Source: Daphnia pulex
Taxonomy: Eukaryota > Arthropoda > Branchiopoda > Diplostraca > Daphniidae
NCBI RefSeq assembly: GCF_021134715.1
Contig: NC_060026.1
Span: forward strand, 6,563,001-6,627,000
Direction: 5' to 3'
Length of the DNA stretch: 64,000 nucleotides
This document shows, in pieces, positions 1 through 64,000 of the stretch (position 1 is its first letter; every line of letters starts with the position of its first letter). Below the pieces are notes generated by a model. It was not told where the DNA came from. It did no database searches and worked only from the letters and a program-made list of their open reading frames with translations. The position numbers were made by a program, and so were the translations under genes.

Positions 1-89
1 TTCTTTGGTCCAACCTCCTAAGGTAATTTGTCATGCTATATTAATTAACAGACTTCTCTGCAACAGTTTTTGCATCCCAAAGGGATAGT

Positions 90-617
90 AAGGCATCACA
101 GTAGGAGGAAAAAGATGTCGGCACTTCCTTCCCCAGGTATTTAAATTTTAATAATTGTTTATTTATCTAGTTATTTTGTTTTCTTAATGAATAGGTGGAG
201 GTTCTGGTGGGAGTGGAGGCGAGGCTGGGCCTACTCCTCACTGGCTATGCAGCGTTTGCAACACGCCAAACCATTGTGGGCGTTTTGACTCCGTCTTCTC
301 TAAGCTAAACAGAAGATTCAGCAAAGAAACAAACGAGTTTTCAAAGCAATAAAAAATACTAAAAAGCAGCAAAAATTTCTCAACGCAACAACAGCTTTGT
401 CCACCGCACTATCTGCAGCTTCATTGGCAGCTTTAGCTGCAGGTTCCCCACCGCTGTTAATGCAGCTACTGCTATTCCTTGTATTTCTGCTGCTACTACT
501 TCTACTCCTGCTGCTGCTGTCCCTACTGGTGCTGCTCCTTCTTTCGTGGCCTCGTATCCATCCATCAACTCGTCTCCCACTGAGCCGATGGAGTGGCGCA
601 ACATTATTAGTAGGCTA
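90..617 (+). pseudogene. RanBP2-type zinc-finger unit, decayed (copy 1)
   Basis: A short exon-like piece ends at the donor near 137. An acceptor (AATAG, 194) then opens a Gly/Ser-rich linker followed by a RanBP2-like finger read as WLCSVCNTPNHCGRF. The second Cys pair is lost, with Ser or Phe in its place. The frame stops near 350. An Ala/Thr-rich segment follows in another frame (LNATTALSTALSAASL) and ends in TEPMEWRNI. It matches the units near 11363 and 12400, so an indel separates the finger from this tail. RanBP2 fingers usually bind single-stranded RNA or ubiquitin/Ran. Here the lost cysteines and frame breaks argue for a relic. The poly-Leu reading of 397-618 is only the wrong frame of the Ala-rich tail. 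Confidence 0.6.
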
Positions 618-1155
618 AGATAAGAATATATTTTTTTAAAATTTACATTTAAAAATGTTCTTTTTTCGTTTTAAACCCCTCCAGAAACAGTGGCTGCTCA
701 ACGTTGCGAGAACTGTGCTCGCTTGCTTCTTCTGATGATGCCAGGAGGAAATCGATCCAAATTTCAACGGCATGATCTAATTTCCCTGTTACATTTTTGG
801 AAACGGTCTGTAAAAAAATTTCTTTTTCTCCGGTAGCTCCGGAAGCTGAGGAAGCTCCGCTGAAAACTCTGCTTTTCAGCATTTGATAAGAAATAATATT
901 TCCACTTTGGAGTTTGTGAATGGGGGATTCACAAACTCCAAAGTGGAAATATTGTAGGGGGGGGGGGGCCCTACAATGACAAAAAAATTCCATGGAGTTC
1001 AATTCTTTGCAATTCTTTGCATTTATCTGTTGGCAATTATCTGCTGACGACGCTGTCGCCTCATTGACTGAGATACAGGATTGCAGGCTGAATATACAGC
1101 AATGCCAATGCCAAATATGAATATAAAAACACGACTTTTAATAATCAATATATTT
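618..1155. other. No gene recognised; G-tract palindrome inside
   Basis: AT-rich, non-coding by inspection. The short ORFs here lack family motifs and are broken in copy 2. The stretch holds the palindrome at 895-980, annotated separately. Confidence 0.5.
895..980. repeat. Foldback palindrome at a poly-G tract, present only in copy 1
   Basis: A 27-bp arm (about 895-921) ending in TTTGTGAAT is followed by GGGGG and its reverse complement (about 927-953). A G run then leads to CCCTAC. Copy 2 (14595-14645) has the left arm once, followed by a C tract of about 15 and CTACAATGAC. The copy 1 structure is what a template switch or strand-switch chimera at a C/G homopolymer would give. Confidence 0.85.
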
Positions 1156-1431
1156 TTATTCTGCAACGCTGCCTGAATGAGGTGTTCCTAATTCTGAAGT
1201 GTGTCTAAATATAGCCGACTTGATGGAATAGTTCAAGCCTAGAGTTTCCCCATCTCTCCCGTACTTTCGTCTTAACGCAGTCTCCACCTCTTTTAAAGCG
1301 AAGTTCTTATTGAGATCAGCGCACTCTAGTGAAGGCAAAAACAACTTGAAAATAAACCTGCCGGTTATTTTGAATTTTCCGACGCACCGAGTACAACAAC
1401 AACTAACAGGTAGCTTTTGATTTTTTGGCAC
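1156..1431 (-). other. Unrecognised 91-codon ORF, unchanged in both block copies
   Basis: A minus-strand frame of 91 codons starting MPKNQKLPVSCCC. Its counterpart at 14819-15094 gives the same translation although flanking sequence has diverged. It contains a CCCTRC cysteine cluster and an Ala-Leu-Arg-Arg-Lys-Tyr stretch. I do not recognise a family. Conservation could mean selection, an exon of a larger gene, or simply young age of the duplication. No splice or promoter signal was convincing. Confidence 0.25.
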
Positions 1432-1678
1432 GACGGATTATCGGGCTGTAGATGAAAAAAAAGCTTTCCCGTGAGTGGACTTGAACACTAATCTAATGCG
1501 TATTTTTATTCTCCGGACTTTGTATTTTTTGTTTCTCTTTTTCTCCATTTTATCTTGTTATATTTTCTAAGTAGTAAGAAGCAATACAATTCCCTGGTGA
1601 GTTAATGATGGATCGTCGTATATGTCCATATTATTATCTTCATTGAAATCCGCTTCATTCACTTCTTCCCCTTCGACT

Positions 1679-1915
1679 TGGGCCATTCGTGATGAGAGAA
1701 ACCCTGGCATCCGTTCCACTTGGGCCAGCAGTGTTGACATATACGCTTGCGTTCCTTCCACTTGGTCCAGCAGTGTTGATAGATACGCGGGCGTTCCTTC
1801 CACTTGGGCCCACAGTGTTGGTAGAAACACTGGCGATCATTTCAGTCGGACCAGCAGTATTGGTAGATACGCTGACGTTCCTTTCATTTTTGACAGCAGT
1901 GTTGATAGATTATGT
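1679..1915. repeat. 42-bp minisatellite (about 6 units), copy 1
   Basis: About six imperfect units of 39-42 bp with the core CCAGCAGTGTTGATAGATAC. Because 42 is a multiple of 3, several frames on both strands stay open and give 14-residue peptide repeats (minus strand: LSTLLxQVEGTxAY). The overlapping ORFs are a consequence of the repeat and are not taken as genes. Confidence 0.85.
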
Positions 1916-1948
1916 GCTTTTCTTGAGCACTTCTCCTTAACAAAATAA

Positions 1949-2959
1949 GAGACCAATTTAATAGTCCCGGATGAAAACCTTTTTACTTTTTTTTCTAGAA
2001 ACTGTGACTTGTATTTATCTGACCAGCTATATAGTATAGTAATATGGTAGGTAGATAATTCAATTATTATGGTTAATTTAAATAATTCAGTTTGCCCAAA
2101 ATGCTGGTATTCCTGGGTAAGAAATAAACAGTGTGTGTTGATGGATTCACGCTAGCTCGGTAAATGAATTTCGCGCCAAAAACAGTTTCAGCTTCTTCCA
2201 CTAGGTGAAAATGTCTGCTAGAGCTAAAGAATATTCTTCTGCTAATGGAAATATTAATTTAGATCTCAAACGATTTCACAAATACCTGTTTATGTGGCAA
2301 AACAGATGCCAAACCTAAATTTGTGTACTCTTCAATAATATTGCTATTGGCTATACAACCAGATGGCGAGGCATCTGGCGTTCAACTCAAGAACCTTGAG
2401 AAAAGGGGTGTATTCTCATAGATGTTTTGGCCGTTTTTCAGCCAAGCGAATAGATCATTGTCCCCTCGTAGTCCAATAACGATGTATAAGAGTGCCAACT
2501 CCTTTACTCCTTGGCATGTGCAACGATATGGGAATGAACCACTATTAGCAGATCATATGACTATCACATTTTATTCATAAAAATGAAGTATTTTTCTCTC
2601 TGGCCTCAATGACAAATAGCTTTGTTAAATGCTACGAGTAACCTAGTCGCTAAAAATCATATGATTTGATTTTCTTTACCAACTATCAACTTAATTTTTG
2701 TGTTGTGCTTCTTAGACACATCGTTCGTTTATCAGAACTTTTAAAGAACCATTTTTGTATCGATTATTGAAAAAAATGCCTTTGCCGTTCGAAATTTTGG
2801 TTGATCAGCGCAAAATGTGCCCCGGTGTATTTTCGCTTAGGAAACGTTAGACAATTTTGCCGTTGTCGTAACAATTCTTGAATTCCTTTTCAAGCTGAAT
2901 TCTTGAGTACTTTTAATCCCCTAAATTTCACTTTTTACTTAATTTTTTTTTAACTTAAA
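1949..2959. other. No gene recognised
   Basis: AT-rich sequence shared with copy 2 (15613-16623). No coding frame with recognisable motifs was seen. Confidence 0.5.
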
Positions 2960-2962
2960 TTA

Positions 2963-3290
2963 GCCAACTAAAAGTGAATTTCCAATAACGAAAACAAGTT
3001 GTCCTATTTCGCCAATAGCCATATACAGTATTCCCAGATTACAGATTCCCTTTAGATAGGCCAACATTCTCTTAACTGCTCTCAGGTGGCCAACGAAATC
3101 TGTAATGTCCGGGCGTATAACATTTGTAAGATACAAAAGGACTCCAACTACTGATGTTGAATGGGACATCCCTCCCTCGCTCCTTGGCAACATTGATGCA
3201 TTTGGGCGGGTTTTTGGGTCATTAGGCGTTAGGACTTGCCTTTCTTCTTGAGTAGACTGAAAAGGATGTACCTTTACGAAATAATTATTT
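2963..3290 (-). pseudogene. Ty1/copia-type pol remnant (end of reverse transcriptase), copy 1
   Basis: The minus-strand translation contains VVGVLLYLTNVIRPDITDFV followed by VKRMLAYLKGICNLGILY. This matches the conserved C-terminal RT block of Copia elements (GSLLYLxxxTRPDI, then RVLRYLKGTxxLGL). About 10-15 residues normally between the two blocks are missing, and the frame fades after MAIGEIGQL, so it is a deleted relic. The same deletion is in copy 2 (16627-16954), so it predates the block duplication. Confidence 0.75.
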
Positions 3291-4975
3291 GATTTTTTGG
3301 TCTGTCACGTTCCATGTAACGGGGAGAAACTGGGTAGGTGGAAGGTTGCGGATCTAGAATTCACTTCCATGTTGTCCACAATAGTTAGTGAGACCTCGTC
3401 TCCTCTAACACGACACGATACGTCTCCGTGCCGAGGTTTATGTTTCCAGATTCTTTTTTTCCAAATTCTTCTTTAAAAAATCAATAGCCGTCCTACTCCA
3501 TTGGCTTCCAGAGACAGGTCTCCAAGGTTCAACCACGTACGTCAGTCAGGATGAATTTGGTAGCTAAAGGAGGTGAATCTTTGATGCATGCTTGAGTTTC
3601 AGTTTAATCAACAGTGCGTATAAGAGACAAGGTAATAGCGCAGAATTTCCCATGATCAACACAGAAAACATGAAATTTTCCAGTAGCTGCACTCAGTTTC
3701 AGATCAGAACCTATGGATTTATGCATCTCATTGTCTATAGATATAAAGTACATTTTTTTTAGTATCCAGCTCATCTATTTTTTTAATGAGGACACTGCTT
3801 CCAACTTTTTATTCGTGTGTTGGATGCTATTTTTCATTCGGAGGCTTTTTTTGTGTGAGGCACCACAAAATACAGGCATGGTCCTTGAAGGCTACGATGA
3901 GATCGGTCGATATGCGTTACGTTCAAATAGGACAGCATCTTCCCCAGAATTTCTGGTTTGTGCAAAAACAAATAATAAGAAAAACAATTAGTCTTTTGTT
4001 TAAGTTTGAGAAAAGACATACATAGTTACATTCAACGACGAAAAAGGGATTTGGTGATTGATCTTAGTTGCAGGGCAAGACCGCTTTAATTACCTGGGAT
4101 ATCAACACTAATCAATTTCGAAAAATTTTGGCATGCAGGATGACATACCAAAAACAGTGTTGCTAATAATTCCGTTTGAAAAAGAAAACATATAATATTT
4201 AACCCATATTATACAACCCAAAGCAAACGCAATCATCCACCTATTTTCCTTTTTTCTCCTCCATCCTCCAGCTTCCGACTGGTGGAATGATAGTTGTTTG
4301 TCGGAACCCAGTAGAACGCTAATGTCTTTGGGTTTTTTAAAAATGGCCTGGATGGCCATTTCTCTCAGATAAAATTCTCAATTGACCATGTCGGTATCAA
4401 TATGAGATTTGGTACGGTGATTGTGAGCTTCATCCTGAATTTTTTCTTGTCGATAAATGCCCAGTTTTCTTTTCATGAGGCGACGAAAAGGCTTGCCAAA
4501 TAAAAAAAAATCCTTGTCGATTGTTTCGATGAGGGAATCCATTTTTGAGCCTTAGCTAATAATACTTAGGACTTGTTTCAAAACAATCGGCCAAAATTTG
4601 ACACTGCGGAATTTCGATAAAGTCACGATTTTCGTCTTTCAGAGTTTTGGATACCCGACTAACTAGGGATTCGGTGAATTTTGTAACGTGCTCGTTATGT
4701 TGAAGCGTGTTTAATTTTGTAATGCAGTATTTCGAAAGAGATCTTTCTTCCATGTCCCATGGAATATATTACAGTGGGGGGGGGGGGGTTGCTGCTTATT
4801 CCACTGGCTGTGCTGGTTCAACGACTGCTGGCTGCACTGGCATCACTGACTGACTTTGCTCAGAAGACAGATTTTCACCGGTTCGTGTTTCAAAAAATTT
4901 TCTTTTCAGATAGTTGCAGATACTGGATATGATCCTGTGAGACATCCAAGCCTCATACAAGTAAGTAAGTAAGTA
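3291..4975. other. No intact gene; possible small exon next to the insertion site
   Basis: Mostly anonymous AT-rich sequence with a poly-G tract near 4777. Near the right end a possible exon is read after a TTTTCTTTTCAG acceptor: IVADTGYDPVRHPSLIQ, followed by a donor made of a GTAAGTAAGTAAG microsatellite. The copy 2 equivalent (before 18551) is also open. A 65-codon minus-strand frame at 4556-4753 has a close copy at 18145-18342 but no recognised family. Confidence 0.35.
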
Positions 4976-5449
4976 TCCCGCGTCAATAGTGCAAACGCTT
5001 GAAATTTTTTAAGAAAGTAAATTTACTTTTTAGGTCAAGATAATGACAGTAGGCCTAGTTATTAGAACCAAAAACCAATTTATTTTCTTTCTAGATGCCG
5101 TTTTTCTCTAGTATTTCTCTTGATTGCGCGTCCAGTATATATATATTTTTTCCCTCCAAAATTAATTATCCAATATCTTAAAATTGTTCAATTCATCGTG
5201 TTTCTTTTTTTATAATTGATTATATTTTGTTTTAAACTTGTTGCAACCCATAAAAAACTAAAATCGCTTTCGCTACGAGAAATCTTAATTAAAAAAAAAA
5301 CCCACAACCGATGATTGATAAATGCTTTAAATGAAAATTTTTATTTAATAATTGTTTTTTTATATATTGAATCTTTTCTTACTGTATTGTTATACTATGT
5401 GTGAATTTTGTATTACTCTATAAAATTTTGTCACCAGTAACGCACGAGA

Positions 5450-7161
5450 ATGTTTGTTCTCCGTATGCTACTGCTGCTAGGCCTATACGCTCTAGGCCTA
5501 AACGCTCTCGAGGTCACCGTCTGTGATTGCGAGCAAGCGTCTCAAAAAGGAATTCTGCAATTCTCCGATGAAGACTGTCAGCCCGAAAAAAATGAAAATC
5601 GCACAAATGCAGTTAATTATTCAGTATATACTGAAAAACGGGAAGAATTAAAATTCCTTGGCTATATTTGTGCAAGATAGAAGCAAATCAAACACATTAC
5701 TACAAGCTTCTTCGGTCAAAAAGTGGTTGTGCCTGACAAAATTGCCTTGGAAACCTCACCTCTTGAGTGCCTAACAATGTACGAAAGCCGTCGGTGCAAC
5801 GAACAACCAATGACGATCAACGACAATAAATTTTTCTACGATCAAGAACCAGTGGAAGATGGATGGTGGTTGGAAACAGTCACAGTTGAATTATTAACTG
5901 TGCCGTCGAAAAAATCCAACTGTACCAAGAAAAAGAAGGGGAAAGTTTTTCAACTCCCCTTGGAGTAGCGCCAGCAACAGCAGGCAGCATATCCCACAAT
6001 CACCTTACTTTAATTTGGGATAAAACATTTACCGTAAAATCAGAGCCTAAAGCACGTCTGGTTGAATCTGGTGTCGCAATAATAATAACAACCGAAACAT
6101 CGAATAAATTCCGAATGCAAGATGAAGAAAAAGAACTAGAATTTCACATACAAATAACGAACAAGAGGTGCCTCCCACCACTGACAACTTGTGACGTTAA
6201 AGCAGATGCTTTTGACTTGATAGGCCAACCTAAACTATACATTTTCACAACACTAATTATTCCGAAAAATTCTTTGCTAGAGGAAGGGTCAAGAAAACGC
6301 CCGGTGTTGAAAGAAGATGCAAGTATTGATGTCGTCGCCAACTTTCAATACTTGCGTGACCAACTCCTCGACAACGAAAACGACTTGACTCGAGAAATAG
6401 AGAACTTACAGTGCGAGAAAAGGAAAGCTACCCATGAACGTGTTGTTTCTACAGCCCAGTTTAACGGATGGCTGGCAGCATCCATGGTCAACCTTCCGAA
6501 GTGTACTAAACTGAGCGCGTTCGGAAAAACAGTGCTTGCTATTACTTGCAAAGTGCGCAACGTGTCGTTCGCTGCAGAAGTGACAAACTGTGGACCTCAG
6601 CCAAAATTTGAAAAATATACCATAAATCGTGACGGTTGGGAATTAGTTCCGTTTTCACCGTTTTATTGGTCTGTAGGCTTTATAAACTTTAATGATAAGC
6701 CGTATGCTTACAGCAATGGGACTTGGCAGCCAATCGTCGCACAGATTGTGGTCCCAACACAAACACTGGCGCATTCATTTCGCTATAATGAAGTGAAATA
6801 TTTTGATTATGTGCACCAATCTAATCCAGCATATAACGACGCCCTATTGGACAGCATGAACGTGCTAGCAGATATCGTTTCAACAATTAACGATCACTCC
6901 ACCGGAAATTTCACGCCATCTCACGTTCCAAGGACCACTAATATCTTAGTCAACGCCGAAGAATTGTCTGTCTACCCGGATTGGATTGAAAAAATAAAGA
7001 AATATTTTCTTCTTGCAGTAGTCATCATCATCGCTATTATCCTGATTCGCATTTTCATAGCTTGTGGCTGTTGCAATCTGCTTAAAAGTTTTTGCTGTTT
7101 TCTATGCAAACCTAAAGCTACCACCGCCGTCAATCCACGCCCGCGCCGTCCTTTGAATTGA
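5450..7161 (+). pseudogene. Envelope-like glycoprotein, broken by one stop and one frameshift
   Basis: Begins with a hydrophobic signal peptide (Leu-rich, residues 1-20) followed by a CDC motif. It has many cysteines and possible N-glycosylation sites. The C-terminus has a strong membrane anchor (about 7009-7060) and a Cys-rich tail (CGCC, CC). The reading frame is interrupted by a TAG at 5678-5680 in an otherwise continuous frame, and shifts frame near 5955-5970 before the long 3' part (6115-7161). Expected role in an intact element: envelope glycoprotein of an insect-type endogenous retrovirus or of a retroelement that captured a viral glycoprotein. The parent family (errantivirus, BEL/Pao or chuvirus-like) cannot be fixed by eye. 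The region is preceded by TTTCTTTCTAG (about 5085-5095), a possible acceptor. Confidence 0.65.
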
Positions 7162-7190
7162 ATTACGGGGCGTAATTCAACGGAGGTGGG

Positions 7191-7905
7191 AGTGATGTAT
7201 TATACTATTTTATTTGAATATTATTTACACATACCATATATAGTTATGTGCGAAACTAGCGCTATAGTTATTTTGGCCAAGTTTTTATTGTATACGCTTC
7301 ATGTACTGCTTCTTCCATTATTATAATTTTATTGTGCTTAAACCAGCTTAATTAGAATTATGAAGCTAGATTTGCAGCCACAAACACGTTTATTTTCAGC
7401 TGCCAATCTGGAATGTTCTTACCTGTTCTCGATTTGCAAACATTTATATTTAGCATTTTGTACGAGGGTTTATAAGGGACTCTCGATTCGCCAGTCTTAG
7501 TTCAGTCTCTTTTCAGCTCTTGATTTACGTCAGTTCTCTTCCAGTCTTTAGTACTTGATTTACTTCCGTCTTGTGTTCCTGTTCTAGTCTGGATTTATCT
7601 TAGTTCCCTTCTTCAAATCGTGTCTAACAGTTACCGGTCCCTTTTTGTGTACCGAGAATTATTAGTGTTGAGCTCTGTGTTGAGTTCTAGTGCTGTGTCA
7701 ACAAGTGTCTTACCCTGTCGCCTATTCTTCTATTTCCATCTCAGTAACGATATGTCTATCTTAATTATTATTTGTGCTACTAGTTATTAGTGTTAGTCCA
7801 ATACATCGGCTTGTGGGTAAAACGCCTCTGGTTGTTTATTCCTTATTATTTTTAGTCTTCTCTTTGTAAAGTTATTCCGTCCAAGAGGATGGATCTTTAC
7901 ATAAT
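7191..7905 (+). repeat. 3' LTR-like region of the env element
   Basis: Follows a purine-rich tract (GGAGGTGGG, 7182-7190) just downstream of the env stop, as a 3' LTR should. The ends read AGTGATG...CATAAT if taken to the insertion breakpoint, or TG...CA at 7193-7901. An internal TATAAGGG (7471) is followed about 30 bp later by TTCAGTCTC, an initiator-like start. No second copy exists in the window, so the ends are inferred from the empty site. Confidence 0.6.
7471..7510 (+). promoter_or_regulatory. TATA plus initiator of the LTR
   Basis: TATAAGGG at 7471-7478 and TTCAGTCTC about 30 bp downstream match the TCAGT-type initiator spacing of arthropod core promoters. It sits inside the LTR-like region, where the U3/R boundary is expected. 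Confidence 0.45.
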
Positions 7906-8043
7906 AGTAAGAAGCATTCCAAGCTCCAGTGATGGATTGGGATTGGAGACGGTAAGGAAAATATTTTGTCCTAAATATAAAAAAACAACAACATTAAATT
8001 TATGATGGAAATCCAAAGGGGGGGGGGGGATTTAACAGTGTGT

Positions 8044-8361
8044 GTTGACTACGGCTGTAGTCCAGGACGTGACGCACGGACAGATCATGGAACAAATCAT
8101 AGAAAATTTCCGTTAAGAGGCTCCCCTTTAAAAAATGTGTTCCTATAGGATGATTCTAAGGTTCACAGAAATCCCCATATGGGTAAAGAATCTCGAGATA
8201 AATACGGTGTTGAGTGTAGTGTATATGGTATGTGCGAATTATTCGATCAAAATAAAAAAATGGTGGAAGTTTTTTTGTTGGTGACGTCGTTCTTCCATTC
8301 AGTAATATGGTTGGTGGGTTTCACAGTGCTGACAGAAGAGAGTGATATTCAAACTTTTTAA
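8044..8361 (+). pseudogene. Decayed coding relic, possibly THAP-like (copy 1)
   Basis: The frame reads YGCSPGRD, then HRKFPL, then a stop, and resumes for 60 codons (8179-8361). The Cys plus H-x-FP spacing recalls the start of a THAP domain, but the second Cys pair is absent. The related stretch at 18690-19012 differs by several changes, with its own stops. Treated as a relic. Confidence 0.25.
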
Positions 8362-8390
8362 ACTATCGTGCTATTAGCCAATACCTCTAT

Positions 8391-8780
8391 CAGATACAAA
8401 TATGTAAACAACAATACAAAATAATGGACCATCAAAACAATTGACTAGCGAAACCACGTAATAAATTGCCTCTATATTAGTTGTAATTTTGAAAATAATA
8501 GACTATGCTGGCCATGGGGAAGGCTATGGTGGAATAAGAATGGTTTTAAGTAAGGCAGTGACCGACGAACAATTGAAATTCGTAAAAAGGTCAAACGAGT
8601 ATTCAACAGCGGAGACCACCTTTTTTTTAGCTCTATCAAACTAAAAAACGTCGACCCCTTTATACCCCCTATACTCATACCCCTTAAAACTGTCAATGTG
8701 GGACTTACTTTTAATGTTGTTTAACAAAACTGCTACACTGGTCTGGCTAAAAGAAGAAATTGTATTGAGAATATCTTTTG
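8391..8780. other. Segment absent from block copy 2
   Basis: Copy 2 joins ATACCTCTAT directly to CTATAAAAATG (about 19035-19050), whereas copy 1 has about 390 bp between the equivalent points. No TIR, poly-A or clear target duplication was seen, so it may be an insertion in copy 1 or a deletion in copy 2. Confidence 0.7.
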
Positions 8781-9273
8781 GATAAAAATGTTGATATTTC
8801 ATTTAAAAAACTTACAAAGTAAAACTCACTCCTATGAATCATTAACCGGACATGTTTACTCCATTGAAAAGGTAAATGTGTTCTAAGTAAAGATAACAAT
8901 GCTAAAGCTCCACCAAAATGAAGTAAATATTTCTTGTAATAGTATTATTTTCTTTACTTGTTGTCTTTCTTCGGCTCGTAAATTTGAATTTAGTCAGACT
9001 TTTCTCCAAATTCTCCTTTAATCTCTCCTCAAAATCCAACGGCACCCCTTAACGAAGGTACTCCATTTGCAGATTATTCTACCAGTTTTTATCATGCAAA
9101 TAAGTTTTACGATTAGGGGAAAAATATTTTTTTTAAAACTTATTTTAGAAATATGAATATGTAACCATTTATTATTTCAGAACTATATCAGAATAATAAA
9201 AAACTGCTTGCTAAACAATGAAATATATGTTCTGCCTATAAATGCATTTTCTTGTATAAACTCTTTACAAAAC

Positions 9274-11117
9274 CCAACGTCGGACACAGGAAAGCTTGTA
9301 TAATTTGTTGGTTGGAGCCCGCTGAAACTAGATAAAGCAAACGAACGTTTCTTCACGAGGATCTCACGATGATTTGTTATAATGAAAATATAATGGAAAA
9401 ATTTAAAGTGACAATCAATCAGGCCAATTTGCCACCTCTGTGTCTTTGGTATAGCGAAGATCTCCACATTTAACAAATGCCCCTCGCGTTTTTTACAGTT
9501 GTCTCTCAGACTGTTGCCCTTCAAAACTATTGCCCTCATAACTAAAGCCCCCCTTACTAATTCTCCCCAATAATAAATAAAAATTTCTCACCTAATTTAA
9601 TTTGAATGAAATAAAGTAAATAATAGCCTATGAGTAAGTTTAAATCAAGTTAATCATCACGATTTTTTTTCCAATACCTTCTTAAATTTGTACCGGAATT
9701 AAAAGTGTAAAAAATTTTCTCATGACAACAATCTCATGACGGATCATGAGGCTTCCGTAATCACAAACAATAAAAAAATACCTCCCCTTCCTAACAGGAA
9801 GATTTAAACGAGAAGTGAAAAATCTGTTCATGCAGCCGACTAAAGTTGCGTAATTCGAGAAACTGACTAGGTTTCAAATAAATTGGACTTCGCAATTCTC
9901 TTATTATTATCACATAAACATACATGTCGCTATCGAAAAATTGGGGTTTTGGGCCTGTTATGGTGACAGCGAAATCACCACTTTGAATTGAAGGAAGCTT
10001 TGATTGACGTCATTGCGCATGGTCTCTTTGAACTGAGAAACTTTAACAACAGGTAAATAATGAGAGGCAGATATCAGGAATGATGTATTTGGTTACACTT
10101 TACGTCAAGAGCGGAGCTGCGGTTGTTGATAAAATTGTTATCAATCTAAAAAATGCAAATTTGAGGAAAGAAGCATTTTTGGACAAGCGAAAATTGGAAG
10201 AAAAAATTGTTTCCACTGACAGGATGGCTTACACAGAATATCATACAACAACATATACTTAAGCCATGGATGAAATAGAGTGGAAAAAAGTGTCTTTTGA
10301 CATGGAGTTCGTTCATTTTATCGTACAGGGTCATTTAAGAAACTATTTCGTACAGCTGTTTCCTATAAGATATCGTTCCTGTGCTGCCATTGCCATTATG
10401 TGTTGAGGAATGAAAAATCTAAAAAACATAATTCTCCTGCATTCCAAAAGAGGAGCCGATCGTTGCCGGATAAGAGATCGGGTAACAAAAAAACCCGACG
10501 TTTGGATCTCGATCCCGGTGAACACCCCACAAAGGAATCAGGAAAAGAATATGAATAATTACGACTCATTGAAAATTATTTATCATCAAGTCAATTAGTG
10601 TAAGTTTCCTTCAGTTCAAGTTTAGTCTTTAAGCAACCCGAAGTCTATATTTTTCAAAAACTATTTTAAGTTCGATTCCGAACCAAAACCTAACACAACC
10701 TAACCAAAACTGCTACATTTAAGAAAACCACACATAACAAGACTTTGCTTTTAATAGACTTAGAAAAATAAAAGGGGCAATGAGAGAGCTTCTTACTAAA
10801 ATAAATAAAACAGTGAAGCAGACGCCTCTGCACAAATTTGTTTATTTACAATTTAGATGTAAACAAGCAGACGAGTTTCTTTTTAGACTTTAACAAGCAA
10901 TTATTTAAATTATGCACTAATTAACACAACTAATGAGGTAAATATTTTTCATTAGAATTCGATTTTTGGATACATCGAACAACATTGATTTGTTTTTTGA
11001 ATTCGAATTCAATTGTTTTTTTTCGATTTAGCGACAAATATTGAATAGCTATTGTATAACATTAAAACTAAATTTTCTAGAAACCGATTTGTCATTATAA
11101 TAATGTATAATAATATA
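9274..11117. other. No gene recognised
   Basis: Unique AT-rich sequence between the block end and the zinc-finger cluster. The ORFs here are short (60-62 codons) and lack family motifs. Confidence 0.5.
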
Positions 11118-11460
11118 GGTGGAGTCTGGATTGCTAATTGGGGTGAAGGCGGGGAAGAAAACCTTGGTGGAAGTGGAGGTGGTGGAAAAAACCCTGGTGG
11201 AAGTTGAGGCGGGGCTGGCCCCACTGACTGGATATGTTCATTTTGTAGTAGGCCTAACATGCATGGGCGGTTCAACTGTGCCTACTGCAAAAAAACAAGG
11301 AATTTCACGAAGGAAGAGAAGAGGGTGTTAAGTCATAAAACAGACAAAAAATAACCCGAAATTTATGAACGCCACTACTGCATTGACTACTGCACTATTT
11401 GCAGCTATGTCTGCAGTAGCTTCCACTACTGCTGCTGGAGCTTTTGAATTTGAAAGTGGT
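11118..11460 (+). pseudogene. RanBP2-type zinc-finger unit with nonsense codon (unit I)
   Basis: After an acceptor (ATAG, 11118) a Gly-rich linker is followed by a complete RanBP2 finger: GAGPTDWICSFCSRPNMHGR, then FNCAYCKK. It has both Cys pairs and the usual W and N. A TGA lies three codons before GAGP, where sister units have Gly. After the finger the frame ends near 11350, while the homologous Ala/Thr-rich tail (KFMNATTALTTALFAAMSAV) continues in another frame, so one indel is also needed. The finger itself is intact and is the best in the family here besides unit II. Function is unknown; RNA binding is the common role of this finger type. Confidence 0.65.
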
Positions 11461-11469
11461 TTTTTTCAA

Positions 11470-12015
11470 ACAGTTTTTTTTATTTTTTCAGTTCAATTTG
11501 TGTACCTAAGGTGAGCTTTAGTTAATTACTCTTATATTTGGAGCTAAAAATCGTCATATTTACTGTATATTTACAGACTTCGAGGGGCGAAAACTCTTGC
11601 CGAAATTTAGCGTTGCCAACTTTTCTAATTGAAATTGGTTCATTTAAATTTAACTACTAGCTAGTCGTTTTAAAGTTAAATGTTTTTAAAGTTACACGTT
11701 TTTTTTATAAAATATTCTAATTTTGAGTATTGCAATTCATGGTAAAACTGATGAGCAGTTTGCAATTTGAATTGCAGCGTTGGCGTATCGAAACTTGACC
11801 GTTGAGAGCAGATTGAGAGAGCATTGGCTTAGTTATGCCGCGGTGAAAGTGTCCCGTTTGAAAGTGGATTTGTTTACAAAAATCAGTTTTTTCTATATAA
11901 TTTGTGTAACTAAGGTGAGATTTAGATAATTAGTGATATATTTCGAGCTAAAAATTGTCATATTTAATGTATATTTACAGACTTACGAGGGACGACAACT
12001 CTTGTCATAAGACCA
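11470..12015 (+). repeat. Locally duplicated intron/exon segment in the zinc-finger cluster
   Basis: 11470-11610 and 11885-12015 are clearly related, sharing TTTGTGTA-C-TAAGGTGAG, GAGCTAAAAAT and a TTTACAGACTT acceptor region in the same order. The offset is about 415 bp. This supports unit-wise duplication as the way the array grew. Confidence 0.75.
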
Positions 12016-12019
12016 TCGT

Positions 12020-12660
12020 TTTTCAAATGTCTACGTTTGTGTCCCGAGGTATAGTATATTTTTATGTATTTAAGGGTATGAAGTATGTCTTTTTATAAGG
12101 TAAAATATATTTATTTATCTTTTTAATGAATAGGTGGTGGCTGGAATGGAGGCAGAGGCGAAGGTTCTGGAGGGAGTGATGGAGGCGGGGCTGGGCCACA
12201 TTGGATTTGCTCCACCTGCAACTCTCCAAACCCTCATGGCCGAATTCAGTGTGTGATCTGTAAGACAATCATAAGACTTAACAGAAAAGAAAAAAAAACA
12301 TCTTCCAATCTGTCAAAAAGACCAAGATACAGAACAAAATACTCGCTGCTGCTGCTACTGCCTCGGCTACCTCATCAATTCTTTCTGAAGAAGAAGATTG
12401 TGAGTCCAATTCTAGTGAGTCAAATTATGATGATACTTTTGCCGTGACTCCTGCCAGAAACCCAAATGATGACACAGAGCCTATGGACTGCACAGAAAAA
12501 GGTAGTTCAGATTACAATATTATTTTTAAATTAATATTTTTATGTTTTTTGTTTTTTTATTTTCAGCTTCCCAGGATAACGGTTACTTGCCGAGTTCAGG
12601 ATGGATGGAGATTCGGTCACCGAATGTGGAAAAAATCGATGAAAACATCCTCTAAAGTCT
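12020..12660 (+). pseudogene. RanBP2-type zinc-finger unit with acidic tail (unit II)
   Basis: A short piece MSTFVSRG ends at a donor (12046). The next exon (acceptor ending at 12133) gives a Gly/Ser/Trp linker and a complete finger WICSTCNSPNPHGRIQCVIC. The frame then breaks at a run of nine A (about 12290-12298). One base either way restores KKTKIQNKILAAAATAS and an acidic tail with SEEEDCESNSSESNYDDTF and TEPMDCTEK. A GTAGTT donor (12500) and TTTTCAG acceptor (about 12565) lead to SQDNGYLPSSGWMEIRSPNV and a stop near 12659. The A9 shift may be real decay or a base-calling error. If it is an error, this unit could be an expressed gene. Confidence 0.6.
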
Positions 12661-12689
12661 GAAGCAGTCAAAGGTGGGTCAGCAGCGAG

Positions 12690-13160
12690 TGGAGCTGATG
12701 TGGTGGTAGCGGCGGTGGTGGTTTTAGAGCTAGCGATAGCGATGTTGGTGGCGGCGGCCGAGGTCGCGGTGTTGGTGGTGGAGGTATAATTAAACTAATT
12801 CATTAACAAAAAAATTAAGGTACTAATTATATTTTTATTTTAAAACAGATGGAGTTTGGAGATGTGAGTGGTGCGGTGAATGGAATTTCATCCGAAGAAC
12901 AAAATGCTTCCAATGCGGGGCTGAACGCACCCCAGGCGCCCCCCATGTCCAGATGAAGACTGGGACATGGAGTCATGCGAATGCACCACTCCCCATCCGG
13001 AAAACCAGCAGCACCTGGTGGGGACTTCGGTATCCACGCATACCGAACCTTACTTCCGCGTTCCGGTCATCTTTGCTCCTGAATCTTGGAGTCAGATGGA
13101 GCAACTCCTGGAGGGAACTGGCCTGGCCGAATACTCCGGTAAGACCCAATCGCGTTCTAA
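12690..13160 (+). pseudogene. RGG-like plus second-type RanBP2 finger, frameshifted at a C run
   Basis: A Gly-rich frame (GGGGFRASDSDVGGGGRGRG) ends at a GTATAA donor (12784). A TTTTAAAACAG acceptor opens a second finger type, DGVWRCEWCGEWNFIRRTKC then FQCGAERTP. It is complete with W, N and two Cys pairs, and resembles the fingers of FUS/TAF15/ZRANB2 proteins. Just after, a run of six C (12939-12944) shifts the frame. One extra C would continue into an acidic segment (CPDEDWDMESCECTTPHPEN) running to a GTAAGA donor at 13141 after GTGLAEYS. An RGG box next to this finger is the layout of FET-family RNA-binding proteins, but no RRM is seen. Confidence 0.55.
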
Positions 13161-13375
13161 CATAACGTCCATTTCATTCTCTGTTGCATCATTTAAGAAG
13201 AATATGTCGTCAGCCGTTGTGTTTGTTTTATCTGGCGATGCAAGATTAACAAATTTGGGTTCTACGTCGTCGGTAGCACTGTTAACGCTCCGTCTATCCA
13301 TATCCATATAAAGGGCAACTGTTGCGGCAGAATCACTCTTATCTAACCTAAATTGTTTGTTTTATTTTCTTTAGG

Positions 13376-14071
13376 AGTTTTTCGTGGGCATCATATAGAT
13401 TTAAATATGTTTACCCAAATGACATAGAAAGACTTAATTGCAATCGGGATTACTTCTTTTGGGGCGAAAAAAATATTGCTTCAAGCAATATAAGGTGAAA
13501 TTTTTTTCTTCATTTTCAGTCAATTGATAAATAATAATATTATTTTTTTTCAGTATTTCGAGCCATCAACCTACCTGAAGACACAGAGCGTATGGACTGG
13601 ACAGACATAAGTAGGTTCAGATTACAATATGATTTTTAATTTAATATTTTTATGTTTTTTTTTTTATTTTCAGCTTCCCAGGATCCTCAACGTATTACCA
13701 CAAGTTCTTTGGTCCAACCTCCTAAGGTAATTTGTCATGCTATATTAATTAACAGACTTCTCTGCAACAGTTTTTGCATCCCAAAGGGATAGTAAGGCAT
13801 CACAGTAGGAGGAAAAAGATGTCGGCACTTCCTTCCCCAGGTATTTAAATTTTAATAATTGTTTATTTATCTAGTTATTTTGTTTTCTTAATGAATAGGT
13901 GGAGGTTCTGGTGGGAGTGGAGGCGAGGCTGGGCCTACTCCTCACTGGCTATGCAGCGTTTGCAACACGCCAAACCATTGTGGGCGTTTTGACTCCGTCT
14001 TCTTTAAGCTAAACAGAAGATTCAGCAAAGAAAAAAACGAGTTTTCAAAGCAATAAAAAATACTAAAAAGC
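13376..14071 (+). pseudogene. 3' exons of the zinc-finger gene and decayed finger unit (copy 2)
   Basis: Exon-like pieces in order: 13376-13493 (related to the next, with a stop); 13556 onward reading VFRAINLPEDTERMDWTDI; after a TTTTCAG acceptor, SQDPQRITTSSLVQPPK to a GTAATT donor (13727); FLHPKGIVRHHSRRKKMSAL to the donor near 13841; then the Gly-linker plus a finger lacking its second Cys pair, stopping near 14055. From SQDPQ to SALPSP the junctions are in phase. This is the upstream context that copy 1 (1-617) lost to the window edge. Confidence 0.55.
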
Positions 14072-14330
14072 AGCAAAAATTTCTCAACGCAACAACAGCT
14101 TTGTCCACCGCACTATCTGCAGCTTCATTGGCAGCTTTAGCTGCAGGTTCCCCACCGCTGTTAATGCAGCTACTGCTATTCCTTGTATTTCTGCTGCTAC
14201 TACTTCTACTCCTGCTGCTGCTGTCCCTACTGGTGCTGCTCCTTCTTTCGTGGCCTCGTATCCATCCATCAACTCGTCTCCCACTGAGCCGATGGAGTGG
14301 CGCAACATTATTAGTAGGCTAAGATAAGAA
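14072..14330 (+). pseudogene. Ala/Thr/Pro-rich tail of the decayed finger unit (copy 2)
   Basis: Same Ala/Thr-rich reading as 368-617: LNATTALSTALSAASL, then after a further frame change AATTSTPAAAVPTGAAP, ending TEPMEWRNI. It matches the tails of the other units and sits out of frame with the finger upstream. Confidence 0.5.
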
Positions 14331-15342
14331 TATATTTTTTTTTAAATTTACATTTAAAAATGTTCTTTTTTCGTTTTAAACCCCTCCAGAAACAGTGGCT
14401 GCTCAACGTTGCGAGAACTGTTCTCGCTTGCTTCTTCTGATGATGCCAGGAGGAAATCGATCCAAATTTAAACGGCATGATCCCTGTTACATTTTTGGAA
14501 ACGGTCTGTAAAAAAATTTCTTTTTCTCTGGTAGCTCCGGAAGCTGAGGAAGCTCCGCTGAAAACTCTGCTTTTCAGCATTTGATAAGAAATAATATTTC
14601 CACTTTGGAGTTTGTGAATCCCCCCCCCCCCCCCTACAATGACAAAAAAATTCCATGGAGTTCAATTCTTTGCAATTCTTTGCATTTATCTGTTGGCAAT
14701 TATCTGCTGACGACGCTGTCGCCTCATTGACTGAGATACAGGATTGCAGGCTGAATATACAGCAATGCCAATGCCAAATATGAATATAAAAACACGACTT
14801 TTAATAATCAATATATTTTTATTCTGCAACGCTGCCTGAATGAGGTGTTCCTAATTCTGAAGTGTGTCTAAATATAGCCGACTTGATGGAATAGTTCAAG
14901 CCTAGAGTTTCCCCATCTCTCCCGTACTTTCGTCTTAACGCAGTCTCCACCTCTTTTAAAGCGAAGTTCTTATTGAGATCAGCGCACTCTAGTGAAGGCA
15001 AAAACAACTTGAAAATAAACCTGCCGGTTATTTTGAATTTTCCGACGCACCGAGTACAACAACAACTAACAGGTAGCTTTTGATTTTTTGGCACGACGGA
15101 TTATCGGGCTGTAGATGAAAAAAAAAGCTTTCCCGTGAGTGGACTTGAACACTAATCTAATGCGTATTTTTATTCTCCGGACTTTGTATTTTTTGTTTCT
15201 CTTTTTCTCCATTTTATCTTGTTATATTTTCTAAGTAGTAAGAAGCAATACAATTCCCTGGTGAGTTAATGATAGATCGTCGTATATGTCCATATTATTA
15301 TCTTCATTGAAATCCGCTTCATTCACTTCTTCCCCTTCGACT
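14331..15342. other. Copy 2 equivalent of 627-1678
   Basis: Nothing recognised apart from the 91-codon minus-strand ORF at 14819-15094, translated identically to 1156-1431, and a 15-nt C tract at 14620-14634. Confidence 0.5.
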
Positions 15343-15579
15343 TGGGCCATTCGTGATGAGAGAAACCCTGGCATCCGTTCCACTTGGGCCAGCAGTGTTG
15401 ACATATACGCTTGCGTTCCTTCCACTTGGTCCAGCAGTGTTGATAGATACGCGGGCGTTCCTTCCACTTGGGCCCACAGTGTTGGTAGAAACACTGGTGA
15501 TCATTTCAGTCGGACCAGCAGTATTGGTAGATACGCTGACGTTCCTTTCATTTTTGACAGCAGTGTTGATAGATTATGT
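15343..15579. repeat. 42-bp minisatellite, copy 2
   Basis: Same array as at 1679-1915 with the same number of units and only a few base changes (for example ACTGGTGATC for ACTGGCGATC). Confidence 0.85.
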
Positions 15580-16626
15580 GCTTTTCTTGAGCACTTCTCC
15601 TTAACAAAATAAGAGACCAATTTAATAGTCCCGGATGAAAACCTTTTTACTTTTTTTTCTAGAAACTGTGACTTGTATTTATATGACCAGCTATATAGTA
15701 TAGTAATATGGTAGGTAGATAATTCAATCATTATGGTTAATTTAAATGATTCAGTTTGCCCAAAATGCTGGTATTCCTGGGTAAGAAATAAACAGTGTGT
15801 GTTGATGGATTCACGCTAGCTCGGTAAATGAATTTCGCGCCAAAAACAGTTTCAGCTTCTTCCACTAGGTGAAAATGTCTGCTAGAGCTAAAGAATATTC
15901 TTCTGCTAATGGAAATATTAATTTAGATCTCAAACGATTTCACAAATACCTGTTTATGTGGCAAAACAGATGCCAAACCTAAATTTGTGTACTCTTCAAT
16001 AATATTGCTATTGGCTATACAACCAGATGGCGAGGCATCTGGCGTTCAACTCAAGAACCTTGAGAAAAGGGGTGTATTCTCATAGATGTTTTGGCCGTTT
16101 TTCAGCCAAGCGAATAGATCATTGTCCCCTCGTAGTCCAATAACGATGTATAAGAGTGCCAACTCCTTTACTCCTTGGCATGTGCAACGATATGGGAATG
16201 AACCACTATTAGCAGATCATATGACTATCACATTTTATTCATAAAAATGAAGTATTTTTCTCTCTGGCCTCAATGACAAATAGCTTTGTTAAATGCTACG
16301 AGTAACCTAGTCACTAAAAATCATATAATTTGATTTTCTTTACCAACTATCAACTTAATTTTTGTGTTGTGCTTCTTAGACACATCGTTCGTTTATCAGA
16401 ACTTTTAAAGAACCATTTTTGTATCGATTATTGAAAAAAATGCCTTTGCCGTTCGAAATTTTGGTTGATCAGCGCAAAATGTGCCCCGGTGTATTTTCGC
16501 TTAGGAAACGTTAGACAATTTTGCCGTTGTCGTAACAATTCTTGAATTCCTTTTCAAGCTGAATTCTTGAGTACTTTTAATCCCCTAAATTTCACTTTTT
16601 ACTTAATTTTTTTTTAACTTAAATTA

Positions 16627-16954
16627 GCCAACTAAAAGTGAATTTCCAATAACGAAAACAAGTTGTCCTATTTCGCCAATAGCCATATACAGTATTCCCA
16701 GATTACAGATTCCCTTTAGATAGGCCAACATTCTCTTAACTGCTCTCAGGTGGCCAACGAAATCTGTAATGTCCGGGCGTATAACATTTGTAAGATACAA
16801 AAGGACTCCAACTACTGATGTTGAATGGGACATCCCTCCCTCGCTCCTTGGCAACATTGATGCATTTGGGCGGGTTTTTGGGTCATTAGGCGTTAGGACT
16901 TGCCTTTCTTCTTGAGTAGACTGAAAAGGATGTACCTTTACGAAATAATTATTT
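16627..16954 (-). pseudogene. Ty1/copia-type pol remnant, copy 2
   Basis: The same translated blocks (LLYLTNVIRPDI, VKRMLAYLKGI) and the same internal deletion as 2963-3290, so it is inherited through the block duplication. Confidence 0.75.
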
Positions 16955-18689
16955 GATTTTTTGGTCTGTCACGTTCCATGTAACGGGGAGAAACTGGGTA
17001 GGTGGAAGGTTGCGGATCTAGAATTCACTTCCATGTTGTCCACAATAGTTAGTGAGACCTCGTCTCCTCTAACACGACACGATACGTCTCCGTGCCGAGG
17101 TTTATGTTTCCAGATTCTTTTTTTCCAAATTCTTCTTTAAAAAATCAATAGCCGTCCTACTCCATTGGCTTCCAGAGACAGGTCTCCAAGGTTCAACCAC
17201 GTACGTCAGTCAAGATGAATTTAGTAGCTAAAGGAGGTGAATCTTTGATGCATGCTTGAGTTTCAGTTTAATCAACAGTGCGTATAAGAGACAAGGTAAT
17301 AGCGCAGAATTTCCCATGATCAACACAGAAAACATGAAATTTTCCAGTAGCTGCACTCAGTTTCAGATCAGAACCTATGGATTTATGCATCTCATTGTCT
17401 ATAGATATAAAGTACATTTTTTTTAGTATCCAGCTCATCTATTTTTTTAATGAGGACACTGCTTCCAACTTTTTTTTCGTGTGTTGAATGCTATTTTTCA
17501 TTCGGAGGCTTTTTTTGTGTGAGGCACCACAAAATACAGGCATGGTCCTTGAAGGCTACGATGAGATCGGTCGATATGCGTTACGTTCAAATAGGACAGC
17601 ATCTTCCCCAGAATTTCTGGTTTGTGCAAAAACAAATAATAAGAAAAACAATTAGTCTTTTGTTTAAGTTTGAGAAAAGACATACATAGTTACATTCAAC
17701 GACGAAAAAGGGATTTGGTGATTGATCTCAGTTGCAGGGCAAGACCGCTTTAATTACCTGGACACACACCCTTAAAACATATCATATTTAACCCATATTA
17801 TACAACCCAAAGCAAACGCAATCATCCACCTATTTTCCTTTTTTCTCCTCCATCCTCCAGCTTCCGACTGGTGGAATGATAGCTGTTTGTCGGAACCCAG
17901 TAGAACGGTAATGTCTTTGGGTTTTTTAAAAATGGCCTGGATGGCCACTTCTCTCAGATAAAATTCTCAATTGACCATGTCGGTATCAATATGAGATTTG
18001 GTACGGTGATTGTGAGCTTCATCCTGAATTTTTTCTTGTCGATAAATGCCCAGTTTTCTTCTCATGAGGCGACGAAATGGCTTGCCAAATAAAAAAAAAT
18101 CCTTGTCGATTGTTTTGATGAGGGAATCCATTTTTGAGCCTTAGCTAATAATCCTTAGGACTTGTTTCAAAACAATCGGCCAAAATTTGACACTGTAGAA
18201 TTTCGATAAAGTCACGATTTTCGTCTTTCAGAGTTTTGGATACCCGACTAACTAGGGATTCGGTGAATTTTGTAACGTGCTCGTTATGTTGAAGCGTGTT
18301 TAATTTTGTAATGCAGTATTTAGAAAGAGATCTTTCTTCCATGTCCCATGGAATATATTAGAGTAGGGGGGGGGGGGTTGCTGCTTATTCCACTGGCTGT
18401 GCTGGTTCAACGACTGTTCGCTTCACTGGCATTACTGACTGACTTTGCTCAGAAGACAGATTTTCACCGGTTCGTGTTTCAAAAATTTTTCTTTTCAGAT
18501 AGTTTCAGATACTGGGTATGATCCTGAGAGACATCCAAGCCTCATCCAAGTAAGTAAGTAGTAAGAAGCATTCCAAGCTCCAGTGATGGATTGGGATTGG
18601 AGACGGTGAGGAAAATATTTTGTCCTAAATATTTAAAAAAAACATTAAATTGATGATGGAAATTCAAAGGGGGGGGGGGGGGATTTAAC

Positions 18690-19012
18690 AGTTTCTGACT
18701 ACGGCTGTAGTCCAGGATTTGACACACGGACAGATCATGGAACAAATCATAGAAAATTTCCGTTAAGAGGCTCCCCTTTAAAAAATGTGTTCCTTTAGGA
18801 TGATTCTAAGGTTCACAGGAATCTCCATATGGGTAACGAATCTCGAGATAAATACGGTGTTGAGTGTAGTGTATATGGTATGTGCGAATTATGCGATCAA
18901 AATAAAGAAAATGGTGGAGGTTTTTTTGTTGGTGACGTTGTTCTTCCATTCAGTAATATGGTTGGTGGGTTTCACAGTGCTGACAGAAGAGAGTGATATT
19001 CAAACTTTTTAA
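18690..19012 (+). pseudogene. Decayed coding relic, possibly THAP-like (copy 2)
   Basis: Counterpart of 8044-8361, with several substitutions and a one-base difference that changes the frame around the shared VEVFLLVT segment. Confidence 0.25.
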
Positions 19013-19540
19013 ACTATCGTGCTATTAGCCAATACCTCTATCTATAAAAATGTTGATATTTCCTTAAAAAAACTTACAAAGTAAAACTCACTCCTATGAA
19101 TCATTAACCGGACATGTTTACTCCATTGAAAAGGTAAATGTGTTCTAAGTAAAGATAACAATGCTAAAGCTCCACCAAAATGAAGTAAATATTTCTTGTA
19201 ATAGTATTATTTTCTTTTCTTGTTGTCTTTCTTCGGCTCGTAAATTTGAATTTAGTCAAACTTTTCTCAAAATTCTCCTTTAATCTCTCCTCAAAATCCA
19301 ACGGCACCCCTTAACGAAGGAACTCCATTTGCAGATTATTCTACCAGTTTTTATCATGCAAATAAGTTTTACGATTAGGGGAAAAATAATTTTCTAAAAC
19401 TAATTTTAGAAATATGAATGTGTAAGCATTTATTATTTCAGAACTATATCAGAATAATAAAAAACTGCTTGCTAAACAATGAAATATATGTTCTGCCTAT
19501 AAATACATTTTCTTGTATAAACTCTTTACAAAACCCTTGC

Positions 19541-20750
19541 AACACTGTTATTTGGTTTCATGACAAAGACTCTATATCCGCAATAGAAAAAAAAAAAAGA
19601 AAACATGAGATATTTTCTAATAAAATCAAATATGCCTCTAGATTAAATGGTTCAGTTCGAGTTACAAAATTTTCGACTCACCCGTAAAATAATCAATACT
19701 GTTTGCGAATATTTTTTTTCTGCAAATTTGACACGGATTTGGTTCGGTTTGACTTCGGTAAAAACTGCACCGTTTGCAGCCTTAAACCTGTGAATTGGCT
19801 CTATCAAAAGTAGATTTATGCATCAGTCAATGGAAGCAGCCACATAAAAAACAAATTCCATTCAACTTGGTCCGTTCCACATATAAACGTCAATCTTCTA
19901 AGCTAATGGAAAAAATTATCTTAGAATAAGGACCCACGCCCTTATGAAAAGAGGAGTACTTGATCAAGCCCCTGCAAAATACATTTCCTAAAGAGAAAAG
20001 TAATGAAATATCTTCTCATCAACTGTTTGGGATTTTCCGAATCACGCCGACTCCATGAGTGAATTACTCGTAAACCCTGCCGTTCAAACTCATCAGACTT
20101 GCTATTTCGTTGTTCACTTACCCTTCTAAACCAAGGTAACCGTCAAACATCTTAAAAAGTTTGAATTTACTTCGACAAGGGCTCCCAGGCTATGAGGTAT
20201 TTTGATTGGTATAGATCAATATTATTTATTCCTTCAGGTGAAATAGCATATGAAAAACCTAATTTTGTAAAACCCCGGAGGAAAAATACAATCTCTCTGT
20301 ACGACAGCTATTATAATGCGGTAGTTAGTGTATAATAGATCCAGGGATAATAAAGAAAAGCATTTGATTTATTCCTTAATTGCATTTGATATTTCTCGTC
20401 ATTTACCAACTGGACAACTCGTCAAGCCAATTCGATCGGCATAAGGGAAAGTTTGTGCAAATGAACGCATTCTTTAGTAAATTGACTTTCAAGTTTTGAA
20501 TTTTCTGGGATTCTGTAGTGTCTTTGGCCGCTCCTTCTCCCACCCTTGAGCCCATTAATCAAAATTAACGGAAAAATTGCTAACAACAATTCTGCTGCCT
20601 CACTAAGAAGTGGCGAATCATGACAAGTTAGAAGTTTTCATCTTTTCCCAGAATTAGTCCAATCTTGTGATGCAAACAAAATGAAAGTATTCGTTTGTTA
20701 ATTGTGATATAAATAACTCTCACTATTGTGAAAAATATCTAATCGCACTG
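19541..20750. other. No gene recognised
   Basis: AT-rich. The only long frame (19418-19687) straddles the end of the duplicated block and has no recognisable motif. Confidence 0.45.
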
Positions 20751-20762
20751 GTACAACATTAT

Positions 20763-22040
20763 ATGTCTGAAGTTAAATTAGTTGTTGCGAGCAGTGATGT
20801 TTCTTCTAGAAAAATAAAAGGTCATATTATTTTCTTCCCCCATGTCGGACCAATTGCTCCTGCAGAACATATCGTAGTCGCACTACGTAACCATGACAGA
20901 TGAAGTTAATGATCGCAGTCACATTTTTTGGTACAGATAAAGAATTCGACTTTCACATAAAAAGAAATTTGAATGCACAGATTTACGTGTTCGTGGAAAT
21001 GTTGTTTTGGACTTGTTGAAAGAACCTCAAGCTGTTAACACATTTTATGAATAAAATAAAATTGACAAATCATGTTTCCTTTAGTTTACAATCGATTGGA
21101 AACCCTAGAGAGACAACTGTTGATGGAGCTAAACTGTCTGTTTTCAGAATAAAAAGCTATCCAAAAACTTTTTAAATCTGACCCAGCAGGGATACAATCA
21201 AATGATTTTGATAAAAATGACAAAGATTATGGGAACAATATCTTTGATGCCATTTTAATGACACCCAGAAATGGGGTTGATTGGTTATCTGAAAAAGCAA
21301 TGCATATAAATAAATGTATTCTAGAAAATCTATTCTATTATGGAACTTACTATTCTAGCAAATAAAACATCGCCATATCCTTTGGATTAATTTACAGAAA
21401 ATAATATATTCATTCTTGGAACGTTTCTTTATCTTTTTTTTCATGGAAAATGAATACTTATTTTTTTTTATTTTTAATTTTACAAAAACTTTACCTATCC
21501 ATTTCTATAAACAGAATTTGCATCAATTCAAAAATTTGATTTGCACAATCTAGTAATTTTTTGTTCTTGCTATCGAATAAGAGATGGCGTCATTCGACTG
21601 TGGCATCTGTATCTGCAATGGTTTAAAGCACGTGGGAAGCATTGAAATGATTTGGAAAAATGGTCAACAAAAAAGAATTTCTCTTCAAGACTGTTTTAGC
21701 TGCAAAAAACCAATGGGAGAATAAGCAAAAGCTTTCATTTTCCCCATACAATCCAATATTCATTTTTGTGACAAAAAAGTGCCGTATAGTTCCATGGAAA
21801 GACGAGATACGATGATGGTTTGTATGCCAAAACAACGGTTAGGTTTGCCACCACTGTTTATAACAATCTCACCATATGATATTCGCCAAGTGGTATTACC
21901 ACTTGCTTTCACATTTCATTCGAACACTGGTTTCCCTGCTGGTACAGGACATTTTTTGGAAAGTCTTCGCAAAAGAGAGTTAACAAATCAACAAAATTCA
22001 ATTCCGGAGTTTAGGAAATTGGTTGCTGATAATCTTTGAA
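20763..22040 (+). pseudogene. Helitron-type replicase remnant (N-terminal and Rep-like parts)
   Basis: Plus-strand pieces in the order expected of a Helitron protein: KIKGHIIFFPHVGPIAPAEH (20760-20900), then DLRVRGNVVLDLLKEPQAVN (20985-21050), then FDAILMTPRNGVDWLSEKA (21240-21310), then PKQRLGLPPLFITISPYDIR (21820-21880). The first two resemble the GxxxSFPQ and VRRxVVLxWLxxLxxxNPxY blocks of the domain upstream of the Helitron helicase. The last resembles the GLPxLFxTxSPADxxW block of the Helitron-like N domain. Several stops and frame changes separate the pieces. No helicase motifs follow, and the element ends were not found. Confidence 0.65.
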
Positions 22041-22879
22041 CTAGTGCTTCAATATCTAAGGCAATCATGGAAAACGTATTTGAAGAGTTCTAGGAATACC
22101 GCTTTCGTCAAATGTCAAGGAAAATAATCCATTACGATTAAAGAGCTGGTAAGTTAGAAAACTCGATTTCAAGTATAAAACGGAAAAATGTAAATTAATA
22201 AAAAGAAACTATTCTTGAATGATTTATGTACACTCACACCCATAAAAAACTTCACAGACCGAAGCGCGAAACAACGCACCAATGTTGGCTTTAACCTAAA
22301 TTCTCTTTTCTTACATTGAGAAAAATTTAACCCTTCCCTCTCGATTACAAACAACAAAGGCTGTACACCACTGTGGCCAACACAAGTGGGTTGTTTTGCG
22401 CTTTCTCCTGTAAAGTTATTTATGGAAGTGAGTGTACAATTCAGGCGTATTTTTAACAGTGATAACCATCTTTTTTTGTTACAGAAGTACAAGGACGAGG
22501 TGCATTATAGTCATATTCAGCTATCTGGGTTACTTGTTTAAGACCCGATGATCTACAAAAAGCAAGCGAAAGATTACTTATAGTAGAAAGAGTAGCTAAT
22601 TTAGGGCTAAAACAGGGCATTTTTCAAACATTTATACCAGTTTATGAATTTTTTGCATGCAGATTCCCATCACTTACGTGCTTTAAAGGGGAAAATGGGG
22701 AAAATGGCTGCCGTGAATCAAAACCATCGGGCCTCTCTCTAGCATCACATGTTGTAAAGAACCAAAGAAGTTATAAAAGCATTAACCAGTTTCAAGTCCT
22801 TCAAAGAGATGGATGTAAAAAAAAAATAAACTTAAGCGTTCATTTTTTTCCGCCAATTGATACAGTTTATTATATATGG
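22041..22879. other. No gene recognised
   Basis: Mixed AT-rich sequence. An open plus-strand stretch around 22535-22850 is read but matches no family I know. Confidence 0.4.
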
Positions 22880-23665
22880 GAATTGAAAAGACCGCTCATT
22901 CCCGAAAGATACTCTGGTATCTGAAATAAATAGCACCTTCGCAGGTTTGTAGACCAACCTGAAATAAAAAAGTTTGAGCTGAAGTCGTATACGTTGGTTC
23001 CGAGGGGAACAATCAGCCACTTGCTTATCCAAAAGCCCCACCAACGGCTTGTGATCAGACCCCACTGTCGCCTGCCGACCATACACATATTACCGGAACC
23101 GTAGCAGACCAAACTGTACCACCAATAGCTCTTTCTCGATTTGGCAGTAGCGTTGTTGAGTCGGAGTAAGAGAAATCGACGAATAAGTCACCGGCTGGCC
23201 TTCTTGAAGAAGAACCGCACCAATTTCTGTTGGCGAAGCGTCCACCGACAACACCACTGGAATCATGTGATGTTCCACAGGCTTTTTATTCAGGCCCGTT
23301 AACACGTACAAAAACTCCGTTACAACGGCTGGCATGGGCGGAAGTGGATCAACTTCCATGGAATAACACGCCGTATAGGTTGAGTCTCTGGCAAGACAGT
23401 CCTAGGATGGAAGGCTGACCTGGCTCATCAACCACTATGTGCACCACACCACGAATCACCACTTTCGCTGTGTGGAGGCCGAGAACTGTTAAATATCAAT
23501 ATTTGGCCCCATACCGGCGCAGACGTGGTCCAGGACGGAGACGTTGTCGCCGTGTTGGCAACCGATGAAACGCTTCACTGGAGAGAAAGTTGCAAGAAGC
23601 CCCCGAGTCAAACTTGACGCTGACGTCGTCCACCTTCAATGTCCACTCCACTCACTATCCTCTAA
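22880..23665 (-). pseudogene. Ty3/gypsy element with internal deletion (protease joined to RNase H)
   Basis: On the minus strand, 23660-23400 encodes an aspartic protease: FDSGASCNFLS (the D-S-G-A active site) and later PSILGLSCQRLNLYGV (the ILGxxxL block). Right after a stop the frame continues at 23359-23090 with VVLSVDASPTEIGAVLLQEG and QIEKELLVVQFGLLRFR. It then shifts to YGRQATVGSDHKPLVGLLDK, all RT/RNase H of gypsy type (DASPxxIGAVLxQ, SDHKPL). The whole reverse transcriptase core is missing between protease and RNase H. At least one frameshift near 23090 and stops near 23380 and 23490 make it dead. Confidence 0.85.
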
Positions 23666-24870
23666 CGACGAGAGTTGTTCATGTCGGAGTAAAAAAGTAA
23701 GTGAATAATCTTTATTTCAGCTGATGTCAGTGAATCAGAACATTCCTAAAATAATAAAAAAAGAATTCTTCCACCGTCGTTGCAGTATCACTCATTCTTA
23801 AAATTTTACCGTATAGTTCGTAGACTTTATAACAAATACTTCAAAATATCCTACAGGCAACGCAACAGAAATGTTTTTATTGTTTTGTTATTTTTTAATT
23901 CTAAAAATATTTTCTGTAAGACTCTTGCGGAGGCAAGCAAAAAAATATTCTTTTTACCTGCTTTTTACAAAATTATATTTAATCTGTTATGGTATTCTTG
24001 TTGAGTTCCAAATTTGGAGCTACCAAAAACATATGAAGTAAGACATTAAAATGACAAATTTAGCAATGACCATCCCATAAAAACAGAGGGTGCTTCCCAG
24101 GGAATTGATCGTAATGAGTTATAATCTTATATTTCTGCATTTCCTCCTGCTGTTGATAGAGATTATATGTTCTCAAAATTTTTAGACATATTTGTGTTTT
24201 TGACTTCTAAAAAAATTCACCATGAACACATTGTTAAGTTTTCCGATCCTTCGCAAATTTTTATTATAACTTAGTGTGACTAATCCAAAACATGCTCAAC
24301 CAAGATCTAGAGCAGATGTTAAGACATAAATAGTAAAAATTTCTGTGGATTTTTCTTAATCTGCTACCCTATAACCTTCAGATACTTCTGTCAAACAGAA
24401 AACTTAGTATTTATAAAAAATTGAATGTCTCCGAAGTTGAAAATATTCACATCATTCGTAATGCAACAAAATAAATGGCTGATTTAACGAAAACTACTTC
24501 ACCAAGACCAAAATCTCCAGCCCCCCGAACCACCAACGAGAATCAAAGATCAGAGAGTCACAAGCATGACAATACTGTCACGTACAGATATTTAAAATTT
24601 TAACTCAGAAGAAAAAGTACAGCAACATAAGTAAATAATTATTTTGTAAATTTATATTTCTACTGTTTTTGCTTTAGAAACTAAAAAAACCAGTGACATA
24701 GTTTCCTAATCAATTGAATCAAAGTTGGATCAAAAAGGCTTTTAAATTTTGAAGGTTTTTTTAATGTGTACGTATGATTTGAATTGGAAAGATGAATTGA
24801 TAAAATTTTGATTTTCAATGAAATTGATGTTTATTTTAAATACAAAAGTAGTAATGGACAAATCAGTAAT
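23666..24870. other. No gene recognised
   Basis: Strongly AT-rich. A 42-codon frame at about 24476 (MADLTKTTSPRPKSPAPRTT) is Pro/Ser-rich but has no recognised family. Confidence 0.45.
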
Positions 24871-24871
24871 T

Positions 24872-25110
24872 TCAATTAATAATCTTTGGTTTGACAGATG
24901 CATCGGATGTTGCGGTGCCGTCGAAAGTGAAAGTGGACGGTAGACTGATGCTGGACGACTTGCCAGATGCAGTTTTCAAGGCCAAGAAAAGGTCGCTACT
25001 ATTTGGGTGAGAATCACGTAATTTCTTCAAGCTTGACTGCTTTGCGCGCCGAACCTCACATTGATAAGAATATTTTAGAATACTGAACGACTGTCTATTG
25101 GACGCAGAGC
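24872..25110 (-). pseudogene. Inverted 5' segment of the LINE (linker before RT)
   Basis: The minus-strand frame carries SILKYSYQCEVRRAKQSSLK and KTASGKSSSISLPSTFTFDG, typical of the stretch just before RT in LINEs of the R1/Jockey/LOA groups (basic AK-rich helix, then the LP-x-L-x-x-D-G block). It points away from the RT part and breaks off where that part begins. Its frame runs out into flanking DNA at 24872. Confidence 0.8.
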
Positions 25111-25690
25111 GATCAACCGTCCAATCAGTGTGGTCAATAGCTTCTCTAAAATTCTTGAAAAACTTATTTTGTACAGAACCTCGTGGTCTGCATCCATCTC
25201 CCATTGGTTAAGTCCCAATCAACACGGCTTCTCTCAAGAAAAATCAACCAAGACTCCTTCCCACTCCTTTGTATCTTTTTGTGAAGCTACTAAAGCCAAC
25301 AATTGTGTGACGGTATGCGCTTTTCTCGACATAAAGAGTACATTTGATGCTGCCTGGCATCAAGAAATTATTTCGGCTCTAGACAGTTGGAAATACCCAC
25401 GCTATATGACGCGACTTATCCTTGGGTTTCTTTCCGACAGCACTGCAAATCTCTCTCTTGGTAGTACTGTATCCTCCGTACGAGTTGATCTCGGCTGTCC
25501 TCAAGGTGGCGTGCTCTCGCCAATTCTGTGGTCTGTCCTTATTGAAGACGTTCTACGTCTAAAATTTCCATTTCCCTCGCTGTCAGTAGGGTTCGCCGAT
25601 GATCTCACTATGGCCACCCACCACAAAGACCCACTAATTGCTACTAAAATCTGCAGATTATGTGCAGTGGTGTCAGCGACTGGTGCTTGA
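25109..25690 (+). pseudogene. LINE reverse-transcriptase domain
   Basis: An open frame of about 190 codons with the RT palm: LDIKSTFDAAWH (motif A region, D), PQGGVLSPILW (motif B) and FADDLTM (motif C, two Asp). The frame breaks after VSATGA. The continuing sense (DWCLTNKMTLNAVKT) is in another frame, which marks a frameshift near 25680. Confidence 0.85.
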
Positions 25691-26529
25691 CCAACAAAAT
25701 GACCCTGAACGCTGTGAAAACGGTCTTCTTGATCGTATGCAAATTTTTTTTTTATTGATCTCATCTCAGCTTGCTGATTAATGGGGTGGAAATTGCTCCT
25801 TCTACTGATACCTATTTTCTTGGATTCATTGTTGACTATCGTTTGAAGTGGGACTTGCACGTTACCAACAAGATTGCCGCTGCAAAACGCTGTTTTTTTT
25901 TTGGTTAGGTCAAGACTAAAATATACTTGGGGTTACCTCAAGAGAAGGCTTAAATTCCTCTTTCATTCTGCGATTGAGCGAATTTTATTACATGGGTTCT
26001 CCGTTTGGGCCCCTTTTCTTGCTACCAAGAAAAGAGTGAAGCAATTAAGATACTTCCAGCGTATCATCACCCTTCCCCTAATCAGTGCGTTCAAAACTGA
26101 CTCTTCTGAAGGATGTTTAGTCATTTCAAACATCCTTCCAATCGCCCTACGCGTGCGTGAGATTACCTCCCTTCGCTATTGCACGGCATCCACTGGGCAT
26201 TTCTCAGCTGCCTAACTGAACCGGCTTATAGGCTTCTTCCTTCCTCCGCCCCCTCCCTCCGAAGTGCTCAACTCAAACAGGCGGCATTTCGGCCACTCTT
26301 GGCCATTTTGGACTCACTCTCTTCAGCCTTTGTTCCTACAGGATGGCTGCACTTTGTTACCCCTCGATTGCTCCGTCCAGCGTATCTTTGTCGCTTCAAC
26401 TTCCTCTTCGTCATCACAACAGTGCTGCCTCGTAACTGCTAGCCACTCCCAAATTATTGATTTCACTAGCGGCCCACTACTAGCTGACACTGCATTTTTT
26501 GCTATGCAGCTTTCCGTCTAGGGCCTATA

Positions 26530-27231
26530 GTGTATAGAGAGAAAGGGGGGGGGGGGTCCACTGAACTTGTAGCCTTCCATCCTTCCGCTTTCGAGTTCGT
26601 TCGATACAACTCAAAGCTTTCTGAGGTTGCCCGACTCTGTCTTTACCGATTGGCACCATTTCGTGACAAAATTTTGCTATGCATCTGCCAGCCTGCTAAA
26701 GCCGAGGGTTTTCAGCTTGCCATTGCGGATTGCTCCCTCCCGGGCGATAGCCTTGAATTCCTACCACCACTTTTATCGTCAAGAGCTTCTTGTAAGAGTA
26801 CCATAAAAAACCTATCCCAGGGTGTGTGGTACTCCGAATGGCTGTTATCACCAAACGGTTACTCCGTCAGAGAATTTTTTCCAACGGTAAAGTCAGCCTA
26901 TGCAATTCCCTTCCACAAACTCTGTGCCAAAGTCACCCAAATCCTTACTGGCCACTCGCTCCTTTACGCACATCAACATCGGTTCAACTTCGTTGCCTCC
27001 CCATGCTGCCAGTGCCGCAGCTTGTCCGAATCAGTTGAGCACTTTTTATTTGTCTTTCCCTCCTTCTCTATCCAACACCTTCTATTCTCATCTTCCTGCC
27101 GTTCCACTCGTCTCCATCTTCGCCTCTGGCCTAGACCACTTTCGTCCATCCCGTCCAATCCAGTTGTTTGGAATGCCATCATTCGCTTCATTCGCTCAAC
27201 CAAGCGTCTGCGTTGGAACTATGGCTTGTGA
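26530..27231 (+). pseudogene. LINE C-terminal region with degenerate zinc knuckle
   Basis: The 233-codon frame ends with LTGHSLLYAHQHRFNFVASP, CCQCRSLSESVEHFLFVFPS and VVWNAIIRFI. These match the TGHGxFxxHLHRFG, CxCG and ExPEHxLFxC blocks that close the ORF2 of R1/Jockey-type LINEs. The last Cys of the knuckle is Val/Phe here. A G12 tract near its start separates it from the RT half. Confidence 0.75.
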
Positions 27232-27843
27232 TGTTTTTTTTTTATTATTTTAATTTTACATTAGGCATGTTTTATTATTACCTGGTTCTCTGTCCCCATT
27301 GCTTGCTCTGGGCCCTTTGATCTTCTCAGTTCACCCTAGAGCCTACCGTGCAGATCCCGTTCTATGTTGGGTCTTCATCCCTCCTCTCTCTTGCTGGCCA
27401 AGAGAGAGCGAGCCGTTTTTAGCCCTATTGTCCTCCTGTCCAATCTCTTTGCCTCAGCTCAGCCACATATTTTCCCATTGCAAGTGCGTGCACCGCTCTC
27501 TGCTCTGGTGGAGGCTGTATAGGTGGTCGTCTGCAGACGGCCTCGAAGGTCCTACCAAACCGAGTTGGCTCCTACAAGCCAAGCAGAGCTCGCGAGTGCG
27601 CCGCCCGCCCAGTGGTGTAAATAGGCCCGGTTTCCCTATGTTTGCATGTATCGTATTCAGCGTCTCATATCAGCCATTGTTCTTATATCTTATTCCGGCA
27701 TGTCACCTAGTCATCTGCATTATGCTCCTTTGTGCATATCTTATTTTTTTTGTATTGCACTAGCATTTGCATCTTCTGTGATTCTGTTGAAATACAGTCC
27801 GGGCAATACTCCTTCCAGGAGTTGGCCCAGTTTAAAAAAAATA

Positions 27844-30800
27844 ATTTTCCATTTGGAAAAAGTTGGATTGTCAACAGCATACTAAAATCTTATACTTTTT
27901 ATTGTAATATTATGGATTTTGATGAACGTACATCGTTCCCTTTAATCGACGCACCAGAAAAAAAAGAGTAATTTTGATTAACGAATCAAAATGCGGAGTA
28001 ACATAAACAAGAACTCCATTAGCAGCTAACTGCTATAATCTATAGATTCTACTCTAATACATTCAGTACTTACAAAAATCTTATTGGTTGCAAAAATTTT
28101 ACACCCAAAGTTATTGATCAATTTTTAATAATCACGAAGATTTTTAAACAGTTTTTAAATGCCGTAGTTCTCCATCAAAACTAAAAAGCGAAACTTTTTC
28201 TGAAAACGACAACATCTTGCTAGAAGCCAATGAAGCTTTAACTAGGAAACTGTTTGATACTTTGTATTTGTCTGTCAAACATTCATGATGCGAAGTATCA
28301 AAGATATATTGATGATGGGAGTGAATGTCTATCCTGTGGTTTTCCGACACAATATGTATTTTGTACTCAACGATACACCATTATACATTACTGGATACTG
28401 CGATAATATTATTACTTTTATCTAAATGTCATCAAGTGTAATATAAACAGCCGAATACAATGTGGCTTTAACTTTTTTAGTTTAGTCACTTGTATATATT
28501 GTGCTTCTCCTGTAACTCATAGAACGTGACTTTTAGAATGGTTTGCCATCAACCCGTCAAATGAACAAATGTCGTAGAAGAAGAGAGTAGAATGAAGAGA
28601 TTTCATGAAGAAATGTAGAAGCAATATACAGTCATTATATATACTTAATCAAGAGCGTGTGGTATTATACGTGGGATGTTGTATCTTTAGGACACGTATA
28701 TTCCATTTCAAAAGTTTAGCGAGCTACAAGATCTCATTAAATTAAAGCATAATTTGTTGTTATAATCCATCAAAGACAAAGGTGGTAACGTGAGTCATAA
28801 CACAGTGAGCTTTTGTATAAGCTTTGGCAGAAATTGAGGTACCATATTCATATTTTCCGTTGTGTGTCAAATGAGATGCATTTTTGTTGCATAAAAAGTA
28901 ATACTAAATGCACGAATTTGTCGATATTTTCCATATTTCTGACATTTTTGAGAAATAAATGCCGAAAAACAATAGTTCTGCTACACTTGAACCAGTTGGC
29001 TACTAGCAGATACTAACAAAAAATAAAATGCTAGATCTTTTATTTGGTTCCTTACTTATCCAATCCATCAGAGGAAATTCTGAAGGTCCACCCGACTGCG
29101 AATGTGCATTCATTATTACGTTTAGTGTTTGTATGATCCAAATCAGTTTTAGGTTTATATAATTGAACTGATGTTTTTTACATTCATGAAGTGTTAAAGA
29201 TGTTTAGAATACATTTCATATACAAGAACAGTCGTGTAAGTGTTTTATTGTGAAGAAATAATAAGCGAAATCTATTATTTAGACAGATGTTCAATCTAGA
29301 AAAGTGTAAGAGCAATGCTAGTCTTTATTTTAATAGATGAAACATAAACATTTATGAAACAAGAATTTGATAGCAAGATGAGCTCAAGTTCAAACGCGGA
29401 ACAATGGAAAACATTTTAAGTTTTGAAATCCGTAAATTTGGATTTACGTTATGACAATACGTTTGAATCCACATATTGAGTTGTACAGATAACATCCAAC
29501 GACGACATGTAGAAACATATGAAAAAGTGAAGAAGTGGTTTGCAAGTTGAGCTGCCATTACAAGGTCTTTGGCATACCCAACCCTTTACGCATTCCAACC
29601 TTGGCCATGACAAAAAGTTTATACCGATTGAAACATGTGAAACTGAAGAAAATATGTCGGCTACTCTACGAAGTAGCAGATTTTTGCTTCCGATAATTTG
29701 AATACGGAAGCTTTTACAAACTTTAAAGTTAAATTGCTACACTTTTAATTAAATTTAAAAAACAAATTGGACCAAACGAAAATTCGTGAAAACTTCGAAT
29801 AAAAAAATACAATGATAGGGACAAAATTCCACAAATAAAAAACGGCGGTAAAATATCCTCTACGGCAAAATGAAAAAAATCGATTTTTTTTATTTTGCCG
29901 TATCTAAAACAATATTGGACACAAAACACTAAAATTTTGGAAATCAGTGTTTCATAAAAATATGAACACACTGTCCAAATTTAAAAATAAAAACGGTTAC
30001 ATACCTTCAACTTCAATGGATATTTATAGAAATTGATGAAATTGTCACGTTCATCTTTAATAATGGGGATTTCAAGGCGATATTCCTTTAAAAGAAAGAA
30101 ATTATTCTACCTTCTTCTTTATCCTCATGACAATTGTTACTAAAAATCTGGCTATTCTTTTATTTGTTTCAAAATGAAATGCATATGTACTAGAATGATG
30201 TTTTGTAACGTCATCCCGAATGAAATGGTCAAAATGAACAATTTCCGGAAAACTTTTTTTTATTTAACTAATCGCCTTCTGGTCTTGCGCAGCCAAACTT
30301 TGACTCGGCAGAGAAAATTTTTAAATGGCAATGAACTAAAAAAAATCAAAAGGTCCTTTTAACCAAATAAGAAACATATTTTAAGTATTTATCGGCATAA
30401 TTAGTATAATTTTATGTGGACGAATGTGAAAAAAGAATTCTTATGACCGTGTGAAAATGTAAAAAAAATTTCATACTGTTCCGCAGGAAGATATATCTTA
30501 AACTCGGTGGTATTTTGGAAAGTTGTAAAAAGACGAAAAACCCGATCCTTTGCTTGATTTTTTTTACGATTTTTTTGTCCTGAAAATCTGAGTCCTGGTA
30601 TCGGCCCGCAAGGAGAGCGGCGGAGTACAAAAAATGGCTGCAATTAATTAAAGTCTAGTACTACAAGATATTGACAGGAGAGCAAGCAAAAAAGGCGCGG
30701 CTCGGGGATATAAGATTTGTCGTGATCAATGTGAATAGGAAACCACGAAACACTCCCTCGCCACGAAGAGGAGGAAAGAAGAATAAAGAAAGAAATTAAA

Positions 30801-33800
30801 CAAACAAACAGGATATACAATCTCGGTATAGGCTACTACATATACGTACATTTTTCTACTAACCTAAAAATGAACAAAAGCTATTTTTGAAAGATTGTTT
30901 GTTTAACTATGGCTTCTCTAACAGACAACTTCACACATTCTAGATCTAAATTTTATCTGCGAGATTTTATTAAGGGTATTAACAATACTTTTTATTAAAA
31001 TTACCAAAAACAGATTACTTGACCTATTGATGTTCAATTTGAAAAATACAACTTTGAAAGTACTCTTCACCCTACATCTTCAACATCAACCTGACATCTG
31101 ATAAAACTAAATTCAAAACACCAAATCAATCACTGACATAAAGATTTCATAACAACATCTCGCCTATTCTACTGGAAGATCCATTCAAACGTCAGGAAAG
31201 ATGGTAACAAATCTGTCGCAATTTGATTGACAAGAAAGTGAAGAAAACAAGGGAAAAGGTCTGCTAGAAAGAAGAGAGAGCTAGTCTGTCCCACTTTTAG
31301 GTTTTTTTTTCTATATTGACGGCCTTTGGAATTAATTGTGTTTCTTAAAAACAAATCGAAATTCAAAGTATATGAATGAAAACAATTTTTTTACAAGCCC
31401 ACCACTTGAAAACATGTTATTTAGACCCCAAACTTTTCTGAAAAATCATATAAAAATAACTACTATGAACTAAGTTTTCGCCTTTTTATGTGCAGTTATA
31501 TGTTCCCATAAACTATACTAAATTTCAATGAAATTAGATAAAAACTTAAAACCCCACTCGCAATTTTGATTTGGCCAATCACCAACCAATGGTCGAATCA
31601 CCAACGAAGTTCTAGTATATGAAATGGAACCTCAACAGCATCACAAGGAGTTCAATCTTGACTCAAATCACGAAACACGATATTGTGGGGGCTATTACAG
31701 CAGCACTGGCAATATACCGGCGTGCACCACCTAGAAATATAAAAAGCATCTAAGGGAACAAAATTTTCCTTCAAAATTTACCAAATTTTCCTCAATATTA
31801 TGGTAATTCTTTATTCGAGTCGAAAGGAGATATAGCAGAATTTCTAACTATATGGGTGTAAGCCGTGTGGGTAAACAATCAATGAGCGTGAAATCAACAA
31901 ATTGGTGGTGCAATAATAAATGATTTATTTTAAACTTGCAGAGTACGCGTACTTATACGTTAGTTAATACTTTTTAAAGAGTGTTTACCTGGAATCGTTT
32001 AAAATCTGCATCAATTCGATCCAATCGACACCAAGCAAGTTTGAATAAATAGGGTTCTTAATAAAGCCCACAAGGCAAATGAAAAAAGAGTCTTCATTGG
32101 TGTGAATTGTACGTAATACCCATATACGTGCACGTTACCCGTAATTAATACCTCGAAAAATATGTATGCTAGAAAATGCCATAACGACATAGGGCGTATA
32201 ATGTAAAGCAAGACAAATTTCAGCAAGGATTTGGGTAATAAAGCACAATCCCAGCAAAGTTCCAAAATTTCATCAGCAAGAAATATTGGGGGATGCCTTT
32301 CAGCAAATCATCTGCGATAAGTGCTTCATGGGAAAAGTGTATCGAGAATTCTACAATCTTACAATACCTGTGCACTCAAGTAGCTCTCGCTCATGATGAA
32401 TGTGTTTACACTGACTATTACTGCGACCCCATGCCTACTCTTCATTGGGAGCTCTTTTTATTGCGCTCTTTAAGGAAGAATAGACTGAATGGTTCGATGT
32501 TTACTTTATGAAAAACAAGTCATAAATACCCAAGGGTAGTCTACTCTAATAGTAAAGAATTTTTTATGTTTTTTAGAGTTATTTGAAACATTGGAAACAA
32601 AGACAAAATGTAAGAGTAGAAGGGAAAGATTAAAAGGAAAGAGTAAAAGGTAGGGCAATTATGTGACTTGGGAGACAGGGTAGAAAATTTAGAAAAGGCG
32701 AACAGAAATAAGGAAAGAAGAGATATTTCCAAAGCCTAACAAAGTATTTCAAAAACTGGAACGATGGGCGGATTAGGAGTAAAAACCACGAAGAGACAGT
32801 TGCAAAACTGCGGTGAGAAAGGAGATAAACACTTTGCGACGGTTAATAAACTGTGCAGTCCGTATCTGGGATTATCCCTGAGGAACGTGATAATTTTTTT
32901 TTGACGAGAGTCTTTCAGACAGGCTATTCTCAGCTAGTTTAGAATCGAAGTAAGCGAGGACAACGAATGCAGCTTGGATTGATGCGATGAAGATGAACCT
33001 ACCAATATTGTTTCGCACATCAAAGAAGTGGTATTAACTGTATATCCCCACTGTGTGAAAAAATGTTGAAGATGGTCCGTAGGCTTACCTTCCGAACAAG
33101 ATTGGGGATTCAATAATCGTAAAAAAATGTGCAATTGTATGATTTGCTTAGTCTGATGTTCAACGGCTCAGCAACGATAGGGTGTCATCTAGAGTTATGC
33201 GAACTTCCAACATGGAAGAGCGGCAAAAATAACTCGTTACAGAAGTCAGGAAACAAGCCGTACGTTTGGGTAATTATTGCATATTTTTAAATGTCAAAGA
33301 AGATATTATTTGTGGAATATTCTCTATTGGCGTCGTTTAAAGAAAATTCAACACGAAGAAAAGTAGCTTGAGAATGGGAAGGAAAAAGATAAAAAGAGCG
33401 CTTAGAGGGAGGGGGAGTGGTTGACTCGAAGATCGAAAGAATATAAATTCATCACACGGGTTTAATTTTTGTATAAAATATTGTTTTGTAGTCTGTAGCT
33501 TCCCTCCACCAGAAATGTAAAAATCAACCAACTAATACGAAGCTATGTTTTCTGTTTGCAGTTTTAATTTTCGAGGTTATTCTCATCTCTCCTTTATTTT
33601 AACCCATTCCTCCTCATAAATCTTAAACTTAAATAATAAAAATCACCTCAAAGCTTCAGGTAATGTAACTTTAGCCTACTATTTTTAAACATTTTAACCT
33701 ATTTCATATTGATAAGATTGTGAAATTTGAAAACCCTTTTTTACTTAAGAAAAATGAGGGGGAAAAGTTTTGTAAAAAAGGAGGGTATTGTCTGAAAAAT

Positions 33801-33983
33801 TTTCAAATTTTAACAAAATTTTAAATGTTTCTAATAAAAAAGGGAAATAGGTTATATTATGCGGGAAGAATAAAAAAAGAACCTCGAAAAAGTACAAAAC
33901 GGAAATTTAATAAGAATACCGTGTTTTTGGGTTAATTCATTGTGCGTCGTAAAAGCAATTTTCTGTAAAATAATACAATTACT
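27844..33983. other. Long AT-rich stretch without recognised genes
   Basis: About 6 kb on both strands with only short frames (60-92 codons) and no family motifs. A GATATAAGATTTG box near 30707-30719 after a GC-rich patch, followed by purine-rich sequence, looks like a core promoter or LTR edge but has no partner or gene. Probably old transposon or intergenic DNA. Confidence 0.5.
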
Positions 33984-34062
33984 ATGCCTTTGGCGTAATA
34001 AACTACGCCTTAGGCGTAATAAACTACGCCTTAGGCGTAATAAACTACGGCTTAGGCGTGAT
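33984..34062. repeat. 21-bp tandem repeat with self-complementary core
   Basis: About four units of AATAAACTACGCCTTAGGCGT. Each holds the palindromic core ACGCC-TTA-GGCGT, so every unit can fold into a 5-bp stem. Confidence 0.85.
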
Positions 34063-34850
34063 AAAAGTACTGTTACCATGACAATAATCGGCATACAAGA
34101 GGCAAAAAAGATCTCAGAAAAAATGTAAATTAACGTTGTTCGTGCAATTATAGACTGAACTCGAATCTTTTCTTAGAATTTCAGACCATTCCTTCAGAAC
34201 GTTAACTAACCGAGAGTTGCATTAACCCAGTAATTTGAGTTTTGGCACGTACGATCGTTTTTTTCCAGTAATCAGCAATCGAAACATCAGCAAAGAGCCG
34301 CTTTGTTAGTAGACTGGCAAATAATTTTTTTTTCTGTCCGAGTGGCGCTAAATATGTTGCATTGTTTGCTTTTTCCATTTCCTTTTCCGTCAGAGTAATA
34401 CAATAATTTTAGTTATGAAGCCCCTTGGGGGCCTTCGGAATTTAGAGTTAGTTAAATTTTAGATGTAAGTTTGTAATTTAAGATGTGGGTGGGATTGACC
34501 TAACGTTAAAAAAGGCCACTCTATTTTAACCGATTCTTACTATGGCTTTTTGAGGGGTTTGATATTTACTTAATGTAGCGTCATCTGTTATCAGATCTGG
34601 GAAAATCACAGCCGTCAAAAAGTAAATGGCCGCTATTCACTTTTTCAGGAAAATTCCCTATAAAGACTTTCGGGGTGCCTCTCTCAGCAGACTACTGTAA
34701 CTTGTGCTGCATTTAGAGCCCCTAAACCTTCGGTAATTTAGTAAACTAAATTCCTCAAATTACTCAGGGATATATTATAGATTATTATTATTATTATTAT
34801 ATATTACTCTGGCATAGATAAAGAAGACTGGTTTTGCATGTGGTATCCTT
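34063..34850. other. No gene recognised; short TAT microsatellite
   Basis: Anonymous sequence with a (TTA)n microsatellite at about 34783-34798. Confidence 0.5.
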
Positions 34851-34874
34851 TTAGCCCTATCCCTACTGACCCCG

Positions 34875-35815
34875 AGTTTCTGTTTTGCTTGTCCTGCCCC
34901 TAGCGGATAAACTGCTGTACTGTACCGTGGCTACCAAGGGTGTTGCAGACGAATATTGTTTTCCTTCTGTCTTGGCAAAATTCTTTGCTGGCGTTTAAAA
35001 GTGTTAGGTAATTTTGTCATACAAATTTGTATGGAGCAGTTACACATCCTGCGTTGCGCATTCTCCGCAAATGCGAAAATCTCATTTGTGTCCAAGCTGG
35101 TGTGTGTCACCTACAGCGTCTTATGGGAAAACCAACTTCTTCCCGTTAAAACAGTTGTTTTCTTACCTATAACTTTGATTTCCCCCTTTTCTTCCTAACA
35201 GTGAATACTTTATTCATTTCTCTATTACATAATTTTTATTTCTATCCCCAATTCCATCTGGTTAATTTTTAATTAATTTTTGTTTGTGACTGGTTTTTTT
35301 GTTCGTCTCCTGTAGCAGACGTTTCTAGACAGAATCGACCACGCTACGAACGAAATTCTTCTGCTACAGGAGACAACAAAAAAACCAGTCACAAACAAAA
35401 ATTAATTAAAAATTAACCAGATGGAATTGGGGATAGAAATAAAAATTAGGTAATAGATAAATGAATAAAGTATTCACTGTTAGGAAGAAAAGGGGGGAAA
35501 ATCAGAGTCATAGATAAGAAAAAAAAATTTTTACCGAGGAGAATTTGGTTTTCCCATAAGACGCTGTAGGCGACACACACCAGCTTGGACACAAAGGAGA
35601 TTTTCGCATTTGCGAAGAATGCGCAACGCAGGATGTGTAACTGCTCCATTGACAAGTCATATTGTATTTAATTTTGACGTTTGTGAGTTTGTCAATTGCA
35701 AAAGCAGAGAAATCAATTGAATCATTGCAATTGAATAGAAGTAAGCAGAGTATCAAGAACAGAACGTACATTAGAGGGCAGGACAAGCAAGCCAGAATCG
35801 GGAAAATCGGAGGAG
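34875..35815. mobile_element. Foldback element with about 290-bp arms
   Basis: 35031-35319 and 35361-35650 are imperfect reverse complements separated by about 40 bp. The left arm begins ATGGAGCAGTTACACATCCT and the right arm ends with its complement. Further out, GGGCAGGACAAGCAA on the right (about 35776) faces its complement on the left (about 34889), so a larger, less conserved inverted structure encloses the core. The matching ORFs on opposite strands (34956-35198 plus, 35446-35655 minus) are mirror images produced by the arms, not genes. Confidence 0.85.
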
Positions 35816-35909
35816 GGGTAGCAAGAATGCTGGTGACAGTTGCTCATGTTAATTATCTTATGAAGAGAATCAACCAGTGGTCTTTATCTGTGACCCTGGT
35901 CTAGTTAGA

Positions 35910-37086
35910 CCATGGTAGAAGAGGGGATGGTATGTTCACGCACTAGAATTTTCCCATAAGGCTTGATCCCAGGTTGCCCGGTATATGGAGTGACACCAAG
36001 CGGATTTTCTCCAGAACTATGTCTGAACACGTTTTTTTGTCTAAGTCCTAGCGAAAGAAAACCAATTAGGATTTTGTAAAAAAATGGGAAAAAACCCTAC
36101 TAACACAGCGATGTACCATGGATATGACTGAAGCGTACTCCCAAGGATAAGGGAGATACAAACAGCATATCCATGGAATGCTTCATGTTTATCCTTATTT
36201 CCCCTTCCCCGCACGTACCATTTGTATGTCCCTTGAATATACCGGTTTGTGTATACACAGTATCCTTAAATAACATCCATCTTTGGATATGATTTCTGTC
36301 AGAAATTAAAAGATAAAAGTCTACCCCGAGACTTGAACTACTGACCTTCAATTCCGTAGCTCACCTCTCTAACCATTTGACCAACTGTTCGTACAATTTA
36401 GGAACAAACGTTTGGGAGTAATGGAAATTGAGATATTTTTTAGCTTTTTCGTCCACTGTGTACCTAATATGGTTATACTGTGATGCACATTCTGTGTATG
36501 TACCAAATGGTATCACAACAAAATCATACCCCCGAGTATATTACTTTGATGTACAATCAGTATGTTAATGAATATACGCTGGTGGATCTATGATGAATAT
36601 TCTTTATTTGATCCCATCCTAGATCCGAATAAATTTATACCTACGCTATACTACCGCCCCACAATTGCGACCTGGATCTATCCATCCCATATTTATCTAC
36701 ATCTTACATAAAGAGGATGGGCCGTGTTAGTAGGGAACTCGCATTTTTTTCAGAACCTAGGTATTCTATCAATTTCGCTTTAAAAATATAGAAAAAAAGG
36801 AAAAAAAATATGATTGCTGATTTGAACCTGCGTCGTCTCACATGGGTGCTCGAAGCCTTGGTTCCAATTCGAACTTGGTTACCAATTACTTGAAGAGTTC
36901 AAAAATTGCCAATTCTAAGCCTTTTTGGAAGCGCAATTCAAGAAAACATGATTCAGTAACGCTACGCAAGGTGGCAGCACAATTTACCAGGGCCAAGGAC
37001 TTTGAAAAAAACCCCTGAAAAACCGAGGATCTAGCCTTATGGGAAAATTCTAGTGCGTGAACATACCATCCCCTCTTCTACCATGG
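35910..37086. mobile_element. Non-autonomous TIR element, about 1.18 kb
   Basis: The left end CCATGGTAGAAGAGGGGATG (35910-35964 arm) is the reverse complement of the right end (37033-37086). Identity across the roughly 55-bp arms is nearly full. No transposase frame lies inside. Internally there is a second small inverted pair around CCATGGATATG...CATATCCATGG (36116-36176). On the minus strand there is also a tRNA-like A-box/B-box pair (about 36325-36395) with poor stem pairing. Confidence 0.85.
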
Positions 37087-37181
37087 TTAGACCGTTAGCT
37101 TAGAGCAAAGGGTGTATTTAATTTTACTTGGCAACTACGCATTCCGCCTGGCGGAAATTATTTTGGCGCAAAATGTAGAAA

Positions 37182-37760
37182 CATGGACTACTAAAGCTAG
37201 AGGACGGGTCACTTCGTCAATTCCTATGTCGGCTACCATTTTTTTGTTGTTACTGTAATCAATAGAGCTTTAGAAATGAGCTATAGTCTATTAAATTATC
37301 CCTATGCGGCAAATATTTAACTTCGATGATATTTTAATTACAAATTGACGGAGGTGTTCGTTGGTTGTCGCCGCCTAGCGGTGATTGTTGGTTGACCACT
37401 CTGTGATTCTCTGGTTTTGGTTTGGTTTGGTATGATTAGGTGCGTCTGTTATCTGTGATTCTCTGGTGATTCTCTGGATTCTGTTTGTTTTCTTTCTAAA
37501 AACCATGGAAGAATTTAGAATTCTTAGCGCTAGGTGGAGACAACCAACGAACACCTCTCCCGTCCTCTAAAAATTAATACGCAAATATCTTTTAATTTAA
37601 TATCTTCACAAGAAATGTGCATTGGAGACTTACAATAGCTTTTTAAATCTCAATCGATTGACCCTTCTTTAAAAATATGATTAAAAATCCACCCGACAAG
37701 CTATAACACGGCGGGATAGGACGTGAGTCCCGTCCTCTATAGCTTTAGTATAGTCCATGG
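37182..37760. mobile_element. Nested TIR/foldback element, about 0.58 kb
   Basis: CATGGACTACTAAAGCTAGA (37182) faces its near-complement at 37729-37759. Inside it a second pair, GGAGGTGTTCGTTGGTTGTC (about 37350) and its complement (about 37529-37553), forms a nested hairpin. The motif CCCGTCCTCTA occurs next to both right arms. Non-coding. Confidence 0.75.
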
Positions 37761-38179
37761 TAGAAATTGCTCAAAATTGTTTCCATTTTCTACCATTCTT
37801 TCAATTCAGCAAGTTACGCCACTATTTCTTAAGTTAAATTTGTCAATTTTAGATTTTTTAAATGCTTACATAAATTTTTAGAATTTTAGCTAAAAATGCC
37901 ACTAATTCGGCAAATTCTAGAAATTGCTAGTCTCCTTTCCCCAACACACGATCCGATAGTGGCTGCACGTTGTATAATCGTATCATATTCAAACTTGGCA
38001 GGGTGATTGATTAAAAGACGAACATTTCTTAGCTTCTAAAAAAATATATTTCTATGAACTCAATCTATTTCATTACATTTTAAAATTTTTACATTTTGTT
38101 TTGTATTTTTTTAATAGTATACATTAATATTTCAAAGGAGAATTTTTACTAGAAATAAAGATTAACATAAAAAAAAAGC

Positions 38180-38540
38180 TCACGAAAAAAATCTCATGTT
38201 GCAATCAGTTCCCTGTTACCCCGCTTTTTCATATCATGACTCCACGAAAGTTGGAAGAGCGTCGAGCACCCATGGGAGTCATGACGTAAAATGAAATCAA
38301 CAGTCACTTTTTTTTCTTTTCCTTTTGTTTTTATATTTTTAAAGCGAAATTGATTGAATACCTAGATTCTGTCAAAAATGCGAGTTTTTCAAAAAAAAAA
38401 TTTTAAAATCAGAATTTGTTGGAGTCCAAAGACTTAGAAAAAAACGTGTTCAGACATAGTTCTGAAGAAAGTCCGCATGGTGTCACTACCATTTATCAAA
38501 GCAACCTGGGATTCTACTAACAAACCATTCCCTCTTACTC
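38180..38540 (-). mobile_element. Inverted relative of the 35910-37086 element
   Basis: The reverse complement of 38420-38540 matches 35935-36060 (shared CAGAACTATGTCTGAACACG). The reverse complement of 38270-38400 matches 36735-36860 (shared TCAATTTCGCTTTAAAAATA). Element 1 has about 650 bp between these parts, absent here. A small hairpin, CATGACTCC...GGAGTCATGA, closes its left side. Confidence 0.75.
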
Positions 38541-39383
38541 TTAACTATGATAACACAACAACAAAAAATTTGCACACACGCTTCCTTTTTATTTAAGCCT
38601 TCAAACACGTGTAAAGAGTGTGTTTTTTTCTACTAAATATTAGACCTGAATATGAATGTTCTAAATATCGAAAGTTTAGGATTTAAAAATTATTCTTAGG
38701 TGTCATCTTTTTTCAACAGGAATTCAATTTACGTTTTTTTTTAACCACTGGGATTGATAGATAGCGTGAGAAAAGCACTACAACCAATGTCCAGCCGGGA
38801 GAAGATATTTTCAGCTCAAACTCCCCCTAAATGCCTAAACATTATTCTTGGTTAATAGAATCGATCTAGAATAATACATCTTTGTTGTGGAAATTTTGTT
38901 TTGATGTTAACATGTTAGGTGGAACATTTGTTGGTTTCTTTGCATTTTTTATAACATCATTTTTATTTGGTTATGATATTACTTAGTGATTGCTTCACAA
39001 AATAACGCGACAACGGGTTATATTTCAAGATCGTATCAAGTCTAGTTGTGGACTATGAACTATGGGAGTTAGACCCTCTATAGCCAATATGGTCTAACGA
39101 GTTTATCAATGTGTGATATATGTAGTAAAATGGATTTTATTGTAGTAGGAAAGATGATCTAGCCATACAGTCGAGGGAAAACGTAGGGCGCAGCATCAAA
39201 TCACAAACGACTGAAGATAGAAAAAAAATTAGCTGTATGATACCTCAAGGCTCTTCTAACACAATTCAAATGCATGAATACAAAAGGGTTACCCTTGGAA
39301 ACCTCTAATATCAGATGGAGCGAACAAAATTATAGAGTATCTTCGAAACTAGATTGTCGTATGACCGTTCCAAGCAGTCGTTC
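38541..39383. other. 3' flank of the TDRD12-like gene; nothing else seen
   Basis: AT-rich downstream sequence. The apparent plus-strand ORF at 39274-39525 is the shadow of the last two exons of the minus-strand gene. Confidence 0.55.
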
Positions 39384-42300
39384 TCAATCATCTTCACCTA
39401 GCCACTTTTCATCACAACACTCTTCATCTGAACCGCTTGATGATGATTCAGATTGGTTTTCGTCGAATGCGTATTCTGAAATAAGAAATGGTGTGTTTAG
39501 GACAAAAAGAAACCTCTTCGAATAAGAAATGTGATCCTACTTGGATCCACAATTGGCTCTAATTTTTCTTCATCATCGGAAACATTATTGTCCAACCAAT
39601 AACTGAAGTCGCGAGTTAGCCAAGGTTGATTTAATGGGGAATGGATAAATCGGGTCCACATTGCGCCTATTTCTTGCTTACGGAGCGTTACTTTAACCCC
39701 GCAACCAACAAGGGAATGGCAACTTATTTCCGGAATGATATAACCATATGTGCTTGTGTTTAATTCATATCTGGGAAATAAAAATAAAGAATGGGATTTT
39801 CATACGTTATCGACAGTTCCGTTTAAATAAGAGATTTACCTTAAACCATTTACATCAGTCACGAAGCTCAAATGGTTTTCCGTAAGCTCAAGACTATATT
39901 CTTTAACGTGATCGACGAAAAACGTAATTATGACATCCTAAATGGGAAATGTGAAATAAATTGCAAATTTAAAAGTAGACTAAAAAGCGCTAGGTTCAAC
40001 GGAATTACCTGTTCACTTTGTGCCCATTTAGTGGTAGGAAATCGACTCGAATTTTCTTTTAGAGGTAATGTGTGGTCAATAAGAGCTAAATTATGATCCC
40101 GACCAACAGTCTGCTGAAATGTAGGCATCTTTTTCGACGTTGAAATAGTTCCTGAAGAATCAGTGTTGGAGGAGCAGGAAGTCGAAATTGCTTGGATCTC
40201 GTTATTCTCCGGGCATTTTGGGAACAGTTCAATCCAACCAGGTGAAACATCAAATTTCAATTCCTCTTCATATTCCAACTGCTGCAGTGATTCACAAGCT
40301 CTATCCTTCAATTCTTTCTCTTCAATGTCTTTCATCAACGTAGCTGAACTACGTACGATTGCACGAAAGTCTTCTTCATTTTCCAGGGAAATGGCGTAAT
40401 TTTTCGAGATCATTTGTTGTGCTAGACTGGGTATTTCTTTTTCTTCTCGATTCAAGAGAGTGACATGATAGTGCGAGCCATTTGTCACTTCATCCTTGAC
40501 TGCTTCCTTGAACTTCGTCTGGGCATGCCACACATGCATAAATCCATCGGAGGCTCGCGTGAGTGATGTGAAAAAACAAATGTCTTCTTCCGTCCATCCA
40601 CCGCTGTCATTCTTGGGTCCAACACCATACAATGAACAAGCAATAGCTTGAAATGGTAAACGGCTGATGAACTGATTAGGTAAACTTTTCATTGCATTTA
40701 GAGGAACTTTTGTATGATCTCCATAGTCTACGAACAAGACTTGGAATTTCCACACGTCATCTTCAACTATTTTCTTCTTTATGCAGCACCGGCACCACGA
40801 TCCAGGTTCTGAAGGGGATTCCACGAGACAAAAACTTCCCAGTTGCGCATCTTCATATGTCACATTTTTGCATTTAGATATCTAATTATTATTAATATAA
40901 AGAAGACTTAAGTTAGTTTTTCAAGTTAATTGAAACATTTCAAGACGAAATCTCACTTGTTTCTTGATATCAGCTTCCAGAGACCTCAAGGTATCCTGGA
41001 ATTTATTGATTGTAACATAAAACTGTGGAAAGATAAAATGTTAATATTTAACATTAAAATAACAAAAAACGGCGAATGAAATAGATACCTGGTGTGGAGA
41101 ATCAGTGGTGACTAACTCAACTTGCGTTTCTTCATTCATTGGGAGGAACGCATACGACGGTTCGATAGGATTTGCGCTTTTATTTTTAGCCAATCCAAAG
41201 CTATAATTCGGTAATTCAATACCTCCAGTCTCGCACAAGTGATACAGCTTTACCAAATGCTCCTCGTTGTTGTCTGCCAACTCTGCTGTCAAAAGATCTT
41301 TAAGAATGTCCGTCACAACAACAGAGGAATTCACGCCATCCAGTCGCTTTCTCTCATGTAATGGGTCTAGCCATAAAGTGAATGACAAAGCCAATACAAT
41401 TCGGCCTTCCAACTCTTTACTCATCAGTTTTTCCCGAACAAAATCAACTGAGTAACGGCTCCAATTTGAGTTACGATCAAATGGCTTAGCTCCTACTAGA
41501 AAAACTTCAATAGCTTCTGGAGCCAAATTCTTTAAATCGTCTGGAATTTCATACAGATCTTTGACGAAGGATGACATTACACAACCTTGATCAATAGAAA
41601 TTACAGTGACTTCAATCGGAATTCCCTGAAAATGAAAAACACATTTAAATTACAATAAAATAAATGGTATACATTGAACTCTTCTTACTTGGTGATCTCT
41701 TTCAAGTATAGATTCAACGCGAACACGTTCATAAAGGTTGTCAGTGGTTCGATGAGCGTAAATATTTCCAATTTCAACTTTATTTCCATCAACTGAGTTC
41801 TTTCGCTGTGCCTCATCACGAAAATGATTTCGTAACTGAGCACTGACTTCAAAATGCGATCCACTCATATCGATCACTTGATTTTTTTCGTTTCGATGCT
41901 TCAAAATCCGAGCGTAGTATTGTGTTGCAGTGCGGACAGCTGTAATCCGAATACGAACAATGCCGTTCTGTGGAACAACAGGTTGGTCCAAAGTTGACAG
42001 AATAACGTGACGGAGTCCACAAAGCTTCATATTTCGACAGAATCCAAATGCCTAAGAGATATTTACAGAACTTGAATTACATAAAATAGCGAAATTTTTA
42101 TTTCAATTTTCTTATTATACCTTGAGAGTTTCACACAAAGGAAGACTTCTTTTTCGAACTTCTTTACCGCAGAAAGAAAGTATAGCTTCAGTTGCTAGCT
42201 CGTCAGGAACAACGTGCCCAAAGCGCTGCATTAAACGTACGATCGTCAGAAGAGAGTTATTAAACTCTTTTGTAATAAGCAGATGAGTTTCTGGTCTATC

Positions 42301-45129
42301 AGCTTCCGAAGCTCTCAAGTGGAAGTTATCCATAGCGAATGACAGGCGGTAACTAAAATCGTACTTGGAATGGTGTGGTATAAAGTAGTGAATTAGAGTT
42401 TGTGCATTTTTTATGTTCAATCGCTCTAAAACATCGTCTGTGCACATTAGAATAGCAGAACCAGGCTGAGCATGGTTCCACCTTTCGGTTGTAAAATCTA
42501 AATCGGACACGATAGATTGATTGTGAGCTAAGATGGGTGTCGCGCCAATCTGAAATGCGAAACATAATATTTTCTTGACGCTCAAATAAGTTATTGAAGC
42601 AAAGCTTTATATATAGTACCTCTGACAGCATTTGTTCAACTTTGAAGACTTCGGCAGATCCACGACAAAAGATAATGGTCCGACTGAATCGTTTTGATTG
42701 GACAATTTCCAACAGATCGCGGTCCATTTCTTCAGGGGTTCCACGGCGAACATCGAGTTTCATTCCTCCATAAATAGCAGCCTCCATACACGAAGATATA
42801 AAAATTGAGGGGTTTTTCAAAACTTTACTAGAGATTTCTTCCATTCCTTTTGTCCAATGGTTAGCACAGGCCACAATCTATACGAAGATAAAATATAGTC
42901 AGTATAAATATACTTTGCATTCAAAATCTTTTTTTCACCTGTCGAGGAATAAAGTTATTTCCCATGGTTGCCCGTTGAACAGATTCTTGATAAAAATTAA
43001 ACAGTTTTTTTGTAGATTCTCCATGTTCTTTAAGCACGACGTCAGCATCGTCAAACACAAGGTGACAGCATCTATCAAAACTAATGATATCTTTAGCTTT
43101 TGTTAACAGCAAATTGAGCGCAGGTGCCGTGGCGGCAAGCAAAGTCACTCCATTGATTAAATAAGGCAGAGCCACTTTCAGTGATCGTTCGGTAGCATCA
43201 GTAAAAACAGCGGAACGGAAATCCTAAAAAGAAAATTATTTTACTTATTAGAACGTAAAAGAAGAATAACTTTTAGAAACTACCGAATTTTTCTTCATAA
43301 TGCGAGAGCAATAAAATTGGACCAACTCGGCATTTTCCCATGAAGAGCAAATGACAACAACCAAAGGCGAACAGCCGATTGGCACATCGCTGTATTCACT
43401 CAGGTCCATCAAATTATTCAGTATAGGTATCAGGTAGCCTAAATTTACGATGTTAAGTCATAACATGCATATACAGATGTAAAATTAAGTCATTTGATTA
43501 CGCTACCTAAAGTTTTTCCTCCTCTTGCTCCGGCGACAAAAGCCACATTGTGACCACGCAAGATTGCTTCCCACACATAGGCTTGTATGGTCTTTGGTTT
43601 CTCAAAAGACATGGAGTTAAGCACTTCATGAATCCTTATATCAAAAGGGAAATCCTTGAAGTTATGCGTTGATGAATGGGGAACATCAGAACGAACAAGC
43701 ACGCGACCTAGAAATATTGTCCTTTAATTTTTACAATTTAAATTTCATTATGCAACTCTTTTACCTTCTTCTATTAACTCTGCTAGTTTAGAAAGTTTTA
43801 GCATATTAGGTACATTTTCTTTAATAAAGGAAGAGGATGACTTGATTTCAGTAGAAGCCGATGCCAATTGCAACAATTCTGTCATGTCGTCGTTTTCATG
43901 AATTGGCGGAATCTGTTGGGAGATATCGTTTGAGGGAGATATGGTCGGCAAGTGTGGAAAACAGCTTTTTTCAATCACTTCTTTTTTCAAACATTTAGAT
44001 TTAGATCGTTCAAGAGCGCTCTTCAAGAGTAATGCCCGGCGATTCCTATTGATCAATGATATAGTTGTGATATGTTATCTAAGGTTTACATCTGTTACAT
44101 TTTCAAAATATACAAAACTGAACCACTAGCAGCAACAGGTGGGCTAGGCTGAGATTTCTGACTATCTGAAGGTACCTCCCTGATCAAATTCACTTTTTCT
44201 GTTGAAAAGAAATTTGGCAAACCCCTGAAACAAATTAAATTAATTAAATATGTTCTTACTTCGCAAATTTATATATATGTATGTACTGAGCAGGTTGTGA
44301 TCTGTCGCACTGCTTGATACTCTCTGCAACTGGTCTTCTGAGTTTTTCTTCCTTTCGAGTGTAGTTCCTTAGACGTTCCATTGGTTTGGCTGAAGTTAGC
44401 ATACCAGCAGGTAAAAATGACATTGGCATAGGCTTTGAAGCCACGTTTTCAGACGTGTCATTGTTTGTTTTCTTGTTTTCTTGTCCTACTGTAATAATAC
44501 AAACAAACAACACATAAACATAAATAATAAGAAAACAAAATAAGTTGCACATTCATTTGAACTACATTCACTTTACTACCTGTTTTCTTTGGGTCTTGGT
44601 TCTTGGATATTGGCTGCTGAACATGATACTGAGAATTCAGATTGGTATTTAGCATTGAGGGATAATCAGCATATTCATCAGGAGTATTGAAATTAAATCT
44701 TGAATGTGGCAAAGAATTTGCTCTAAGAGAAGATGAATTACTATTTGTTGTAAATTGTTTCAACAATTCTGCAGAAGGCTTCCTAGATTGGTGTGAATTA
44801 AAATGTTCTTTTATGGCTGCAATACTTCTGCCCCTCGCAAAACTAAATTCTGAATTCATTGATGGATTCAAAGTAGATGATGTAGCGGTTTCTTGAGTTG
44901 GCAATGGTATTTTAATATTTTCTTTCGGCCACTGAAAAGGTTTTTGGCAAACGGTTGGTGGTTCATCTCTCCGAAATGACATTCTTTGTACTTCTTCAGC
45001 CAATAAACGTGCCTCTTTATCTCGCTTACTTTTCTCGTAATACCTCGTGTAGTCAGAGAAACCAACAGCGTCGAAACGTCCTAACAAAGGGCCGTTTGTG
45101 AAGTCTGCAAAATCCTTCTCCTCCTGCAT
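39384..45129 (-). CDS. TDRD12-like protein: DEAD-type helicase, Tudor and CS domains
   Basis: Sixteen exons on the minus strand: 45129-44580, 44488-44287, 44224-44099, 44045-43765, 43707-43507, 43438-43284, 43223-42939, 42877-42620, 42549-42121, 42051-41689, 41625-41089, 41022-40957, 40881-40009, 39937-39840, 39770-39541, 39475-39384. All junctions are GT-AG and in phase, giving 1581 residues. A Ser/Asn-rich N-terminal third precedes the helicase: Q-motif-like KPKTIQAYVWEAILRG, motif I AGARGGKT (about 444-451), and DDAD for DEAD (about 563-566). The usual HRxGR motif VI is not apparent. Tudor-like regions follow (exons 10-11; exon 13 near LFVDYG), then a CS/p23 domain (exons 14-15, ending MWTRFIHSP and LTRDFSYWLD) and an acidic tail. 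This order matches the TDRD12/Yb family, which acts in cytoplasmic piRNA biogenesis. The degenerate motifs suggest weak or no ATPase. The start is the first Met of the open frame; an upstream exon cannot be excluded. Confidence 0.88.
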
Positions 45130-45608
45130 CAGCGCTTTAAATGATTAAATCGTTAATTTAAAAAAGGGACAGTCAGGTATACTACAGTACATATGAACAG
45201 CTGACAAGACACTGTAGCCCGGCCCAAACACCTACCATACGATTTCTGCTTTCTGCATTGCATTTTTTTTTAGTGAGAGGAATGAGATATTGCCATTTGC
45301 CAATCGATGAGCATAATTTAACAATGATTTATTTTACGTCGAATTATTTTAACTTTTCATGAAACAATAACAGTTGTATATCAGAATATCACTGATTAGC
45401 CCTCCCCCCGGCTCCCCCCCCGTTTATTAGGATTTATTTGTATTTCTATTGGAAAAATAAGTGCATCAATAGCGTTTCTCTGGCAACTGACAAGGAGCCT
45501 TAGGCTACAATCTCAATCTCTTCCAACCTTTTGAAATACTTCCTGTCTTACTTTCGTAAATCGTAATATTTATTGTTGGTAACTAATATTGCTATTTGGT
45601 TATTCGCA
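45130..45608. promoter_or_regulatory. Shared 5' region of two divergent genes
   Basis: The 479 bp between the start codons of the TDRD12-like gene (minus) and the CYTH gene (plus). It must hold both promoters and 5' UTRs. It includes a C-rich patch (CCCTCCCCCCGGCTCCCCCC, 45402-45421). No clear TATA box was seen for either gene. Confidence 0.5.
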
Positions 45609-46276
45609 ATGTGGCAAAACCCCGCTAGAAACATTGAAATTAAAGCGAGAATCAACGATGTAAAAGCCATAGTAAATAAGGTAGCTCAGTTGTGCAAAAC
45701 TGAAGCAGAAGTGATCGACCAAACCGACACGTTTTTTAAAACAGAAAATGGGCGTCTAAAATTGAGGGAATTCAAAGTTAGTAATATTTATTTGATCTAA
45801 TGTTCTATTTTTCTATAGTAAATAGAATTTAAATAAAATGTATTATTCTGTATTCAGAATGGCACTGGAGAACTTATATATTATGAGAGACCAGATACTG
45901 ATGGACCAAAATTATCTAACTATTCGAAATCAATGGTAACTGATCCGACCTCATTAAAAGCTGTTCTACAAATGGCTCTTGGTACGAATGGCATTGTAAA
46001 GAAGACACGGATGTTGTCGCATTTTAATCAAACACGAATTCATATAGACGAGGTTGTAGGTTTAGGAAATTTTTTTGAACTTGAAGTAAGTTTACCAGTG
46101 GTGCATAATGTATAACATTATTAAAATAGTCATGTCCTTATGTTCAGGTGGTACTACAAGACAGTCAAACACCAGCAGATGGAATCACTACAGCCCAACT
46201 GCTTCTTGAGATATTGGGCATTCCTGCCTCTGATCTGTTGTCTGGTTCCTATTTGGATTGTCTGAATCTTTTATGA
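45609..46276 (+). CDS. CYTH-domain protein (CyaB/class IV adenylate cyclase-like)
   Basis: Three exons, 45609-45776, 45858-46085 and 46148-46276, all GT-AG and in phase, give 174 residues. The protein starts MWQNPARNIEIKARINDVKA, with the EIK part of the CYTH ExExK signature (first Glu is Asn). DTFFKTENGRLKLREFKNG and the acidic IDEVVGLGNFFELE strand are typical of the CYTH tunnel fold, which binds triphosphates through Arg/Lys and a metal through Glu. Bacterial CyaB relatives begin in the same way (RNIEIKAR). The substrate of the animal members is not settled; thiamine triphosphatase is the related known activity. The start ATG is the first in frame after an upstream non-ATG stretch. The gene is divergent from the TDRD12-like gene, and an AATAAA lies at 46332. 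Confidence 0.85.
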
Positions 46277-46331
46277 AGTTATATTTTTTGTTTGTACTCA
46301 CTAATATTCAGATTCAATCCATATAAGTGAT

Positions 46332-46337
46332 AATAAA
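46332..46337 (+). terminator. Polyadenylation signal of the CYTH gene
   Basis: AATAAA about 56 bp after the stop codon on the coding strand. Confidence 0.6.
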
Positions 46338-46633
46338 CTGATTTAGACAGCTCATATAAATACTTTTATTATACATTGAATAACTTTATTTACTAAGGAA
46401 ATGAGCAAAAGATAATTTGATACGGTAAAGTTTCAAATACGGGACACTTTGACTGTCAAATAACTAATAAGATACCACGTCCACCACGTACGTCGTTGGT
46501 CAGTTTGAATGATTCCCTTTTGGTTACACAAAAGGAGTCTACAAAACTTTGTTTCTCCTGGATACTCCAAAGGGGGGGGGGGGTCTACAGCAACAGCTAC
46601 AGACTATCAATAATTTATTCCCTATTTGTATTT

Positions 46634-46699
46634 GTTACACCAAGGGCATGGTTGTTGATATAATGGTTCCCACTGTCTGTGTTATAAGGTCCCATAAGG
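46634..46699 (+). repeat. Left arm of an inverted repeat flanking the THAP gene
   Basis: Contains GATATAATGGTTCCCACTGT and CTGTGTTATAAGGTCCCATAAG. Its reverse complement stands at 48251-48317, so the two arms bracket the THAP gene about 1.55 kb apart. A G12 tract lies just to the left (46573-46584). Confidence 0.85.
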
Positions 46700-46977
46700 C
46701 AGCTGATTTTTTTGTGATCTTTGGTTGCTGCGACAGCCCCGCGACCTGGTGTTGGAAGGGTGGAAGCTTACACTGAAACAACACAGAAATTTTCTAAGTC
46801 CCTCGTAAACAAATCAGAGCTATGCGTACTTTGCGGCTTTGCGCATCCGTTAAACAGATTGATTGACGATTTTCTAATTAAGATTAATTTCAGATGATAA
46901 CAATAGATTTCATTGGTTCAATTTATAACTTGTAATGTGTATTAACATACATACAATTTACATTTAGAAAAAAAAAA

Positions 46978-48098
46978 TTAAGCAAGTTTTGCCATCTTGA
47001 AATTTTGTCGCACGTTACTATCAACTTCTGCCAAATTACGTTCTTGAAAACGCTTTGATTCAAAATGATATCTAACTTGTACGAATTCCATTATTAAATA
47101 AGGATACGAGTCAGCACGGTGTGTGTCACAAAAAAAAGGACAAAGATTGAGTACTTTGATTTTTGACATACAAATTTCGTAACTATCTCTCACTAAATAA
47201 TGACCGTCATCTTCAAATTGAGACGAAATAATCTTTTCCACTTCCCGTAACATTTCTTCTGTCATTTCACCCGGTGCTCCAATCAGTTCATCCACTTCCA
47301 TATCATTTGGTTCAAATTCTACTCTCAATTGAGATTCAGATTCAGATTGTAGTTCTTTTTCAGGTGGAATGTGTAGGAGTGTTTCAGTAGTAGGTTCCTG
47401 GAACATGTCTTCTGTTGTTACACATGGTAATGCCACAGGTTCAGCTGCTTCCATATCATTTACTTTTCCTTTTTCAGCGTCAAGTTGGTGTATAGCTGTA
47501 ACATAACATGTCATGTTTTTAAAAAATATCTTAATACACTTAGTTTTTAATTTACCTATGCTATTTGACGTTGACTTCTTTGCATGTGATGGGATCAATA
47601 CATTGGTGTTGTTATTCGACAAAAATGATTGATTGTCCAACTGCAGCTTAGGATTAGCAGCTTTAGACTTTGCTGTTATATTTCGATATGGTGACTTAAA
47701 CCTATCACTGTGAACATACTTCTTTGCAGCAGGTCTTTCGAGTACGCTGACATCATTTCCTGTTAGAAACATACAGAATTAGCAGTATTAGTATAACTTA
47801 ACATTGTCATGGATAATTAAAATTTGAGAATACCTAGCAATTTACTGGGCCGAGCACCTGATTTTAATTTCCATTTCGGATAACTGTAAAACACGCCTTG
47901 AATTTCTCTCCCTTTGAGTATGTCGTTCTCTTCAAAATGAATACTGCAAATTCTGGACTGGCAAGTGAGTCCTGGCTTTTTAATAATTTCCTGCCAGGAA
48001 TTTAGACACAACTTCGGTGGATGGAAAAACGCAAGACTTTCATTTTCTTTGTTATAAGAAGATTTACAATTAAAAACGAAACATGGTTTGCGTGACAT
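46978..48098 (-). CDS. THAP-domain protein
   Basis: Three exons on the minus strand, 48098-47834, 47759-47556 and 47495-46978, GT-AG and in phase, give 328 residues. Residues 1-88 form a THAP zinc-finger DNA-binding domain: MSRKPCFVFNCKSS (first Cys pair), AFFHPPK, W, then SRICSIHFEENDIL (Cys and His) and a closing SGARPSK in place of AVPT. The middle is Lys/Ser/Asn-rich and the third part is acidic (Glu-rich, about 190-260). No transposase catalytic domain is present, so it is probably a nuclear DNA-binding regulator. THAP domains descend from P-element transposases, and an inverted repeat brackets this gene, so domestication or capture by a TIR element is possible. Confidence 0.85.
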
Positions 48099-48250
48099 TT
48101 TACATTAATCTGCATTTCCGCCATTAAAACGTGAATTCTTCGTTTCTGCAGTAAGCCATTCAGTTAGAGATTGTGTGGGCAGATGGCAGCACTTTCGTAG
48201 CAACCATGCCCTGAGGAAAGATCATTGACGGAGAACTTTCAATTTTTTTC

Positions 48251-48316
48251 TTATGGGACCTTATAACACAGACAGTGGGAACCATTATATCTACAACCAT
48301 GACCAAGGGTAACATG
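48251..48316 (-). repeat. Right arm of the inverted repeat flanking the THAP gene
   Basis: Reverse complement of 46634-46699 with few mismatches. Its outer edge, GTAACATG (48309-48316), is also the 8-bp target duplicate of the composite element that starts at 48317. Confidence 0.85.
48309..48316. repeat. 8-bp target-site duplicate, left
   Basis: GTAACATG directly abuts the left end (GGGATAGCGACACTAG) of the composite element. The same 8 bp abut the right end at 63697-63704. Confidence 0.7.
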
Positions 48317-48798
48317 GGGATAGCGACACTAGAACGTATTACCACTAGAACTTTAAGAATCCGACACTAGAACGCGACACTAGAACTACAACTTTTTTAA
48401 CGCGTCACTAGAACGCGGCACTAGAACTTCAAGATTTTAGGGCCGACACTAGAACTTATCAACCCCGACACTAGAACGCGACGCTAGAACGGCGACACTA
48501 GAACGGCAACAGGGCCGACACTAGAACGGCGACACTAGAACGGCGACACTAGAACGGCAGCAGGGCCGACACTAGAACGGCGACATTAGAACGCGACGCC
48601 AGAACGGCGACACTAGAACGGCAACAGGGCCGACACTAGAACGGCGACACTAGAACGGCAGCCGGGCCGACACTAGAACGGCAGTCGGGCCGACACTAGA
48701 ACGGCGACACTAGAACGGCGACGCTAGAACGGCAGTAATTTCAGGGCCGACACTAGAACGGCGATAATATTAACGGCGTCACTAGAAAAACGTCACCC
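48317..48798 (+). repeat. Left terminal inverted repeat of unit 1 (14-bp minisatellite)
   Basis: About 28 spaced copies of GACACTAGAAC with linkers GGC, GGCAACAGGGCC and variants. The commonest period is 14 bp (GGCGACACTAGAAC). It ends inward at AAAAACGTCACCC. Variants such as GACATTAGAACG and GACGCCAGAACG recur in the other arms and mark them as common descent. Confidence 0.9.
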
Positions 48799-49145
48799 TA
48801 AAAGAGGATGTTGCGTGTTGCGATCGGTTGTTAATATAAACAGAGGGGAATTTACAAAAAGAATCCAAGATCGGATGAAATAAAAACAAAAAAAATCATC
48901 TTTCTTGAATGTGGATTAAGTAACATCAACAGTTTTTTTTTTACTCTTTTGATTGTATTTAGGCCTACATCATTACACATCATCGTTTTTGTTGGGCAAA
49001 GTAACAGGATTAATAAAATAGAATGAAAAAGAAGTTTCGATTGTGCAGAATTGTTTCTCAGTAAATGGTCTTCTGTAGAATTGCTTTATAGCATATTTGA
49101 GAAAATATCCGAGATACTTCGGCGCCCATTAAACTCGATTCCGGA
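48799..49145. other. Unassigned interior sequence of unit 1
   Basis: AT-rich. It opens a frame (from 49051) that runs into the SLC35F6 fragment but does not resemble the missing N-terminus of that family. It therefore seems to be unrelated DNA joined at about 49140. Confidence 0.5.
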
Positions 49146-50059
49146 AGCAATCATTATTTTCACTGGACTTTTGTCCACAGCTTTCCTAGGGAGGCTTTTA
49201 AAAGCGCGTGAATGGCTTGGAATGTTAACCGTCATCATGGGTCTGAGTGTGGTGGGCGCTTCCGATTTCATCTTTGGCTCTGGTAGCAGCAACAACTCAA
49301 TCAACAGCATTATCACTGGTGATCTGCTGATTGTTATGGCGCAAATCGTTACAGCCAGCCAAATGGTATGGGAAGAGAAATTTGTTACCAAACACAATGT
49401 GCCAGCGTTGCAGGCCGTCGGCTGGGATTTTTGGCTTTGTAACCCTGTCCCTCTTGCTTATTTCTATGTATTTCCTTCGTGTGGGACCTCCATTTAGCTC
49501 TAATCCTCGTATGGTCCTTGAAGATGCTCTGGATGGTTTCATCCAAATGCGTGATAACCCAATGATTATTCTCGCCATGTCAGGTATTTATTTTCTATTG
49601 TTTTTCAGCCTTCAATCCCTCATTGTCATTTCTTTCTAGGTACTGTGATAAGTATCGCATTATTTAATTTCGCTGGTGTCAGCGTCACAAAGGAATTGTC
49701 AGCGACCACTCGTATGGTTCTGGATTCGGTACGAACGCTTGTTATTTGGAGCGTAAGTCTATCTCTTCAATGGCAACAACTTTATTGGCCTCAGGTATGA
49801 ATCATATATAAATTAGTTTTACCGATTAAATACTAATCAAAACTTTGTAAATAAAAATCTAATTAATGTGACGCTTTTATTACAGATTATTGGATTTGCT
49901 TTGCTTGTGATGGGCATGGGCTTGTACAATAACATTATCAACGCTTCGGTTTGCAAGTGCCGCCGCGGATCGGACTCGGAGCCACTTTTAGGGGTTAATG
50001 AAGACCAATCCATCAATGAGGAAGAAGGAAGACGCCGAAGACGTAGTGTTATCCACTAG
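49146..50059 (+). pseudogene. SLC35F6 fragment, 5'-truncated and frameshifted (unit 1)
   Basis: Exons to 49583, 49640-49794 and 49886-50059 are spliced GT-AG and in phase. They encode AIIIFTGLLSTAFLGRLLKA, VGASDFIFG, IGPPFSS-type RVGPPFSSNPRMVLEDALDG, NFAGVSVTKELSATTRMVLD and a C-tail. This is the drug/metabolite-transporter fold of SLC35F6 (ANT2-binding protein, lysosomal/mitochondrial membrane). The first roughly 100 residues, including the first helices, are absent. In the first exon a small deletion after QAVGW shifts the frame (the sense resumes as IFGFVTLSLLLISMYF). The TAG at 50057 ends the frame after an Arg-rich tail. Introns are retained, so capture was at the DNA level, not by retroposition. 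Confidence 0.85.
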
Positions 50060-50630
50060 TCTCGCGATATTTTTTTCTCTTCGTCAAAGTTTCTCTATAT
50101 GCTTTTCTCAATTCATAGCGGTAACTCCTCATATTTTTTTCCTTTTTTATCCCCAAACTTCGGAAAATTTGCAATCGTTTCGTTACTAGTGCAGTCTCGG
50201 TCAGCAAAATTAATGCGTATTTTAAAAAAATTAATTGGGACGAGAATTATTTCCTGTTGGTTTCATATCGTGGAACTACCAGATTCTCTTTCATCGTCTG
50301 TCTTTCATTAAATGGCGGGTCTTCCTTGATGAAAATTAACAATAGATTATCGTGTGTAGGCGATTGATGTTTATCTTGTTGATTATCTCCTTATAAACAA
50401 TGAAAAAATTAGGAACTACCACGTCGGGTTTATTGTGGAAAAGACTAGACAATACTAATTATACGAATGCACAGATTTTACAACCATCCTAACTGTTGTT
50501 ACTTTTTGTCCAACGAACACGTCCGATAATCCTTTATAGTTTAGGAAAAGAAGTAGACCGAGTCGAGAACAAGGCGCAAATCAAACATGCCGCGTCTAGG
50601 CACTTCACTTATAATTTGATTCAATCTGTG
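50060..50630. other. 3' flanks between SLC35F6 and POLRMT fragments (unit 1)
   Basis: Non-coding by inspection. The convergent 3' ends of the two captured fragments face each other here. Confidence 0.5.
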
Positions 50631-52146
50631 TCATGCAAGTCCTTTGGGCGTGTCATCGTCAACAGCATCGGCACCACTTAAAAAAAAAGATAAATTTAAC
50701 AACTGAAGTGTGAGCAATATAGCAAATCTATTATTAAATACCTCGCTCGGACGGCAAACTGTGAGACCAAAAACTTTGAAAGATCTTCCAAAATAGGCTG
50801 AGAGTGGAGAGATACGAATTGTTGTCGACAGATCTGAAATAAATTTTAAAAAAAATACAGGGGAAAGATGAATAAACCAGAAATCTGGAATTCGAGGTGT
50901 TTTTAAATATCACCTTATTCATTTCTGCCACAGTGCAAGGGTGAGTCCAGAAACAATCGTGAATGGACGCAAAAGTGATGCCTTTTCGTTGGCAATAGAG
51001 CGCCGTTAGCATCATGTGGCTCGAGTCCGAGGAGTGAATAAAGTTTGGTGGGAATGCGTTGCGTTGTTTAATCGCATTCGGTCGACTGTCAACATAAACT
51101 ATTAGAATTTCTGGGAATGATAAAAAAAAATACCCAATTTACATTGCTTCGTAAGGATTATTGTTGTACGACTGCACAACTGGTAACCCAATCGGAGTGA
51201 TCCATTCGACACTTTCTCCGGCGACGGTTGAAATCAATTTAGCACTTTCAGTAAACCAGTCTTGAATATCTTTAGCCGACGTAAACCTTGTAAACTTTGA
51301 AATGTTTTGTCAGCTAAATAAACAGATTCAACTTGAACTTGTTCAGGTGTTAGATTCGGTAGTTCTGTTTAGGCAGAAGCCAATGAAGTTAGTAATTTAC
51401 CCAAAAATATCAGAATCGTGTACTATGTACACCACAAAAATTATGTACCTTTAAGCTGTTTGGCAATTTGTAATCGGGCACCGTATTACCGCGTGACACC
51501 GTATACTGTCGTCATTACTGTTTGCTTGATGATCTTTCGATTGATCAGTCCAGCAAGAAGTTGAGAAATTTCAACATTATTCGCAGCATCTTTGGAACGT
51601 TCCCTTTCAACCTATATTTAAAAAACAAAACAAAAAATTAATTCTCTGTAAAAAGCAAACAATCGAAAGTATTGTGTACTAGATTGGCCACGTTGCTGTA
51701 AACGTCTTGTGGTCTATCAGTCGGTGTTAAATTGACGCTTTCGGCTCCAACTGTATCTCGCCCTAAAGCTGCATAATGTTGTAATCCATTACACGATCCG
51801 TCTTGATGGATAGGTAAGTGACAAACATAAGCTTCCGGTCCTTCTGGACATCTTAATGCATTTGCGACTTCCATACAAGCTGCTAAGGTTTGCCACGGTT
51901 CATCTGAATTGACCCACCATTGTCTTCCCTGTATTGTTGTTAAAGTTTCAACAGTTAAAAAAAAATAAATGATAATAAATCTTGGCAAGTCTAACCGTTA
52001 AAGGATTATCAGCTGAGTCGAGAATTTCCGGCATTATTTTCTCGGCATAGGCATGACGTTCACTAATCGGCTCCCTTTTCTTCGTACCAGTCAAATATAT
52101 CACATGCAGTTTTAACCAGTTGAAACCGTCAGCACCCAAAGGTTTA
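50631..52146 (-). pseudogene. Mitochondrial RNA polymerase C-terminal half (unit 1)
   Basis: Minus-strand exons encode the catalytic half of a single-subunit (T7-like) RNA polymerase: LGADGFNWLKLHVIYLTGTK, ERHAYAEKIMPEILDSADNP, and HQDGSCNGLQHYAALGRD (motif A, catalytic Asp). KQTVMTTVYGVTR (finger/motif B region) and FASIHDCFWTHP (motif C, catalytic Asp) follow, ending at a TGA at 50631. A TAA interrupts the frame directly after VYGVTR, where an extra codon sits before YGARLQIAKQL. The N-terminal domain and PPR part are absent. Introns are kept. At its upstream end it is fused to the M13 peptidase piece without an intron. The intact gene product transcribes mtDNA. Confidence 0.88.
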
Positions 52147-54217
52147 CGGGTTTCATTGTCCATCCACTCGAGTTCGTCGATTATTTCCGAGAAAACGCTG
52201 CGGATATTTTTGACCATCTCGTTCATCGATTGGCGGGCCGCCTCTTCAAAATATTCGCGGACGTACATGGCGCCAACGGCATTGCCAAAACTGTAAACGA
52301 AAAATAAAAAGAGGACACGAGTTTAGTCCGGTTTAGTCAACAAGAAATAAACAAACAGAGAGTAGCCAACAGACGCCGAGGAAACGCGCCACATCTAATA
52401 ATTGACCAAAGTCCTTGAGAAAATCAAATCAAAATGTTGTGTTGTTAATTAATTGTTAAAAACGCTGGATGATGATGGAATTGTACCCTCTTAGGAGTTT
52501 TGGCCAGCAAATCAACCAGCTTGGGGAAATAGTCGGGCACATCGACAACGACGCGCTCGTTTTCCGTCAGGACGTGATGCGGGGCCAGGATCGTGTTCAT
52601 GTAAGACCAGCCAAGGGATTTCGGGTAATTTGAGGCTCAATTCTTAAATAGTCATGGGATTGTAAAGTTTGTTGGCATCACGGCGCTCCACCCTCGGCAA
52701 ATTGATCTGTTTTTATTTTTGGTCGGGAAGGGTATAGCAATCAAAATTAATGATCCCGCCATTTTATTTTACTACGTACACAGCTTAGAGGGAGAAAAGG
52801 GAGAAAAGAGGCTTTGAAATAGAAGAATTACATTGGCATGGTTGATTTCAAATTCCAGCGCTTCCGTCTGTTGCTTGGTTGCGGTATCCTTATCCTTATC
52901 GCTCTCAGAAGTTGGCTAAACCGACTTGATAATCGAGGTAAGCTTTGACGTCCTTGTCTCCGAGACCTTTGATCAGATATTCCCGGTTCAGTCCCAGAGT
53001 GGCTTGATCCAACTGTCCCAACGAAATAATAAGCGAATCATCAACCATTCAATATTTCTGACGAGGTGAAATGATGGCAATAGGGGCGAAATTATTTACG
53101 TCAATAATACGCGAAGTCAAGTTCTTCAGGTCGGTCGTGACGGAAAAGTCGACAAAGTAGTCGATCGAGTAGCCGGCCAGACGGAACTTGTAAATCATGT
53201 CAGTCCAAACAAAAGTGCTGTCGTCCCAGCTGTCGCCAACGACGACCGGCCAGCCGCCAAACTGGTCAAGGACCTCCTTGAGCGGCGCCAGGCCCACCTC
53301 CTCCGCCCGGGTCTTATTGTTCAAACACGACTGGAAGAGCTGCGATTCAAAACGGAATTATTTATCCATCCAGGCCGGCACATCAAAGAAGAAAGAGATG
53401 GTTTTAAATACGTACTTTCTTGATCAGCTTGAACGGCTCAGCAGCGTCCGTTTCTTTGGTGGGCCTCTCGATGAGCGCGACCGCAGCTGCTCCGTCACTT
53501 CGTCGCTAATCAAACTGAAAGTCGTCACGCTCGACTGGTCGTCCGGAATCACGTTCCTCGTTTCGAATCCGCCGCAAGCGAACGAGTAGAAATCCTCGCA
53601 AGGATTCACCGTCTTGTTTATATTTTTCAGGATCTCGGCCGCTATCGAGAATTCACATTACTTGATTTTCACAAGGAAAGTAGATGGGACAAGTTAATTT
53701 GTACCTGCCAGGACGCAGCCGGAAGTGTTGCAAACGTCGCCGTTGGCGCTTTTGGCCGAAGGATCGGCGTCGGGTTTGGTGGCCTCAAAGATAAAGAAAA
53801 GCTGAAATTAAAAATAATAGGAAACCTAGATTATTTTATTAATTTCTTTTATTCAGAAGAACTACAACAAGAAAATTACAACAAGAGCCTTGTCCAAATC
53901 GAGAACTTTGTGACTGCTGACGGTAAAGGCTGCAGCAGAGGGCGAGACCATGGCAAGAGTTTCACTATCGAACACTATTTCAAGATGGCAATTGGGATAT
54001 TGGGGTTTATAAACAGATCAATCTCATCAAAAAAATAATAATTTAAAAACCAAAAAATTGAGAATTGGAAAAATAGCCGAACCTTTTGAGGGGTCGTTTT
54101 GCTGGCCTCGGTAGATGAAAGCGGCCATGGCGATAGTCAATCCGACGGCCACAAAGACGACGACGGTGGCGCAAAGGGATAGGCGTCACTCTAGACGAGT
54201 CCTGCGCTCCGCAGAAA
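52147..54217 (-). pseudogene. Neprilysin-like M13 peptidase, N-terminal half (unit 1)
   Basis: Minus-strand pieces follow family order: a signal anchor (LCATVVVFVAVGLTIAMAAF, 54217-54083), DVCNTSGCVLA, NPCEDFYSFACGG, FGGWPVVVGDSWDDSTFVW, LDQATLGLNREYLIKGLGDK, LPRVERRDANKLYNPMT, TENERVVVDVPDYFPKLV and GAMYVREYFEEAARQSMNEM. They match neprilysin (type II membrane metallopeptidase). The HExxH catalytic half is missing; the sequence passes directly into POLRMT after DNETRK. Breaks: a TGA just before the anchor (after RRTRLE), a frameshift after SDEVTEQL, and a TAG in the ANYxMWR block. Not a functional peptidase. Confidence 0.85.
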
Positions 54218-55483
54218 CAGTCAACTGGGAACCCAATTGGATAAATTTTGCTTTTAATGAAAAGCCATGAGGAACTGCATATCAGGCATTGGGTGATAGC
54301 TCGACGATGTAACAGGATCGATGCGATAGAATTTGCGATCGCAAGTTCCATTTCTGCCATATTTCTTACGTTCTTTAGGCTGTAGGGCGTAAGCGCGACA
54401 CACACACAATTCTTTTCTCCTTTCCAACACCACCACCAAACACACACTCAAATAGTTCGATGGCTTTTTCGGACAGAATGATACAGTCACAAAATTGTTC
54501 AATCACTAGTTGACATCTTGACGCAGTCGAGGTGATCACTTATTCAGGGGGCAAATCAACCATTGTGTGTGAATAGTGTTGGAATATAAACAGATGGCCG
54601 TAAGACCAAGTCGACGTTTCATCCAGACTCGGTATGAGATTGTACTGAGCTTGATCATAAGTGGGTTTCTTTTTTTTAGGCATATCACGTTAGAGAAACG
54701 TATTTTCGTTTTTTGCCGTTATATTTCATGGAATCCTCGGAATACATTCCAAGAACTATGTGATGTTTATGCGACGCATGTGCCTTTGTACAAGGCTTTG
54801 AAGACAGTATACTACAATCCATTTATACTTTCGTTATGCTATGAAAGGACATTCGACGAACGAGATGGCACTTGTTGTCTGACGATCGAGGAAACATTAT
54901 TCTCCAATGATTCGACCCGCTTCACCTGAGTGACCTGAAAAACCTTTTCAGAAGTAACCCTTACGTAACCTTTTAAGTCGGCCGTTCCGCCAATCCAAAT
55001 TTAGGGACTCCATCCTGCGCCTTGCACAATGCCGCCGTCCGACCGACACAGTAGAACCAGCCACTTTGGCCGACTCGGGTTGCCCTTAATCCCATCGACA
55101 ACAATCCTCACTGGATAAATGTCGTGCTGAAGCTCACGGCTTGGCAGTTCGTCCAACTGTCCAAGTTGCAGCCGGACAATTCCGATTTCTCACGAAGCCG
55201 GCAAAGTGTCAATTCTCCTCTGCTAATTGTTGCTCAATTGTGGTGTTAAGTCATGACAGCTGCCCAAGAATTCGTATTAGTTAGTTGGCTGGAATTGGTT
55301 CAATAAAAACAGTTTCTATTCCCATTTATATATACTTGCTAGACTGTTGTTTGGTTTCTTTTGTATATGTATGCACCTAGAATTAGATTTAAATAAGGTG
55401 TTTTGCTGGAATCTAAGGGCGTTGTTTTACTCCCGTACTCTATAACATGCCCTATCTAACATGCCCTATTTTTCTTACGGGTG
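54218..55483. other. Unassigned interior sequence of unit 1
   Basis: Holds a 117-codon plus-strand frame (54576-54929, MLEYKQMAVRPSRRF) and a GC-richer stretch (54960-55210). Neither matches a family I recognise. It could be the 5' flank of the captured peptidase gene or another captured locus. Confidence 0.45.
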
Positions 55484-56001
55484 ACGTTTTTCTAGTGACG
55501 CCGTTAATATTATCGCCGTTCTAGTGTCGGCCCTGAAATTACTGCCGTTCTAGCGTCGCCGTTCTAGTGTCGCCGTTCTAGTGTCGGCCCGACTGCCGTT
55601 CTAGTGTCGCCGTTCTGGCGTCGCGTTCTAATGTCGCCGTTCTAGTGTCGGCCCTGCTGCCGTTCTAGTGTCGCCGTTCTAGTGTCGGCCCGACTGCCGT
55701 TCTAGTGTCGCCGTTCTGGCGTCGCGTTCTAATGTCGCCGTTCTAGTGTCGGCCCTGCTGCCGTTCTAGTGTCGCCGTTCTAGTGTCGCCGTTCTAGTGT
55801 CGGCCCTGTTGCCGTTCTAGTGTCGCCGTTCTAGCGTCGCGTTCTAGTGTCGGGGTTGATAAGTTCTAGTGTCGGCCCTAAAATCTTGAAGTTCTAGTGC
55901 CGCGTTCTAGTGACGCGTTAAAAAAGTTGTAGTTCTAGTGTCGCGTTCTAGTGTCGGATTCTTAAAGTTCTAGTGGTAATACGTTCTAGTGTCTACATGC
56001 C
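55484..56001 (-). repeat. Right terminal inverted repeat of unit 1
   Basis: Reverse-complement orientation of the minisatellite (CCGTTCTAGTGTCG units). It is somewhat longer than the left arm because a block of about 100 bp around CGTTCTGGCGTCGCGTTCTA occurs twice. Confidence 0.9.
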
Positions 56002-56011
56002 ATGAAATGAA
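56002..56011. other. 10-bp linker between the two units
   Basis: ATGAAATGAA separates the right end of unit 1 from the left end of unit 2. It differs from the outer 8-bp duplicate. Confidence 0.7.
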
Positions 56012-56493
56012 GGGATAGCGACACTAGAACGTATTACCACTAGAACTTTAAGAATCCGACACTAGAACGCGACACTAGAACTACAACTTTTTTAACGCGT
56101 CACTAGAACGCGGCACTAGAACTTCAAGATTTTAGGGCCGACACTAGAACTTATCAACCCCGACACTAGAACGCGACGCTAGAACGGCGACACTAGAACG
56201 GCAACAGGGCCGACACTAGAACGGCGACACTAGAACGGCGACACTAGAACGGCAGCAGGGCCGACACTAGAACGGCGACATTAGAACGCGACGCCAGAAC
56301 GGCGACACTAGAACGGCAACAGGGCCGACACTAGAACGGCGACACTAGAACGGCAGCCGGGCCGACACTAGAACGGCAGTCGGGCCGACACTAGAACGGC
56401 GACACTAGAACGGCGACGCTAGAACGGCAGTAATTTCAGGGCCGACACTAGAACGGCGATAATATTAACGGCGTCACTAGAAAAACGTCACCC
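56012..56493 (+). repeat. Left terminal inverted repeat of unit 2
   Basis: Same minisatellite array as 48317-48798. Together with the preceding right arm of unit 1 it forms a head-to-head palindrome of about 1 kb (55484-56493). Confidence 0.9.
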
Positions 56494-56840
56494 TAAAAGA
56501 GGATGTTGCGTGTTGCGATCGGTTGTTAATATAAACAGAGGGGAATTTACAAAAAGAATCCAAGATCGGATGAAATAAAAACAAAAAAAATCATCTTTCT
56601 TGAATGTGGATTAAGTAACATCAACAGTTTTTTTTTTACTCTTTTGATTGTATTTAGGCCTACATCATTACACATCATCGTTTTTGTTGGGCAAAGTAAC
56701 AGGATTAATAAAATAGAATGAAAAAGAAGTTTCGATTGTGCAGAATTGTTTCTCAGTAAATGGTCTTCTGTAGAATTGCTTTATAGCATATTTGAGAAAA
56801 TATCCGAGATACTTCGGCGCCCATTAAACTCGATTCCGGA

Positions 56841-57754
56841 AGCAATCATTATTTTCACTGGACTTTTGTCCACAGCTTTCCTAGGGAGGCTTTTAAAAGC
56901 GCGTGAATGGCTTGGAATGTTAACCGTCATCATGGGTCTGAGTGTGGTGGGCGCTTCCGATTTCATCTTTGGCTCTGGTAGCAGCAACAACTCAATCAAC
57001 AGCATTATCACTGGTGATCTGCTGATTGTTATGGCGCAAATCGTTACAGCCAGCCAAATGGTATGGGAAGAGAAATTTGTTACCAAACACAATGTGCCAG
57101 CGTTGCAGGCCGTCGGCTGGGATTTTTGGCTTTGTAACCCTGTCCCTCTTGCTTATTTCTATGTATTTCCTTCGTGTGGGACCTCCATTTAGCTCTAATC
57201 CTCGTATGGTCCTTGAAGATGCTCTGGATGGTTTCATCCAAATGCGTGATAACCCAATGATTATTCTCGCCATGTCAGGTATTTATTTTCTATTGTTTTT
57301 CAGCCTTCAATCCCTCATTGTCATTTCTTTCTAGGTACTGTGATAAGTATCGCATTATTTAATTTCGCTGGTGTCAGCGTCACAAAGGAATTGTCAGCGA
57401 CCACTCGTATGGTTCTGGATTCGGTACGAACGCTTGTTATTTGGAGCGTAAGTCTATCTCTTCAATGGCAACAACTTTATTGGCCTCAGGTATGAATCAT
57501 ATATAAATTAGTTTTACCGATTAAATACTAATCAAAACTTTGTAAATAAAAATCTAATTAATGTGACGCTTTTATTACAGATTATTGGATTTGCTTTGCT
57601 TGTGATGGGCATGGGCTTGTACAATAACATTATCAACGCTTCGGTTTGCAAGTGCCGCCGCGGATCGGACTCGGAGCCACTTTTAGGGGTTAATGAAGAC
57701 CAATCCATCAATGAGGAAGAAGGAAGACGCCGAAGACGTAGTGTTATCCACTAG
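56841..57754 (+). pseudogene. SLC35F6 fragment (unit 2)
   Basis: Same truncation, introns and frameshift as 49146-50059. Confidence 0.85.
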
Positions 57755-58325
57755 TCTCGCGATATTTTTTTCTCTTCGTCAAAGTTTCTCTATATGCTTT
57801 TCTCAATTCATAGCGGTAACTCCTCATATTTTTTTCCTTTTTTATCCCCAAACTTCGGAAAATTTGCAATCGTTTCGTTACTAGTGCAGTCTCGGTCAGC
57901 AAAATTAATGCGTATTTTAAAAAAATTAATTGGGACGAGAATTATTTCCTGTTGGTTTCATATCGTGGAACTACCAGATTCTCTTTCATCGTCTGTCTTT
58001 CATTAAATGGCGGGTCTTCCTTGATGAAAATTAACAATAGATTATCGTGTGTAGGCGATTGATGTTTATCTTGTTGATTATCTCCTTATAAACAATGAAA
58101 AAATTAGGAACTACCACGTCGGGTTTATTGTGGAAAAGACTAGACAATACTAATTATACGAATGCACAGATTTTACAACCATCCTAACTGTTGTTACTTT
58201 TTGTCCAACGAACACGTCCGATAATCCTTTATAGTTTAGGAAAAGAAGTAGACCGAGTCGAGAACAAGGCGCAAATCAAACATGCCGCGTCTAGGCACTT
58301 CACTTATAATTTGATTCAATCTGTG

Positions 58326-59841
58326 TCATGCAAGTCCTTTGGGCGTGTCATCGTCAACAGCATCGGCACCACTTAAAAAAAAAGATAAATTTAACAACTG
58401 AAGTGTGAGCAATATAGCAAATCTATTATTAAATACCTCGCTCGGACGGCAAACTGTGAGACCAAAAACTTTGAAAGATCTTCCAAAATAGGCTGAGAGT
58501 GGAGAGATACGAATTGTTGTCGACAGATCTGAAATAAATTTTAAAAAAAATACAGGGGAAAGATGAATAAACCAGAAATCTGGAATTCGAGGTGTTTTTA
58601 AATATCACCTTATTCATTTCTGCCACAGTGCAAGGGTGAGTCCAGAAACAATCGTGAATGGACGCAAAAGTGATGCCTTTTCGTTGGCAATAGAGCGCCG
58701 TTAGCATCATGTGGCTCGAGTCCGAGGAGTGAATAAAGTTTGGTGGGAATGCGTTGCGTTGTTTAATCGCATTCGGTCGACTGTCAACATAAACTATTAG
58801 AATTTCTGGGAATGATAAAAAAAAATACCCAATTTACATTGCTTCGTAAGGATTATTGTTGTACGACTGCACAACTGGTAACCCAATCGGAGTGATCCAT
58901 TCGACACTTTCTCCGGCGACGGTTGAAATCAATTTAGCACTTTCAGTAAACCAGTCTTGAATATCTTTAGCCGACGTAAACCTTGTAAACTTTGAAATGT
59001 TTTGTCAGCTAAATAAACAGATTCAACTTGAACTTGTTCAGGTGTTAGATTCGGTAGTTCTGTTTAGGCAGAAGCCAATGAAGTTAGTAATTTACCCAAA
59101 AATATCAGAATCGTGTACTATGTACACCACAAAAATTATGTACCTTTAAGCTGTTTGGCAATTTGTAATCGGGCACCGTATTACCGCGTGACACCGTATA
59201 CTGTCGTCATTACTGTTTGCTTGATGATCTTTCGATTGATCAGTCCAGCAAGAAGTTGAGAAATTTCAACATTATTCGCAGCATCTTTGGAACGTTCCCT
59301 TTCAACCTATATTTAAAAAACAAAACAAAAAATTAATTCTCTGTAAAAAGCAAACAATCGAAAGTATTGTGTACTAGATTGGCCACGTTGCTGTAAACGT
59401 CTTGTGGTCTATCAGTCGGTGTTAAATTGACGCTTTCGGCTCCAACTGTATCTCGCCCTAAAGCTGCATAATGTTGTAATCCATTACACGATCCGTCTTG
59501 ATGGATAGGTAAGTGACAAACATAAGCTTCCGGTCCTTCTGGACATCTTAATGCATTTGCGACTTCCATACAAGCTGCTAAGGTTTGCCACGGTTCATCT
59601 GAATTGACCCACCATTGTCTTCCCTGTATTGTTGTTAAAGTTTCAACAGTTAAAAAAAAATAAATGATAATAAATCTTGGCAAGTCTAACCGTTAAAGGA
59701 TTATCAGCTGAGTCGAGAATTTCCGGCATTATTTTCTCGGCATAGGCATGACGTTCACTAATCGGCTCCCTTTTCTTCGTACCAGTCAAATATATCACAT
59801 GCAGTTTTAACCAGTTGAAACCGTCAGCACCCAAAGGTTTA
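58326..59841 (-). pseudogene. Mitochondrial RNA polymerase C-terminal half (unit 2)
   Basis: Same content as 50631-52146, including the TAA after VYGVTR and motifs A and C. Confidence 0.88.
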
Positions 59842-61912
59842 CGGGTTTCATTGTCCATCCACTCGAGTTCGTCGATTATTTCCGAGAAAACGCTGCGGAT
59901 ATTTTTGACCATCTCGTTCATCGATTGGCGGGCCGCCTCTTCAAAATATTCGCGGACGTACATGGCGCCAACGGCATTGCCAAAACTGTAAACGAAAAAT
60001 AAAAAGAGGACACGAGTTTAGTCCGGTTTAGTCAACAAGAAATAAACAAACAGAGAGTAGCCAACAGACGCCGAGGAAACGCGCCACATCTAATAATTGA
60101 CCAAAGTCCTTGAGAAAATCAAATCAAAATGTTGTGTTGTTAATTAATTGTTAAAAACGCTGGATGATGATGGAATTGTACCCTCTTAGGAGTTTTGGCC
60201 AGCAAATCAACCAGCTTGGGGAAATAGTCGGGCACATCGACAACGACGCGCTCGTTTTCCGTCAGGACGTGATGCGGGGCCAGGATCGTGTTCATGTAAG
60301 ACCAGCCAAGGGATTTCGGGTAATTTGAGGCTCAATTCTTAAATAGTCATGGGATTGTAAAGTTTGTTGGCATCACGGCGCTCCACCCTCGGCAAATTGA
60401 TCTGTTTTTATTTTTGGTCGGGAAGGGTATAGCAATCAAAATTAATGATCCCGCCATTTTATTTTACTACGTACACAGCTTAGAGGGAGAAAAGGGAGAA
60501 AAGAGGCTTTGAAATAGAAGAATTACATTGGCATGCTTGATTTCAAATTCCAGCGCTTCCGTCTGTTGCTTGGTTGCGGTATCCTTATCCTTATCGCTCT
60601 CAGAAGTTGGCTAAACCGACTTGATAATCGAGGTAAGCTTTGACGTCCTTGTCTCCGAGACCTTTGATCAGATATTCCCGGTTCAGTCCCAGAGTGGCTT
60701 GATCCAACTGTCCCAACGAAATAATAAGCGAATCATCAACCATTCAATATTTCTGACGAGGTGAAATGATGGCAATAGGGGCGAAATTATTTACGTCAAT
60801 AATACGCGAAGTCAAGTTCTTCAGGTCGGTCGTGACGGAAAAGTCGACAAAGTAGTCGATCGAGTAGCCGGCCAGACGGAACTTGTAAATCATGTCAGTC
60901 CAAACAAAAGTGCTGTCGTCCCAGCTGTCGCCAACGACGACCGGCCAGCCGCCAAACTGGTCAAGGACCTCCTTGAGCGGCGCCAGGCCCACCTCCTCCG
61001 CCCGGGTCTTATTGTTCAAACACGACTGGAAGAGCTGCGATTCAAAACGGAATTATTTATCCATCCAGGCCGGCACATCAAAGAAGAAAGAGATGGTTTT
61101 AAATACGTACTTTCTTGATCAGCTTGAACGGCTCAGCAGCGTCCGTTTCTTTGGTGGGCCTCTCGATGAGCGCGACCGCAGCTGCTCCGTCACTTCGTCG
61201 CTAATCAAACTGAAAGTCGTCACGCTCGACTGGTCGTCCGGAATCACGTTCCTCGTTTCGAATCCGCCGCAAGCGAACGAGTAGAAATCCTCGCAAGGAT
61301 TCACCGTCTTGTTTATATTTTTCAGGATCTCGGCCGCTATCGAGAATTCACATTACTTGATTTTCACAAGGAAAGTAGATGGGACAAGTTAATTTGTACC
61401 TGCCAGGACGCAGCCGGAAGTGTTGCAAACGTCGCCGTTGGCGCTTTTGGCCGAAGGATCGGCGTCGGGTTTGGTGGCCTCAAAGATAAAGAAAAGCTGA
61501 AATTAAAAATAATAGGAAACCTAGATTATTTTATTAATTTCTTTTATTCAGAAGAACTACAACAAGAAAATTACAACAAGAGCCTTGTCCAAATCGAGAA
61601 CTTTGTGACTGCTGACGGTAAAGGCTGCAGCAGAGGGCGAGACCATGGCAAGAGTTTCACTATCGAACACTATTTCAAGATGGCAATTGGGATATTGGGG
61701 TTTATAAACAGATCAATCTCATCAAAAAAATAATAATTTAAAAACCAAAAAATTGAGAATTGGAAAAATAGCCGAACCTTTTGAGGGGTCGTTTTGCTGG
61801 CCTCGGTAGATGAAAGCGGCCATGGCGATAGTCAATCCGACGGCCACAAAGACGACGACGGTGGCGCAAAGGGATAGGCGTCACTCTAGACGAGTCCTGC
61901 GCTCCGCAGAAA
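59842..61912 (-). pseudogene. Neprilysin-like M13 peptidase, N-terminal half (unit 2)
   Basis: Same content and breaks as 52147-54217. The one base difference noticed between the units (60536) lies in it. Confidence 0.85.
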
Positions 61913-63178
61913 CAGTCAACTGGGAACCCAATTGGATAAATTTTGCTTTTAATGAAAAGCCATGAGGAACTGCATATCAGGCATTGGGTGATAGCTCGAC
62001 GATGTAACAGGATCGATGCGATAGAATTTGCGATCGCAAGTTCCATTTCTGCCATATTTCTTACGTTCTTTAGGCTGTAGGGCGTAAGCGCGACACACAC
62101 ACAATTCTTTTCTCCTTTCCAACACCACCACCAAACACACACTCAAATAGTTCGATGGCTTTTTCGGACAGAATGATACAGTCACAAAATTGTTCAATCA
62201 CTAGTTGACATCTTGACGCAGTCGAGGTGATCACTTATTCAGGGGGCAAATCAACCATTGTGTGTGAATAGTGTTGGAATATAAACAGATGGCCGTAAGA
62301 CCAAGTCGACGTTTCATCCAGACTCGGTATGAGATTGTACTGAGCTTGATCATAAGTGGGTTTCTTTTTTTTAGGCATATCACGTTAGAGAAACGTATTT
62401 TCGTTTTTTGCCGTTATATTTCATGGAATCCTCGGAATACATTCCAAGAACTATGTGATGTTTATGCGACGCATGTGCCTTTGTACAAGGCTTTGAAGAC
62501 AGTATACTACAATCCATTTATACTTTCGTTATGCTATGAAAGGACATTCGACGAACGAGATGGCACTTGTTGTCTGACGATCGAGGAAACATTATTCTCC
62601 AATGATTCGACCCGCTTCACCTGAGTGACCTGAAAAACCTTTTCAGAAGTAACCCTTACGTAACCTTTTAAGTCGGCCGTTCCGCCAATCCAAATTTAGG
62701 GACTCCATCCTGCGCCTTGCACAATGCCGCCGTCCGACCGACACAGTAGAACCAGCCACTTTGGCCGACTCGGGTTGCCCTTAATCCCATCGACAACAAT
62801 CCTCACTGGATAAATGTCGTGCTGAAGCTCACGGCTTGGCAGTTCGTCCAACTGTCCAAGTTGCAGCCGGACAATTCCGATTTCTCACGAAGCCGGCAAA
62901 GTGTCAATTCTCCTCTGCTAATTGTTGCTCAATTGTGGTGTTAAGTCATGACAGCTGCCCAAGAATTCGTATTAGTTAGTTGGCTGGAATTGGTTCAATA
63001 AAAACAGTTTCTATTCCCATTTATATATACTTGCTAGACTGTTGTTTGGTTTCTTTTGTATATGTATGCACCTAGAATTAGATTTAAATAAGGTGTTTTG
63101 CTGGAATCTAAGGGCGTTGTTTTACTCCCGTACTCTATAACATGCCCTATCTAACATGCCCTATTTTTCTTACGGGTG
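61913..63178. other. Unassigned interior sequence of unit 2
   Basis: Copy of 54218-55483, with the same unrecognised frames. Confidence 0.45.
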
Positions 63179-63696
63179 ACGTTTTTCTAGTGACGCCGTT
63201 AATATTATCGCCGTTCTAGTGTCGGCCCTGAAATTACTGCCGTTCTAGCGTCGCCGTTCTAGTGTCGCCGTTCTAGTGTCGGCCCGACTGCCGTTCTAGT
63301 GTCGCCGTTCTGGCGTCGCGTTCTAATGTCGCCGTTCTAGTGTCGGCCCTGCTGCCGTTCTAGTGTCGCCGTTCTAGTGTCGGCCCGACTGCCGTTCTAG
63401 TGTCGCCGTTCTGGCGTCGCGTTCTAATGTCGCCGTTCTAGTGTCGGCCCTGCTGCCGTTCTAGTGTCGCCGTTCTAGTGTCGCCGTTCTAGTGTCGGCC
63501 CTGTTGCCGTTCTAGTGTCGCCGTTCTAGCGTCGCGTTCTAGTGTCGGGGTTGATAAGTTCTAGTGTCGGCCCTAAAATCTTGAAGTTCTAGTGCCGCGT
63601 TCTAGTGACGCGTTAAAAAAGTTGTAGTTCTAGTGTCGCGTTCTAGTGTCGGATTCTTAAAGTTCTAGTGGTAATACGTTCTAGTGTCTACATGCC
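63179..63696 (-). repeat. Right terminal inverted repeat of unit 2
   Basis: Copy of 55484-56001, ending CTAGTGTCTACATGCC at the composite's right edge. Confidence 0.9.
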
Positions 63697-63704
63697 GTAA
63701 CATG
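63697..63704. repeat. 8-bp target-site duplicate, right
   Basis: GTAACATG directly follows the right end of unit 2 and equals 48309-48316. Confidence 0.7.
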
Positions 63705-63712
63705 GGACATGA

Positions 63713-63983
63713 ATGGGGCTCTTCGGGATCTGTTTTATTTAGCCGATTTATCTGGCAACGCAGCATGGTTCGAGACTTTTTTGAGGGAAGAACGGGGAGA
63801 AGAGGGAGAATGGGACGAATGGGGGAGAAGAGGAAACGTGGGTCCCCTTTTTTTTCGTACGCCCTCCTCCCTCCCACTCGCCCCATTCTCCCTCTTCTCC
63901 CCGTTCTTCCCTCAAAAAAGTCTCGAACCATGCTGCGTTGCCAGATAAATCGGCTAAATAAAACAGATCCCGAAGAGCCCCAT
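63713..63983. repeat. Hairpin with about 110-bp arms
   Basis: ATGGGGCTCTTCGGGATCTG (from 63714) is mirrored at 63964-63983. The arms pair almost perfectly to about 63823/63873, with a G/A-rich against C/T-rich inner part and a loop of about 50 bp. The overlapping ORFs on the two strands are mirror images of the arms. Confidence 0.9.
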
Positions 63984-64000
63984 AAACGGAACAATGTCTC

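Follow-up and report, generated by a model that had tools for sequence, protein, structure and literature searches.

A recently duplicated member of a foldback-like, host-gene-collecting transposon family in Daphnia pulex

Two near-identical 7.7-kb units lie side by side in a 64,000-nucleotide stretch of the Daphnia pulex genome (NC_060026.1, positions 6,563,001 to 6,627,000; hereafter the window), raising the question of what they are and by which kind of activity they were built. The original prediction described a composite foldback-like element, and the layout it gave is accurate. The units stand in tandem in the same orientation 10 bp apart, with a single mismatch between them (52841 G / 60536 C), each bounded by inverted repeats of ~0.5 kb whose tandem unit is the 14-bp CGACACTAGAACGG, and the predicted 8-bp repeat sits precisely at the outer ends of the pair (Table 1). 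The focal arms match over 358 nt at 99% and 152 nt at 93%, or, when realigned, at 91% over 515 aligned columns, 41 of them gap columns.

Table 1. Features of the focal pair, in window positions (C2, C10, C11 and C12 are contigs)
Feature	Position	Strand	Remarks
Left 8-bp target duplication GTAACATG	48309..48316		abuts outer end of unit 1
Unit 1, 7,685 bp	48317..56001	+	
Unit 1 left tip GGGATAGC	48317..48324	+	same-subfamily copies on C8 and C9 have GGCATAGC
Unit 1 left inverted-repeat arm	48325..48798	+	built of 14-bp minisatellite
Segment 1, INTS2 3' end region	48930..49151		gene C11:804014-804224, 81% (0.885 substitutions only)
Segment 2, contiguous 3-kb piece	49151..52145		source C2:540993-543969, 95.7%
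POLRMT (mitochondrial RNA polymerase) exons	50908..51937	-	Pfam RNA_pol, three frames
Open frame over segment 2/3 junction	51948..52268	-	M13-peptidase joined in frame to POLRMT exon sequence
Segment 3, M13 peptidase piece	52147..54210	-	source C11:431539-433812, 87-92%
Segment 4	54398..54639		match C12:2208634-2208876, 95.5%
Segment 5	54976..55179		match C12:8664770-8664965, 80%
Segment 6	55179..55455		match C11:812725-813014, 83% (0.94 substitutions only)
Unit 1 right inverted-repeat arm	55479..55993	+	
Unit 1 right tip TACATGCC	55994..56001	+	read inward, GGCATGTA
Spacer ATGAAATGAA, 10 bp	56002..56011		between units 1 and 2; not a target duplication
Unit 2, 7,685 bp	56012..63696	+	parts as in unit 1 at +7695
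Right 8-bp target duplication GTAACATG	63697..63704		abuts outer end of unit 2

The original prediction staked the transposon reading on ends that recur in the genome and on duplications that flank other copies, and the reading survived on both counts. In the 133-Mb genome, 35 sites match a 19-bp end pattern exactly and five more do so with one mismatch (control, 0 and 1), and a 27-bp pattern with up to three mismatches has 13 matches (control, 0). Both ends are present at 11 loci, the focal pair included; in all of these one tip is GGCATAGC or GGGATAGC and the opposite tip GGCATGTA, in one case GGCATATA. The predicted ends are thus real and common to other loci, but the focal left tip GGGATAGC is a variant. 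Target duplications of 8 bp flank seven of the 11 loci (GTAACATG at the focal pair, GAAAGTAA, TACGCGAG, AATGGAGG, CTAAAGAA, GTTTCCAA and CTTGGAAG elsewhere) and one of 9 bp (TTTTTCCAG) flanks another, with none at the remaining three; all eight differ from one another, and such fixed-length duplications at independent insertions are the mark of cut-and-paste transposition. As a separate and unexpected observation on the flanks, TAGATGGC, a CTCF-like word, lies within 50 bp in 5 of 17 left flanks.

The copies also share the build of foldback elements. The arms of 10 measured units extend over ~450-640 aligned columns and are 91-100% alike, their alignment beginning at base 9 in seven units and at base 1, across mismatches, in three, and short tips that differ from each other and lie beyond the inverted repeat go together with the 14-bp unit seen in the focal arms, as in Tm1-like elements. 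The focal cargo is present at two other loci, C8:1788709-1796462 and C9:8866856-8874675, which agree at 99.0%, with 10 mismatches over 7,821 columns, differ in their flanks and target duplications, and have the interior reversed relative to the tips when compared with the focal units; among the family-B copies, the interior is flipped in two of six against the remaining four. Segmental duplications bounded by minisatellite, or an assembly artefact, might be suspected where arms made of minisatellite meet a tandem repeat that is almost perfect, both being typical trouble spots, but the differing target duplications at independent sites, the exact tips in common, the recurrence of one cargo on three contigs, at one site each, and the 10-bp spacer between the units already largely refute this explanation, which we regard as extremely improbable.

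Three captured genes had been proposed, a number that proved too low, as six stretches of the focal interior have matches at other loci, on contigs C2, C11 and C12. POLRMT and the M13 peptidase were corroborated by Pfam matches, and the transporter, predicted to be SLC35F6, stands as a member of the SLC35F family, barely, with a profile score of 21.4 bits against a cut-off of 21; its exons (plus strand) share segment 2 with those of POLRMT (minus strand). Segment 1 is closer to a broken INTS2 copy at C10:7399762-7400040 (88% over 48882-49151) than to the gene itself, a point against the reading favored below, and the match of segment 6 lies ~9 kb away from the INTS2 match of segment 1. The C12 match of segment 5 falls at a long, putatively teneurin-like open frame. 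The capture junctions, as aligned, comprise a 1-bp overlap at 49151 and 1 bp of filler at 52146. Compared with the C8 and C9 copies, the focal segment 3 is without ~308 bp kept there and has an extra 101 bp at 53786-53886, and in both of those copies the junction open frame is broken by a frameshift upstream of the segment 2/3 junction. Counting substitutions only, identity to the matches is 0.885 for segment 1 and ~0.94 for segment 6, and by window 0.92-0.99 for the M13 piece and 0.95-0.99 for the C2 segment, values that hint that the cargo may be older toward the element edges; we place little weight on this gradient because the comparison mixes coding with non-coding sequence and because segment 4, although it lies toward the right, stands at 95.5%.

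Other members carry independent captures, as the original prediction had suggested looking for. One bears a guanylyl cyclase piece (source C2:11404801-11407492, 87%) along with a piece 78% like C7:11835618, and the element at C5:3309351, whose far end was not found, holds two pieces of INTS2, one of 938 and one of 584 columns. A cryptochrome/photolyase piece located between the tip at C7:7897019 and an arm-side match to the family at C7:7903328 is probably carried by a family member. SUV3 helicase, considered as cargo of a 6.2-kb copy (C8:10859125-10865280), was dropped because its 2.2-kb stretch is a separate many-copy repeat of another family, nested in the element; a 3.5-kb query around it returned 82 DNA matches, element parts included. 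An interior copied from surviving host loci, as seen in the six focal segments and in the guanylyl cyclase match on C2, is what defines Pack-TIRs and Pack-MULEs. We conclude that the focal pair is a member, recently duplicated, of a host-gene-collecting transposon family, in agreement with the predicted foldback-like element with captured host DNA; other copies share its ends and arms and mostly have target duplications of their own.

How the pair itself arose is a narrower question. That it came as a single macrotransposon, whose working ends were the left one of unit 1 and the right one of unit 2, is a tentative proposal that we hold somewhat less probable than its converse: GTAACATG occurs at the outer ends only and the inner junction is without a duplication, but each of the other 10 two-ended loci holds a single unit, and one insertion followed by duplication in place gives identical outer duplications. 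Formation of the dimer in place, by faulty repair or over-replication, would account for the pair as well as would the predicted joint movement of a pre-formed dimer.

Consistent with the predicted absence of a transposase, none was recognized by Pfam in the focal unit or in the parts of other members scanned, namely the C8:7152205 element, part of the 6.2-kb C8 copy, C7:3810729, C8:463510, one strand of C8:11348615, the C6 copy (its left half with one of three frames on the minus strand) and the C11 INTS2 locus (C11:803600-813400), which Pfam confirmed as that gene and whose plus strand was without a match. An autonomous relative was sought among the lone- and two-ended copies, with open frames screened by eye in lone-ended interiors, several of them in part, and in eight two-ended copies, and no transposase domain over the cut-off was seen. 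An HTH_Tnp_4 match below the cut-off (23.5 vs 27 bits) lies ~3 kb from the C8:463510 tip, on its inner side, and is presumably part of a Harbinger-like gene; Harbinger duplications are shorter than those of this family. The locus at C8:11348615 is a lone tip adjoining host-like open frames, C5:6154092 and C2:13219855 look like relics, and a search with divergent ends made no addition leading to a transposase. A genome-wide profile search for MULE transposase domains gave 55 matches, 48 of them over the cut-off, none within 20 kb of any tip (the nearest, C7:3519415, at ~21 kb), and family ends at 10 MULE loci (eight read for 1.5 kb on each side, two to ~2 kb) were limited to weak, chance-like partial matches. 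One of the MULE loci, C8:5078485, is enclosed by 60-bp inverted repeats of its own, close to short tandem repeats, and does not belong to this family.

We favor, with a probability of about 0.7, a Mutator/Foldback-type family of non-autonomous DNA transposons, Tm1-like in architecture, Pack-MULE-like and moved in trans, a class read from the architecture because no member with a recognized transposase was present in the sequence scanned. The 8-bp duplication had been taken to hint at hAT or P-type elements, which it does fit, but the Mutator/Foldback kind (Tm1, Tetris) fits at least as well, given the 8-bp (once 9-bp) duplications, within the 8-10 bp of Mutator elements at eight of the 11 loci, together with minisatellite arms and unequal tips. 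Against this assignment, the modal duplication is 8 bp here and 9 bp in Tm1, and three of the 11 loci have none. Plant Pack-MULEs hold host gene fragments within Mutator-like ends and are amplified by transposition; minisatellite arms are, to our knowledge, atypical of them. It is unlikely that the transposase driving the same gene-capturing family is instead of hAT or of P (Galileo-like) type: the duplication is 8 bp at seven of the eight loci that have one, but 9 bp at the other, and the tips GGCATAGC and GGCATGTA are presumably unlike those of hAT or P elements, the genome-wide profile search having covered MULE domains. In Drosophila, Galileo combines a P-superfamily transposase with long arms that, like those here, are internally repetitive, and it has chimeric copies without matching duplications, but the duplications given for it are 7 bp (PMC3573991), and unequal tips with a 14-bp unit are the Tm1 pattern (PMC3169594). 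KDZ/Zisupton elements, for which 8-bp duplications are described (PMC12730594), were considered as relatives and no link to the family was found.

The Mutator/Foldback assignment draws on several described systems. Tm1 of the root-knot nematode Meloidogyne, in the account cited, combines unequal tips of 7 bp with tandem units that are mostly 14 bp long and with 8-10-bp duplications without consensus, 9 bp being the commonest, and one member encodes a Mutator-like transposase (PMC3169594). The Daphnia family resembles it in tips placed outside the inverted repeat, mostly 14-bp arm units and many non-autonomous members; it differs in tip and unit sequences, in that no counterpart of the transposase-encoding member was found in what we scanned, and in its patchwork capture of several host genes, which that account of Tm1 does not report (PMC3169594). 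Tetris of Drosophila virilis, placed in Mutator by foldback arms with tandem repeats and 8-10-bp duplications, likewise has no apparent coding capacity, but its repeat units are ~220 bp and gene capture is not reported in the description cited (PMC4079207). An animal survey, as cited, lists 370 Pack-TIRs, four of them (1.4%, as printed) multicopy, and zero Pack-MULE in its animal reference genomes; among the Pack-TIRs is Ssk-FB4 of Drosophila melanogaster, in which a foldback element read as MULE-like contains the copy of a host gene, became multicopy by transposition with distinct duplications and is tandemly duplicated at one locus, as here, whereas the family described here differs from animal Pack-TIRs in joining six segments from three contigs in one element and in its several captures (PMC8277862).

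Under the favored reading, a MULE-class transposase made elsewhere would bind the repeated 14-bp units, cut at the tips and integrate the element through a staggered cut of 8-9 bp. Where a break or a stalled fork occurs in the element, repair may switch to unrelated host templates, by which host segments would be copied in, and recombination between the two arms could flip the interior.

Mutator-like elements are known as gene shufflers chiefly in plants, and the joining of host gene pieces from several chromosomes, well known in plants, is seldom documented in animals. A small, recently active animal family with surviving sources and near-identical copies makes capture junctions readable and template-switching models testable. 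More doubtfully, the family may represent an animal foldback Mutator lineage whose repeated acquisition of host DNA forms a record of successive captures, with in-frame chimeric exons (M13 peptidase-POLRMT) and two subfamilies inserting beside CTCF-like sites in fixed orientation. If the insertion bias beside the CTCF-like word holds, this would be a natural transposon with a chromatin-architecture target.

The focal dimer at window positions 48309-63704 consists of two units that differ by a single mismatch in pairwise alignment (52841/60536), and both have inverted arms, roughly 0.5 kb long, with a 14-bp unit as building block. The sequence GTAACATG lies at both outer ends of the dimer and is absent from the inner junction. 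The outermost 8-mers of the element are unequal, being GGCATAGC on one side (focal variant GGGATAGC) and GGCATGTA on the other. At the junction of host segment 6 with the right arm (55443-55469), TAACATGCCCTATC is doubled; the matching C11 locus holds it in single copy, and in the inward direction it is similar to the right tip. A 271-bp near-perfect palindrome at 63713-63983 (arms of 121 nt, 96% identical, 29 nt apart), which starts 8 bp past the right target duplication, is possibly a separate short inverted-repeat element.

Components of the focal dimer, host-matching segments of a focal unit, and loci at which both family ends are present (C, genome contig)
Feature	Position	Length	Remarks
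Unit 1	48317-56001	7,685 bp	tandem with unit 2, same orientation
Unit 2	56012-63696	7,685 bp	tandem with unit 1, same orientation
Spacer between units		10 bp	ATGAAATGAA
Segment 1, INTS2 3' region			81% to gene; 88% to broken INTS2 copy at C10:7399762
Segment 2, SLC35F-POLRMT piece		3 kb	95.7%
Segment 3, M13 peptidase			87-92%
Segment 4, C12 piece		242 bp	95.5%
Segment 5		204 bp	80% like C12:8664770
Segment 6		277 bp	83% like C11:812725-813014, about 9 kb from INTS2 match
Two-ended locus, focal subfamily	48309-63704		focal dimer
Two-ended locus, focal subfamily	C8:1788709-1796462
Two-ended locus, focal subfamily	C9:8866856-8874675
Two-ended loci, family B	C1, C5, C6, C8, C10, C12		six loci
Two-ended locus	C8:7152205-7157970
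Two-ended locus	C11:5734470-5738157		1-bp deletion beside right tip

Searching the genome (133 Mb, 13 contigs) for the ends gave 13 matches to a 27-bp pattern with up to three mismatches (control, 0), 33 to a 35-bp degenerate pattern (control, 0) and 40 to a 19-bp pattern with up to one mismatch, 35 of them exact (control, 1). The 35 exact 19-bp matches and C5:3309351, which has one mismatch, make up our set of 36 tips, with the four other one-mismatch matches left out. Two of the 36 (C8:7160074 and 7162177) sit at C8:7158400-7162300 (locus L053), where the flank of the guanylyl-cyclase element occurs in 2.1-kb tandem copies, each including some 25 bases from the start of the element tip. Among the 11 loci with both ends, seven have a target duplication of 8 bp and one of 9 bp; the family-B C12 locus, C8:7152205 and the C11 locus have none, and recombination between copies may account for these three cases. 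The lone right tips at C8:297761 and C8:463510 have their last flank bases in common and are 97% identical over 1,985 columns further inward, which suggests a common origin by duplication; only one of the two entered the flank comparison.

Both the focal subfamily and family B have moved recently. In the focal subfamily, the copies on C8 and C9 share 99.0% identity across 7,821 columns (10 mismatches, the remainder gaps) and are about 94-97% identical to the focal units; in family B, the C5 and C12 copies reach 99.2%. With the unequal tips as reference, those C8 and C9 copies have their interior in the opposite orientation to that of the focal units; in family B the same holds for the C6 and C8 copies as against those on C12, C5, C1 and C10. 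Arms within one element are sometimes closer to each other than to those of another copy (for C10, 99.8% within the element and 97% to C1). Both the interior flips and this likeness are expected if long inverted arms recombine and undergo conversion with each other.

The left flanks point to a possible target-site bias. Leaving out the junction inside the dimer and flanks that recur, we compared the 50 bp next to the left tip at 17 sites. Five of these flanks (loci L025, L026, L029, L030 and L031) contain TAGATGGC, which we take to resemble a CTCF site, in the same orientation and 22-39 bp before the tip, and near variants, judged by eye, are found in three more (L032, L033 and L034). All these flanks are of family B or of the C8:7152205/C11 type; no focal-subfamily left flank has TAGATGGC within 50 bp, and at the focal site CAGATGGCA stands at position -137. 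Within 50 bp on the right, the exact word was found in none of 14 flanks and a variant in one (L050); the C11 right flank was obtained after this comparison. The genome contains 3,231 + 2,970 occurrences of TAGATGGC, against 1,020 + 977 for its reverse. With about 0.001 expected per flank, 5 of 17 gives P = 7.5e-12, a value that is too good since the word was picked after the flanks had been seen; the margin is nonetheless large. At C8:10859125-10865280, TAGATGGC lies outside the target duplication and is therefore target, not element, sequence.

Six stretches of the focal-unit interior match other loci, and all but the 80% piece (C12:8664770-like) were also aligned for the C9 copy. Pfam matches identify RNA_pol and Peptidase_M13_N in this cargo, with SLC35F scoring barely over the cut-off; the POLRMT part also matches mitochondrial RNA polymerase structures, and INTS2 was identified by protein evidence at the C11 locus. 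The POLRMT domain pieces are spread over three frames, like exons split by introns, and the SLC35F-POLRMT segment aligns to genomic DNA as a single piece across these frames. In the alignments there is a 1-bp overlap between segments 1 and 2 (49151) and a 1-bp gap between segments 2 and 3 (52146), and segment 5 runs up to segment 6 at 55179. No host source was assigned to 48799-48929, 54211-54397 and 54640-54975, parts of which match other family members or an 81-bp C5 stretch (84%). Of the M13 source, a stretch of about 308 bp is retained in the C8 and C9 copies and missing from the focal units. The broken INTS2 3'-end copy at C10:7399400-7400400 (L080) is closer to focal segment 1 than the INTS2 gene is, and no family tips were found within the 1 kb read.

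On the minus strand at 51948-52268, the segment 2/3 junction of the focal units fuses M13-peptidase exon sequence in frame with that of POLRMT. The junction is identical in the C8 and C9 copies, but there a frameshift is present upstream inside the M13 part; orientation and frame being free, there is a sizeable chance that the fusion would be in frame by luck.

Other members also carry host sequence. The cargo of C8:7152205-7157970 has kinase-like and guanylyl-cyclase domains, with 87% identical matches on C2 at 11404801-11407492 and, as a second copy, at 11436469; a further piece is 78% like C7:11835618. In the C5:3309351 element, the far end of which was not found, INTS2 is represented by one piece of 938 columns (88.5%) and another of 584 columns (90%). 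After the C7:7897019 tip come a cryptochrome/photolyase piece, then a nested Copia-like one and, at C7:7903328-7903505, an inverted match to sequence adjoining the focal left arm; because the far tip of this element was not found, the cryptochrome/photolyase piece only probably belongs to it. SUV3 in the C8 copy of family B was rejected as a captured gene and not counted, being part of a nested 2.2-kb repeat with SUV3 helicase exons (C8:10860967-10863201, within L047) that has many partial copies in the genome.

Among the open-licence papers listed we found no crustacean family of this gene-capturing foldback kind, which is weak evidence of absence. Domains of Mutator-like elements (MULEs) have 55 matches in the genome, 48 over the cut-off, making a source of transposase in trans possible, not proven. 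One, at C8:5076300-5081000 (L078), has a 429-aa open frame enclosed by 60-bp inverted repeats that have short tandem repeats in their vicinity; it is a resident MULE of another family. The sequences themselves show only the ends, duplications, capture and flips. In the mechanism that we consider most likely, a MULE-class transposase acting in trans would move the elements, host DNA would be captured when repair within an element switches templates, and the interior would flip by recombination between the arms.
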